Positions 1 through 64,000 of a DNA stretch of 64,000 nt are shown piece after piece. Origin of the DNA: Boletus sp. NGJ (taxonomy: Eukaryota; Basidiomycota; Agaricomycetes; Boletales; Boletaceae); NCBI GenBank assembly GCA_019096195.1, contig JAGTXK010000267.1:123312-187311 (forward strand), in the 5' to 3' direction. The translations under genes were made by a program, and so were the position numbers. The stretch's first letter is position 1. Each line of letters starts with the position of its first letter. Below the pieces are notes generated by a model. The model ran no database searches, was not told the origin of the DNA, and was given only the letters and a program-made list of their open reading frames with translations.

Positions 1-266
1 CCTCCATCCTAGGGATGATCGGACAACTGACAATGATAGAAAGCTCAGCAAGACACACCGATTCCCGGCTGTACTCCGCTTCGGCCTGCGTGAAACAAGA
101 CACTCTTCCTCTGCCATGTTTGATTGTCGTTTCCCTTCAACGCTACGTGGTGCTCGGTTGTGAATGTCATCACCCAGGAAAGGCAAGCAAAGCCTTTTGA
201 ATTCAACACTGCCAAACAACTTCCTTTTCCTGAGCCGACTCGGACTCTAGCCTTGTAGGCTTTTAC

Positions 267-427
267 TTACGTCCATGAGCAAGTGACCGCCATTGCTGTC
301 GTAGACTTGAACAGATTGACCATTAGCGGCTGTCGCGATTCAATCACCTTGCGGTGAATATTTCGCTGCAACCACCCATGGCCAATCTCCATGGCGGAGT
401 GGACCAACCACTTGTTCGCGAGACGAC
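267..427 (-). pseudogene. WD40-repeat relic with in-frame stop
   Basis: Read on the minus strand, this stretch encodes about 1.3 WD40 blades (motifs VVGPLRHGDW, AAKYSPQGD, QVYDSNGGHLLMD). It is closely related to the WD40 pseudogene at 44,160-44,798, which has KYSPQGDRIATA at the matching place. Here the arginine codon after QGD is TGA (342-340), as expected from CGA to TGA. A GTAAGT donor follows LLMD, so an old exon end survives. The blade probably belonged to a cytoplasmic WD40 protein of the fungal self-recognition type. Nothing recognisable lies in bases 1-260. Homology was judged by eye. Confidence 0.6.
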
Positions 428-535
428 TCCGTCATCAGAAATGGATTTTCGGGCCCCGACGTCGAAGAGCCTTATATCCCTTCTCTTTGATGTCCTCCTT
501 CTCATCCTCCCACCAACTGCACCTGCAACTGCCAC

Positions 536-2322
536 ATGCCCACCTTTCCCGAGGCCGGCCACCTGCCCTCGCAGCCGGAGGATGACAGGGGATTCGACCC
601 TTTGGTCGTTCCCGGGGAAGATATTTCTGCTCGCATCCCCATTGAGGCGGCCGCGGCCGAGATGGTCCCAGATGTTCTCCAACCACCCTTGCAGGAGAAC
701 GCTCTCTCTATTTCCCTCCTCACTCCGTCGCGCCCCGTGGCAGTTACCCGACCCCTCTCTGAGGGTTCTGAAGCAGCGAACTCGGCAGTCCACCCGAAAC
801 GGCGTCGTAAGCAAGTCTCCCCTTTTGCAACCCCCCCTATGCCCTGGGGCTTGGGGGTCACCTTAAGGATCCCAGGACGCACACATATACCCTCCGTTTT
901 GGAGCGCCTCGTGTCCTCCACAGCCCCTCCAGCCCCACCTCCAGTCCAGTCAATGGACGGCGCTCTTCTGTGCTCTTTTATTGAAGCAGCCCTGAAATCC
1001 GCCGACCTTCAAGGTGATCCCGCGAGGAGCGAACGCCTCACAGATGCGCTGTCCGTGCTCGCACCGGGCTGCGATCTGTTACCCAATGCTCCCCTCGGTA
1101 CGTGTCCACTGCCCCCTCTGATCTTTACATCACTGTACCGCTTACCTATCTCCTCTTCCTTACTTCCCCCCAAAAAAAAAACCTGCGAGCCTCCACTTCT
1201 ATTCACATACCTTACCGCATGCATTACAAGAGCCCTACAGCCCTTATACCTTACCGAACCCACTTTCACGAACCCTTACCGACCTCCCACATCTTTACCG
1301 TGACCTTCTACCTAATCACATCTGCTTCACCTCACCCGCATATATCCACGTTTTCTCGTCGTGCTGACGTTGCCTTCATCAAGACTTACCCGATCCCAAT
1401 GCCCGATGCTTACTTCCTGGTTCCCAACTGGTTCCTGTCGCTTCTACAGTGGTTCGGTCAATCCCTTCGAACCCTGTGCTTCTCGATGGCCACGACTTGG
1501 GTTTCCCTACCACGGTCATCTCTGTCATGCAAGCAAACTGGTCCACCCACATTCCTCTTAACGTCCTGACCACTCATGCTCTGCTTGCATCGGCCGATGA
1601 CGCCTACCAAAATGTCGTCATTGGTGAAGGCGGCTGGAGAATACTTCCCCCGAAACTCAATGAGAAAGATGAGCCACTGATGACATACCAAGAGTGGTTT
1701 CATGCCCATCCACGTCTCGCCACCTGCATCCGCAAGTACCTTCCCCGTTACGGTGACGAGGTAGCGGACATGTGGGAGAAGCATTTCGCGGTCATCTTTT
1801 CCCGCATAGATTTTTTTGAGAACTTTCACCTTTACCTACAATATGACATTCTCATCCGCCGTCGATACGTCTCTGACACCTCTCTCAATCCTGCGATTTG
1901 GCACTCGAAGGTCTGGTTGCAGATCATCAACGGTGCTACGATTTAAAGCTCTAACTCCTCCGTCCCTCTCCCCCTCCTTTCGTCCGCCTCCACTGCCACC
2001 TCTTCTGCCACCTCTGGATCTGCCTCCTGTTCCTTTCCAAATGGACCCCCCTTCCTCATCCCAGCGTGCGCCAGGTTACGCTGTCCGGGAACCCAGCAAA
2101 TTTCGCTGCATTTTCTGCGGCAGCTTCTCCTGTATTAATCGCACCTGTGGAACCACCGCCACAAAATATATCTCCCTCTTCAATGGGCTGTGGCGGACAG
2201 CTACAGGTGAGCAAGTTTGTTTCCGATGGAACGGTCGCGGCTGCTCCGATTCTTCGTGTTCCAGAAAACATGCCTGCTCCCGCTGTGGATCTGCGCACCC
2301 CGTACAGGCTTGCAGCCTTTAA
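536..2322 (+). pseudogene. Gag-like zinc-finger ORF of a DIRS-type retroelement (partial)
   Basis: A first exon (536-1097) ends at a GTACGT donor. Joining it to an acceptor at 1448-1449 (CTACAG) keeps the frame into a second block ending at 1946. The C-terminal part lies one frame away (to 2322) and carries a cysteine/histidine array: CIFCGSFSC, then CFRWNGRGC, CSRKHACSRCG and HPVQAC. The order proline-rich N-terminus, a W/Y-rich middle (YQEWFHAHP, WEKHF, YLQYDILIRRRY) and a WNxGxC..H.CxxCG..H..C finger resembles ORFs preceding reverse transcriptase in Agaricomycete DIRS-like elements. No RT or tyrosine recombinase follows, so the element is incomplete. The intron of about 350 bp is long for this genome, and the second frame change is unexplained. 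A rare host gene of unknown function cannot be excluded. Confidence 0.45.
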
Positions 2323-3342
2323 CGGCTTCCTTCCGAAATTTACTCTATTTCGCTGACAGAAATGGGCATGACGAACCCAATCGGGAACAGAACTAGAAAC
2401 GTCAGGTGTCTGAGCTCAAGCGTTTGTGCGTGCGTGCGTGCGTTGTGGCAAAGAGCCGTCATGGATGCTGTAGTGGAGGTCAATTTTAGTGGGCTATAGG
2501 GTTACATCCTAGTGTTGGGTTACTCGTAGCAGTACGACGACGCATTAATATTGATAAAGCGGGTTCTGGTGGTTCCCAGGGGAAAGTATTCTTGCAAATC
2601 TGGTGCGACAACCAAAACCGACGAAGTGCGGAGAGTTGTAGAAAAAAATATGACTCTTGAATCTGGGCAGTGGGTCGAGGAACTGAGCCATAGATTCGGG
2701 ATGCTCGGTGCGTGCTACCACCGGGGGAGTGCTGTAGCCACCTTCCAGTACCTGTGCAAAAGTAGACACATTCGTGTCAGAATACCTGACCGTGGCACTC
2801 CCGTCGGCCGTCGCACATAACATCCTCAACTATACAAGTGATTCGTGAACGTCATCGGGATACGGTGCTTGAAAGGCAATAAAATACATTGTACAATTTC
2901 GTGCGCTTGATCACACTGACACACATACCGTATCCGTAGGATTGCTTCCAACACCCTCAGTTCTGGCGATGCATGGCTTTAATACGGATGTTCGTCTGAC
3001 AGTTTGCCCATTGTGGGCCGTTGAGCGGCCGAGAGCATCACCAGCAGTACCAACTCGGAGGCGGTACGTGAGCATGGCCATTCGAGCTCCCGAGAGACGC
3101 TTGGGAAGCACGAGAACGCGCCGTATTGTTAGCCCACTCGTTGTGAACCAAATAATGCAGCCTAGACCTGACGGGTAATCCCAGACTGCCATTGGAAAAG
3201 ACTAAAGTGCCAGGACACGAGACAGACGTACCATATTGAGAAAAAGGAAACGTGTGTATACAGCAGGTTTGCACAGGGCGAGTAAACCGAAACACGTTGT
3301 TCTCTCACTCTTCCAACTCCACGATTGTGTACCATTGGTAAG
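2323..3342. other. No recognisable gene
   Basis: Short open frames occur on both strands (for example 2551-2820 and 2942-3178), but none shows a domain, a plausible splice pattern or biased composition. I see no RNA gene here. Confidence 0.5.
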
Positions 3343-3562
3343 GATGATGTCGTCGACGAAATACCGGTGCGTAGCGGCTCTGAGGAGTGATAGAGCAATG
3401 AGGCTGACTATTCAGTCAGACCAAACAATACTACTTGATACCGGCAGCTCTGAATTGGTAAACACAGTCGCGTTTCACCCCAACGGAAAGCATCTCTTGA
3501 GCGGGAATGGCGATGGGATTCGACGATGGCGACTTGCAGATGGTCAACACTGTGGGAAGTAA
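3343..3562 (+). pseudogene. N-terminal fragment of a WD40 gene
   Basis: The frame starts at tandem ATGs (3343, 3346) and encodes about 70 residues: a short leader, then one WD40 blade with the motifs NTVAFHPNGKHLLSG and DGIRRWRLADGQ. The frame ends at a TAA shortly after DGQ, where the next blade should begin, and the sequence turns abruptly AT-rich and repetitive. Related Boletales proteins, as I remember them, continue for several more blades; the missing kind of sequence (TPLAWSSDGHQLF onward) appears at 26,844. I therefore read it as the 5' end of a gene split or truncated by the mobile block. Whether both pieces were once one gene is inference. Confidence 0.55.
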
Positions 3563-3653
3563 AGCCACTCTTCAAACCCACATCAGAGATTTGCCAAATA
3601 TGTTATAAGTCTCTTATAACACCTTATATACTGTGCTGTTACCAAAATATGTA

Positions 3654-3955
3654 TAAATCCTTATAATGGTAGGTTGATAACTACATGACTGACAACCTGA
3701 CGAAAATGAGACAACAGTTACATTTTGATGTATTTAGGCTCAATCTACAAGAATTATACACCTGGTGATAGAGTTTTTCTATTATAATGGTAGGTTCACT
3801 GTGCCAATCCTATCAGTCCAATATGTACAACAAAGACCCATCAGGATTATACAAATAGCAGACAAGATTTAGCATTTCAGAAACCAGATAACAGTTACAT
3901 TTTGCTATTATTGGGCTGAATCTGTAAGAATTATATATCTTGTGGTAATGAGAAT
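3654..3955. repeat. Diverged tandem duplications in AT-rich DNA
   Basis: The motif TTATAATGGTAGGTT occurs at 3661 and again near 3783. The block beginning ACAGTTACATTTTG at 3713 recurs at 3891 (offset 178) and stays similar for about 60 bases (GGCTCAATCT / GGCTGAATCT, then AAGAATTATA). No coding potential is visible from 3,563 to 4,250. Confidence 0.6.
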
Positions 3956-4319
3956 CAGATGATTACCAGCATTCTCAATGTTCAAAATATAAATCAGACA
4001 TGCTCTAGCTCACAACTACTGTCTCCCAATGACACATTGCACTAAAAAAGACAGATTCAGGCTATTGTTTATGACACACTATCTTATAGGTTTTCACAGA
4101 TTTTAGCTAGAAGTATAAATATTTTGGATGATACAGTCATAGATCTACAACATACTGGTTTACATTGACCAGACTGTCGAGACTATTGGTCTCTAACTCA
4201 CAGCCTTCTGGAAGTTCTCAAACTGGACATTATTGTCAGTCATGTTCATTTTTCCCATTTATTCTACACAATATCTCACAACTTTAATATATCACTGGAA
4301 GGACATTGATTCACAAGGT

Positions 4320-5204
4320 CTACACTACTGCTCCTTGCCCAGCTCTGTTGTCAATGCAGTGCTTCTTGAATGAAGCTGCCATAGAACCTTTCCCTACATT
4401 CTGAGGTCCATAGTCTAAGACAGCACCCACTTTAAAAACCTGTTGAAACATGTTCAGCATTGGTGTAACAACAATATCTTTCAAAACATACCATATTGAA
4501 GATATTTTGTAGGGCTGTAGTATCATCCGTGTATCCATCACCAACAGCACCATATGACTTCACACTAACAATCTGATTCAGGGATACTGAGGATGTCCTC
4601 TGCCAAATATATTATCCTGCAAGTTAATGTATTCCATGGCTTCTGGGGTGGTTGGATATATCCTTGGGTAAAACAAGCTAGCCCATCATTTCCCTATGTA
4701 CACATTACCCTGGACCCAGAACATGATATCCATTGAGTTGGTGGATCTCTTGAGTACAACCAAAACCATCTTCAACTGCAACTGCAACTAGAACATTATA
4801 CAGCTGGACATTATTTAGCACAATAGAACCTGCAAGTGTTCATTGCTTGGCTTTGTGGTTTGGAGAAAAATGGGGGTATCCACTACTGTCACATCAATGA
4901 GGGCTTCAGAGCCAGCAGTCTTGATAGTCATGAACAAGATGTACAAAAGCCCTGGATAACAGAGACTTATCTGAGTCACAGATGTTGTTCTGCCAGTCAT
5001 CATACTAAAGCTGACCTATACCAATGCAATGTCAGAGAGAATGAAGAGCTAAGGAATGTCTGTATATACCAAGCAATTGTTGATGAATATATGCTGGTAA
5101 GTCCACCCTACCCAAGATGTGAGCATGTATCACATGTGAAACAAAGATTAAATGCATACCCCAATTCCATGTAGCATTGATACCTTTAGGGAATATCAGA
5201 GTGA
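4320..5204 (-). pseudogene. GH55 beta-1,3-glucanase relic
   Basis: Minus-strand translation in shifting frames gives, in order, ATWNWG, EALIDVTVVDTPIFL with TTKPSN, SIVLNNVQLYNV, VQGNVY, IFGRGHPQYP and VSVKSYGAVGDGYTDD followed by TALQNIF. This is the order of motifs across the hinge between the two beta-helix domains of fungal GH55 exo-beta-1,3-glucanases, secreted enzymes that degrade or remodel cell-wall glucan; GAVGDGxTDDT is the pectate-lyase-superfamily signature. Frameshifts and stops interrupt it, so it is dead. The 5' half is missing: Tc1 copy A sits at the upstream edge and beyond it lies the Plavaka C-terminus. The most 3' part (4,320-4,490) is poorly matched and may be intron or unrelated. 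Confidence 0.6.
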
Positions 5205-5206
5205 TA

Positions 5207-6810
5207 TGTGGCTCAAAAAAGTGTCCCAATGTTTGACTATTTTGCAAAGACTTGACATTTGCAAAAGAACCAAAAGGCATTAGCCCTAACCCTTGCTGGG
5301 CCATTGATAGCCCTAATCCTTGCCCTGAAGATGAGCCCTTAGTCATGTGAGTTGGTTGTCATGGTACTGAGTTATAGCCATATTAAAAGGATATGTCATT
5401 GGGACACTTATTTGACCCTGATATTATCAACTATCATTTAGTAAATAACATAAGGTTCTGATGGATGCTGTGCTTCAACCCTGTCTGATTATGTCACTTA
5501 CATAACTCCAAATGGTATAAAGAGCAGAGATACCATTCAGCCAACCCTACTTCATTATGAAATCCACTCCCTCCTCTGCTAGAGCCAATATTCTTTTTCT
5601 CTCTGAATCTGGCCTTTCTACTAGGCAAATATCATTCCAAACTGGTCTGGGGAAGTCTCCTGTGGCCAGGGTTATCAAGGAGATCCACCCAGGCAAGGAA
5701 AACATCAAATTAGCATGTCCTTCTAAACTCTCTCCTACTGACAAAAGGAGAATTGTCTCTAGTATTACCTCTGGCAAAGTTGAAAATGCTGTCCAGGCTA
5801 CCCATCTCATCAATTCTGCTCTCTCTTCTCCTGTCTCTGCTCAAACTGTTAGGAATGTTCTCAAGTCTGCATCTCTCAAGGCTGTAGTCAAGAAAAAGAA
5901 GCCACTCTTGTCTGTGAAGCATAGGCAACATAGGCTAGCCTTTGCTCTCAAGCACCAACATTGGACTGTGGAGGACTGGACTAGGGTTATATGGTCAGAT
6001 GAAACCAAGATCAACAGGATTGGGTCAGATGGAAGGAAGTATGTATGGAAATTGGCAGGAAAGTCTTTGCAAGACAAGGAAGTTCAGGGAACAGTAAAGT
6101 TTGGAGGAGGTTCCTTGATGGTTTGGGGATGCATGAGTTGGAGTGGAGTGGAGGAATTCTTGCAGAGCTTGAAGGGAGGATGAATGCTGAGCAGTATGTC
6201 TCCATTTTGGAGGATAATCTGCTTCCTTCCATGGAAAATTCTGGAATTCCTGAAGAGAGCATTATCTTTCAACAAGATAATGACCCCAAGCACACCTCTA
6301 AAAGAGCCAAGGAGTGGCTGGAATCTCAAGGGATCAAGCTTCTTGACTGGCCAGCACAATCTCCAGACCTTAATCCCATTGAACATCTCTGGCAAATCCT
6401 CAAAAAAAATGAAACTCAATAGCTATGCAACACCACCAAAAGGAGTATGGGTGCTTTGGGAGAGAATTGAAGTGGAGTGGGGGAAGATAGAGGTTGAGGA
6501 GTGTCAAGGATTGATAGAGAGTATGCCTAGAAGACTAGAGGCAGTGATAAAAGCAAAGGGAGGGCATACGAAGTACTAAATTGAAGAATAGAAATGTTGC
6601 TCAAAAAAGTGTCCCAATGACATGTCACTTTAACATGGCTATATCTCAGTGCCATGACAACCAACTCACATGGCTAAGGGCTCATCTTCAGGGCAAGGAT
6701 TAGGGCTATCAATGGCCCAGCATGGGTTAGGGCTAATACCTTTTGGTTCTTTTGCAAATGTCAAGTCTTTGCAAAATAGCCAAACATTGGGACACTTTTT
6801 TGAGCCACTG
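5207..6810 (+). mobile_element. Tc1/mariner element, family I, copy A
   Basis: About 1,604 bp with TIRs of about 210 bp, flanked by TA (5205-5206 and 6811-6812). The right end is GAGCCACTG; the left end is slightly decayed (TGTGGCTC). The 20-bp motif CTCAAAAAAGTGTCCCAATG lies at the outer end of each TIR and recurs inverted at the inner end (around 5398-5414 and 6600-6619). The transposase lies between. Nearly identical copies are B (11,620-13,224, opposite strand) and C (48,876-50,452). Confidence 0.9.
5557..6579 (+). pseudogene. Tc1-type DD34E transposase, frameshifted (copy A)
   Basis: The ATG at 5557 opens an N-terminal helix-turn-helix (LSTRQISFQTGLGKS) followed by the catalytic core: IWSDETKINRIGSDG (first Asp), FQQDNDPKHTS (second Asp) and SPDLNPIEHLW (Glu, 34 residues after the first Asp of QDND). 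The enzyme would cut and paste the element at TA. Two breaks exist: an indel near 6,150, where GGGGATT in copy C is GGAGGAATT here, and a frame change at the A-run 6402-6409. The C-terminal tail ESMPRRLEAVIKAKG is in the third frame. Ala at LACPSK and Pro at GLGKSP differ from copies B and C. Confidence 0.85.
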
Positions 6811-9800
6811 TACATATGTGAAGTAACTCAGCTTAGTATTAGAGTCTGAAGGCACAGTTTGTATCATCTATCTCTTCCAGGTCATCCCCAGGTCCATTAC
6901 TTGCATTCCTGGTAATGTCTTCATGCTGACCCATCTCATAATTCTTATTATTAGCATTATTGGAACCTTCCAAGTCATCTGTTTTGGCATCCTCAAGTCC
7001 ATTTTCTAAGCCACTCCCTTCATACTCATCATTCTTGCTGGGTCCTTTCTCTCAAATGCTGCAATCATCAGTTGTGCAGTTGCTATGTTCTAAGTTGGCA
7101 TGATCACACTCATCATCTGGACAGTCAATATTTTGTCTGTCCTGGTTTGGTGGTATCAAAGGATGGTATCGGGCATGGTGACCAACACCAATACCTGAGT
7201 ACCACATGAACATATTATAATCGGCGAAACTAGGGAGATGTCATGTTTCCTGGAACTTTAGTATAGATACACACACATGTTAACATAGTATGCTGCCCAG
7301 TCATCAAAAACATCTGTTTGCTAAGTGACAGATGGACTGTAGTGGAGAAATGAGTCAGTGTGACCATCTGCAAACACAGGGATGAAGTGGCAAGCACAGA
7401 GGACGAAAGATGGGTCAATAAAGCTGAAGGCAGCACCTGAGTCTGAGGGGATGAAGCCAATCTTCAGAAGGCAAGCATTATCAAGTCCCCAATGATAACC
7501 TGGTATGACATCAAACCAGTGAACCCATAGAAACTCCATGGTTTGCTCAATACCTGAGTATTAAACCATGATGAGGAATGCACCTAAAACCTCAACATAC
7601 CAGAAGGGATGGGTGTTTGGACCATCCTTATATGAGAGCAACATAATGGCAGCACCATGTTCTAAACATAGGGTGTCTTGGTCACGATGCATATCATATG
7701 TTGTGTAGTTGATTTATAGATGTTTTGGGCAGAGAACCCTGTTGAGACTATTCACAAACCAAACAGAGTTACATTCCTCACTGGAGAAAGTCTGCTCATC
7801 ACCATTGTAATCACAAGCTAGAAGTCATGACAGCAAATGATCCTTGAGCTTTGGGATGAAGTCCTGAACAACATCAGCATGCTAGTGAGCACAATATTAC
7901 TTCGTCAATTTGCTATAGTAAAGTGGACCTGACCTCCAATGCTGGATCATTGGACAAGCTTTGAAGGAACTCTACAAGGTTGAAGGCATTGGCCAGGGAA
8001 GTCAATAGTCGATGATGGAGTTTGTGTGGGATCTCAGCTAAGTCACTCTTTAGGTCTATATTTCCATTGGGTTCTATATAGTATTAAGTGTCACACTGGC
8101 GCTGAACCTGCATGCATCACCTCTCTTGCTTGGTAATCTGCCTTCCAGAGTTCTTCTTGTTAGTACATTGGTAGAATTTTTTGATGCATTTGTAAGCAAC
8201 CTCTTCCTGCCAGTGGCAATGGAATATTGTTAATGATTCTTTTGTAAAATGATGATGTGTCAGTGGGTTGGCTTACAATTTGGATAGTATATGAATCTAT
8301 TGTTTCAAACTGCTGGATTGATTGTATGCACATAATCTCCTAGTGCATGTAACTTATATGTATCAAGGTTGAACGACTTGGGGCAGGCACCAGAGATATT
8401 ATAAGTGGTTGTGTTTGATGTGCTGAACTGATTATTCTTCAATCTCCAGTACACGGCTGCTTCAGATGGTAACTCCAACATGTTGAAGGCTCTGCACACG
8501 AAGTCTTGGAATTTCCTGAGTTGCCAGCCAAGCAGAGAAGTAGTTTCATCAAGAAGAGCAAGTGATTCATCAGTATGGAGTCGTAACTTAGCAAGGGCAT
8601 GCCAATGAGCAAGCCAAAAGAGGAGATTCCATATGATACTGTCATATCCAGCAGGGAACAATCCTTAAAAGCTGGAATCATACACTAGAAGCAGCTTTTA
8701 CACATGTACATGAAGTCATTTATAGTAGTATCATACCTGCAGGATGTCCTCAAAGTATTGAGCTGCACTATAATGAGTGGTTGATATATTGGGCGGAAAT
8801 CAGCAGATTGAACCCTTTTTGAATGGTTGTATCTGGTAGAATCTTAGACAGTAGCAAGTTTATCATATGAAAAATGTCAGACTAAGACAAGAATGGACAC
8901 ACCTATCATTTAGAATTGATACCATGCCTGAATCAATGGCATATAGAAGTTGTAAGAGGTACTTGAATACCAATTTGAATACTCCCAACTTGAATTCATG
9001 GAGAAGATTGATGACAAGGATGTGATAAATATTGCATCCCAGTGAACCAAGGGAATCCTCTATTGCATTCTATTAATAAATGTCAGTTGCTGTACATAAC
9101 AATGAATACTGAATGACTGACAATTGTAGATATGAGTGACATGTGCTTCAGGTACACTTTTGGAATTCTACCTTTGATTTGTGAGCCAAGGTTGTAAATG
9201 GCATTGCATGCTGCAGTAACCTTCTCATAGAAATATGCACGTATCCTGAATATCCTCCATGATGCATCAGATAAAAGTCTGAGAAAGTGAAAATCTGTCT
9301 TTGGGGTAAGACAGCATGGACATGGGCAATGACCTTTATCCTGAATTGTAGCTAGCAGAACTCTACAGCCACGTTGTAAGCTAATAATACTATTGAAATA
9401 TTAAACACTTACTTCTCTGGGTAATCTGCCAAGTATGTGAAGATGCAAGGGAAGACTTGCTAAGATTTGCCATCATAGCACTTGATAACAATGCCATTCT
9501 GGTATGCATCAAGAAATTCATTGTCCAATAAGGTCCCCCACACTGCATGAAACATCTCTTGCTTGCAGTGCATCAAAATGTCATTCAGGGACTTTTTCTT
9601 TGCAAAGCTAGATACATGTTTTACTATGGTTTCTGGTAACTAATTTCAGTAGCTCTCAGTGACATGAATAGATCATATTGAATAGGGTGAAACTTGTGCT
9701 GGGAATGAAGGCAATGGGATAACATGCCCCCAGATCAGAACAGCCTCACACACACTTTGACTGGTTCCCAAAGAATAGTTAAACTGGCCAAGCAGATGCA

Positions 9801-10353
9801 TTACCAAATTGTGCAAGGTGGGTGGCATTCGACCAAAACATCAGCCCAGCAATGACCCTTTCCAGGTTACATCTGTCATCCCATCATTGCTTTTGTAGTT
9901 CATTGTGTGCCATAATCCATGCATCAGAGGTGTATAGCTCATCATACATGTGCTGTTCTTGACCAGTAAGAGGTGACTTCCAAATATGCTTGAAAGGTGT
10001 AAGATGGAATGATTTTGCAGCTTTTTCATAAGGACAGCTTGGATAATGGTGGTGGTGGGACAATGAAACAGTCCTGGGATTGTGAATAGCTGCCCATTTC
10101 CACCGGGATTTCATTCTCAGGTAGATACTGAGATGTTTACTGTTAACTCTTTCCAGGAGTCCTGTCATAGGCAGTCATTGCTGTTGCTAGATGCATTCTC
10201 AGATTTGTTAAACTACTTCATTTGAGTATGAGCATTGAATCCATCAAAGTGATTGCAATCAAAATCTGGGAACCATATGACCTCATGCATGAGATATATG
10301 ACTTCAGCACTAGACTTTTGTGTGCTGCCAGTCATCATCCATGTCATGAGCTG

Positions 10354-11361
10354 TGTTACGCCTGGTAACAATGGTGACACGTTCCTGTATAATCCCCCTG
10401 TTGGATTATAGAACTAGCAGGACTTGAGGAAGATTACTTAACCTCCAGAGGCCCAAATACCCTCTGACTGGGGACCAACTGCTAGCTTTACGTAGAGTCC
10501 TCTCGTTACCTCTATGACCGATGGCGGAGTCTCGGATTTACCACGGAATCCCAATTCTTACACTGAGGAGGGGGCAGACCGGTGCACAGGCCTAGGAGCA
10601 GTAGCCTTCCGTCTGCTGATTCCTAGGGCTTACTGGGCCTAATATCGAATGGCGGAGTCTTCGATGCTGGTGGTGAAGTCCTGGGCTTTACGAGTGCCGG
10701 TGGCGGAGTCCCAGTCTTGCTGGGTCAGTGGCGGAGTCCTGACCGACGATGACCAACCTCTGTTGGTCATTGGAGTTGCCAAAGCTTTAGAAGCCGGTAA
10801 CGGCAACAATGGCACACAAGTGCGAAGTGATGAGGAAGATGATCACGAGCATGAAGGCGAGCACCTCCAGATCGCGGGAGAAGCAGTAGATTACACGGGA
10901 AGGAGTGTAGATCTAGGTTAGAGTTACATGAAGGGCCCGCATCCCTATTTATAGGCCTTGCCCATCTAGGGCAGGCTTCATGACGAATATAGTAATGTTT
11001 AGTCGTAGACGAAAGATTACTATAAACGGATCAGGCATGAGTCTAATGGGGAAAGTAGGAGTACTGGGCTATGTGCGAGAGAGCATAGCCAAGGAGGCAA
11101 TGTCTATGATCGGATCAAGAAGGGAGAAGGCATGTACCAAAGGAAATAGGAAGGCGATGTCCATACCAAACGGGTAGGTTCCTAGAGAGGAAGTTACGAA
11201 TAACTTCCTAGAAAGGTAGTTCCGGATGGGGCAATGCCTGGGTTGGCGTTGCGGGGGAATCCCAGAGGAATCCCTGGTTAGAGTCGAAGAAGAGGTCGTC
11301 CCATAGTCCTACGGGGGGAGAAGGAAGGGGAAAAGATGTACCCCCTTCAGTAACTGTAACA
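10354..11361. mobile_element. Solo LTR (about 1.0 kb) inside the Plavaka transposase
   Basis: It begins TGTTACGCCTGG and ends CTGTAACA, with a 6-bp terminal inversion TGTTAC/GTAACA, and is flanked by perfect 5-bp duplications AGCTG (10349-10353, 11362-11366). Removing it with one duplication restores the Plavaka reading frame across Trp-Gln-Leu-Met. It is more GC-rich than its surroundings and contains no integrase or RT, so it is an LTR left by recombination. A TATTTATAG box near 10,950 could be its promoter. The 90-codon open frame at 10,649-10,921 is probably chance. Confidence 0.85.
10525..10740 (+). repeat. TGGCGGAGTC repeat cluster within the solo LTR
   Basis: The decamer TGGCGGAGTC, or a one-base variant (TGGTGAAGTC), recurs at about 10,524, 10,651, 10,669, 10,693 and 10,729. 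Such clusters in an LTR U3 are often protein-binding sites; that role here is inference. Confidence 0.55.
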
Positions 11362-11619
11362 AGCTGCCAGATACTCATGTTCTTCCAGGGCCAGGGTGGA
11401 GCAGGAGGTAAGAGATAGATGTCCAGAGTTTCAGTTCCCAGCATATCATCTGCAGGTTCATGTGTAATATTGGATAGTTGATCAAGTGTCAAGAATGCAT
11501 CAGAATCATATGAGGGTTGATGATGATAGTTGTGAGCAATGGAAATTTTATTAAAAGATGTCCAAAATTAGTCAAATACATAGAGGATAACACAAGGTAA
11601 TGTACATATTTCAGATGTA

Positions 11620-13224
11620 CAGTGGCTCAAAAAAAGTGTCCCAATGTTTGGCTATTTTGCAAAGACTTGACATTTGCAAAAGAACCAAAAGGTATTAGCC
11701 CTAACCCTTGCTGGGCCATTGATAGCCCTAATCCTTGCCCTGAAGATGAGCCCTTAGTCATATAATTTGGTTGTCATGGCACTGAGATATAGCCATATTA
11801 AAGTGACATGTCATTGGGACACTTTTTTGAGCAACATTTCTATTCTTCAATTTAGTACTTCGTATGCCCTCCCTTTGCTTTTATCACTGCCTCTAGTCTT
11901 CTAGGCATACTCTCTATCAATCCTTGACACTCCTCAACCTCTATCTTCCCCCACTCCACTTCAATTCTCTCCCAAAGCTCCCATACTCCTTTTGGTGGTG
12001 TTGTATAGCTATTGAGTTTTTTTTTTTTTGAGGATTTGCCAGAGATGTTCAATGGGATTAAGGTCTGGAGATTGTGCTGGCCAGTCAAGAAGCTTGATCC
12101 CTTGAGATTCCAGCCACTCCTTGGCTCTTTTAGAGGTGTGCTTGGGGTCATTATCTTGTTGAATGATAATGCTCTCTTCAGGAATTCCAGAATTTTCCAT
12201 GGAAGGAAGCAGATTATCCTCCAAAATGGAGACATACTGCTCAGCATTCATCCTCCCTTCAACCTCTGCAAGAATCCTCCACTCCACTCCAACTCATGCA
12301 TCCCCAAACCATCAAGGAACCTCCTCCAAACTTTACTGTTCCCTGAACTTCCTTGTCTTGCAAAGACTTTCCTGCCAATTTCCATACATACTTCCTTCCA
12401 TCTGACCCAATCCTGTTGATCTTGGTTTCATCTGACCATATAACCCTAGTCCAGTCCTCCACAGTCCAATGTTGGTGCTTGAGAGCAAAGGCTAGCCTAT
12501 GTTGCCTATGCTTCACAGACAAGAGTGGCTTCTTTTTCTTGACTACAGCCTTGAGAGATGCAGACTTGAGAACATTCCTAACAGTTTGAGCAGAGACAGG
12601 AGAAGAGAGAGCAGAATTGATGAGATGGGTAGCCTGGACAGCATTTTCAACTTTGCCAGAGGTAATACTAGAGACAATTCTCCTTTTATCAGTAGGAGAA
12701 AGTTTAGAAGGACATCCTAATTTGATGTTTTCCTTGCCTGGGTGGATCTCCTTGATAACCCTGGCCACAGTAGACTTCCCCAGACCAGTTTGGAATGATA
12801 TTTGCCTAGTAGAAAGGCCAGATTCAGAGAGAAAAAGAATATTGGCTCTAGCAGAGGAGGGAGTGGATTTCATAATGAAGTAGGGTTGGCTGAATGGTAT
12901 CTCTGCTCTTTATACCATTTGGAGTTATGTAAGTGACATAATCAGACAGGGTTGAAGCACAGCATCCATCAGAACCTTATGTTATTTACTAAATGATAGT
13001 TGATAATATCAGGGTCAAATAAGTGTCCCAATGACATATCCTTTTAATATGGCTATAACTCAGTACCATGACAACCAACTCACATGACTAAGGGCTCATC
13101 TTCAGGGCAAGGATTAGGGCTATCAATGGCCCAGCAAGGGTTAGGGCTAATGCCTTTTGGTTCTTTTGCAAATGTCAAGTCTTTGCAAAATAGTCAAACA
13201 TTGGGACACTTTTTTGAGCCACTG
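11620..13224 (-). mobile_element. Tc1/mariner element, family I, copy B
   Basis: 1,605 bp, TA at 11618-11619 and 13225-13226, with perfect outer ends CAGTGGCTC and GAGCCACTG. TIRs of about 200 bp have the outer and inverted inner motif as in copies A and C. It lies inside the N-terminal part of the Plavaka pseudogene, so it is younger than that element. Confidence 0.9.
11852..12873 (-). pseudogene. Tc1-type DD34E transposase, frameshifted (copy B)
   Basis: The minus-strand ATG is at 12873. HTH motif GLSTRQISFQTGLGKST, IWSDETKINRIGSDG, QQDNDPKHTSKRAKEW and PDLNPIEHLW are intact, so all three catalytic acids are present. Compared with copy C it carries an indel after MSWSGV (near 12,280) and a 13-T run (12017-12029) that puts the last 55 or so codons in another frame. 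It is the least damaged at the N-terminus of the family I copies. Confidence 0.85.
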
Positions 13225-13875
13225 TAGATGCAAGTGGTTCAGATGAAGCCTTTGAGAAGGGCAGAGTGGAAAGGGAAAAATGTCCCTAAATTGTGCAGGT
13301 AAGTGTCCTGACTGCATGGGGCAGGCTGAGCTTCCTATGCCACCATGTGGTCCTCAGCAATTGGTCCTGGTTCACTAGGCAGTGGAGGTCTAGGCTCCAT
13401 AGCAACATCCTGGCTGTCACTATTCGTATCGGTGACCATGGTGTCAGCAGGATTGGACTTGGATGAAGGTTGGATGGGGGACTGTGGCAGCACTCCAGCT
13501 GGTAGAACACTGGTTGGGTCAACACTTGATGCTGGCTCATCATTATTCTGCTGTGGAAGCCAAGTTGAGATCAGTAAAATTGCTATGGAAATACTATATG
13601 TATGAACACTATCCTCTTGCCATCTTGGCTTCTTGGAGGCCAGGCTATTTCATGTAGATTCACATGCTGGCAGGAGTCATTTATGTTGACATTTGGCTCA
13701 TATAGCCACATATTGTTGCTAATAGTGTATACAGGTTGGGTGATGGCGAAGAAGACTTCCACTTGTGTTGAATGTCTACCTACACAACAAAGCACCACAT
13801 TTAAAATGTTGAGGTTCATCCATCACAAAGAGGGAGAGAAAAGCGACTAGGATTGTGAATAACAGTATGATACAC

Positions 13876-14700
13876 ATAGGAAGTAGGAATTGGCCTACAT
13901 GGCACTAATCATCAGGTTAGCAATGCAGTTGAAGGAGATTGTTCTTACTGGGGAGCATAGGAAACACAGTTGTACACTGTCCTGGCATTAAGGGATTCAG
14001 AGACTCAGAAGAGAATGGGCCTGGGGGAAACAAATCACTAGCAAGGAGGACCTTCTGGCTTTTGCTCAATACTGGCCACCACTCACCTTGCAATAATAGG
14101 AAATGCCACAAGTGCAGGGGCAATATGCTCAATGTTGGCATAAGAGACTAGGGTAAAGCAAGCCCTGTGGACAACAATTTGATGAGTGATGATAGATGGG
14201 CTGCCTGAGGCTGTGGTGATCCAATTGCCTGGAATAACAGGTCTTCACATGATGTCACTGCAACAGAAGTCACAGGACTTAAGATCTAGGGCCTTGAAAT
14301 AGGAAGTGGGAATTTACCTTTGAGGTGCTAATCATCAGATTGAAGATATGATCACTCTCACTGGGGTGGAGCATGAACAAAATAGCCATGCACTCTCCCC
14401 AGCATTGAAAGATGAAACCTGTAGAAAAAAAAAGTTAGCATGGCAGACCTTCTGCTTGACACTGAGCACCACTCATCTTGCAACAATAGACAATGCTGCA
14501 AGTACAGGGGTGACAAGCTTGATGCTGCCATAAGATAAAAGCCCCATGGACAACAATCTGATGAGTGATGATAGATATGGTGCCACCTGAGGCTGTGGAG
14601 ATCCAATTGACTGAAATGGTGAGTCTTCACTGGCACATGACATTGCTGCAACCTCTCAGATCAATGGGTACCACAAATGAATAGAAAACATAAGTCACAG
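13876..14700. repeat. Diverged tandem duplication, unit about 420 bp
   Basis: Units 13,876-14,280 and 14,299-14,700 (offset 423) share ATAGGAAGT, CTAATCATCAG, the GACCTTCTG..CACCACTCA..TTGCAA block and TGATGAGTGATGATAGAT. They are clearly related but diverged, with indels. No domain is recognised on either strand from 13,560 to 16,060. Confidence 0.65.
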
Positions 14701-15664
14701 TAATATGCATCAGTCTCATTAATGAGCCTAGGGAACTTGAAGCTTGAAGTATGGGGAATCCAAAGTTTTGATTGTAAGCAATAAGGTCATGGACTCATAG
14801 TGAACATCATGTTTCCAGGAGCCAGCTCCAAGAAATCTGACAGTGAGCACCACTATTCTCAGGCTGGGAACTCCAAGCCCAATGCAGATCCTGTGACACC
14901 AGTCAAAAAGTCCTGACAGAGCAGGCAGCATCCACTTAGGCTCTTTCACACAGCCCACAATCATCTTCATTCAACTATAGTGCAGTGGAAGTGATCCTTA
15001 GGCTCTTTCGACAAAATATATTTGTGGAAGCTGGATGTAGTGACTATGCATATGAAGATCCTGTAGTGGGGGCAGAGTTCATCCATCAGGATGCACAGAA
15101 CCCAGACTCCTGGGTTAGCAAAACACTTGTGAGACCAGAGCTTTGGAACAACAACTCAGATAACCACAAGCCTGAGGTGTATGGTGTTTTGAGATTGGTA
15201 TTATATTATAACATGGGGTAGAGCAGGGCAAATTAAGGGACTCAGAATATACTGGCGTGAAATAGCTACAGTCAGCTTTGCCAGCTGAGACCTTTGAACA
15301 CAGTGTAAGAGACTTTATGATACTATTGCTAGTATTCTATTAACATTGTTTAGAACAAACAATTAAAAGACAACAAGATCAGTAACTTGGATACAAATGC
15401 ATCCCACAGATACCCTCCTTTGACAGACATCCCAGATTTCACTGTGACTCAGGTCTCTCTTCTGATTTCTAATCTTATGCTGATGGACAACTTTCCTTTG
15501 ATGAGTGAGATCAGGCAGCAGGGGGAGGTACTGGACAAGGCACACCAGTTGATGAGAATGGCCACTATATTTATAGTTGGGCATACATGCCTGGCATTCA
15601 ACCTTCCCTATCCCCGATGCTTTGTCCAATTGGCCTCACTAACAAGACCATGCTTAGGCTGGTG

Positions 15665-16052
15665 ATTAGAATCTGTCTTATCTGTTCACCACATACTAAC
15701 AACCACACACTATAATAATCTACCTCTGCTACCTCTGCCCATAATGAAGAGGGTACAAAGGAGATCATCGTGTCCACAAACAATCTCAGAATCCCAACCT
15801 TAAAATGGAGACAATTAGATGACTCAAAACAGCCCTTGAAGGAAGGTATATAGACTATCAATTAGAATCTGTCTTATCTGTTCACCACATACTGACAACC
15901 ACACACTATGATAGCCCACCTGTGCTATCTCTGCCCATAATAAAGAGGGCACAAAGGAGATTATCATATCTGCAGATGATCTCAGAATCCAAACCTTAAA
16001 GTGGAGATGATCAGATAACTCAGAACAGCCCTTCAAAGTATGTAAACTATCT
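15665..16052. repeat. Tandem duplication, unit about 196 bp
   Basis: ATTAGAATCTGTCTTATCTG occurs at 15,665 and at 15,861, and similarity continues through the whole unit (CACCACATACT, CTCTGCCCATAAT, CAGCCCTT). Divergence is roughly one base in seven to ten by eye. Function is unknown; it looks like an old local duplication in decayed mobile DNA. Confidence 0.75.
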
Positions 16053-16059
16053 CTGCTTA

Positions 16060-18835
16060 TGTGCCACTGCCATAAACTATTAGTAGACACCACACTACAA
16101 CTTTGTGGCATTGATCAATATAGATTGTGCAATTTCGGTGCCAATCCCTCCATTTTGGCCAATCAAACACTTTCATCTTCAGTCTCCTTTTGACCTCAGC
16201 TTGAAACAATCTCCCAATGAGAAATGGTGATGAAGAAATTACAAAAGGATGTGGGTAAGCAAACAGATTCTCACTGCAATCTTGAAGGTACTTCAAGAGC
16301 AAAATACAAAGCCTTAATTTATGTATATGTTACACAAATCAAATGTATCTACTGTACTTGTAATTAGTGTACTGCTTGTAAGTGGCACAGATACCATAGC
16401 CTGGAAATTCACCTGAGTACAATCTAATTCCCAGTACTTATCCCTCGTCAACAAAAGTGTGTTCTGATGCCGGACAAGGCCAAGTTTGAATCAATAGAAC
16501 CACCACCTCTGCATAGGTACAGATATGCGGGGAGTCATGCTCTCTCTGCCCTTGCACTCTTCTTCACCCTCACCTCACCCTCACTCTTGCCCTCACCCTT
16601 TCACTTGCTTCGTCCTGGCTTGCCATACCCTTCCTTGTCCTGTTCCTGCCCCTTGCCCTCATCCCCTCTCACACACTCTATCACACACTCCTGCCCTCAC
16701 ACTCACACTCTTAGCATCTTTACCCTTGCCCTTTCCTTCTCATCCTTGCTCCTTGTATGTACCATGAGTTAGGTGGGGACAGTGAAACAACAGCACAATG
16801 TGCACAATTGCATACATCATACTGTTGTTTCTCTCACCCTCACCCTTGCTGGACTATCAGATCCATCATGGAGTATACCTGCATAGATTGTGGGTACAAC
16901 CCATGATGGGTATGGGTACTGTGCCGGGCATCCAGGGGTATACTTGTGCAGATACTCCAGTGCCCTGCATTTACCCTGGCCCACATTTCTTACAACACTA
17001 AGCAGATCCATGCTAATATATTCTCTGTTTGTATTTCAGCCTTCTGACCCTAAGTAGGACTCTTATAAGGTCCCCACTCAACAGAAAAATGGAGCTTGCT
17101 AACCTACTATGATATACTGTATGTACACTGGTAACCCTCAATGGTGTCTGTTTTGCACTCACTCATATATGATTTAGCCCTTGAACAGCCATCAGGCAGG
17201 GCCCTGCACAGACTTTGTGCAACCTTGGCTGTATCTTTTCATTTACTTCATTTCTTTTTGTCTAGAACTGTATATTGGAGTAAGTGACCTAAGTGTGAGC
17301 TGATTATAGCTGCCTTATACAAACATAATTCCTCCAGATTATTCCATTCAGTGAATATATGTACATCCAGCAGAAAGGTCATTGGTCACACACCTACTCA
17401 GATATGCCTCACAGCCCAGCTCTGAAAACTCATGCTGCCCTAAAGTGGCATATTATCACACTTGAAGATGAGAATGCAAGACTTGTTAGCAAGATCATAA
17501 GGTGACCATTTGTTATCAAACCACTTTTTCATCTTGTTTGTCTAATGTTTGATCATTTATAGTATCCATTTTTATGTACATGAGGGATAAGCCATCTGCT
17601 GGCTTATAAGCCTCTCTGACCCCATCACTGACTTGATTGCTGAATATAATCGGCATGTTGTGCAAGCAGAAGATGGGAATGACATTGATCTTGTAGAATT
17701 GACTAAGAAGTATAGTAAGTGTCTGGTTGGTTATCAGTATTCTGCCCTCTGAGGCTTGAGCTATGGTAGGTAGGAATGTACCTTTTGTTCTTATAAGAAG
17801 CTCATCCAGTGGTGCCCATTGGTTATGGGCCTCACACAAGAGAACATCAATGTAGATGATTTGGAGTCTGTTTTCCAAGAGGTGAGTCTACAACAAATTT
17901 GGTCACCTGACTCAGAAGCTATCTCACCTTACCAAAGTTGAAGAGAGGTGCTAATGGTGCACATGGAAACAACACAAACATGTTGAAGAGATTAGTTGCC
18001 ACTTGATTGAACCACCAAACCACACACTCTATTTCCCTCATTATTGTCAATGAGAAGCAAGGGTGAGGACTACTCCATAATGTCACAGGTCAACTAATCT
18101 GCCCAGTCAATTACAACTGGCTTGATGTGAGGTACATACATTTTCCCTCCTTTCTTGTCTACGTATAAATCATTTGTCAGCATTCCAGTGCCATTCACAC
18201 ATTTCACCCTAACTACCCAGTAACAGTGAATATATGGCCCACTTTTTTGTATTTCAAAGGGCAGTACAACCCTCAGCACCCATCAGCAGGTTTATTCAAA
18301 GGTGAACTACTCTTGAGGGTGTATATAGTATAGTATTATACTTCTACAATGTTTTCACTATGATTTATCCACCAATAGGCATTTTATTGTATCTTCACAT
18401 CTCCAAGTTCTACTTATAAAGGCATCAAGGGTTCCAGTGAGGATGCTGGTGGACAGCCTCATGCAGGCAACAGGCCCCACAAGCCTTTATGCCTCCCATA
18501 TACTCGCTGTGACATTGCAGGCCTACTCAAGATGTAATCTGTACAGCCCTGTGCCATTACATATGTCACTGTCCAGGTAAGTCATCCAGTCGTCACACCA
18601 TCATTTATACAGCACTGACAATAGACCTCCAGCTTCACTTTGCACTATCCAGCAGTACCTCTTGGGACCTCAAGGATGACAACTTTGACTATGATACTTT
18701 CTACAACAACATACATAGTCAATTGGTTCAAATGTCCCTGGTCACAAACTAAGACCCAAGCAATCAAAAAGCTCCTTTTTTGGTGGAACTGGTGAGTCCA
18801 GGAGTTATGATATATTAACTTCTTATATATTTCTA
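16060..18835. other. Decayed DNA without a firm gene call
   Basis: 16,540-16,760 is a CCCTCACC/CACACTC-rich low-complexity tract. The minus strand at 17,516-17,878 is open for 120 codons (motifs WAPLDELLIRTKG, GRILITNQ) that I do not recognise. Around 18,560-18,780 plus the frame WDLKDDNFDYDTFYNNI resembles a WD/FY-rich protein family of unknown function in Agaricomycetes, remembered only loosely. The rest shows nothing. Confidence 0.35.
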
Positions 18836-20148
18836 CATCAGTAAATACAGGATTTCATCATAGTGCTTATAGTGCCATACAGTGACTCCAAAAACCCTTT
18901 CCATGCTAACCCTCAATGTGGTACGCTTTGCACACCACCACACACTGTGGGACTTTCGCTTAGCTTTAGTGGAGTTATAAATAGTACATACTCTAGGCTA
19001 CGAGATTGCTCCCTAGGTCATGTGATTTGGTCCACAGGCTGTGGAGATATGATCAATGTGAAACAGTAATACCATGGAAAGGGTTTTTTCACTTTTAAAC
19101 TGATAACTAGGATCTTAGTCAAATCATATCATATTTGCCATTGTTTGTTCATGCAAACAAAGATATACATATAAATAGCATGTCTGAGCTTAAAAAAGTT
19201 CACACAGTTCTTGATTCTCAATCACCACCATGATCAAATCCCTCTCCCTTCCCCAATAAAGCACTATTCTCTCTTTGCTTGATTCTGGCTGCTCTGGTGA
19301 AGCCATTGCCAAGCAAACTGGTGTCAGCCCTTCTGCCATATCCAAGCTTTGCTCCAAAGAGCATTCTGCCCTTCCCAAAGCTTCTGGGGGTCATCCTTCC
19401 AAGCTTTCTCCCACCAACATTTGTCATGCCCAACATCTAATCACCTCTGGGAAAGCTGAAAATGCTGTTCAAGTAGCCAAAGCCCTCACCAATATCATCA
19501 ACCAACCCCTCTCTGCCAATACTGTCTGCCTCCACTTGAAGAAAGCTGGTATGAAAGCTGTGATGAAGTCCAAACATCCCCTCCTCTCTGCTAGGCATCA
19601 CAAGGCTCACTTGGATTTTGCCTATGCACATAAGGATTGAAGGTGATATGGTCTGATGAGACCAAAATCAATCGCCTAGGGTTAGATGGGCATAAATGGG
19701 CATGGAAGAGGGCAGGTGAGGGGCTTAGTGATAGGCTGGTGTATGGAACCCTCAAGTTTGGAGGAGGTTCTCTGATGATATGGGGCTGTATGACTTGGGA
19801 GGGAGTTGGCTTTGCTACTAAGATTGATGATAGGATGGATGGAGATCTCTACCTTCAAATTTTGAAGGATGAGCTTCAGCAAACCCTGGAGTATTATGGT
19901 CTCAATCCTCCTAACATTATCTTTCAGCAGGACAATGACCCCAAGTGTACCTGCAGGCTGGTCAAGAAGTGGCTAGAGGAGCAAGAATTCAGTACTATGG
20001 TGTGGCCTGCATAATCTCCTGACCTCAACCCTATTGAACATCTTTGGAGTTGTCTGAAGAGGAGCCTTGCAAAGCATGAAAACCCCTCTAATGGAATTCA
20101 TGAATTGTGGGAAAGGTTCAAGTGGAGTGGGATAGGATACCAGTGGAG

Positions 20149-20320
20149 TGTTGTAATTAGCAATTGTCATGTGGCTGTGGTAGATTACCAAGCATATACT
20201 TAGTTTTTTCAGCTTCGTGTTTGCCTTCCCTCAGTGATTCTATCTGGTTCACTGAGATATGGCCCTATCTATCTTTTCTCTATACCTAGTTGACAATCCT
20301 GTAGTTCATTACTTGCTACA
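20149..20320 (+). repeat. Copia 5' LTR
   Basis: 172 bp, TG..CA termini, abuts the TGGAG duplication on the left and the primer-binding site on the right. Confidence 0.9.
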
Positions 20321-20337
20321 GGTTATGAGCCCTGGTC
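20321..20337 (+). promoter_or_regulatory. Copia primer-binding site for half initiator tRNA-Met
   Basis: GGTTATGAGCCCTGGTC lies directly after the 5' LTR. Its complement contains GGGCTCATAACC, the anticodon-loop region of eukaryotic initiator tRNA-Met (CAT anticodon), not the acceptor 3' end. Drosophila copia and some fungal relatives prime from a 5' half of this tRNA, so the same mode is likely here. Confidence 0.7.
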
Positions 20338-20410
20338 AATAGCTTTCAGACGAAGTATTAAAAAAAAATTTGAACAAACCAACGTCGCTCATCCCGTGTC
20401 TTGAGAAACA

Positions 20411-21375
20411 ATGTCAACTCTTAAGCTAGGCAAAGACTTCATCAAGGCAGTGCCCAAACTAGATGCTTCGGGCAAGAACTGGCCAATGTGGAAGCATAAA
20501 GTCACAGTAGCATTGTCAACAAAGAGACTACTCCCATACCTACATGGTAAAAAGTCGTTACCGATTGACCCAGCAGCAGCCCACTCCCCAGCATGGATAC
20601 CCCAAACACCAGACAAAGTGAAAGCCTGCGAAGACTACAAAGAGGCTATGGAAACATGGCTCGAGAAGGATGCCATTGTCAAGCATCTTATCTCGTCTTC
20701 TGTCCCCAACTCCGTCTACATCTCATTGATGTTAAAAACAACCTCCCACGAATACTATATAGCCCTTCAGGAACGTTTTGAGGATCGTTCACTGGTTGTG
20801 AGTGTCGAACAGTAATGACAGCTCGGAGAGATGAAGCTAAAAGAAAATGGCGATGCCCAGGCCCACCTTGACAAGATGAGCCTACTCCGTGAAGAACTTG
20901 CAGCCATGAACAACCCCATTATCGATAACGATTTCTTCAATATGGTATTCACATCACTACCCTGCTCTTATAACTCCATTCTGTTGTCTGTGTTGTCAAC
21001 AATAAGACTGCAAAACAAGCAGATTAGTGCCCATGTACTAATATCTATGGTGTTGGATGAGTATGACCACCTAGTGGCGCAAGGCAGCAGAAAACAAGTC
21101 AAAGGAGAATGATGATGTAGCACTAGTGGCCGACTCTTCAAAGAAAGGAAAAGAGCAAAAGAAATTTACCGGCGATTGCAATAACCGTGGGTGGTCAGGC
21201 CATAAATCATGGAACTGCTGGGAGGAAGGAGGTGGGAAGGCCAGGAAGGCTCCGAAGAGCTGGAAGCCTAGAGGAAAGAAACCGAAGTCAGATGCGAATA
21301 ACTCAGCAAAAGACTCAAAGTCTACTACCCATGTGAAAATAGCTACTGTTGATGACAATGAGCCCGACGGTATAT
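20411..21375 (+). pseudogene. Copia gag with decayed zinc knuckle
   Basis: ATG 20411. The N-terminal part has the Copia gag pattern (NWPMWKHKV, LPYLHGK, TLEKDAIVKHL-like region, ISLMLKTTSHEYYIALQERF). Two consecutive stops (TAA TGA, 20813-20818) interrupt it, the frame continues to 21,110, then shifts. The nucleic-acid-binding knuckle reads CNNRGWSGHKSWNC: the second cysteine of C-X2-C-X4-H-X4-C is Arg (CGT for TGT), so it should not bind zinc. The frame closes at a TGA near 21,375. Confidence 0.8.
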
Positions 21376-21429
21376 GATTAGCGGAAGGACTCGAAGAACC
21401 TAGCATTGAGGCTACATCCACTTTACCGT

Positions 21430-24400
21430 ATGCTACACTCACTCAGGTATCCATCACTGAACTCTACGACAGTGGTGGTTCGCAACATCTCTCTCCATGT
21501 TGAGATCAACTCATCAATTTTAAGTCCATTCCCCCTAAGCCCATAACTGTGGCGGACAACTGGATGTTCAACGCTATAGACTGTGGCGATCTCCCCATCG
21601 AAATCCCAAATGGAAAGTCTATGACCTGAGTACTCCTGAAAGATGTGCTGTACGCACCGTCAATGGGGGTTACTTTGGTGTCAATAAGTAGGCTAGCAGC
21701 AGCCAGATACTCGGCACTATTCCAAGACTCAGTATGCCATATCTTCAACCCCCATAAACACCTGGTGGGGGAAGTACCAGTCAACAATGGCCTTTACCAA
21801 GTTAAACACCATGCGAAATCATTTGCCAGTGCTGCAGCTGAAAAGGAAACACTCACAATGGAGGAACTACACGCCCGATTGTTGCACTTAGCACCCATGA
21901 CAATCCAAGACATGCTGTCAAAGGGAATGATTAGCAGAGTAAAGCTGGACTCTACACAGGAAACAATGGGTCAGTGCAAGTCCTGCAAGTATGGGAAAGC
22001 CGTTCACAAACTGATTGGAAAAGTCCATGAGCCCCAATGTAGCGAACACTTCAGCGACGAAGTCCATACAGATGTTTGGGGTCCATCAGACATGCAAACC
22101 CCCGGCCATAAGAAATACTATGCATCGTTCACGGACAACTACACCCGCTATACCCACATCTTCCTGCAAGCAGCAAAATCAGATACCTTCAACTCATATA
22201 AGACTTATGAAGCTTGGGTGAAAATGCAGCATGGCACAATAATAAAACGACTCTATTCGGACCATGGAGGCAAATACCTGAGCGATGACTTTATGCATCA
22301 CTTAAAAGCTCAAGGTACTGAACAAAAACTCACCGTGCATGATATACCGCAGCACAATGGTGTTGCTGAATGGTTAAACTGTACTCTACTTGAACGGGTG
22401 TGCACTGTGCTGCATGTGTCTGGACTTCCAAAAACTCTATGGGAAGAAGCTTTAGTACATGTCATATGGGTGAAAAATTGAACTGTGTCACGTGTCCTCA
22501 ATGGGAAGACGCTGTACGAGCTCCTACACAACAAACAACTGAATTTAGCTCACCTACCTGTGTGGGGAGTTTGTGTCTGGGTCCACGATGCTTCTGGCTC
22601 CAAACTGAACATGCAAGCGAAAGCAGGCCACTGGATAGGCTATGATGCCGAAAGTGGTGCACACCGTGTATACTGCAAGGGCTGCATCACCATAGAATGA
22701 AACATCTAATTCGAGAAGAACAAGAACACTGTAATCGTGCTACCAGGCTCGTTGACCATTGAAGGGGAGTGAGCAGAGAGAGCGCTGATCAAAGGGGAGA
22801 AGAAAACGATCGATCAAAATGATCAGCGCTGAGATGCAAACAATGACAACGCACACAACTTACCCAAAGATCCACCAGAACCTGCACCCAAGCCTGTCCA
22901 AGAACTCAGACGCTCCAGTCATCAGCGCACGGAATCGCCATACATGCGATTGTTGTGCAGTGGTGCTGGGACGCACGACGGACGAGAAGGGGAAAGGGCT
23001 GTCATGAGAACGAGGGCAATAAGGCTGCCAAAGAAGCTGATGTGAGCGCAGGTATATGGGATACAGAAGACAATGAAACCGCCACTTATGCGATGCACAC
23101 TGGCATTAGTGAGGCTGAGGGACTCGAATCAAAGACAATCGATGAGGCACAGCAACGGCCAGATTGGCTGCGATGGGATGAAGCGATCAATGCTGAATTG
23201 AAGAGTCTCACCGACGCACACACCTGGGACCTCATACCTCGCCTGCCAAGGCCTACCAACGTCATTGACTGCAAATGGATCTTCAAGATAAAGAAGACGG
23301 TGACAGGCAAAATTGACAAATACAAGGTGCGATTAGTCGCACACAGCTTCACTCAGGTACACGGCGTAGACTACTATGAAACATACGCTCCTGTCGCCTG
23401 TCTCAGTTCCCTCAGACTAGTCCTTGCCACTGCAGCTTGTCATGATTGGGACATCGACGTTTTTGACTTTCACAGTGCATTCCTCAATGGCAAACTCAAC
23501 AACAATGAAATAATATTCATGGAACTCCCTCCCGGTTTCAACAAAAACGGCCAAGACCTTGTTGCCTGACTATGTGTAGCCCTCTATGGGTCTAAGCAGG
23601 GCACATTAAAATGGTATCAGAGGCTTTGTAAAGAGCTCACCATCCTAGGGTTCCATTGCACCGAGGCTGACTGGGAAATTTTCATTGCTAAAGTCGCCAA
23701 CCACATTCTCATCCTCGTGTCGCACATCGACGACTGCACTATCACCGGCAGCTCAAAAGAGCTCATTAAAGCATTTAAGACCAAAATTGGGTCTCGTTTC
23801 AAGATCACAGATCTTGGGTCCATCAGTTGGCTCTTAGGGATGAAGGTAACATGCGATCAGCATGCACACACGATTTCTATTTCCCAAGAATCGTACATAG
23901 AATCCATCCTCGCGAAGTACAACTTCATTGACACGAAACCAATCTCTATCCCCATGGACCTGAATATTCAGCTCTTGAAATCCCAGTCCCCGAAATCAGC
24001 CACCGAAGCTGCAATAATGAAACAGGTACTGTTTCGCGCTGCACTGGGGTCATTAATGTACCTAGCCGTTGGTACTAGGCCTGACATCGCCTTCGTTGTC
24101 TCTACTCTTGCACAATTTACAGAAAACCCCGGTCTGCCATATTGGGACACACTAAAACAAGTCTACTGCTATCTTCTCAGTATGAAGAAATGGGCGCTGA
24201 CCTATAGAACAGAGACAAAAGGTCTCATTGGCTACGCTGATGCCAACAGGGCATTGCAGAAGCATCAGCATGCCATTACTGGCTATGCCTTCCTCGTCAA
24301 TGGGGGAGCCATTTCCTGGAGCTCATGCAAGCAGGAGCTGGTCACTCTCTCTACCACAGAGGCCGAGTATGTCGCATCGACCCATGCTGCAAAGGAAGCC

Positions 24401-24688
24401 ATCTGGCTTTGTCGGCTTATCTGTGAGCTTTACGGGCTGCTCGAGCAAGCCACTGTCCTCTTTAATGATAACCAGTCCACTATCGCACTTACAAAAGACA
24501 ATAATTACCACGTGCACACCAAACATATTGACATACAATACCACTTTATTCATTTTTCTGTTTCTAAAGGCTCTATCCAACTGATCTACTGCCCCACTGA
24601 TCATATGATAGCAGATACACTTATGAAGGCTCTCCCTTTGGTTAAAGCCAAACACTTTGCTTTCAAACTTGGACTCTGCTCCAATTGA
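21430..24688 (+). pseudogene. Copia pol (protease, integrase, RT, RNase H)
   Basis: Protease motif DSGGSQHLSP (about 21,467). Integrase 21,645-22,481: zinc-binding HARLLHL..CKSC, then VHTDVWGP, LYSDHGGKYLS and NGVAEWLN supply the D,D,E acids. RT: CKWIFKIKK, DFHSAFLNG (23,460), and a catalytic HIDDC (23,727) in place of YVDD. RNase H: GYADAN, TEAEYVA, FNDNQS, with HTKHIDIQYHFI near the end; stop 24686-24688. TGA stops at about 21,500, 21,627, 22,479 and 23,567 and a frame break around 22,700-22,955 inactivate it. Active-site acids are all retained, so the loss is recent on the protein scale. Confidence 0.88.
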
Positions 24689-24695
24689 GGGAGAA

Positions 24696-24868
24696 TGTTG
24701 TAATTAGCAATCGTCATGTGGCTGTGGTAGATTACCAAGCATGTACTTAGTTTTTTTCAGCTTCGTGTTTGCCCTCCCTCAGTGACTCTGTCTGGTTCAC
24801 TGAGGTATGGCCCTATCTATCTTTTCTCTACATCTAGTTGACAAACCTGTAGTTCATTACTTGCTACA
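24696..24868 (+). repeat. Copia 3' LTR
   Basis: 173 bp. Compared with the 5' LTR it has eight transitions, one transversion and one extra T. Confidence 0.9.
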
Positions 24869-26504
24869 TGGAGGAGTGTCAGAAATTGATTGAAAGCATG
24901 CCTAGGAGGATTCAGGCAGTGCTTAGAGCAAAAGGAGACTATACCAAGTACTGATAATATCCAAATACCCTTTTCAATTCAAAAGTGAAAAAACTCTTTC
25001 CATGGTATTACTGTTTCATATTGATCATATCTCCACAGCCTGTGGACCAAATCACATGACCTAGGGAGCAATCTTGTAGCCTAGAGTATGTACTAGTTAT
25101 AACTCCACCAAAGCTAAGCGGAATTCCCACAGTGTGTGGTGGTGTGCGAAGCGCACCACATTGAGGGTTAGCATGGAAAGGGTTTTTGGAGTCACTGTAG
25201 TAGTTTCATAGTAGTCATAGTAGTTTCATAGATAATTCATAGTGTTTATAGTATCATAGTATTGAAAGTGTATTCATAGTATCCATGGTATATTCATAGT
25301 GTTCATAGTATCATAGCATTTCATAGCATTGATAGTATATTCATAGTAGTCATAGTCATAGTAGTAATTTTAAGCTAATCCTAATCCTAATCCCAATCCT
25401 AATCCTAAATCAAAAGCATACAAAATGTGTAGTCAAAAAGTGCACAAAAAGTGTAGTCAAATGTGTAGTCAAATGTTGTACAAAAAGTATAGGGAAGAGT
25501 GTAGTACAGTGTAGCAAACAGAGTGTAGTAAAAAAAGCAAACAAAAGTGTAGCAGAGTGTAGTACAGTGTAGCAGACAAAGTGTACCAAAAGTGTATTAA
25601 AAATGCGCACCAAAGTGTAGTAAAAGTGTAGTCACAATGTGTACCAAAAGTGTAGACCTACACTCAAAAAAAATATCCAAGCCCATTTTCCCACACTCAG
25701 TGTTAAAAAAGCGGACATTGTTTGCCAATGTTTGTGCCACCATTCTTATATAAACAACCAGACTTCAAAAACATTCCCACACCTTCTTGTTTCTTAATTT
25801 TATCCTTCTCTACTCATTACATGAAGCCAACACTTCACTTTGTAAATCATTAGGATTGGGACTGGGACTGGGATTAGAATTAGAATTAGAATTAGAATTA
25901 ATAGAATTAATATTTGATTGAATTTGAAATTAGAATTGGCTTGAAATTGGATTAGGATTAGGATTAGGATTAGGATTGCTAAGCCACTATGGAAGCACTA
26001 TGTATACTATGGCATCACTATGACCACTATGGAAGTTCTATGAGAATACTATGAGAATACTATGACCACTATGAAAGTACTATGAGAATACTATGAGAAT
26101 ACTATGACAGACTATAGCCATACTATTAACAGAGTATGAGACACTGTCATAGTACTATCAAACCACTATCCAGTTGGACCCTCACTATGAGCACTATGTT
26201 ACTGTCCAGCACTGTCCAGCACTGGACAGTTAGTCCTGTTTTTACTGATGAGAGTCATTGCACAATGGAAAGAAACTTATGAAAACTTCAAATTTCACAC
26301 TAGTTTCAAGTAGGGCTGCAATGGATATGTCATAATGTGGTCACTGGCCTTAGTAAAATATTTGGTGTAGACTTGGGAATATACGTCTGTAGTTCTTGGA
26401 GTGGAAATATGCAGTCATATTACAGTCTTGGGGGCTTGCTGTCCATAGTGCTCCAAAAGCTCAATGCCATCAGACTCGGGACCAATGCCTAAAAGCGACC
26501 AAAT

Positions 26505-26762
26505 GCGGTAATGGCTGGTAACATTTGTGCAATTCGCACAGCACTCTGATTGGGTACAATCTAGTTATCAGGATGGCGGCAAGATGGGCATCTGTAAAAT
26601 AAGGTGTAAAAATTTCTCGGACACGAAATAAGTATCCTTGCAAAATGTATCTCAAATTGTGATGTTATGGCCATGTGATGCAAACTGCGGTAATGGCTGG
26701 CACATTTGCACAATTCGCACAGGAAGATAGCATTCTAACTAGGTGCAATCTAGTTATCAGGG
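26505..26762. repeat. Imperfect duplication of a 70-bp block
   Basis: GCGGTAATGGCTGG at 26,505 and 26,687; both blocks run on through CATTTG, CAATTCGCACAG and end in CAATCTAGTTATCAGG (26,572 and 26,762). The offset is about 182-190 bp. It lies just 5' of the WD40 fragment, possibly old intron or promoter sequence. Confidence 0.7.
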
Positions 26763-26843
26763 CAATAGCAAAATTCGTTCCATCGTGTCATTCTTTGCCA
26801 TTACAACTTCGCTACATTTCTCAATAATTAAATTTCAGTTTCA

Positions 26844-27332
26844 GTGATGCAGCTTGGCACTCCGCTTGCGTGGTCAAGCGATGGTCACCAACTGTTTGCG
26901 ACATGCGGTGACCACAAAATTCGGTCATTCAATACGTCCACTGGGTTCCAGCTTGCTGAATCGCAAATTCACCATGACGACGACCATCCCCACTCTATCA
27001 CTCTAGCTGCAAATGGGAAATTCATCGCCACCTCCCGATACCGTTCCATTCTGTTCCTAGACACATCGACACTGTCTCAAATTGGCCTTGTCATTGAGGA
27101 TGGCGAACAGCCATGGTCAATCGCCATTTCACCAGACAGTAGCCATCTTACGATTGGGCGTTCGGACGGAAAAATTGTCATCCATGATCTCAGCAGGGTG
27201 CTCCCGGACTCGTACGGTCCTTTTCGTGTAAGTATTTGTGCGTTGACAGATTGGATAGGCCATTTTATTTCCCACATTGACAATCTATGTAGGTATCTGC
27301 TCCCAAAGTACAATATGACAATCAACCTTTGA
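26844..27332 (+). pseudogene. C-terminal WD40 gene fragment
   Basis: About three WD40 blades: TPLAWSSDGHQLFATCGD..KIRSFNTSTG, HSITLAANGKFIATSRYRSILFLDTST, and WSIAISPDSSHLTIGRSDGKIVIHDLS. A GTAAGT donor near 27,229 and a TAG acceptor at about 27,292 would remove 60 bp and join PFR to VSAPKVQYDNQPL followed by a stop. It belongs to the WD40 family seen in Boletales self-recognition gene clusters and has no start or N-terminal blades here; a STAND/NACHT partner domain is absent. It may be the 3' part of the gene whose 5' end lies at 3,343-3,562. Listed as a pseudogene because of the missing half; transcription from an upstream site cannot be excluded. Confidence 0.6.
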
Positions 27333-27643
27333 CATCTGGTGGCCATGACAGCAATCCACGTCACACTAATCCCGTAGGATTTTGCCATTCCATCACTAAA
27401 ACAGTTGCGCTGACGGGCCTGTCACTGTGTACGTCCAACAGGAACAGCCTGCGAAATCCGCTCCACTCCGGTCCGGGAGACACAACGAAGATGGCGGTGA
27501 TCTCCTCGAGGTATCAGTTCATTCGTTCAGTCGAAGCGAGTTCTCACGATGGCATAGGTTGAGGTGCTGTCCAGCACGCCTGCTCCCGAGTTCAATTATG
27601 ACGAGGTTTGTGATCACTCCATTCTTCTCTTGCTTCCACGTTA

Positions 27644-28083
27644 ATGCTGCCGGAGTCGTCGACCACCTTCTGCGATGATTGCACCATCATCCTCAAAGAC
27701 CTCGATACCGAGATTTTCTCGCTCTCGAGAGCATCCAGGAACTTGCTGGTGGATGGCGGCAAGTCATTGGCCTCTTCTCCCGAGCCACTGCCGCCAGGCC
27801 CATCCATGCTATATCGCAGTCAGATGTCCTACCCGTGCCCTCTACTTCAGAGACACTTCCAGAGGGAAATCTCAATACTGTCGAGTCACCCCAGGGCATT
27901 TCGATATTCAAAAGGTGGCGACAGAGAATGAGTAACAAGGGCCCGGCTTCGCATAAGCCAGATCGACACTCCGGAAAGTCGCACGAGCCTGCAATCGTCG
28001 ATCTCCTTCCCATCCCCCTGAGAGACCAGATGCTACAAATGAAGGACCCTTGTGGATGGCTGAAGGTAAACGTAAACGAGTGA
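27644..28083 (+). other. Possible coding remnant, unrecognised
   Basis: Three overlapping plus-strand frames of 86-134 codons cover this segment; the longest (27,679-28,083) ends PIPLRDQMLQMKDPCGWLKVNVNE. GC content and codon pattern look coding, but no single start or splice plan is convincing. It could be 3' exons of the WD40 gene just upstream. Confidence 0.3.
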
Positions 28084-28124
28084 GTCCTTTTCATCGATGG
28101 ACGATCGAATGCGGTGTTGAACAT

Positions 28125-29223
28125 ATCTTAGCGAGCGGTCGCAAAAACCGTTAGATTATTCCTACACAGGGACTGATCAGACGCCACAGGATAAATCACG
28201 TAGCAAGGTTACTATCCCAAACTTCCTCCGATGCTCGTTGAGCGGTGCATCGAGAGTATCTCATCAACGATTTAGTGGTGGTGGAGATTGGCGGCTATGT
28301 GGTAAGGCTACAGAGAGGAGCTGGATTTGCTCTACTTGGCATCTGTTACTAAAAGTTAGCAGGCTCAATAAAGAGACGTAGTGGCAAGACCCAGCGCTAC
28401 GTATCTAACTTAGCAACATGTTGTGCACTGCAGGGTCTAACCAGGCTTGATGTTGCCACAGAGGAAGGCGGGCCGATGCTCTCAAATTGCTCGCTGTCTA
28501 ACCTACAGCAGTCGAATGGACACACTCTCGGCCGACACATATTATAACAGTCCTCAGTCGATCGACCACATACCCAGCGTGACTGCACTGATTCAGAAAG
28601 CAACATAAAGTCGAATGAACCACAGAAACGGCATTACCATTGAGCGACATGACGAGCGATGGCAGCAAACAAGCAAGCGGGTGAACGACAAAAAGAGACC
28701 CCAAAATTACCGCCTAAGTATGTATAGACTCGTCGAAGTGAGGCTCATCGAAATTCAAGTTTGCACCCATTATATCAATTAGATCACGAGACAAGCCCAT
28801 CTGTCACCTGGTGCTCCGCAGGGTAGGAATTTGACAAGCAGAGGAACGATAGTGTCAGGCTGACACCAAATTATTTAACTGGGCCCGCAAAAAGATGTGC
28901 GAGCCCCCACTACTTACGTAGCGGGGATTTCCGGCCTACTTGACTTACTAACTTAATCTGACTAGATCGCTGGGGGGTACTAGTAGCGCGCTCCACCCAA
29001 GAACTGAGGTAATATTGGAGTAGCATATGGCACAACATTTGACGTCGATCATCGGACCCGACATTGGATGCAATAACACATGGCACTTTTCGTCAACCAG
29101 AACACAATCGATGTGTCCCATACTTACAGTATGTACTTTCCCCGAGTCGCTACGCTCGTAATACCTTAAAAGACGTACCATGGTGATTTCACTCCCCTCC
29201 TCAGCATCAACAACACCCCCAAT
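28125..29223. other. Intergenic, no gene seen
   Basis: No domain, RNA gene or repeat was recognised between the WD40 remnant and the protease gene. Confidence 0.5.
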
Positions 29224-30638
29224 ATGTCCCTGCTGTTGTTACTGCTGTTCTCCTTGAGTGCCGTACATGCAAGCCCTCTCACCCGTGATACTGGCATGGC
29301 TAGCCTCGCAATGTCCACCAAGATCAATACGGCCGGTGTCAGCGATGTTGTTCAGATGGATCTGGCTCGTGTACAATCCATGGTCGGCACAGTCACCAGC
29401 AGTGAACCACGGGCAGTCAATATCCCGAACAAAATATTTTCCTACACGGCCGAGATCGGTGTTGGGACCCCTCCAACATACCGTACGTTTATCATTTACT
29501 CGTGTCTATAAACTGCCAAGCTGAAGGATTTTTCAGACACTCTTGTGGTTGATACCGGGAGTTCTAACACATGGATTGGAGCCAGTCAGCCATTCGTTCC
29601 CACCAACTTCAGTGTCAACACTAACAATACAGTCGTATGTCTTTACACTCTCAAGCCTTTACTTGATTCTCAGATGTTTGTAGTCCGTGATATATGGTTC
29701 TGCGTCACTCTATGGAGAAGAGTGGCTCGATACTGTCACGCTCACTTCTTCCTTGGTAATCGGTCAACAATCCATCGGTATTGCGTTAGTTGTCGCGAAT
29801 TTCCTTAGTGCCGATGGTGTTCTTGGTCTCGGTCCTATAGGGTTGACCAATAATACTGTCCAGAACACATTCCAAGTCCCAACCGTTACAGACAATCTTT
29901 ACACTCAGGGAAAGATAGCACAGGAAGTACTAGGCGTCTTCTTTGCCCCAGTTTCCGAACCTGATAGCAATGGGAAACTCACGTTTGGTGGCTATGACAG
30001 CTCCGCCATCACCAGCGCGGTGAACTACGTTCCAATCACGACGACCTTCCCTGCATCGGCTTATTGGGGTATTGACCTGTCGATCTCTTATGCTGGAACC
30101 ACTATCCTGCCGTCGACCGCTGGTATCGTCGACACCGGCACTACCCTAATTCTCCTCGCTTCGGGTGCGTGACATGTTGAATTGACTGACCACTCGCCGA
30201 CCTCTTATATGGGAACCTGCAGATGCGTACCAAGCATACCAGTCCCTGACGGGTGCAACTTTGGATCCGAACAACAACCTCCTGATGATTGACTCTGCTC
30301 AATATGCCAACCTGAAACCGTTGTCGTTCAACGTCGGAAATACCATCTATGATCTCACTCCAAACGCACAGATCTGGCCCCGTTCATTGAACGCGGCCGT
30401 CGGAGGGAACTCCAGTGCAATATACCTCGTCTTCGCCGACCTAGGTTGGCCGTCTGGTAGTACTGGTTTCGATTTCCTCGTTGGATATGGTTTCCTGTAC
30501 GTCATCCAGTTTGTTTGTTGATAGGCCTCCCCCTCACCATGTCCACTGCGTAGTCAACGCTTCTACAGCGTCTTTGACACCACCAATCAACGCGTCGGTT
30601 TTGCCACGACGATGTACACCGACTCTACCACCAACTAG
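29224..30638 (+). CDS. Secreted aspartic protease (pepsin family A1)
   Basis: Five exons: 29224-29482, 29537-29634, 29684-30164, 30223-30496, 30554-30638, 398 residues; every junction is GT..AG and keeps phase. The first 16-17 residues (MSLLLLLLFSLSAVHA) are a signal peptide, followed by a propeptide of about 60 residues. The two catalytic aspartates are in VVDTGSSNTW (about residue 91) and IVDTGTTLI (near residue 270), the usual two-lobe spacing. EIGVGTPPTY is the typical start of the mature enzyme and GYGFLQRFYSVFD..VGFAT the typical end. It should hydrolyse proteins outside the cell or in the vacuole at acid pH, like polyporopepsin. The family is large in Agaricomycetes, so the natural substrate is unknown. 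No C-terminal anchor is seen. Confidence 0.92.
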
Positions 30639-31278
30639 CATGGTGTAGAGTGTTTGGATGCCAAGGCAACTCGATTTGAACAATTCTTTTTGTTGTGGAT
30701 AACGTTGAAAGTATGTATATTGTCCGAAGGCGTAACGGACACTTATTCGTACAACGTTGCACGAAATATGAGGATTCTCTAAGTCAGCGCACCCACACTG
30801 GGGTGTATGCACATCGTCCTTGGCTACAACGGGCGCATGTCCTATCTCCTATATAAAATCTGCTTTGATTATTTTAGTATTATTGTTACTGTATCCACCA
30901 TTTGTCTCTATATATCATCCAGTGCATACCAGTCATCTTCTTGTTCCCGTGCGCTGACACCAGCTGAACAAGTAGTCATTGTGGACAGCACGAAGCCCCC
31001 ACGATGACAAAAAGTTGTGTGTTTCGCAACGGTGCACGGGTTGATAGGAAATCATGATAACAGTCCACTACACGCAGTCAGTAGCGCCCCGGCCTCCGGC
31101 GGTGCTTCGAGTGCGAGCTTGGTCAAATCCTAATCATATACTTTACCTTGTTACGTCTACCCCAAAAAGGCAGGCAACGCCTTGCGAAGTCAACACAACC
31201 AAACAAACGTTAACGCTCCCCAGAAAGCCTCTCAGGCTAAAGAACGTCGACCGTGCTAAACGACGACGAACGCGCACC
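30639..31278. other. Intergenic, no gene seen
   Basis: About 640 bp between the protease stop and the mS25 start; it should hold the terminator of the first and the promoter of the second, but no distinct element stands out. Confidence 0.5.
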
Positions 31279-32002
31279 ATGCCCCGCCGACGCGGAAAGT
31301 TCATCCCACCCCCTTCCCATCTCTCTCGCATTCTCGAACATCTCAACGCAGGCCCACGACTCGCACTCAACGGGCTCCGTCGCATCAATTTGACGTATGC
31401 AGCGAGGAACGACCACATGGGTGCACGGTGAGCTGCGCCGTGTCTGTCCTATAGGAATGGAGATGCTGACGCCCGTGTCTAGACATTTCGTCAAGGAGGA
31501 GCTGCCTCGAATACGCTGGGCTAATCCTCTCCTCGAGATCGCCGTCAACAGAGTCCCAAAGACACGCGACGAACGCTGGGCACCCCAAGCGACGATCGAG
31601 TTTCGTGAGTTCCTCCCCCCCCTTTCCCACTTCTCTTTCACTTTCTATCTATTTTTTTTTTTGGGTGCCTTTGCTCAACTGAACTCGTGGATTCGACGCG
31701 TATTGATAGAAGACGGGACGACATCGACGATTGACATGTCAAACAAGTGGTCGACGTCCATCGCCAAGGAACTCATGGATATCGCAGGTGGTGACCCGTG
31801 GAAAGCGTACAAATCCGCCGCGCTCGCCGCTGGCCACCCCATCCTGCCAGGTGAGGAAAAGGAACAGCTCGCGCAGATCACAAAACGGCGCAAGGTCACT
31901 GCGGCAAAGGCCTCGTCTCCGGAGGAGTTGGAGGCACAGGTCCAGGATATGCTTAATGCGCCCAGTCGACCCAAGGCGGGAGCTGCGGCGATTCTTCCTT
32001 GA
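31279..32002 (+). CDS. Mitochondrial small-subunit ribosomal protein mS25
   Basis: Three exons: 31279-31427, 31483-31604, 31710-32002, 187 residues. The second intron ends at TTGATAG (31708-31709); reading through it would insert a pyrimidine-tract peptide, so splicing there is preferred, giving EFQDGTTSTIDM. The start matches animal MRPS25 (MPxxGxF); GARHFVKEELPRIRWANPLLEI and TSIAKELM sit where human MRPS25 has its thioredoxin-like L51/S25/CI-B8 fold. The protein would be part of the mitoribosome small subunit. The C-terminal 60 residues are charged and Ala-rich, as in fungal forms. It converges with the GET2 gene, 99 bp between stops. Confidence 0.8.
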
Positions 32003-32101
32003 TACCGCATCCTTGAGCAGTAGATTGTTTATTACCATAATCACACTACGGTAACCTGCACGTTGTGAAAAGCTTTTTAAGCGTGACAAACCAAAAAGTG
32101 T

Positions 32102-33190
32102 CTAGTCCGCAACCCAGGACGTGATCAATATGATCATCCCAATACCAAACACAATAGCGGCAATGTCGTCCATGAATGCACTTCCCATGCGGAGATACCG
32201 TAGCCCATTCGTGATTATTGATGGCAATGGTGGCGGAAGGTGAGGAAGGGCGAGGGACAGCAGGACAGGAGGCTGTATTTGGTTCTGTGACGAAGTGAAG
32301 TCAACACACGCTCCTCATACGAGAAGAAACCTCCGACTTACCTGGCCGCTGAATATGCGCAATGAATGCAGCATCACCTGCAGCGTCATAAACGCCCAAA
32401 AGAATGGCTGCGAGACGTAACCTCAGCAATCTCGACATCCGCAAGGCCTAAACCACTCACGACGACCTGCACGCCCCACACACCACCCTCCAACGGCCCC
32501 TGCGTCGCCAACCTGGGCCAGCGTTTCCAAAACGCTACCTCAACCGTGCTCGCGCTCTTTTCGACAAACACCTGCGGCTCCTTCCACAGCACGAAAAACG
32601 CCAACAGGCACCACATGCACACAAGATGCAGTAGTGACATCCATTTTTGCAAGCGCGTCGGTGGCTTGGGTGATGCAGGTGGGGCGGGCGCCTTTCCTAC
32701 AGCAGCCCCGCCCTGGGGAGGGTTCATCCTGCTCAACTGCGCCATCATATTTGCGAACGGATCGCCTGTGGCGGGCGGGGGCAGGGACGACTGCGATTGG
32801 GGGAAGGCAGCAGGGTTGAGGGCGCTGCCCATGAGTGCCTGCATGAACTGGTGCTGTTGTTCGTCAGACCAGGCGGAAGAATCGGGCTGGGCCATGAAGG
32901 GGGGTGGCGGGGGCGGGGGCCTCGGCGTCTCCTTTGGCGGGGGAGGTGGAGGGGGCATGCTCATCTCTTCCCCGATGAACGCAGCACTCCCTCTTCCGGG
33001 TACATCTACAACGACGCGAGTGGGTCGACTCATCAGGCCAACAAAAGGGGGTGATGACGGGCTCACCGTTGTGTATGTACGCTGGCGCATCTTGACCGCG
33101 CGCTGACGTGGTCAATTTTGCGAGACGGTCACCGCCCCGACTGAGAATGGCTTTTTTGCGAGCTTCAGCACGGGCCGCTGGTGAAGACAT
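32102..33190 (-). CDS. GET2: GET complex subunit Get2 (tail-anchored protein receptor)
   Basis: Four exons on the minus strand: 33067-33190, 32461-33005, 32342-32407, 32102-32284, 305 residues, all GT..AG and in phase. The N-terminus has the basic Get3-binding type motif (EARKKAILSRGGDRLAKLT). A long Pro/Gly-rich linker follows with two PPPPPPP runs. The C-terminal third has three hydrophobic segments: WMSLLHLVCMWCLLAFFVLW, PFFWAFMTLQVMLHSLRIF and DDIAAIVFGIGMIILITSW. This matches Get2/CAML architecture: an ER membrane receptor that, with Get1, takes tail-anchored proteins from Get3. Low sequence conservation is normal for the family. It is divergent from the ArfGAP gene with 135 bp between the two ATGs, so they may share a promoter. 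Confidence 0.75.
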
Positions 33191-33325
33191 GATGGGCTCG
33201 TCGTGGACGTCGTGAAGGAAGTAGAAAACCCGTGGCTAAGCGCAGTGTGTCGTACAACGCGGTACTAACACAGCCCCAGGCTGCATCCCTTTGACATCGA
33301 ACACGAGGACTCCAATCCTCTGACA

Positions 33326-34883
33326 ATGTCCAGTACGATGTACAAGCCAGACAAGGCAACTACCGAGCGCAACGCAAGGACCCTTCGTGAGCTCGTCAAG
33401 CAGCCCGACAACAAGCTTTGTGCAGACTGCAAACGCAACGGTGAGCCCACCACTTGCATTTTTTTTCTCCGTTTTCCTCCATCCTCACGGATGCATGCAC
33501 AGATCCTCGATGGGCTTCGTGGAACCTGTGAGGACTCGTTTTTCCATGTCGTCTCTGCGCGTAGACTCATTTCCGTGCACTTTACAGCGGGGTGTATCTC
33601 TGCATACGGTGTTCAGGCATCCACCGCGGGATGGGCACGCACATCAGCCGCATCAAATCCATCGATCTCGACATGTGGACCCCCGAGCAGATGGAGGTAT
33701 TCACCCTGTTTCACCTCCCAACCCGCACCGTCGCTCACCCCTCCCAGTCCGTCCAGAAATGGGGCAACCGTCGCGCAAACCTCTACTGGGAAGCCCATCT
33801 CAGAGCAGGTCATATCCCTCCCGACCAGTAAGTCTCGTCCCTCTCCGTACTCGGGAACGTCTCCCCCCCCCTTTTCCTTACCCCCCCGTTCCACACAGCA
33901 AAATGGAATCCTTTATTCGCTCGAAATACGAATCGCGGCGATGGGCCAGGGACGGTCCTCCCCCCTCGGATCCATCCGTCCTCGATAGCCCCGCTCAGCT
34001 CGCTTCTAACGGGGATGTGCCCCCCGCTGCTGCCGCACCGCTCTTGGACAACTCCGCACCGACGCCGACCTCCACCCGTCACCCGCACGCACCCACCGCG
34101 AATCTCTCCGCACCCCTCCCCGCCTCGACCTCCCTCCATGCCCCAAGCACGTTTCGCCAAAGCACAGTCCACTCTCACTCTCAATCCCGACAACTTCTCT
34201 CCGCCGCCGTCGTCGGGCGCGTCCAGGTCCCTTTGGCACCTTCTCAAGCACCCCAATCCTCGTCCCCGACCACGACCACGACCCCGTCCCAACCCCAACC
34301 CCAACAACAGCAAAAACCCCAAGACGACCTCTTCTCGCTCGACTTTCATGCGCCCGCGCCCCCCTTCTCGCAATCCACCGCGCCACCTCAACCGCCTACC
34401 AAAGACGTCAAACAGGACATTCTCTCCCTCTTTTCCGCTGCGCCTGCCCCGGCTGCCCCGGCCCAGTCTGTCCAGCCCTCGAACGCGTTTGGTCAGTTTG
34501 CGCCCGTGCAGGCGTCCTGGGATGCATTTGGTGCTGCCTCTTCCCACGGGCATACACCCTCACAATCACAATCACAATCGCAGCAGCCGATCAGCATGAT
34601 GGGTACCAATGGCACTGGCCTATGGGGCGTCTCCTCCGGATGGACCGGTACCCTCCCCAACACGACGCCATCTGCCAACATTTGGGGTGCGCCTGCCACT
34701 GCTGCCACGGGCGCGAGCAACGTTGGTGGAACCCAGACCAACGCGTTCAACGGGTTGAATGCGACTGATATTTGGGGCAGTAGTGCTGCGCGTACGAACG
34801 GTAACAATGGGGTATTTGCGGCGCAGCCGGCGGCGTCGAAAAAGGACGATGTGTTTGGAGACTTGTGGGGTGATTTCAAGTAG
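33326..34883 (+). CDS. ArfGAP, SMAP/Age2 type
   Basis: Five exons: 33326-33440, 33503-33527 (25 nt), 33588-33696, 33748-33827, 33899-34883, 437 residues. The zinc finger is CADC-X16-CIRC, followed by GIHRGMGTHISRIKSIDLD, which carries the arginine finger, and VQKWGNRRANLYWEA. That is a complete ArfGAP domain in the first 130 residues. The rest is disordered: Pro/Ser/Gln-rich with DDLFSLDF, QDILSLF and a C-terminal DDVFGDLWGDF, likely short clathrin-adaptor-binding motifs. It should stimulate GTP hydrolysis on Arf in Golgi-endosome traffic. The lack of ALPS or PH domains favours the SMAP/Age2 group over Gcs1 or Glo3. A very short second exon encodes part of the zinc finger. It converges with the M1 peptidase gene, 211 bp apart. 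Confidence 0.9.
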
Positions 34884-35094
34884 TGCGGATGCGAGGTTGG
34901 TGGCATTGGCGTTGCTGGAGGAAGGGGACCATTGCGTGTGCATGTGCATGTGCAATGAGGCAGTGGGATCGTATGCGAGGGTGCTGGTGACCCAGAGATG
35001 CGAACGACGGCCATGGTTGGATTTCCTTTGGAAACGTAGATCTTTACATCGTAACCCTGATAATTCGATATTCCCTTTAGAACCGAAATCCATC

Positions 35095-38018
35095 CTACAC
35101 CACTGTATATATCCCCAAATCCTAAAAAGCAATACATCAAACATCGCCTCGCCTCAGTTCCCATCCCAAAGAAAATGCACACACACGACGCACCTTTTCG
35201 ATTAAACTCTGCGCGATCGGATGAAACGCCTCCCGATGCGCCTCGTAGGTCCTCACCGCCAACCCCCGATCGACGCCCCCTACTGCCCGAAACACAGGTC
35301 TGCAAAATTTCATCCGGCCTTTGACCACACCCGTCCCGTCCCCACCGACGACCCACTGGGCAGCGTCGGGCGCGTACACACGCGCAGCGCTCGACGCGGC
35401 GTCTCGCAGCGCCACTTGGTAGAACCGCAGGCGGAGCTCGACGTTGGGCGTGTCTGTGAGCGCGTATACCGAACCGAGGTGGTCGATGTGTGCGTGTGGG
35501 AGGGGTGGGATCAAGTCTGATTGAAGGCGTTCGAGGAAGACGACTACAAAGGGAGGGGCGGGGCGGACACATCAACATCAAGGAAAAAAAGGAAGAAAGA
35601 ACACACTGATCTGGTTCGTATCCATACCTGCCACGTCCCCCGGTCCGAAATCCAACTCGGACACGTCTGTCGAGCGGGACTTGTCCCATCGCGTCGCCAG
35701 CGCGTACGACGTGAACGCGAGTGTCATATCATACTCGACTGGGACGGGGAGCGTCAGACCCTCGCCAAAGAGCCATTCCTGTCATACGTTCGTTCTCAGG
35801 TCTCCTCCCTCTATGTCAATGAAACAACTCACGTCCCATAGAATCCCCTCGAGCGCCTTGCTCACCACCTCGTTATCCCTAAAATACCCCACCAAATCGT
35901 CCTTCCACTGTTGCGTCGTGATACTCTGCCCCATGAACCGCTGCACGTAATGTTTCACATATGGCAAAAACACGTCCAACCCGCCCAACTCCCTCTCTGT
36001 CCCACCCCAGATCGACAGACCGACGCGAGCGATCTGTTCAGTACACGACGCGGGACGACCGAACACAAAAACGGCGTACCGAGATGTAACAAAAAATTCG
36101 CCCCCTTCTCATACGGCACATCGCTATACGCGTCGTCTGGATCCTCCCCCTTTTCGAATTCAATCTGCAATCGCTGGTATTTTGGCTGATCGGCATACCG
36201 CGCCAGGTCGTCGTCGAGCCCCTTGCGCCCGATCAGGAACGAAAACCCGCGGTGGGCGGGTGTATGGAGACGCTGTTGGAGGAGACGTTCAATGTACGTC
36301 GTCCAGCCTTCGTTGAGCCAAAAGTGACTCGCGTATGCGTGCCTGGAAGAGGAGATAGCGTGAGTGATGAATTGGAGGTCAGGGATGCCGACAGGAGACG
36401 AACGTGACACCATTGCCAAACCACGAATGGGTGATCTCGTGAACGACAACGTCGACGAGGCTCCTGTCGCCCGTGAGGAGTGCTGTATCGCATGTTAGTC
36501 CACATCTTATGAACCCTTGCAAACTCCTGTCTCACTCGGTGTGACAAACGTCAGGCATGCGTTTTCCTACCGGACACGAATGAGTAACGCGAATGGCGCC
36601 AACACGCACTACATACCATCCCTCCGTAAGGAAACGCGGGTGGCAACACCAACAAATCATACACCCCAAACCTGTACTCGATCGTGATTTCCTCCTCTGC
36701 TTCCAAGAACCTACACAAACGTTGATTGCCTCTGATCGGCCATTGGACACGAGACTTACTTGGGTGCGTCTTCATTGAACTCGTACCATGCCGCGTCCAC
36801 GAGTTCCGGTTCGGTCCATACGCCGCTCGTCCATGTCTTTCCCTCAGGTACTTGGAACCCCCGATAGACCACGTTGCCCGAGGCGATGGCGAGGAGGTAC
36901 GAAGGGATCGGTACGGGCTAAACACCTCAGTATCAGGTCGCCTGCGTACGCTCGTGCCACTACGTCCTTCTCGCACGCACATACCTGATTGTATTCATAG
37001 GTCACCAGCTTCTTCCCGAGGTCGTTTGGGCTCGGAAAGTTTTGCAGGGAGGGAGCAGTACGGATAGCAGACATGAGCACGGGTAGGACGGACGTGACAC
37101 GTGCGGTGTATCTCTAGTAAAGCCCGAGCATACAGTATGCGAGCGAGGAAGGGGGAAGAGGGGAAACAACATCCAAGTTGACACCCCTTCAATGTTCCGA
37201 GAAACGAAAACCAGAGAGAGTACACGTACGATCTTCACCGAAGGTGTATCTACATACAATCATACTCATCAACCTTCATATCGAATGCACATCGACGACC
37301 CAGCTCTCGCGTGAGACGCACCTTGGATCGGTACCAACGCACGCGCGTAGATGGGCTGACACTGACTGAACAAATACGGGTGTGTCTTTCCGTGCGTCTG
37401 TCTGCCGAGAAGCTTAGCACCCGCGACCTCGGCCCACTGGACTTGTCACTAGCCCTAAGAGGGAGTAAACGGAGACGCAGACGTACTGGGGATCCAACCA
37501 TTGCAACGCCTTGCTCTCCCTAGTCTTATACGTCACCCTCACACTTACCCCTCCTTCCAGCGTGTTCTTTACAGTGACGACGCGACCAAGAGGGACGCTC
37601 AGCGCGGACCCCATCACCGGGTGTGCTTTGCCGATCGAGAACTATAGTTAGGGCACGGCGCGTCGGGGTTAACGCGAACATTTTAGGCGCGCGCAGAGAG
37701 AAAGAGTCTAGAGGGAAAGGGAGAGAGAGAGGCCGGACACACCTGGACACCATCCCAAGTCGCCTCCCCAATCTTCACCTCGACCATCTCCACCTCCAAA
37801 TCCGACGTGTCAAATCTACGTTCAGGTCACAAGCACACAAAGAAAAGAACAGCAAGGACGACATACATAACCTTGTCCACCCCATCCTCGGAAAGTACCC
37901 TCAATCGATGTACCGCCGATCCCGAGATTGTCTGGGTATTGAAGTCGACCTGCCAGTCGAGCTCCACATCGGTCGTCGCAATCGCTTCATAGTTTGACTG
38001 GGACGTCGGATCGGACAT
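35095..38018 (-). CDS. Leukotriene A4 hydrolase-type M1 aminopeptidase
   Basis: Fifteen exons on the minus strand: 37867-38018, 37743-37815, 37487-37641, 37322-37401, 37230-37249, 36985-37113, 36760-36917, 36617-36710, 36536-36566, 36404-36482, 36080-36342, 35833-35996, 35628-35778, 35194-35543, 35095-35121; 641 residues, all phases agree. Landmarks: [30 protein letters not shown] (split between exons 8 and 9), zinc site HEITH-X18-E in [18 protein letters not shown], and the C-terminal [13 protein letters not shown] of the LTA4H subfamily. Length fits human LTA4H (about 610) and yeast Lap2 (about 670). It should be a cytosolic zinc aminopeptidase with possible epoxide hydrolase activity. Exons of 20, 31 and 27 nt are notable. 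Confidence 0.92.
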
Positions 38019-38412
38019 GCTTCAAGTTTACTTGAGCTGGTATTGGTGAGAGAATGAGAAAGAGAGGGATGGGAAAGCGCCCCGATTCAGTGCGAATTTT
38101 TACGTGACACTGATAAGATACGATAAACATTGCAAGAGCCACGTTAGGAAGGTCCAGTGATGTCCAAAAATGAGGATAAACTAATGTAGTAGAAGTGTCA
38201 ATGAATGATACACAACGTAGCATGCACCGGGCATTGCAGTGTACAAGAAGAAGAAATGCATTCAAAATGCGCTGGATGCAGAATCCAAATGGATATGTGG
38301 GTTGAAGGTATGCGATGTACAGTGAGCGATCGCGAGCGGTCACGAGCCTGCTCGTTCATTGTCTTTGGATTTGTTCCACCGCGCTTTCAGAACACGCTAT
38401 TCGATGTGTGAG

Positions 38413-39326
38413 CTATGGAAGAGTGTTGTTCAAAGGAACACCAACCTTGGGCTGCTGAGACATCGCGGCATCCCCATCTGCTTCGACGTCTTGGAGCTTT
38501 CGCTTCACATTACGCGGTGGAACTGTGATGCAAAGGCCAGAGTACTGGGCAAGCTATACACCCAAATCAGCAGACAACCAAGACGGTCGCATACCGCCAC
38601 ATACGTGTGTCAACAACGAATGCGAACCATGCATGGCTGTTTAGAATCAGAGCCCAGTCAGTAGTGATGCCCACGAAATAGATCAAACATACGCGATGAC
38701 ATCGATCCAGGCATCGACTCGTCCATGCCACACTCAACATCTGGCAATTGTCTCGGAAGCAACCGCGGTGCACCCGGCACCGGTCCTTGGAACTGAGACA
38801 CACTGGCACCAGACGGATAATTGCCGTTCAGCTGGAGCTTGAGTGGTGGCAGACGTAACATAACGCGCTTGCGTCCATCGTGGGTGCGCGGTTCCCGCAC
38901 GATGACCTCGGGGAGGTTTCTCAGCGCCAAGTCGCGCATATATGCGTGTCCCTCGCTCCCTGTCTCAGGCTCAGCAGTGGCATACACGGTGGCCGGCGTG
39001 TTCAGCCAGCCCGGACCCGCGGACCTATCCAAGACAGGGGGTTGATGGATAGAGACAGTCTTTTGGGGACATGCACGCGCTTTTGAGGTGTCGATGCAAA
39101 GACCTGCCCTGCAGGCGCGTCGTTTTGCGTGGTGCGTCGGACGGATGTGACAGTGGAACTGGTGGGCGATCTGGTTGTAGCGGGCGTTGGTGTGGCGGAG
39201 TCGGTGGGCGAGCTGGGCGAATGCTGCGGTGGAAAAGGAGGAGCGGGCCATGTCGATGGTGGTGGTCGTGGACATGCAGAAATGTGGCGAAGCGATGAGA
39301 GGGGAAATAATGGAATGCTGTGCCAC
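38413..39326 (-). CDS. Unrecognised protein, three exons
   Basis: Exons 38693-39326, 38605-38636 and 38413-38544 give 265 residues; introns of 56 and 60 bp have GTATGT donors and CAG acceptors, and all phases match, which supports a real gene. An internal ATG at 39275 (MARSSFSTAAF is slightly further in) would give a shorter product. The protein is basic, with His/Arg/Ala-rich helical-looking sequence near residues 18-70 (FAQLAHRLRHTNARYNQIAHQ), a middle with LPEVIVREPRTHDGRKRVML, and a C-terminal PPRNVKRKLQDVEADGDAAM. No domain, signal peptide or membrane segment is recognised. The KRKL stretch could be a nuclear signal. Confidence 0.55.
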
Positions 39327-39504
39327 CGATCCGTCTTATACCTGGGGACAATGCAAGCAACAAAAATTAAATAAAAAAATATGCGCGATAATGTCTCAGC
39401 ACACAAAGCAAGTCGACCTCCCGCTCTTCCAAAACGGGCACATACCGGGATCGACATACGGCACGTGATCACTAGACGTCAGCCTCGGGTCAACCTCTCA
39501 AGTG

Positions 39505-39511
39505 TATAAAA
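39505..39511 (+). promoter_or_regulatory. TATA box of the 39,558 gene
   Basis: TATAAAA lies 47 bp before the ATG at 39558, a usual distance when transcription begins some 30 bp downstream. Confidence 0.5.
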
Positions 39512-39557
39512 TCCCTCATCCCTGCCTTGGACCACATTCGTTCACAGACTTCAGACG

Positions 39558-41339
39558 ATGGACAGACCCAAACTGCCCGTGGTCAGCAATGTTGTCACGA
39601 AACGGCACCCTCCGCCAGTGCGGAAGCTGCCGCCGACGTCGGTCCCTCGTGAGGCTCAGAGAAAGCACCCATCCCGACCTGCTTCTTTACCGACTGTCGT
39701 GCGCCGCCCCTCACATAAACCCACATCGATGCCAGCGCTGAACAAGACGACCAACCTGCAGAAGTCGCTGCCGTCGCCTCCAGTGTCGTTTGCGGACCGG
39801 TCTTTGCCCAAGAAGACGTTTGTCCCAAAGCCGCTGAACATCGGGCCGAGGATGAAACAAGGAAAGCTCATCGGTGGGTGCCTGGCGTCAGTGAGGTCAA
39901 TGCAGGTCACGAGTGCGAACGATTCCATTCTGCGCACCCGCACTTCTCGGTCTTCCGGCGGTGTCATGGCAGCTTCTAACAGGAAGCAAAATGTCATGGT
40001 CAAGGTTTCGAATACTGGTCCTCGCAACCCAGCGATCGTTCGCCGTAAGCCGCCCGTCAACGTTGGCACAGCCAAGATTACAAGGCGCGTCGAGGTTACA
40101 GAAACTGCTTTGGCTGGAAGCTCGACTAGAAACTGGAGGCTGACTCGGACACCACCAAAGCCGATCGCCCACTCCCATACTGTCAATACAGCATCTCACG
40201 TCGCCTGGTCGCCACCACCATCCCCGGACCTGACTTCTTTCCCATCGCAGAGCTGGACGACCGTTGTTGGTGCGGATGTCAAACGGATTGAGACACCGAC
40301 GACCACCTGTGGAGATGATGTCCTCTCCAGCAAGGGTGACGCGCCGAAATTGGGTGTAACAGGATTGTTCAAGGATTCGTGTGGATGTTCCCAGCCCGTT
40401 TCTTCTCCTACTTGGTCATCCTCCCCAACCGTCGTCGAAACCCTGGAAACCCCAGCAAAGCCTATAGCTACCTATGGTACAATCGAGATCAGTACCTCAA
40501 CGAAAGAGCCCTCCACCGAGATTTTGCATATGGTATGTACTGCGACAACCATCTCGCCACCGGGGAACGGCAACACTTCCTCGATGGCCACAGTTGCGAA
40601 GGTAATGGACAGAAGCCAGGCATCCAAGGTCTCGGACAGTGGCAAAGAAACCCGAACGACACTCCATCGTGCTATTGAGATCGCCCGGACCTTCTTTTTG
40701 CCTTCGCAACGTTCATCGCAGCCTGCTACTGTGGGTACCAACACGTCACGGGTTCAGGAGTTGTTTGTTCCTTCGCTTGAAAAGGATGCGAAGGCGTCGA
40801 AGCACCCGATAACGCGGATGGAAATCGAGATGCTCAGTGTGGAAAAAGGTGGCGGGCGGTGGGATGGTCGATCCCCACCTGGATCGCCTTGGGTCCCTCG
40901 CTGCGATAGCGATTGTCACGAAGCCGAAGACGTCCAGTTCAGAAAGCCTCAGTCAAGTTCGAGGCATCGAGACGCGTGGAGCGGGGGAGGTAAGTGGGGT
41001 GGTAGGGTTTGGGGTACAGTTTCTTCTTCATCCATTTCACTTTCCGCCTTCTTCCCCTTTCGTTCGTGGATTTCTTTCTGCTCCTGTGGCTTCTTTTTGC
41101 TGCCTCCATCACCCTCAACTGCCAAGTCCTGTGCTCAGCCAACGCTCACAAGGCGACTGTCCTGCGCCCTTTGGAGAGTTGGAAGCCAGTTTAGTAAACT
41201 ACTAGTACCGAGTTCCTTACGCAAGCCCTCTACTATGCTCCATCGACCACTCGACATCCACGACTACCGACTTTCCCCACGCCAATTCAGCCACATGTAC
41301 TCAGCTGGCACTCCTCTCACCGAAAATTCTCTTGCCTAA
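39558..41339 (+). CDS. Unrecognised Ser/Thr/Pro-rich protein
   Basis: An uninterrupted frame of 593 codons with an upstream TATA box. The product is basic and low-complexity (KRHPPPVRKLPPT, SLPTVVRRPS, PKPLNIGPRMKQGK), probably disordered, with no recognised domain. After about residue 477 a good donor (GGAGGTAAGT, near 40,989) precedes pyrimidine-rich sequence and a hydrophobic frame that reads like intron, so the true protein may be spliced there and end differently. The ATG at 39558 is the first after the TATA box. Function unknown. Confidence 0.45.
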   Translation: MDRPKLPVVSNVVTKRHPPPVRKLPPTSVPREAQRKHPSRPASLPTVVRRPSHKPTSMPALNKTTNLQKSLPSPPVSFADRSLPKKTFVPKPLNIGPRMKQGKLIGGCLASVRSMQVTSANDSILRTRTSRSSGGVMAASNRKQNVMVKVSNTGPRNPAIVRRKPPVNVGTAKITRRVEVTETALAGSSTRNWRLTRTPPKPIAHSHTVNTASHVAWSPPPSPDLTSFPSQSWTTVVGADVKRIETPTTTCGDDVLSSKGDAPKLGVTGLFKDSCGCSQPVSSPTWSSSPTVVETLETPAKPIATYGTIEISTSTKEPSTEILHMVCTATTISPPGNGNTSSMATVAKVMDRSQASKVSDSGKETRTTLHRAIEIARTFFLPSQRSSQPATVGTNTSRVQELFVPSLEKDAKASKHPITRMEIEMLSVEKGGGRWDGRSPPGSPWVPRCDSDCHEAEDVQFRKPQSSSRHRDAWSGGGKWGGRVWGTVSSSSISLSAFFPFRSWISFCSCGFFLLPPSPSTAKSCAQPTLTRRLSCALWRVGSQFSKLLVPSSLRKPSTMLHRPLDIHDYRLSPRQFSHMYSAGTPLTENSLA

Positions 41340-42993
41340 TGCTGACCTTGGAAACCTGATGGTATGATCCACCCATCTATCAATGCTACGAGTCACTCCT
41401 CCACCTCTCTTAGCTTCAAAGACCGTGCCCATGTTCCCTTGACAAGTTATGCGACACCGATCCCAGACCCAATTAGGCTTTCTGACCGATATCCGTGTCC
41501 CTTCGACGGTTCGACCTGAATGATACGACCCCCCAAATACAATCAATGTTCCCTGACAACATCCCTCCATCCTATCAACATTCCGAGTGCCGCGTTTTTT
41601 CCAACATCCCAGATACCGACCATTTCTTCGATCTTTGACAAAGTCGACACTATCACACGCAAGACTCGTGCATACCTCTGATCGACCTTCTCTTCACTCC
41701 AACAACCTCGTCGCCCCTTTCAGACGCCACAGTACCACCCAGATCTAGTAGAAGCTGCCAGCGACGCGAACACCCATTCCGTTACCATTTCCATCCCTCT
41801 TTACTTCATGACAACATCCACTTCCTTCCTCATGCCTTCTCTCCAGCACGCCCACTTAGGGCGCGGAGATAGGTCACGAATGGTGGCGGTGAATCCGTGT
41901 TCTCGTTCGGGCCTGGTTTGACCGGTCTGGTGCCTGTCCATCTTGCGGCTACGAACGTACTGTACTCTGCGACGATGACGGAGACTCGGGACGTATTCGC
42001 GCAAGTCTGAACGACAATGGTTGAGACACGTTTGGACGAAATTGACAGTATGCCATACTTGAAGACTCGGCGGAGTCGATGGCGAGGGGTCAATGCAGGT
42101 CCGTTCTCGAGGTCGGAACCGATCGATTCTCCAACCCTGCGAGACGTGGTCGAGTTGGATGGCGTTGTGGTGTGGACGGTTGAAATTGGGTTGGGACAAG
42201 GTTGGCAGTTGATGTTCGTGGCATAGGGAAGACTTGGGCTGGGGCAATGGTTGGGCAATGGTCATGGTAAATCGGCATGTCAAGGTGGAGTGTTCGGAGG
42301 TGGGTGATGCTCAGCATCTATTGTCAACTGTGGTTGGGGCTCATGGTGAGCGGTGAGTGGCTTCGACGGAACATCAGGTTCAGGTTCAGGTTCAGTGCGA
42401 TGTCGAGTTTAACAGATGGTCTCGGACGGTCCTTTCTTCGTGGGGTCTGAGTCAAGCACTCGGAACATCATCTGGTCTTTTTTTTTTTCTTCCTCGTCCA
42501 TTTCTTCGCGACCAGTTTGACTCGTTTTCTTTCTTGGATCGGCAGTTGTCCCAATCCTTTTTTTTTTTTGCTCGGTTCATTTGCCTCCGGTTTGATTGCA
42601 CGTTTCTCCCACTAGTCTCTCGGTGCCTGCATGCTGCAGCCTCTCTGGCGCACCCTCTTTTTCTTCCTTTCATTCTTTACTTGCTACGTATGAGCAAGTC
42701 ACAGTCCTCCTATCCACTATCTGGCATCACATTGCCGAATCACAAGGCCACAATTTCGAAACATGTAGTGTGTGACGGACGGTTGGAACTGCTCGTACGC
42801 CGTGTACATGTGCTAGCATCCAAGAAAGCCTAAAAGCCTATCGACTCTGACTTGTGACACAACCCCTCTGCGCCGAAGATGCTGCCGCTAAGTGGTGTAG
42901 TGTTTGGCCAAACTTGAATAGTGCATTCCGAATGAAAAAAATGCATTGATGTGGCCAACTCCAAAAGCGATGTGGCCAAGTATGCCTGAAATG
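41340..42993. other. No firm gene
   Basis: Short open frames exist on both strands (for example 42,690-42,833 plus, MSKSQSSYPLSGITLPN..), along with T-runs at 42,478-42,489 and 42,560-42,569. Nothing shows a domain or a consistent splice plan. Confidence 0.45.
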
Positions 42994-44154
42994 CTACAAC
43001 ACATCTAGGATGCGTATGTGCTCATAAAGATCCGTCAAGGGGACATCCTCCCGCATGTGCACAGTAATCAGGCTATCAGCCGCCACGCGCTTGTATACCA
43101 CCGCCTGTTGATGCATTGATGTCATTGTGAACAAAGTGTGCCAAATGGCTGTCCAAGACGGGCAACGAGCCGTAGCACGCGCGTTTCCTTGTCCATAGGT
43201 ACCGGATCCACAGCAACAGCACGCGAGGACGGGGGCGAGGGCAGTTCGGGCTCTGGGACCAGCAAGGAATCATCATCCATTCCTTCGTCAGACATGTTGT
43301 CCTCGTCTGCGTCCGGCCAAGATGGTTCTGTGACATCATCATCAGCATCTTCTTCTTCTTCAGTTTCATTCTCAGAGACATCTTCATCGTCTACGTTTGG
43401 TGAGAATGGTTCGTCGTCGTCGTCGCCCTCCCTCGAACGTGCCACTCTGCATATCTTCGCGGTCAAGGAGCGTATCTAACCACGGGTGAACGAGATACAG
43501 AGACTTCAGCCAAGATAGATCCTGTCTCGTCTTGATTTCCACCATCCCGAACGTGGGTGTTTCCACGCGATAAGCACGACCTGAAGTTGTTCGATGGCGT
43601 GATAGAGATGGGAGTTTAAATGCAATGCATGGAAGTTTCATCCGACTCCCTGCGAACCAAGGTGCAGAAAGCTCGTTCAGGCGGTCGTATAACTTCAGGG
43701 CCGAGTCAAGTTCGAGTCCAGAGGTGCGCAACGTGGTGACAATAGTTTCCATCTCGGCATCTGCGATGGGCAGCGGGAGGTGTGATGTTGCTCGTTGGTT
43801 GTATACAGTGATACGAGCAGGCAGGCAACTATTGTAGCTGCTCGATTGCCCGGTCCATGCAAGGCTACTCACATCTCCGGAACCGGGGAGAATGTAAGCC
43901 AAGAAACGTCCTAGTGCACTCTCCCCTTCACCATATATTGCCGGGATGCCAGTAACCGAGAAGATGCCAAGCAACGAGTATGCAGCATCCTCTACCAGCG
44001 TCGTCACCCTGGTCGAAGCCAGACTCAATTTCTCCCGAATGCCGCTTAATCCCGGACGGAGTGCCATCAGTTGCTGTGCCGACACTCCGGTGGCTTGCTC
44101 CATCTCCGAGATGATTTCCGGCGACTCTAGTTGTTTGAATAGGGAACGGACCAT
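42994..44154 (-). pseudogene. HET-domain (heterokaryon incompatibility type) protein, 3' part, frameshifted
   Basis: The minus strand encodes EISEMEQATGVS-like helix, IREKLSLASTRVTTLVEDAA, YSLLGIFSV, IPAIYGEGESALGRFL and SGDVSSLAWTG, the C-terminal half of the fungal HET domain and its usual sequel, then LVHPWLDTLL, an acidic stretch (DDDDEPFSPNVDDED, one frame away after about 43,430) and MDKETRVLRLVARLGQPFG. A second frame change near 43,130 leads to VVYKRVAADSLITVHMRED and the stop at 42994-42996. The N-terminal HET motifs (the AxLSHxWG type) are missing. Intact relatives trigger cell death after fusion of unlike hyphae. Two frameshifts and loss of the 5' end argue for a pseudogene. Confidence 0.7.
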
Positions 44155-44159
44155 TCCGA

Positions 44160-44798
44160 GACTGTTGACCCGGTGGAAGATTCAACTTGCTTAATTCTAC
44201 TGTCGGATATGATGAAGAGTTGATCATTTGACCAGAGGAGACCAGTGTTGTCAAACCACTGGGTTGCCCCTACTGGGATGTCTAGGAAGAAGCGACCATT
44301 GTTGCTGTCATAGACTCAAACGGAATGAAAAGTAGCTGTCGCAATTCGATCACCTTGCGGTGAGTATTTCACTATGTGCACCCGACTGTCGTCGCGAAGT
44401 GGACCAATAACTCGTCTGCGAGTTCGGATGTCCCAAATGGTGGCTGTACAGTTTTGTGATGTTGTGGCGAGTTGAGTGGAGTCGGGAGAGAAATTGAGTC
44501 CGTTGACGTCCTGGAGCGAGAACACTTTTCTGTATGTCTTTGTGTCCCAGACAATCAATGCACCCAACGAGAACACCACTGTGATCCATCTACCATCCTT
44601 CGAGACTGTGAGACAGTAGACACTTGTCACTGTTGCCATTCTTGCCATGTGTTTGCTGTCTTGCACCTGCCACACTTGAACCCCAAAGTCATTGCTGGTC
44701 ATGATATACTTACCATTCGATGAAAAGGCAAGCTTTTTTAGTGAACGACCAACACTGATCTCCATACGTGGGGTATGCTCTTGTGTAACAGTCAGCAA
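44160..44798 (-). pseudogene. WD40-repeat pseudogene joined to the HET fragment
   Basis: From 44798 down: ISVGRSLKKLAFSSNGKYIM, VQVWQVQDS, CLTVSKDGRWITV..LIVWDTKT, VNGLNFSPDSTQLATTS..ATIWDIRTRRRV, HIVKYSPQGDRIATA, a TGA (44318-44316) in place of Arg before VYDSNNGRFFLD, then GLLWSNDQLFIISDSRIKQ and a TAG just before the HET sequence. That is about five blades of one propeller. The WD40 part runs straight into HET sequence, in an order (WD40 then HET) that is unlike normal fungal proteins, so the junction is probably a rearrangement. It is related to the relic at 267-427. Confidence 0.7.
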
Positions 44799-45741
44799 TA
44801 ACGCAGGTCCATCTTGTCAAGTAGTGCATACTGGTCAATATCAGCGATGTGGTTGTCATCAGTGACATAATGTAGCAGAGCAATGGAAAGAATGGCTCGT
44901 CTGCCCTCTTATGTCCACATTGCTCTCCTTGCTGATATACTGTAGCTGTCTGTATGGAGACAATGTAACATGTAACACAAGGGGGTGTTGTGTTGCCAAA
45001 TATAACACAGTAACGGAAGGTCTGTTGCCAAAATTTTAGGCATAATGCAGGTCAGGCCCTGGCCATTGTTCATGATGGCAACGCATAACACATAACACAG
45101 GGATCACACATGGGGGATTCCAACATTTTGAAGGTCTCAAAAAATAGAATTCCAGAATAAAATATTTTACAATAACACCACCATAATCCATTAGCACAAG
45201 ATAATATAGATAACATAAATACTTTTGTGGTGTAGATAAGATGTGAGCTAAGATTATCTTTTGTGATAAGCTAATGTTGTTCAAATAATATAACATTTAG
45301 ATAAGCTTTTTGTATTTACTATAGTAGTTGTAATACTTTTGGCAATCCACAATTAAATACAATATTGGGCATAAAAGAGAATACTAAAAGTAAATATTTT
45401 GAGAAGCTCATAATTTATAGGGCAACAATGCAGGTAATAAGCAGGCATGTGTCACAAATTTATTTCAGCCATGCTAATGCCGGCAGTTTACCATAATGGG
45501 CTGAATCATGATAAGGCTTATGTAAATGGCATGTTAATGTGGTTAGATAATATATAATGTCACATGTGTTTGCTGACCAGATGCGGTCCTGGTCAGTCAA
45601 AACAATTGATCATTCAATGAGCATCTGTTCAAAAACTGCCTCACCATGCTGACATCAGTTTTAATAAAAGCATAAGGTTGCTCATTCCACAGAATGCCAA
45701 CAAAACCAAGACTATGCTTGTGCCAAGGGATTCATTGATGT
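44799..45741. other. AT-rich DNA without gene
   Basis: Scattered ATAACAC/GTGTTAT words and mononucleotide-rich stretches, no coding signal or terminal repeats recognised. Confidence 0.45.
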
Positions 45742-45744
45742 GAC

Positions 45745-46546
45745 TGAGGCATCCTGCTCGACTGGCTCATCCAGGTTTGTGCTCACTTTCGTCTACTCTC
45801 TAAGACATTTTTGTGTGTTAATACCATTGACTGCTTTCTATCAGCTTGGTTAGTGTCTCTCACCAGGCTTCAATTAGTTCACATGATGTGCCTCTTTGTC
45901 ACCTTCAAGGTAGAAGGGATTGTGGCACCTTCCATATCCCACTTTCTTCATTGTGCCAATTCCTCATATACTGAAACTGAAATCCTGCTCACAGAGTGCT
46001 ATATATTGAAGATGATCAATTGGAACTTGTTATTCCAAACCCAATGCACTTCCTTTGATGCATCAGGGAGGTTGACAACTATAATGTCAAAGCTCACACC
46101 ATTGGCAAGTATTTCTTGGAAGTTGGAGTGCTTGAATAGTGGTTATTGGCCCCCCCTCCATCCTTGATGGCTGCTGATCTGGTTAGCTCGGTTGATCTTC
46201 AGTAGTTATAAATGGGTGGATACATAGCCTCATATCCATTCAATGTTTGTTAATTCCTTTTATGAAGACTGAACTTGGCACATTATTCCTCTTATACTGA
46301 GAGATCCCTGCTTCCTACTGTGAACTTGATGTTGAATTATATACTGTACTAAAACCAATACAACACGAGTCCTTTTATAGGGAGTATGCTGGAAAACACT
46401 TCTTGAAGGTAAGCATTCCCCATGTCACCAAGCATTTGACTTATATCTGAATTGTTTGCAGGTGAGCATCTGGGTGCATGAGTGTGCACTTGAGCAGTGG
46501 AAGGAGAGCCACACAGATGTTGTTGAAGATGATCTCTCAAAGCTAT
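45745..46546 (+). pseudogene. B-type cyclin relic retaining introns
   Basis: In shifting plus frames: ILLDWLIQV..HFRLL, FLCVNTIDCFLSA, LQLV..CLFV, KVEGIVAPSISHFLHCANSS, YTETEIL..YILKMINWNL, PNPMHFL, DNYNVKAHTIGKYFLEVGVLE, LLAPPPSLMAA, HYSSYTERSLLP, PIQHESFYREYAGKHFLK, and after a spliceable GTAAGC..TTGCAG (46,411-46,461) VSIWVHECALEQWKE to a stop at 46546. This is both cyclin folds of a mitotic cyclin, the Cdk1 partner. Stops (after MHFL and after GVLE) and frameshifts kill it. The preserved intron shows a DNA duplicate, not a retrocopy. The 5' exons with the destruction box are absent. Confidence 0.72.
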
Positions 46547-46714
46547 AGTAAAGGCTCTCTACTAGGCCAATCATCAACACTTAGACGCAGTAGTTGAGAA
46601 TGGGGATGCCAATGGCATCAAGGATGACTCATAGCTGCAGGTCATGACTACCTTCTTAACTCTCTTCCTTACTTGCAACAATCTATACTGCATCGCATCT
46701 CCATGGACACCCTA

Positions 46715-48317
46715 CAGTGACCTCCAAAACTGTTGCAATGTCTAACCCTGATGTGGTGCGTGCAGTGCACCACAAACACCCGTGGGAATTACACTTCGCT
46801 TTGGTGGGAACAAACAAAGTACACACTCTTGGCTACAATCCGGCCTCTGGATCATGTGATTTGGATCAGAGGCTGTGGAGTTATGTCTATTTCAAAACAG
46901 CAATACCATTGCAACAGTTTTGCACCTTTTAGTAGAGAATGTGCAATCTTGTTGAAATATCATCATAAGTGGCAATGTTTGGTTATACAAACAAAGATAC
47001 ACATACAAATATTTTGTCTGAGTTTGAAATAGTTCACACACTTCTTTATTTCCAACCACATCATCATGAGATCCATCTCTTCTACTCAGAAAAACACCAT
47101 TCTCTCTATGCTTGATGCTGGCCAGTCAGCTCATTCTATTGCTGCCACCACTGGTCTCCATGCTTCTACCATATCCAGGCTCCACTCCAAAGAGCGTTCT
47201 GAGCTTCAGAAGTCTGCTGGAGGTCGCCCATCCAAGCTTTCTCCTATCAATCTTCGTCATGCCATCCGTCTTATTTCATCTGGAAAGGCAGAAAATGCTG
47301 TCCAGGTGACCAAGGCTCTCACCAATGTGGTCAACCAACCCCTCTCTACCTCCACAGTATGCACTGGCACTTGAGAAAAACTGGTATGAAGGCTGTGGTA
47401 AAGTCTAAACGCCCCCTTCTATCAGCTAGGCACCACAAGGCTCGCTTGGACTTTGCCTATGCTCATAAGGATTGGACTATAGAGGACTGGAAGAAGGTAG
47501 TATGGTCTGATGAGACTAAAATCAATCGCCTAGGGTCAGATGGGTGAAAATGGGGCTGGAAAAAAGCAGGTGAAGGGCTTAATGATAGATTGGTTGAAGG
47601 GACCTTGAAGTTTGGAGGAGGTTCTCTCATGATGTGGGGGTGTATGACTTGGCAGGGAGTTGGCTATGCTACCAAGATTGATGGTAGGATGGATGGAGAC
47701 CTTTACCTTCAGATTTTGAAGGATGAGCTGCTGAATACTCTGCAGTATTATGGTCTAGATCCTCCTAACATGATCTTTCAGCAAGACAATGACCCCAAGC
47801 ATACTTGCAAAAAGGTGAAAGAGTGGCTTGGAGAGCAGGAGTTTGGGACTATGATATGGCCAGCACAGTCTCCTGACCTCAACCCCATTGAACACCTCTG
47901 GGGTCACCTCAAAAGAAGGCTAGCAGATCAAGAACAACCTCCTAGTGGAATTCATGAGTTATGGGAGAGAGTTCAGGTGGAATGGGAGGGGATACCACTT
48001 GAGGAGTGTCAGAAGTTAATTGAAAGCATGCCTAGGAGGGTTGAGGCAGTGCTCAAGGCAAAAGGAAGGCTATGCCAAGTACTAATACCCACTTCATATC
48101 AAGAGATGCAAAACTGTTGCAATGGTATTGCTGTTTTGAAATGGACATACCTCCACCGCCTCTGATCCAAATCACATGATCCAGAGGCCGGACTGTAGCC
48201 AAGAGCGTGTACCTTGTTTGTTCCCACCAAAGCGAAGTGTAAGTTCCCACGGGTGTTTGTGGTGCACTGCACACACCACATCAGGGTTAGACATTGCAAC
48301 AGTTTTGGAGGTCACTG
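46715..48317 (+). mobile_element. Tc1/mariner element, family III, copy F
   Basis: 1,603 bp, TA at 46713-46714 and 48318-48319; outer ends CAGTGACCTCC and GGAGGTCACTG. The outer AAAACTGTTGCAATG recurs inverted at the inner TIR edges (46,905-46,925 and 48,108-48,128). It inserted just 3' of the cyclin relic. Confidence 0.9.
47066..48085 (+). pseudogene. Tc1-type transposase, lightly damaged (copy F)
   Basis: ATG 47066, HTH region GQSAHSIAATTGLHASTISR, then a 2-nt insertion near 47,360, VVWSDETKINRLGSDG followed at once by a TGA (47546), FQQDNDPKHTCKKVKEW, SPDLNPIEHLWGHLKRR and ESMPRRVEAVLKAKG; a 1-nt insertion shifts the last few codons. All three catalytic acids are intact and only three lesions separate it from an open frame. 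Confidence 0.85.
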
Positions 48318-48319
48318 TA

Positions 48320-48873
48320 TATTCGACTTATCCACACATATCCTATTATTCAATCATCACCATCCAGCATTATCTGTTTATTCTGCAATCAAGAATTTCC
48401 TCATCAATGCCACTTTTATTCATTGCTTGTTATGTATGTCCTGCTGGCTTATGCCAACCTTCATGCAAGCTAACCGTTATCTGACATTGTTCTTGCATTG
48501 TTTGGTCAGCCATCCTCAGTTCATTGCTGTACCTTCAGCTTTGCAGCACAATATTGCTATTGTCTGGAATTCATTTGCTGCTGTTGATCGTTGTGTACAT
48601 CTGTTTCATCACCATCAATCTCTGTCCAGTGCTCGCATTGTCACTTGTGGTCATTTCTTATTCCCTCCCCAGTGGACACAACCTAATTTTCACAATACCT
48701 GACTACCTTAGCTTGATGCATGTATTCATGATTCTGCTTTCTTGCATACCCTTGCCCATCTACCCACCTTCTGATCCCTCACCTTCATTCACTTATTGCC
48801 TCCAAGGCAAGGAAGTCATTACAGTGGTGTGTTATGTACATATATGTTACTTCCTTCAATGTGCTGCTTGTCA
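48320..48873. other. No recognised gene between Tc1 copies F and C
   Basis: Plus-strand frames of 130-160 codons exist (one Leu/Ile-rich, 48,524-48,925), but they run into a Tc1 TIR and show no domain; taken as chance. Confidence 0.4.
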
Positions 48874-48875
48874 TA

Positions 48876-50452
48876 CAGTGGCTCAAAAAAGTGTCCCAAT
48901 GTTTGACTATTTTGCAAAGACTTGACATTTGCAAAAGAACCAAAAGGTATTAGCCCTAACCCTTGCTGGGCCATTGATAGCCCTAATCCTTGCCCTGAAG
49001 ATGAGCCCTTAGTCATGTGAGTTGGTTGTCATGGTACTGAGTTATAGCCATATTAAAAGGATATGTCATTGGGACACTTATTTGACCCTGATATTATCAA
49101 CTATCATTTAGTAAATAACATAAGGTTCTGATGGATGCTGTGCTTCAACCCTGTCTGATTATGTCACTTATATAACTCCAAATGGTATAAAGAGCAGAGA
49201 TACCATTCAGCCAACCCTACTTCATTATGAAATCCACTCTCCTCCTCTGCTAGAGCCAATATTCTTTTTCTCTCTGAATCTGGCCTTTCTACTAGGCAAA
49301 TATCATTCCAAACTGGTCTGGGGAAGTCTACTGTGGCCAGGGTTATCAAGGAGATCCACCCAGGCAAGGAAAACATCAAATTAGGATATCCTTCTAAACT
49401 TTCTCCTACTGATAAAAGGAGAATTGTCTCTAGTATTACCTCTGGCAAAGTTGAAAATGCTGTCCAGGCTACCCATCTCATCAATTCTGCTCTCTCTTCT
49501 CCTGTCTCTGCTCAAACTGTTAGGAATGTTCTCAAGTCTGCATCTCTCAAGGCTGTAGTCAAGAAAAAGAAGCCACTCTTGTCTGTGAAGCATAGGCAAC
49601 ATAGGCTAGCCTTTGCTCTCAAGCACCAACATTGGACTGTGGAGGACTGGACTAGGGTTATATGGTCAGATAAAACCAAGATCAACAGGATTGGGTCAGA
49701 TGGAAGGAAGTATGTATGGAAATTGGCAGGAAAGTCTTTGCAAGACAAGGAAGTTCAGGGAACAGTAAAGTTTGGAGGAGGTTCCTTGATGGTTTGGGGA
49801 TGCATGAGTTGGAGTGGAGTGGGGATTCTTGCAGAGGTTGAAGGGAGGATGAATGCTGAGCAGTATGTCTCCATTTTGGAGGATAATCTGCTTCCTTCCA
49901 TGGAAAATTCTGGAATTCCTGAAGAGAGCATTATCTTTCAACAAGATAATGACCCCAAGCACACCTCTAAAAGAGCCAAGGAGTGGCTGGAATCTCAAGG
50001 GATCAAGCTTCTTGACTGGCCAGCACAATCTCCAGACCTTAATCCCATTGAACATCTCTGGCAAATCCTCAAAAAAAAAACTCAATAGCTATACAACACC
50101 ACCAAAAGGAGTATGGGAGCTTTGGGAGAGAATTGAAGTGGAGTGGGGGAAGATAGAGGTTGAGGAGTGTCAAGGATTGATAGAGAGTATGCCTAGAAGA
50201 CTAGAGGCAGTGATAAAAGCAAAGGGAGGGCATACAAAGTACTAAATTGAAGAATAGAAATGTTGCTCAAAAAAGTGTCCCAATGACATGTCACTTTAAT
50301 ATGGCTATATCTCAGTGCCATGACAACCAAATTATATGACTAAGGGCTCATCTTCAGGGCAAGGATTAGGGCTATCAATACCTTTTGGTTCTTTTGCAAA
50401 TGTCAAGTCTTTGCAAAATAGCCAAACATTGGGACACTTTTTTGAGCCACTG
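48876..50452 (+). mobile_element. Tc1/mariner element, family I, copy C
   Basis: 1,577 bp with TA at 48874-48875 and 50453-50454, perfect ends CAGTGGCTC/GAGCCACTG. The right TIR is about 25 bp shorter than in A and B because the repeat ATCAATGGCCCAGCAAGGG region is missing near 50,380. Confidence 0.9.
49226..50245 (+). pseudogene. Tc1-type transposase (copy C)
   Basis: The family ATG is at 49226, but one extra base within the first seven codons ends that frame early; the long open part starts at 49333 (MARVIKEIHPGKEN) and is continuous to 50088. It passes through SWSGVGILAEVEGRM without the indel seen in A and B. The first catalytic motif reads IWSDKTKIN (Glu to Lys next to the Asp). A run of ten A (50071-50080) puts the last 50 or so codons in another frame. 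Confidence 0.85.
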
Positions 50453-50533
50453 TACACTAAGTCTGAGATCCTGTTCACAGAGCACTGCTACAAGACATCA
50501 AAGGCTTCTGAAGAAACAATGGATGGTCACCAG

Positions 50534-51013
50534 TGTTATAATATAAGAAATTTTCAAACTTTTTACATGAACACTTACTTTTTATTTTTGTCAAACTTTT
50601 TCTTTATAAGTCACGTGACTGTGCACGTGACCATGGGAACATATCACATGATAGGTCTAGAACCTATGACACCATATGACATCACACCTCATGTGATCCA
50701 TGACTCTTTAATTTCCACTCTTCTCACACAGCCTCTTTAATCTCCGTCTTACTATACTTAGTAGTTTATCTCACACACTGCTTGGTCTGTGCACACATCC
50801 TTCATGTATATAAAGTAGCACTTTGACGACTGGTAACCCCAGTCTAATCCACTTGTATTTTTCTTTCAACAACTCATTAGCTTTGGCCACTCTGGTCATC
50901 GTAGGGTTGGGAACAGTACGGACTAAGACTCCCCACCTCATTTGTTGAGCCAGGATTCGTGTAACCTGTGAGTAGTCTCAAGCCTTGTGGTTTGTGCTGA
51001 AAGGTTCATAACA
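50534..51013 (+). repeat. Gypsy 5' LTR
   Basis: 480 bp, begins TGTTATAATA, ends TTCATAACA; contains a TATATAAA box at 50807-50814 that should drive the genomic RNA. Confidence 0.92.
50807..50814 (+). promoter_or_regulatory. TATA box in Gypsy 5' LTR
   Basis: TATATAAA, followed by AGTAGCACTTTGA; the same box is at 56736-56743 in the 3' LTR. Confidence 0.55.
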
Positions 51014-51625
51014 CTTGGATTAGACTATATACACAACACTTGGACTCCAGAGCCAAGGAGATTATATGTGGGCCCAGTGTTTAAGGGACATCTGAAGTCT
51101 TCAGCACTTGACACTGACGAGTATAGTACTCAGCGAAATACTAGTTATATACGCTTGTCCAGCGTCATAAATACGGATAAAGTTGCTGCCAGGCATAGTG
51201 CACTAGCCCCACTTCTTAGGTGGTTGCCGATCTAAGCATATGCTGGTTCTACGATAGTAAACCCAGGTTCTCATGATTACCTGTGATGTCACGAAGTTAC
51301 GATACGGAGATTTATCTTGACTTTCTCCCATGTAACACCTGCTAGTAGTAAAGCAGTTATACTCCGGTCCCTCTATCACCGTTGCCCACCATTTTTAACG
51401 ATCTCTATTTCGACTTCTATGAAGGCGTAGGGACCCCAGAACCCGATTGCAAGATATTGGGTAGTAAGGTCCTGAAAGAAGACCGACCTAGGAAAAGGAA
51501 AACTTACATCAGAAACCCTGACAAAGTCAGACCTCTCCATCCCTCCTCCACATTCGCCTTATATCGCATCGCATACTTCTGCTCTTACCTCCGCCCAACC
51601 TCCCTTTTAAAACCCGTCCACAAAT

Positions 51626-52789
51626 ATGTCTCATCTAGACATTAACGAACTCGTTCAGAAACTCGCTGACCTCATGCAGGAACGTGACAAGGATAACATC
51701 ACTAAGAAAATCACCGACCCTGGAAAATGGGATGGCACAAGGTCCACCTTCCACCCATGGTGGATAAAACTTCATCTCTGGGTCAATGCACAGACCTGGA
51801 AAAATAACAAGATCATGGACATCACAGTCCTCTCGCGCCTCGAGGGAAAGGCAGAAAGCTTTGCTCAGCTTATAATGGAGCATTATCTCGATGAGGAGGC
51901 AACCATCGAGACAGACGCAAACGGGGTCATGCAACTGGCAAAAGGAGCCAATGCGTGGCCCACATGGAACAGGTTACAGGACCAAATAAAGACGCACTTC
52001 TGTATAGATATGTTGGCACACGAGTCTCTAAGGAAACTAGAGACCTTAAAACAAACCAGTCACCCCATAGACCTATTTCTACAAAAATTCAAAATCCTAA
52101 GGAAAGAGTCATACATAGACGATCATCACGCAGAGGTTCTCCTCAAAAAAGCCGTAGACTTCAAAATCTACGAAAGATCACGTCTAAACAGTCCAGCTTG
52201 GAACTTTGACTACAAGGACTTAGTCATCAACTACAGAGTAATCAGAAGGGCATTCAAACAAATGGCGAATGAATGCAGACCACCTATCTGAACTCAACCT
52301 CCTCGATCATCATTCCCTCCTCCTCGTGGGCAGCCCCCACACAATTCATATCGCCCCCAATATACGACAGTAGGCACCCAACCGGGCCACGGCGCACCCA
52401 TGGAAATAGGAGTCCAGCAGGCTGGACCGTCTAAGGAGACAAGGACCTGTTTCCATTGTGGTAAACCCAGCCACATAAAGCCAAACTGCCCCACAAACCC
52501 GTTTAAAAGAACAGGTCATCCACTAATGCAAAGACAGATCTGGGATTGGAACCAAGGCTCGTACATCGAGCAAACACAGGGAGAAAATGAGTATCCCCAG
52601 TTTTTTAACGAACCCCAATCCAGACAATATGCATCCCGACCTCTTCCACAACCTCCTGTAGCTACAACGGCACCAAGTGTAGCAGCAAGAACATACATTT
52701 CTGATGAGGCAGAAGTGTACTATAGAGACAAATTTGAAGTTGAGGCTAAAGCCAGAGCTGCACAGGCTTTAAATGGACAGCGCCAATGA
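51626..52789 (+). pseudogene. Gypsy gag, one premature stop
   Basis: 387 codons from ATG 51626 with one internal TGA (52289-52291). The capsid-like part (FHPWWIKLHLWVNAQTW, NRLQDQIKTHF, VLLKKAVDFKIYE) is followed by a Pro/Arg-rich stretch and one intact zinc knuckle CFHCGKPSHIKPNC. It would package element RNA into cytoplasmic particles. The stop codon overlaps the pol start as ATGA. Confidence 0.85.
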
Positions 52790-55700
52790 GTAAAGAGGGA
52801 ACTCAGCAGCATGAACATTCTTCTTTTTCTTCTTCTCTTACAAACTGTACTAGTAGTGATTTTCCAATTTCAGATCTTTCTTCTGTCTTACGTAAATTAA
52901 CAATACAATCCGCAAGGGCGTCTCAATTGAGCGTGGCACCGGACATAAGTGTGCTTAATTCCCTTGTCAAACAACAAAAAATATCTCATATCTATAAACC
53001 CACAAAAGTCACATTGAACCAAACATCTACGTTATCCTATGGTGGAGAATTCTCCCTCAAAACCATAGTATTGTGCAACATCAATGGACAGTGGTCGCAC
53101 TATCGTCTCCAATCCCTCTTGGATTTAGGAGTGTTGCACACCTTCATAGATCAGGACTATGTTAAACGTCATGGAATTCCTTTCTATACTATCGACAACC
53201 CCATAAAGATACATAACGCTGACGGCTCGGAAGGAGCTATTGGACTGATCTGTCACGCGGTAACCCTGATGGTGGAAATCGAAGGACATTATGAAGTCAT
53301 AGACGCTTACATATCAAAACTAGGAACCCATCACATGATCATCGGTTACGATTGGCTATACTGCCACAACCCTGACATCAATTGGGTGAAACAAACAATT
53401 ACCTTCCCTCATTGCACTTCATACTGTAAAATTATGGGACTAGGACCTACTTCTTCTTATGAACCAGTTCATCTTCGTACTATAGAAGAAGGACTCAAAG
53501 AGAAAGTTCCACTAACTTATCATGAATTTCTAGATGTCTTTTTGGAGAAAGAATCACAATGAATGCCTTTACGAAAACACTGGGATCACACAATCGATCT
53601 CAAAGAAGACTTTATTCCAAAGAAAGGATACGTTATTCCCCTTTCGGACATTGAAATGGAAGAAGTCAGAATGTTCATTAAAAAGGAAGTCAAGAAGGGT
53701 TACATCAAACCCTCAAAATCTCCATAGACATCCTCCGTCTTCTTCATCCCTAAAAAAGACAGTAAAAAATGAATGGTAATGGATTACTGATATTTAAATG
53801 AAGGAACAATCAAGAATTCCTATCCACTCCCTTTAATTCCGCAACTAATTGATAGACTCAAAAACGCAGATTTATTCACAGCAATGGACCTTTGATAGAG
53901 ATACAACAACATTCGTATCAAAGAAGGCAACGAATGGAAAGCAGCCTTCATCACCCTCATCAGAGCTTATGAACCAACAGTTATGTATTTCAGACTTATG
54001 AACTCTCCCTCCACATTCCAGACTATAATGAATGATATTTTCAACGATATGTATGCAGTAGTCGTTATTTACATTGACGACGTTATGATATTTACATCCG
54101 GAAAGACCAAAGCACAGCACAAAGAAGTTGTAAAGGAAGTTCTACGTTGCTTACGCGAGAACGACCTTTACATAAAACCTGAAAAGTGTACCTTCTCGGC
54201 TGATAAAGTGGACTTTCTGGGTATGGTAGTATCTAAAAAAAGGATAGAAATGCAGTTGAAAAAAGTAGATGGGGTCATGGATTGGCTGGTACCTACAAGA
54301 CTAAAACAACTCCAAGGATTCCTCGGATTGTGTAATTATTACAGGCGATTCATAGAAGGCTTTGCGCAAATTGCTCGACCCTTAAACAATCTTATCAAGA
54401 AAGACGTCTTATTCAAATGGGGTCCAGAACAACAAGAAGCTTTCTCAAATCTAAAAAGAAAATTTACAGAAGCGCCACTTCTCACATATCCAAATCGCGA
54501 TCAAGAAATGCGCGTGGAAACCAATGCTTTGGACATCGCCACGGGAGCAGTGCTCTCAACACTATGTAATAATGGTAACTGGCGACCAGTTGCCTTTATT
54601 TCCCACTCTTTTGATAGCGCAGAGTGCAACTACCCTATTTACGACAAAGAATTACTTGCAGTAATTTGCGCCCTGGAAGAATGGCGCTGTTATCTTATAG
54701 GTCACGAAAGATTCGAGATCTGGACTGACCACAAAAATCTTGAATATTGGAAGAAACCTCAAACTCTTAGCGGTAGACAAGCACGCTGGCATGCACTTCT
54801 CCAAGAATTCAACTATCTATTTGTGTACAAACCAGGTTGTTCAAATGGACGAGCCGACGCTCTGTCTAGAAGACCTGATCACAGTGACGCAGTACAAGAT
54901 CACAATCAAAACGTCACTGTGCTTCCTCCATCTATATTTATAAATCATGTTTCTTTATCTTCAGACTTTATAACAAAAATTCAAAAAGAATCTAAAAAAT
55001 ATGACGTAGACGCCATAAACAATTTCCTTTTTTACTCTGAACTTAGCTTATTCAAAAACAAAAAAGACCAAATATTTGTCCCTGAACTTTTACATACAGA
55101 ACTTATTACTTTATGTCATGATTCACCGATATCAGGATACAGTGGTCATTCCAAAACTATTCACACACTCTCTCGTTATTTCTCGTGGCCAGAAGTCATA
55201 AAGGATGTAAAAAATTACGTAGATCACTGCCAAATGTGCACCCTCACGAAGGGTAAGCAAAATGCACTGGCAGGAAAAGTTATCCCTTGACCTGCAGCAA
55301 AAAGACCCTGGGAAGATTTGTCGGTAGACTTTATAACCGGTCTACCTCCATCACAATTGTTTACCGCTATTTGCGTCATCGTAGATAGATTTTCAAAAGA
55401 AGTCATCTTTATATCTACCTATGATACTTGTTCCTCGAAGGATCTCACAATTTTATTTAGAGACCATGTCTGGTCAACACACGGACTCCCCTCTACTCTC
55501 GTATCAGATCGAGGACCCCAATTCGTGTCTGCATTTACCCAAGAGCTTTGTAAGCTCCTTGGTATTAAACAAAAGATTTCCACCGCATATCATCTGCAAA
55601 CGGACGAACAAACAGAGCACGTTAATTGAGATCTCGAGCAATATCTCCACACATATGCTGGAAAGAAACAACATGATTGGGTGGAATGGTTGAAGCTCAC

Positions 55701-56451
55701 CCAATTCTCGCACAATAACACTGTAACAACAGCAACTGGCAAGATCCCCTTTAAAGTTACCAGAAACTACATACTGCATATGGGTTTCGAAGGGCATCTT
55801 ACCGGTTTCACAAACGAGATTGGACGAAACCATAAACAGATAGAAGAAGCACTGGAAGCTACATGAGAGAGGATGATCACCTCTTCTGATAAAAAACAAT
55901 CCACTGCACCAGAATATTCTATTGGCCAACAGGTTTGGCTATCTACAAATAAATTAAAACTTCCATATATGGCGAAAAAGCTTACTCAAAAATGGATTGG
56001 TCCATACGCTATCACTCGGATCCTTCCTAATGCCGTAACGCTTAAACTCCCAAACCATGTTCATATCCATCCAACTGTGAACATCTCTCACATCAAACCA
56101 TACAAAGAAATGCTACCTGGACAGCCCAAATCTCGACCCGACACCATAGAGATTGATGAAGAGGGAGAAGAGCAGTTCAAAGTTGAATTCATTGCCACTT
56201 CCAGGATGAAGAAAGGCAAATTGGAATATTTGGTTCACTGGAAGGGTTACGATGACACTGATTGTATCTGGGAATCTGAATAAATTCACATCACTGCACC
56301 AGATGTAGTTAAAGATTTCCATTGTCTAAACCCATCTGCACCACGCAAGCTTTGTGGTTTATCCATTTTAGCATTCGCTTCTCTATTTACTCCTTATGAA
56401 AACTTCACCCAAAATGAAAAAACAATGACTCACCTGGAATTCAAGTCCTAA
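52786..56451 (+). pseudogene. Gypsy pol with C-terminal chromodomain, ten premature stops, no frameshift
   Basis: One frame of 1,221 codons. Protease near residue 120 has LLDLGVLHTFID, so the usual DSG/DTG is DLG. RT 53,560-54,250 with YIDDVMIF intact; RNase H with WTDHKNLEYW and an RADALSRR end; integrase zinc part H..C..C (HCQMC), then SVDFITGLP, VSDRGPQF and the D,D,E core; chromodomain at about 56,155-56,285 (YLVHWKGYDDTDCIWESE). Stops: 53560, 53725, 53770, 53788, 53893, 53896, 55288, 55627, 55864, 56281. The stops at 53770, 53788 and 53893 replace arginines well conserved in Gypsy RT (K-R-x-V, DYR, DLR). The chromodomain would steer integration to methylated-histone chromatin. Confidence 0.9.
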
Positions 56452-56462
56452 AGAGGGGGTAG

Positions 56463-56942
56463 TGTTATAATATAAAAAATTTTCAAACTTTTTACATGAA
56501 CACTTACTTTTTATTTTTGTCAAACTTTTTCTTTATAAGTCACGTGACTGTGCACGTGACCATGGGAACATATCACATGATAGGTCTAGAACCTATGACA
56601 CCATATGACATCACACCTCATGTGATCCATGACTCTTTAATTTCCACTCTTCTCACACAGCCTCTTTAATCTCCGTCTTACTATACTTAGTAGTTTATCT
56701 CACACACTGCTTGGTCTGTGCACACATCCTTCATGTATATAAAGTAGCACTTTGATGACTGGTAACCCCAGTCTAATCCACTTGTATTTTTCCTTCAACA
56801 ACCCATTAGCTTTGGCCACTCTGGTCATCGTAGGGTTGGGAACAGTACGGACTAAGACTCCCCACCTCATTTGTTGAGCCAGGATTCATGTAACCTGCGA
56901 ATAGTCTCAAGCCTTGTGGTTTGTGCCGAAAGGTTCATAACA
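56463..56942 (+). repeat. Gypsy 3' LTR
   Basis: 480 bp, eight transitions from the 5' LTR, four of them at CpG/TpG (or CpA) pairs. Confidence 0.92.
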
Positions 56943-57120
56943 ACCAGTCACTAATTAATCAATGGAGCTGAAGACTGGGCACACTTGGCAGTCATGCATA
57001 CTCTGGCACACATACTCCAGCATGCCTGCAGTGTCACTTACATGATTTGACTGGGGAGCACAGGACATCTTAATATCTAACGCCAGTTTTGGACAAATGC
57101 CTACTTATATCACATGTATT

Positions 57121-58227
57121 CATTAGTAAAAACAGGACTAACTGTCCAGTGCTGAACAGTACTGGACAGTAACATAGTGCTCATAGTGAGGGTCCAACTG
57201 GATAGTGGTTTGATAGTACTATGACAGTGTCTCATACTCTGTTCATAGTATGGCCATAGTCTGTTATAGTATTCTCATAGTGTCTCATAGTATTCTCATA
57301 GTACTTTCATAGTGGTCATAGTGATGCCATAGTATACATAGTGCTTCCATAGTGGCTTAGCAATCCTAATCCTAATCCCAATCCTAATCCAATTTCAAGC
57401 CCATTCTAATTTCAAATTCAATCAAATATTAATTCTATTAATTCTAATTCTAATTCTAATCCCAGTTCCAATTCCAATCCCAATCCTAATCCTAATCCTA
57501 ATGATTTATAAAGTGAAGTGTTGACTTCATGTAATGAGTAGAGAAGAATAAAATTAAGAAACAAGAGGGTGTGGGAATGTTTTTGAAGTCTGGCTTGTTT
57601 ATATAAGAATGGTGGCACAAACATTGGCAAACAATGTCCGCTTTTTTAACACTGAGTGTGGGAAAATGGACTTGGATATTTTTGTTGAGTGTAGGTCTAC
57701 ACTTTTGGTATACATTGTGACTACACTTTTACTACACTTTGGTGCGCATTTTTGGTACACTTTTGGTACACTTTGTTTGCTACACTGTACTACACTCTGC
57801 TACACTTTTGTTTTCTTTTTTTTACTACACTCTGTTTGCTACACTGTACTACACTCTTTTCTATACTTTTTGTACAACATTTGACTACACATTTGACTAC
57901 ACTTTTTGTGCACTTTTTGACTATACATTTTGTATGCTTTTGATTTAGGATTAGGATTAGGATTAGGATTAGGATTAGGATTGGCTTAAAATTACTACTA
58001 TGACTATGACTACTATGAATGTACTATGAATGCTATGAAATGCTATGATACTATAATACTATAATACTATAATACTATGAACACTATGAATATACTATGG
58101 ATACTATGAATACACTTTCAATACTATGATACTATGAACACTATGAGTTATCTATGAAACTACTATGACTAGTATGAAACTACTATGGCACTATGAGCAC
58201 TATGATGAAATCCTGTGTTTACTGATG
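57121..58227 (-). mobile_element. Element G, copy 2 (intact, inverted relative to copy 1)
   Basis: 1,107 bp, ends CATTAGTAAAAACAGGA and TCCTGTGTTTACTGATG. It carries the same internal tracts as copy 1 in reverse complement: GTCCAGTGCTG, CATAGT words, CCTAATCCTAATCC, GTACACTTT/ACTACACTTT tracts, ATTAGGATTAGGATT and CTATGA words. No coding frame of substance; the frames at 57,609-57,948 are products of the ACTACAC/TTTGTAC repeats. Confidence 0.78.
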
Positions 58228-58531
58228 TTCCAGCTCCAGCATGAATGAGCTAATGTGGTCATGTGGGTGGAGGCTGGTGGCAACTGGTCTTTGAAAACAT
58301 TAAAGGTTTCAAACCTTGAACCAGTTTAAATTGAATCAGCAGGTATGTCTGAGATATCTGAGCACCTGAATTGTGCTGACATTTATCATCAACAGCTACT
58401 AGCTCACTTAATTCTTGCTGAGGTCACATTTAGAAGATTCATATTCATGATGGAAATATGGTGTGAGCATGTACAAATTTGTTTTCCTCACAGTTTACTC
58501 ATAGTTTAACCCATTTCTTTCTTCTCCCACT

Positions 58532-61500
58532 ATGCCAGCCCAACAGAAATCTCATTGCACACAGTACAATTATTCTAAGGAAACATTGACCTGCCTAATA
58601 TCTTGTTTGAACTGTGGCAAGAAGTTCAAAATCCAAGATATGAAACTAACTGCAAAGCTCAAAGTGAGGCAGAGAAAGACCATGCTAAAGCAGGGTGCTG
58701 TTACCAGAAGGCACTTAGAGGTGAGTATGTATTACACAAAATCTGACTCTCCTTAATGTCTAAATCCCTGGTTTGCACTGTTACTTAGCCCAACTTAGCA
58801 CAGGATCTAGCCATTGCACCCCTTCAAATGTCCCATTGGCCTTGCCTCCCATTGGCACCTTTACACAAGGTGGAGGAACTCAAAATGAACTCAATGAGGA
58901 GGAAGGTGAGTCTCCATATTAATAGTATGAACTTTCTGCTTTTACTAACTCCAACTAGACATAGACATCCCAGGATCACCTTTCAAACCAGTTGATGACT
59001 GCTCTATTAGTCCAGGTAAGGAGTAACACCTATATTTTGAACTGGAATCACAATACTCAAGGTCATCTCTTCAGTACCTTCTGACATGACAATGTCTAGT
59101 AGAAGCTCTCATGAAAGACTTCCACAATCTGCCATCAAGCCTCCAACTGATTTCAAGACTGAGTACCACCCCTGCAGCAAGCGTCTGACCCTTTTTCAAG
59201 GTTCTAATGAATTCTATTTGCACAAATCTTCACTCAAACCTCCCTTGAATGACACACCTTGGTGTCCATTCAGATGTGAAGGAGATTTTGAATTTGCTGA
59301 AATTGTGCTTGATGCTTTGCTTAGTCAGGCACAGGTCAACACCCTACTTAATCTCATTAATCATGTTGCCAAGGGTACAACTAAAGTTACTTTCAAAAAC
59401 TTTGAAAGGCATGCAATAATGCTGCTACTAAGCTCATACCAGTAAGTTACAATGAACATATTCCTGCCATCTGTAAACAATATTTGCAGTTTATCAAGCA
59501 TAGTATCATAGTGCCATATAAGGAGGAGCAGACCTTTGAGGTGCATGCAAGATCTATATGACAGTAGCTATCCAACCTTCTGAACAATCCACATATTACC
59601 CCACACTTTGTTTGGGATGCTGAGCATTTTTACAAACACAATGGCAGTAAATTCAAACATTTCTATAATGAGCCTTGGATGGTGGACAGCTGGTGGGATA
59701 TCCAAGTAAGTCATGTTATGATATACGTATTTATATCAGTCTTGCCTTGTCATCTTGCATGTGTATTTGAAATACAGTCCAGCTTACCTGCCAGTGTCAA
59801 GAATGCAGTTCCCCTCACCCTCATCCTCTATGCAGATAAGTCAAAGCTGTTGTTGTTTGGTATAGTTAAAGGATATCCCATTGTGGTGCAATGCAGGAAT
59901 CTCCCTATCAACATACAAAACAGTGCTGATATAGGCAGAGGTACTGTCATCGACTAGCTACCAATCATGAGTCATTATCTAGACTAATTTCATTCTCAAC
60001 TTTAACCTGACCATGTCTTTGATAGGTCTCTGAAGATGCCAATGAAGAAGGGAAACTCAGATACACCATGCTAAAGCATGTGGTCTGGCACGAGTCATTT
60101 CTAAAGCTACTTGATGAAGTTGCACAACATTCAGTGACAGGTTATGCACATATGTGCCACAACAACATCTTGTGCTAGTTATTCCCTCTCATTCTCATTC
60201 TTTTTGCTGACTTTGAGGAACAGTAAGTCTAAGCTTATAAAATCTTTTCCTTTCAACAAGCTCAGTGTGGTTTCAAATAGATGTATGATGTCACTTACTC
60301 ATGGGCATGGCAGCAAGTGCCCTTGTCCAGTTTGCCTGGTTCCACTCCAGGAACTCCATGATCTCTTCAAATTCTTTCCACTCCATTCACAGACTGAAGT
60401 GCAGGAAGCATTGGCTGCCTGGGTAGAAAATTGGGTCAGAGGTGAAGAAATACTCAAGAAGCTTAGACTCTGACTAGTCAAGGTGTGTGTTTTCCAGCTT
60501 CGTTGTCCTGTACTACCATGACATTGTGAATCTGACTAGCTTTCATTACAGAATGTATTTTGAATCATTCAATTCTCTAATTCATACAGGGCACTCAGTT
60601 TTGATAGATTACATGCACTACATCTAGAACTATGGGGTAAACATATTTTAGAGGAATTAAACAAGATTCTTGCCTTTCTAGGGTGAGAATCTGAGACTAC
60701 AGTTGAGAAATAGTAAGTTGGTGACAACTATTCATATACCTGTGATTCCTCAACTGTCTACAGTGTTGCTGAGTTCCCTTTGTGGTAGAACCTAATACAT
60801 TTCAATACCATGATCCACATTACTTTTAATGATGGAAACAAGATGTGCAACCTCACAAAGGTATGTATCCTGATGTTTAAATTGTCTGTAATTTGGTGCT
60901 AATATCACAATGCAGTAGACATTTTACAGCTTGTTCAATATCTTGAAGAAGAATGCTATTCCTGAGGGCTATGCTCACCTATGAATGCTCCAGGTGTATC
61001 TTGAGCTTGATGGTTTGATCACTTTTGATGTCCACACTAAGACTATGCTCTCTATGATTGAGAGAGAGCTGCTTTGATTCAATGACACATTGAATGTAAG
61101 TGACTCTTTGAATAGGAATCTCTAATTTATCACTAATAGATACTAGCAGGACTATATTGAATTAGAAACAAAATCCAACATTGAGGGTTTAAAGGTGGAT
61201 TGGGGCTTCCCAAAGGTTCACCTCTGGAAACACATTATGAGGGACATCTGCTGCAAGGGTGTGGCATGCAATTTCAGCACATGACCAAATGAATGCATGC
61301 ATGGTGCACTAAGGGAGGCATATGAATGATGGTTCAATGAAAGAGATGTTGCTGGCCAGGTGATTATTTTTTTCCTAGCACCCAACTGAATTGATCTAAA
61401 TCCACTATCTAGGTTCTACAAGTCAATCACCACATGCTTGCCACCAAGCTACTCAGGCTGCATATCTTGTCTCAAAATCCTGCCCAAGACAAAGACCTAG

Positions 61501-62030
61501 ATTTAGCTTCTGAACCAGTTGGCATAGTCTAAATCATTACTGCACCTTCTGAATCTGCATCATATGATACTCAAAAAGGTATCATTTACATGTGATCCCT
61601 TTGAATCCCCACAACATAATAGGTTTGAACATTAGTTGAAATCCTAGACCACTAACAAGTAGCCTCATTTAACATGCACAGCTGTTATTGGACAGTGATG
61701 CTGCTGCTTCGCAAGACCATCTGAGACATTAATACTAAACAGTCTATATTATTATTGCTGATAGATGTTGGTGTCAATGGGCATGTCATTGACACTGCTA
61801 TGAATCATTTCTGCCCACCCACTCACCTGTGTGAGTGCCCTTCCCTTTCATTGCATTGCAGATTTATATTACTGTCTCTCAACCAAATTAAATGATACAC
61901 ATATTATGACTTATGATAGGTAATAATGGTCTGTGCCCTCATAGGTATTTATCCAGTGACACTAATAATATTTGAGGACACTACCATAAGACTACATGTG
62001 CCATGAGAATCTCCATCCTGAGAAAAATCA
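58532..62030 (+). pseudogene. Second Plavaka-type transposase, intron-bearing and degraded
   Basis: Plus strand: zinc-finger-like CLISCLNCGKKF (58,600), then across GTGAGT/GTAAGG introns TEYHPCSKRL, PWCPFRCEGDFEFAEIVLDA, WDAEHFYKHNGSKF, MVDSWWDIQ (59,680), LILYADKSKLLLFGIVKGYP, VSEDANEEGKLRY, VVWHESFLKLL, LFPLILILFADFEEQ, SKCPCPVCLVPLQELHDL (60,310), WGFPKVHLWKHI, CKGVACNFST, PNECMHGALREAYE (61,290). This follows the order in the clade of Plavaka proteins with KTKLSSFG-like motifs, distinct from the minus-strand copy at 6,840-13,560. Several TGA/TAG stops make it inactive. Terminal repeats were not found. Confidence 0.75.
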
Positions 62031-62534
62031 ATAAGGTAAATTTCTTTGTTAAAATGCCTCACTGAACATTGACAAGCACTGCAGGTTCAGACACTGTAAT
62101 TATTAATATAACCATGTTGGTGCAAACTGGGACATTCTGAATCTGAAGGCAAGTTTTGTGTGTTCAAACTATGTAGTATGTACTGAGCTAACAACAACAT
62201 TATCCAAGACCAAGAGTATAAAATGGCAAAGGTGTAGTCCACTGCCAGATCATTTTCACTTCACTGACATTATCAGCTGCAGTCTATTACCTGGATTCTT
62301 TGTGTCTGTATCTTCTCTTTCAGTCTTGAATCCCTCCCTTTCAAACTCTCTCTAAGTCTTCAATTGTTGACATGCCACAGAATTGATGCCCACTGCCAGT
62401 CCAGAATAAAAACAAAGAAATCATCAACCTGAATGGATCTCATGTATCAAATGATAGATCAAGTCAAGAGAAAGATGAGGAATGATGTAACCAAGAGCAA
62501 ATCATGGCCATTATGCAATAGCCACTGCCTGATG

Positions 62535-64000
62535 CAGATTCAAAAAACTGTCCGCATGTTTGGTCATTTTTCACTAAACGTGTTATTCCCCAATAACCCC
62601 TAACCCTTACCCTAACATATAGGTGTATGAAATGAAGCACTGACCCTTGGCATTCTATCCACCAAGGTTTTAAGACATATGAATAAGAATTGATGAACTG
62701 GCAGCCATTTCAAAACAATGACTCATTCAGACAGTTTTTTGACTCTAAATTTATCTAGGTATCTAGTACTTGGTATGAGCTCCTTTGGCCTTGATAACTG
62801 CTTCAATCCTTCTAGGCATACTTTCTATCCATTTCTGACACTGTTCCTCATCAATCTTTCCCCACTGCTCCACTACTCTTTCCCACAATTGATGAACACC
62901 TGTAGAAGCATTTTCATAACCTGAGAGGCATCTCTTGAGGTGATTCCAAGTATGTTCAATGGGATTAAGGTCTGGAGATTGTGCAGGCCAGTCCAGAAGC
63001 TTGATTCCTTGCTCTTCAAACCATCTTTGGGCTCTTTTAGAGGTATGCTTGGGATCATTATCTTGTTGAAAGATAATGTCATCTTCTGGAATTCCAGATT
63101 CCTCCATGCTTTGCAGCAACCCCTGCTCCAATATGGCCACATACTGTTCAGCATCCATTCTCCCCTCCACCTCACTCAAAATCCCCACTCCATTCCACCC
63201 TATGCAGCCCCATACCATCAGTGAACCTCCTCCAAACTTGACTGTGCCTTGGACCTCTCTAGCAATTAGCCCCTCTCCTTTCTTTTTCCACACATACTCT
63301 TGCCCATCTGACCCAATCCTATTGATCTTGGTCTCATCTGACCATATAACTCTCTTCCAGTCCTCCACAGTCCAATGCTGGTACTTGAGAGCAAAGGCTA
63401 ATCTTCTTTTCTTGTGACCACTAGAAAGCAGTGGCTTTTTCTTCTTTACCACAGCCTTTAAGGAGGCTTCCTTGAGAGTATTTCTAACAGTCTGAGGACA
63501 GACAGGGGTATCAATAATGGTATTGATGTATTGGGCAGCATGAACAGCATTCCTGGCCTTGCCAGTAATAATTTGCTGAACAATAGCTCTTTTGTTGGTA
63601 GAGGTAAGCTTGGAAGGACAGCCACCAAGAAGCCTAGTCTTCTCTGGCTGGAGTTCCTGAAGCACTTGGCATACTGTAGACTTCCCTAGGCCAGTTTGGG
63701 CAGAGATTTTCCTAGAGGAAAGCCCATGAGAGGAGAGAGAGATGATATTGTTTCTTTGAGAGATGGAAATGGGTTTCATGGCAATGGTGGGAAAATAAAC
63801 ATGGAATGATGGGGTTTATATATGTTGTCTGACACTCAGTTACATAATGGTGACATAATAGAAGCCTTACCAAATGTATGTAATCATATTACAGCATGCT
63901 AGGGTCCAATATATGTAATCAAAACTTAGAGTCAAAAAACTGTCCGAATGAGTCATTGTTTTGAAATGGCTGCCAGTTCATCAATTCTTATTCATATGTC
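62535..64000 (-). mobile_element. Tc1/mariner element, family II, copy D (right end outside window)
   Basis: Left outer motif TTCAAAAAACTGTCCGCATG at about 62,539; inner inverted copy CATTCAGACAGTTTTTTGAC near 62,727. On the right only the inner copy (GTCAAAAAACTGTCCGAATG, 63,934) and the following TIR are present, an exact match to the left TIR, until the window ends. The left TA is not clear. Confidence 0.85.
62763..63779 (-). CDS. Intact Tc1-type DD34E transposase
   Basis: 338 codons without interruption, ATG 63779-63777. HTH1 GLSSRKISAQTGLGKSTVCQ; second HTH part ends VCPQTVRNTLKEASLKAV; basic KKKKPLLSSGHKKRR; core IWSDETKINRIGSDG, FQQDNDPKHTSKRAQRW, SPDLNPIEHTWNHLKR with D, D and E at the DD34E spacing; C-terminal ESMPRRIEAVIKAKGAHTKY. 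Normal family length is about 340. It lies in its own TIRs and has no lesion, unlike every other Tc1 gene in the window. It would bind its TIRs and insert at TA. About 60% similar by eye to family I. Confidence 0.9.
   Translation of the reverse strand: MKPISISQRNNIISLSSHGLSSRKISAQTGLGKSTVCQVLQELQPEKTRLLGGCPSKLTSTNKRAIVQQIITGKARNAVHAAQYINTIIDTPVCPQTVRNTLKEASLKAVVKKKKPLLSSGHKKRRLAFALKYQHWTVEDWKRVIWSDETKINRIGSDGQEYVWKKKGEGLIAREVQGTVKFGGGSLMVWGCIGWNGVGILSEVEGRMDAEQYVAILEQGLLQSMEESGIPEDDIIFQQDNDPKHTSKRAQRWFEEQGIKLLDWPAQSPDLNPIEHTWNHLKRCLSGYENASTGVHQLWERVVEQWGKIDEEQCQKWIESMPRRIEAVIKAKGAHTKY

Follow-up and report, generated by a model that had tools for sequence, protein, structure and literature searches.

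Tc1-like elements of four related families in the Boletus sp. NGJ genome carry an inverted second copy of the end motif at the inner edge of long terminal inverted repeats

The window (the whole stretch of 64,000 nucleotides analysed here) is part of one contig of the Boletus sp. NGJ genome (G000; 32.8 Mb in 141 contigs), and contains Tc1-like elements of four related families, I to IV (Table 1). The first-pass annotation had distinguished three Tc1 families; the plan that it described for their ends holds, and its family III is made up of two families, III and IV, which are about 77% alike in DNA. Family I is present as three copies, the third of which (copy c) has a right terminal inverted repeat (TIR) with a spacer shorter by about 24 bp. 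The family IV element is interrupted by a retroelement, judged by eye from its open reading frames to be of the Copia type. The second outer end of the family II element lies outside the window and was observed in other copies in the genome. At its low end (62521-62558) this family II copy has no TACAGTG tip despite the intact transposase gene, and it may be immobile yet act as a source of enzyme. The window also contains two arrays of GGATTA/TAATCC repeats, which resemble, but are not identical to, TTAGGG telomere repeats.

Table 1 Positions of the Tc1-like elements, their end motifs and other repeats in the window.
Feature	Position	Strand	Description
Family I copy a	5207..6810	+	TA at 5205-5206 and 6811-6812; transposase reading frame interrupted
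Family I copy a, left outer motif	5212-5231	+	CTCAAAAAAGTGTCCCAATG, 0 mismatches
Family I copy a, left inner motif (inverted)	5397-5416	-	2 mismatches to CTCAAAAAAGTGTCCCAATG
Family I copy a, right inner motif (inverted)	6600-6619	+	0 mismatches; about 20 bp past the end of the transposase gene
Family I copy a, right outer motif	6785-6804	-	CTCAAAAAAGTGTCCCAATG, 0 mismatches
Family I copy b	about 11620-13225	-	Motifs at 11627-11646, 11812-11831, 13014-13033 and 13199-13218; plan as in copy a
Family I copy c	about 48876-50454	+	Motifs at 48882-48901, 49067-49086, 50266-50285 and 50427-50446
Family III element	46713..48319	+	Reading frame broken
Family III outer motifs	46725-46740, 48292-48307	+, -	Pattern match to CAAAACTGTTGCAATG
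Family III inner motifs	46907-46922, 48109-48124	-, +	Pattern match to CAAAACTGTTGCAATG
Family IV element	18890..25187	+	Interrupted by a retroelement
Family IV outer motifs	18890-18905, 25172-25187	+, -	Pattern match to AAAAACCCTTTCCATG
Family IV inner motifs	19073-19088, 24989-25004	-, +	Pattern match to AAAAACCCTTTCCATG; 1 mismatch in the second
Family II element	62539..64000	-	Motif matches; other outer end beyond the window
Family II outer motif	62539-62558	+
Family II inner motifs	62724-62743, 63931-63950	-, +
Family II transposase gene	62763..63779	-	Intact, 338 aa, DD34E
Spacer word CATGTGAnTTGG in families I, III and IV	5344-5355, 46853-46864, 19019-19030, and mates
Repeat arrays	25834-25977, 57362-58011		GGATTA/TAATCC

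The transposases place these elements in the Tc1 family. Families I and II encode intact proteins of 338 aa, 69% identical to each other, in whose alignment the triad D148, D240 and E275 is invariant, with 34 residues between the last two (DD34E), and both proteins score above the curated Pfam cut-offs for DDE_3 and HTH_Tnp_Tc3_2. The best match among solved structures was Sleeping Beauty SB100X (5cr4, E 4.9e-74), with Mos1 and the DNA-binding domain of Tc3 (1u78, E 1.8e-5) far behind. A structure model contains two three-helix units in residues 1-104 (mean pLDDT of 62 over the whole model); the assignment was taken from the sequence match. The structure match and the pLDDT-62 model together put the transposase closest to that of Sleeping Beauty, with a paired-like, two-part DNA-binding domain. 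The protein search returned 7358 homologues among 7993 scored candidates, and many of the 120 listed lie on contigs of 1.5-2.3 kb, a length that can hold a complete element; no relatives outside this genome were confirmed in the viral contigs (searched with the family II protein; 18-row alignment) or in the genome contigs (18-row alignment). Further families in this genome were sought with two degenerate end patterns that avoid the usual letters of families I to IV and span only part of the possible motifs: they gave 8 and 2 matches, all variants of I, III or IV. Rarer families may exist, because 150 of the 410 candidates of the PF13358 family search were scored.

All four families follow one plan at their ends, and the earlier description of long TIRs in which the end motif is repeated, inverted, at the inner edge was confirmed for every one of them. 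The TIRs of the reference copies measure 213-217 bp and read, from outside to inside: TA, CAGTG, motif, spacer, inverted motif. The motif, of 16-20 bp, stands behind TACAGTG, and its inverted inner copy follows about 165 bp further in, starting at TIR position 193-197 in the reference TIRs of the four families. Written from outward to inward, the motifs are: AAAAAGTGTCCCAATG in family I, with an identical right inner copy and AATAAGTGTCCCAATG as the left inner copy; AAAAACTGTCCGCATG (outer) and AAAAACTGTCCGAATG (inner) in family II, which differ at one position, C in the outer and A in the inner copy; CAAAACTGTTGCAATG in family III and AAAAACCCTTTCCATG in family IV, both with identical inner copies. 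The previously noted inversion of the 20-bp family I motif is therefore exact at the right inner site (0 mismatches) and inexact at the left, where exactly the 2-base variant GTCAAATAAG... is found in 54/58 left TIRs. Within family II the motif contains a CpG, and C-to-T and G-to-A variants recur there in both the outer and the inner copies among the matches listed.

The tip distinguishes the two copies. TACAGTG is missing from the inner copies in the reference TIRs of the four families, CAGTG being carried by the outer copies alone. TA is present at the tip in 211/217 scored TIRs and the full TACAGTG in 186/217, that is, the TA insertion and CAGT ends of Tc1/mariner elements; in the family I copy at 5207 the CAGTG tip is one base short at the left end. 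Compared in 20-bp bins, the two TIRs of an element share 80-100% of their letters as far as position 200, and their identity drops past the inner motif, to 0.38-0.60 in the bin 221-240.

A scan of one whole copy each of families I, II and III found exactly four good sites, two per end; the next-best match had 6-7 mismatches, a level also reached by shuffled motifs. No direct second copy of the motif was found in the eight reference TIRs, where the best direct match had 7-10 mismatches versus 0-3 for the inverted one (8/8). When 3 mismatches are allowed, the window contains 13 matches to the family I motif (0.02 expected in shuffles), 12 of them in the three family I copies and one at the family II inner site; CAAAACTGTTGCAATG and AAAAACCCTTTCCATG have 4 matches each (0.08 and 0.05 expected, respectively). 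Genome-wide, the family I motif gave 465 matches at up to 2 mismatches and the reversed control pattern gave 0.

The inner copy is retained throughout the genome. The fetched loci contained 254 non-overlapping TIR matches, which were reduced to 217 distinct scorable TIRs by dropping those starting more than 30 bp in, those running off the locus and duplicates; very short derivatives may be under-represented in this set, because the loci were found via a TIR or a transposase, a bias from which the genome-wide motif counts are free. At up to 4 mismatches the inner motif was kept in 215/217 TIRs. The two exceptions were L128 (inner motif with 6 mismatches) and the family IV copy L113 (11 mismatches), in which one inner motif has been lost. 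The first-pass annotation had named copies lacking the inner motif, if equally abundant and young, as evidence against a functional inner site; this outcome was not observed, ends of this kind being rare. Counted across the genome, outer and inner sites are about equal in number: 236 outer (up to 2 mismatches) and 240 inner (up to 3) in family I, 180 outer and 169 inner (both up to 2) in family II. For the family I outer sites the lower threshold was used because the higher one, at which 358 are counted, also admits family II outer ends.

The gap between outer and inner motif was 164-168 bp in 191/217 TIRs, and 165 bp in most of the scored family I and II TIRs. In TIR length (about 220 bp) and in the distance of about 165 bp between its two sites, the typical end agrees with those of the Sleeping Beauty type. 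In family I a short-spacer variant occurs at the right end, shorter by 24-27 bp (gap of 138-141 bp in 10/55 right TIRs); a gap of 138 or 139 bp was found in 8/39 fetched family I loci, all 8 with a 338-aa open reading frame, indicating that the exact spacing is not strictly needed at one end. Four sites in the order + - + - are found in 35/39 fetched family I loci; at up to 3 mismatches, three sites were recognised in L079, L096 and L103 and none in L108.

The identity of the motif changes between families, and it changes in both copies together. Among the outer motifs of the four families, 8 of the 16 columns vary; in these columns the inner letter is that of the outer motif of the same family in 31/32 cells (63/64 over all columns, the right-end inner copy being used for family I), the sole mismatch being the C/A position of family II. 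When the inner letters were redealt among the families the mean was 50/64, and 63 was reached in 1 of 200,000 shuffles. The paired change that the first-pass annotation had suspected is thereby strongly supported. As a control for the choice of window, every pair of 16-bp windows in the right TIRs was scored, inverted and direct (42,849 in total): the motif pair came top (63/64), followed by its shifted neighbours, and the best off-diagonal pair reached 36. The 16-bp core was picked because outer and inner copies agree there, which the scan of all window pairs offsets only partly. By the contrast between own-family and cross-family agreement the motif pair scored 17.3 (up to 20.7 at shifted neighbours), a value reached by 0/42,202 off-diagonal pairs, and the margin over the best other pair was small (17.3 versus 16.3).

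The surroundings of the motif have diverged too. Spacer identity between families is 0.40-0.47 in five of the six pairs and 0.72 for III-IV, and identity in the inner motif region ranges from 48 to 71%, higher than in the spacer in 5/6 pairs and slightly lower in III-IV, where the motif has accordingly changed at least as fast as its surroundings, outer and inner copies in step. The N-terminal helix-turn-helix also differs between families, which fits the change of the motif, four families being too few for a test. The number of independent events is small, because these are four families of one genome, with I-II and III-IV as closer pairs.

Within families, the substitution rates did not set the inner motif apart (Table 2). 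The neighbouring TIR sequence had been suggested as the yardstick, with an inner motif no more conserved than it counting against a function, and this outcome holds in part: the inner motif was less variable than the spacer in 5/8 end sets and more variable in 3/8, so no consistent excess conservation was present, and the 25 bp just inside the TIR were less variable than the inner motif in 5/8 sets. In copies decaying after insertion, such an excess would not be expected. Conservation within families was rejected as functional evidence, as it does not separate the inner motif from what surrounds it, and a function was for this reason inferred from the covariation and the fixed architecture.

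Table 2 Substitution rates of the inner motif and the spacer against the commonest letter (218 TIRs, 8 end sets).
End set	Inner motif	Spacer	Remark
Family I left	0.0066	0.0125
Family I right	0.0069	0.0208
Family II left	0.0126	0.0315
Family II right	0.0277	0.0251
Family III left	0.100	0.083
Family III right	0.038	0.067
Family IV left	0.019	0.038	plus one deletion
Family IV right	0.086	0.066

Among known systems the closest in plan is Sleeping Beauty, whose motif letters differ from those found here. Its TIRs are described in PMC7827188 as about 220 bp long with outer and inner direct repeats, the inner bound more strongly and all four sites needed; according to PMC11754664, outer and inner repeats are 165-166 bp apart and have an 18-bp core in common. 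The elements described here have TIRs of almost the same length (213-217 bp), two sites per end, the same distance between them (mostly 165 bp in the scored TIRs of families I and II) and, as in Sleeping Beauty, an inner site that consists of the core only. The difference lies in the orientation: the inner site is inverted in 8/8 reference TIRs and direct in Sleeping Beauty, a contrast that the first-pass annotation had drawn correctly, as far as these two sources describe the latter. The Bari1 and Bari3 elements of Drosophila are likewise Tc1-like with more than one site per long end; each of their ends is reported to carry three repeats in direct orientation, several binding sites being located in the outermost 250 bp, and long-TIR forms are described (PMC4877112, PMC8834629), unlike the two sites per end, the inner inverted, seen here in one copy each of families I, II and III.

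Tc3 of C. elegans resembles these elements through its DNA-binding domain, which matches the transposase (the 1u78 match above). The TIRs of Tc3 are long and include a further, internal binding site. The transposases of the P element and Galileo belong to a superfamily unrelated to Tc1. For the P element and Galileo, the titles and abstract openings of PMC7776569 and PMC3688188 point to accessory sites inside the ends, in the form of internal inverted repeats or of several transposase sites within long TIRs, a feature shared with the elements described here; Tc3 appears in PMC7827188 as an element with a single site per end and short TIRs. No description of an inverted inner site in a Tc1 element was found among the titles and starts of abstracts listed in searches of the open-licence literature; the second sites of Tc3, Minos, Paris and S may have either orientation. 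That the inverted inner site is new to Tc1 elements is a judgement based on this search.

We propose, with a probability of roughly 0.7, that these are Tc1/mariner DD34E elements with two-site ends of the Sleeping Beauty type in which the inner site has been flipped, and that the inner site would serve the assembly of the end complex. The proposal is built on features read from the sequence: the sites, their orientation and spacing, the missing inner tip, the genome-wide retention and the paired change across four families. The outer site, adjoining TA and the CAGTG tip, would be the cutting site, and the inner site, about 165 bp in and made of the core part alone, would act in end-complex assembly or synapsis, as the inner repeats of Sleeping Beauty do. 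The first helix-turn-helix (PAI-like) subdomain would bind both. Because outer and inner copies changed together between families, the transposase probably docks at the inner copy as well; such paired change may reflect selection keeping both sites readable by a changing transposase. The view that the inner site is functional, put forward when the window was first annotated, is supported in part, by the paired change and the fixed architecture, and draws no support from the conservation within families. Further observations speak against the proposal: the 138-139-bp spacing of the 8 family I loci with a 338-aa frame, the C/A position of family II, the lost inner motif of L113, and a short family IV element on C34 (described below) whose outer motifs changed without the inner ones following.

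Other origins of the inner copy can be weighed against the same observations. It could be an operator: transposase bound there, close to the promoter from which it is itself expressed, would repress transcription, and the copy at the opposite end would be kept only through homogenisation of the left and right TIRs. In favour of this are the position of the left inner site, about 140-150 bp before the start codon in L077 (family I) and L031 (family II), the high identity of left and right TIRs reported above, and a precedent, since luciferase expression from the left TIR of Bari3 fell significantly in the presence of Bari1 or Bari3 transposase (PMC4120734). The right inner site, however, is about 20 bp past the stop codon, away from the promoter, and is kept about as well, and transposition of Sleeping Beauty is stated to require all four of its sites (PMC7827188); we consider an operator unlikely. 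Even less probable, in our estimation, is an inner copy without function, in which the two motifs form a palindrome whose arms become alike through hairpin- or template-switch-mediated copying inside each TIR and so change together without selection. The two motifs are indeed inverted copies, as the mechanism requires, and no clear constraint emerges from the conservation within families. Copying of this kind is hard to reconcile with the fixed differences that persist between the arms (the family I left inner variant, the C/A position of family II), with a shared tract that ends at the motif and excludes the CAGTG tip in the reference TIRs, and with a family IV derivative of about 0.85 kb (G000:C34:26230-27085; L131, L132). 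This derivative has TIRs at both ends and carries T for C in both outer motifs and in neither inner motif, so that outer and inner differ although the left and right outer motifs agree.

The presence of the motif at both ends of the TIR, oriented as the ends of a transposon are, would also suit an origin of each TIR as a former short element, the transposon being a composite of two of them around the transposase gene. Neither TA nor CAGTG is present at the inner end of the reference TIRs in any of the four families, and among the first 100 each of the 236 (family I) and 180 (family II) outer sites, inspected by eye, there was no plus/minus pair about 215 bp apart, i.e. no solo unit; a composite origin is accordingly very improbable.

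Through the flip, the two sites within one end are oriented towards each other as the two transposon ends are, and they could pair in a holding complex. We tentatively suggest, as an idea that is possible and still rather doubtful, that a lineage of the Sleeping Beauty clade kept the 165-bp two-site spacing and flipped the inner site, and that the transposase could begin by joining both sites of a single end, in a symmetrical complex serving as a brake or checkpoint before end-to-end synapsis; this single-end complex would be uncuttable, because the inner site is without TA and CAGTG. We know of no Tc1 element with such a transpososome geometry. Sleeping Beauty is a widely used gene-transfer tool, and assembly models account for its need for two sites per end with one orientation and a fixed distance; a natural relative with the same spacing, the opposite orientation, many copies and intact transposases would provide a ready-made test of these models. 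The four diverged motif sets might moreover offer orthogonal pairs of ends and enzymes, intact transposases being known here for families I and II.

Several individual copies and spacer sequences stand apart. L108 (G000:C22:2395813-2398199), a copy of family I with 97.5% identity in its middle part, has no TIR motif at up to 3 mismatches; it lies in a longer open frame (410 aa from a start codon, 422 aa in another count) and is either truncated or, possibly, fused to host sequence. Three other family I copies (G000:C3:28271-30852, C73:738274-740932 and C79:214089-216771) measure about 2.6-2.7 kb between their outer ends versus the usual 1.6 kb; the extra 1.0-1.1 kb appears at different places in the C73 and C79 copies, judged from the position of the DDE match, and in the C79 copy (L028) about 1 kb has no match to family I, II or III or to the window. 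The extra sequence is perhaps another mobile element.

In the TIR spacer, the word CATGTGAnTTGG, earlier reported as common to families I and III, occurs in family IV too and not in family II (8 matches in the window versus 0.14 expected), which has CATATGAATAAG at the aligned place; the word is possibly a host-factor or bending site. In the spacers of families III and IV (e.g. L117, L111) the reference copies have, some 11 bp inward of the outer motif, a short palindrome, TGTGGTGC...GCACCAC, which is missing from some family III copies and was not seen in the reference TIRs of families I and II.
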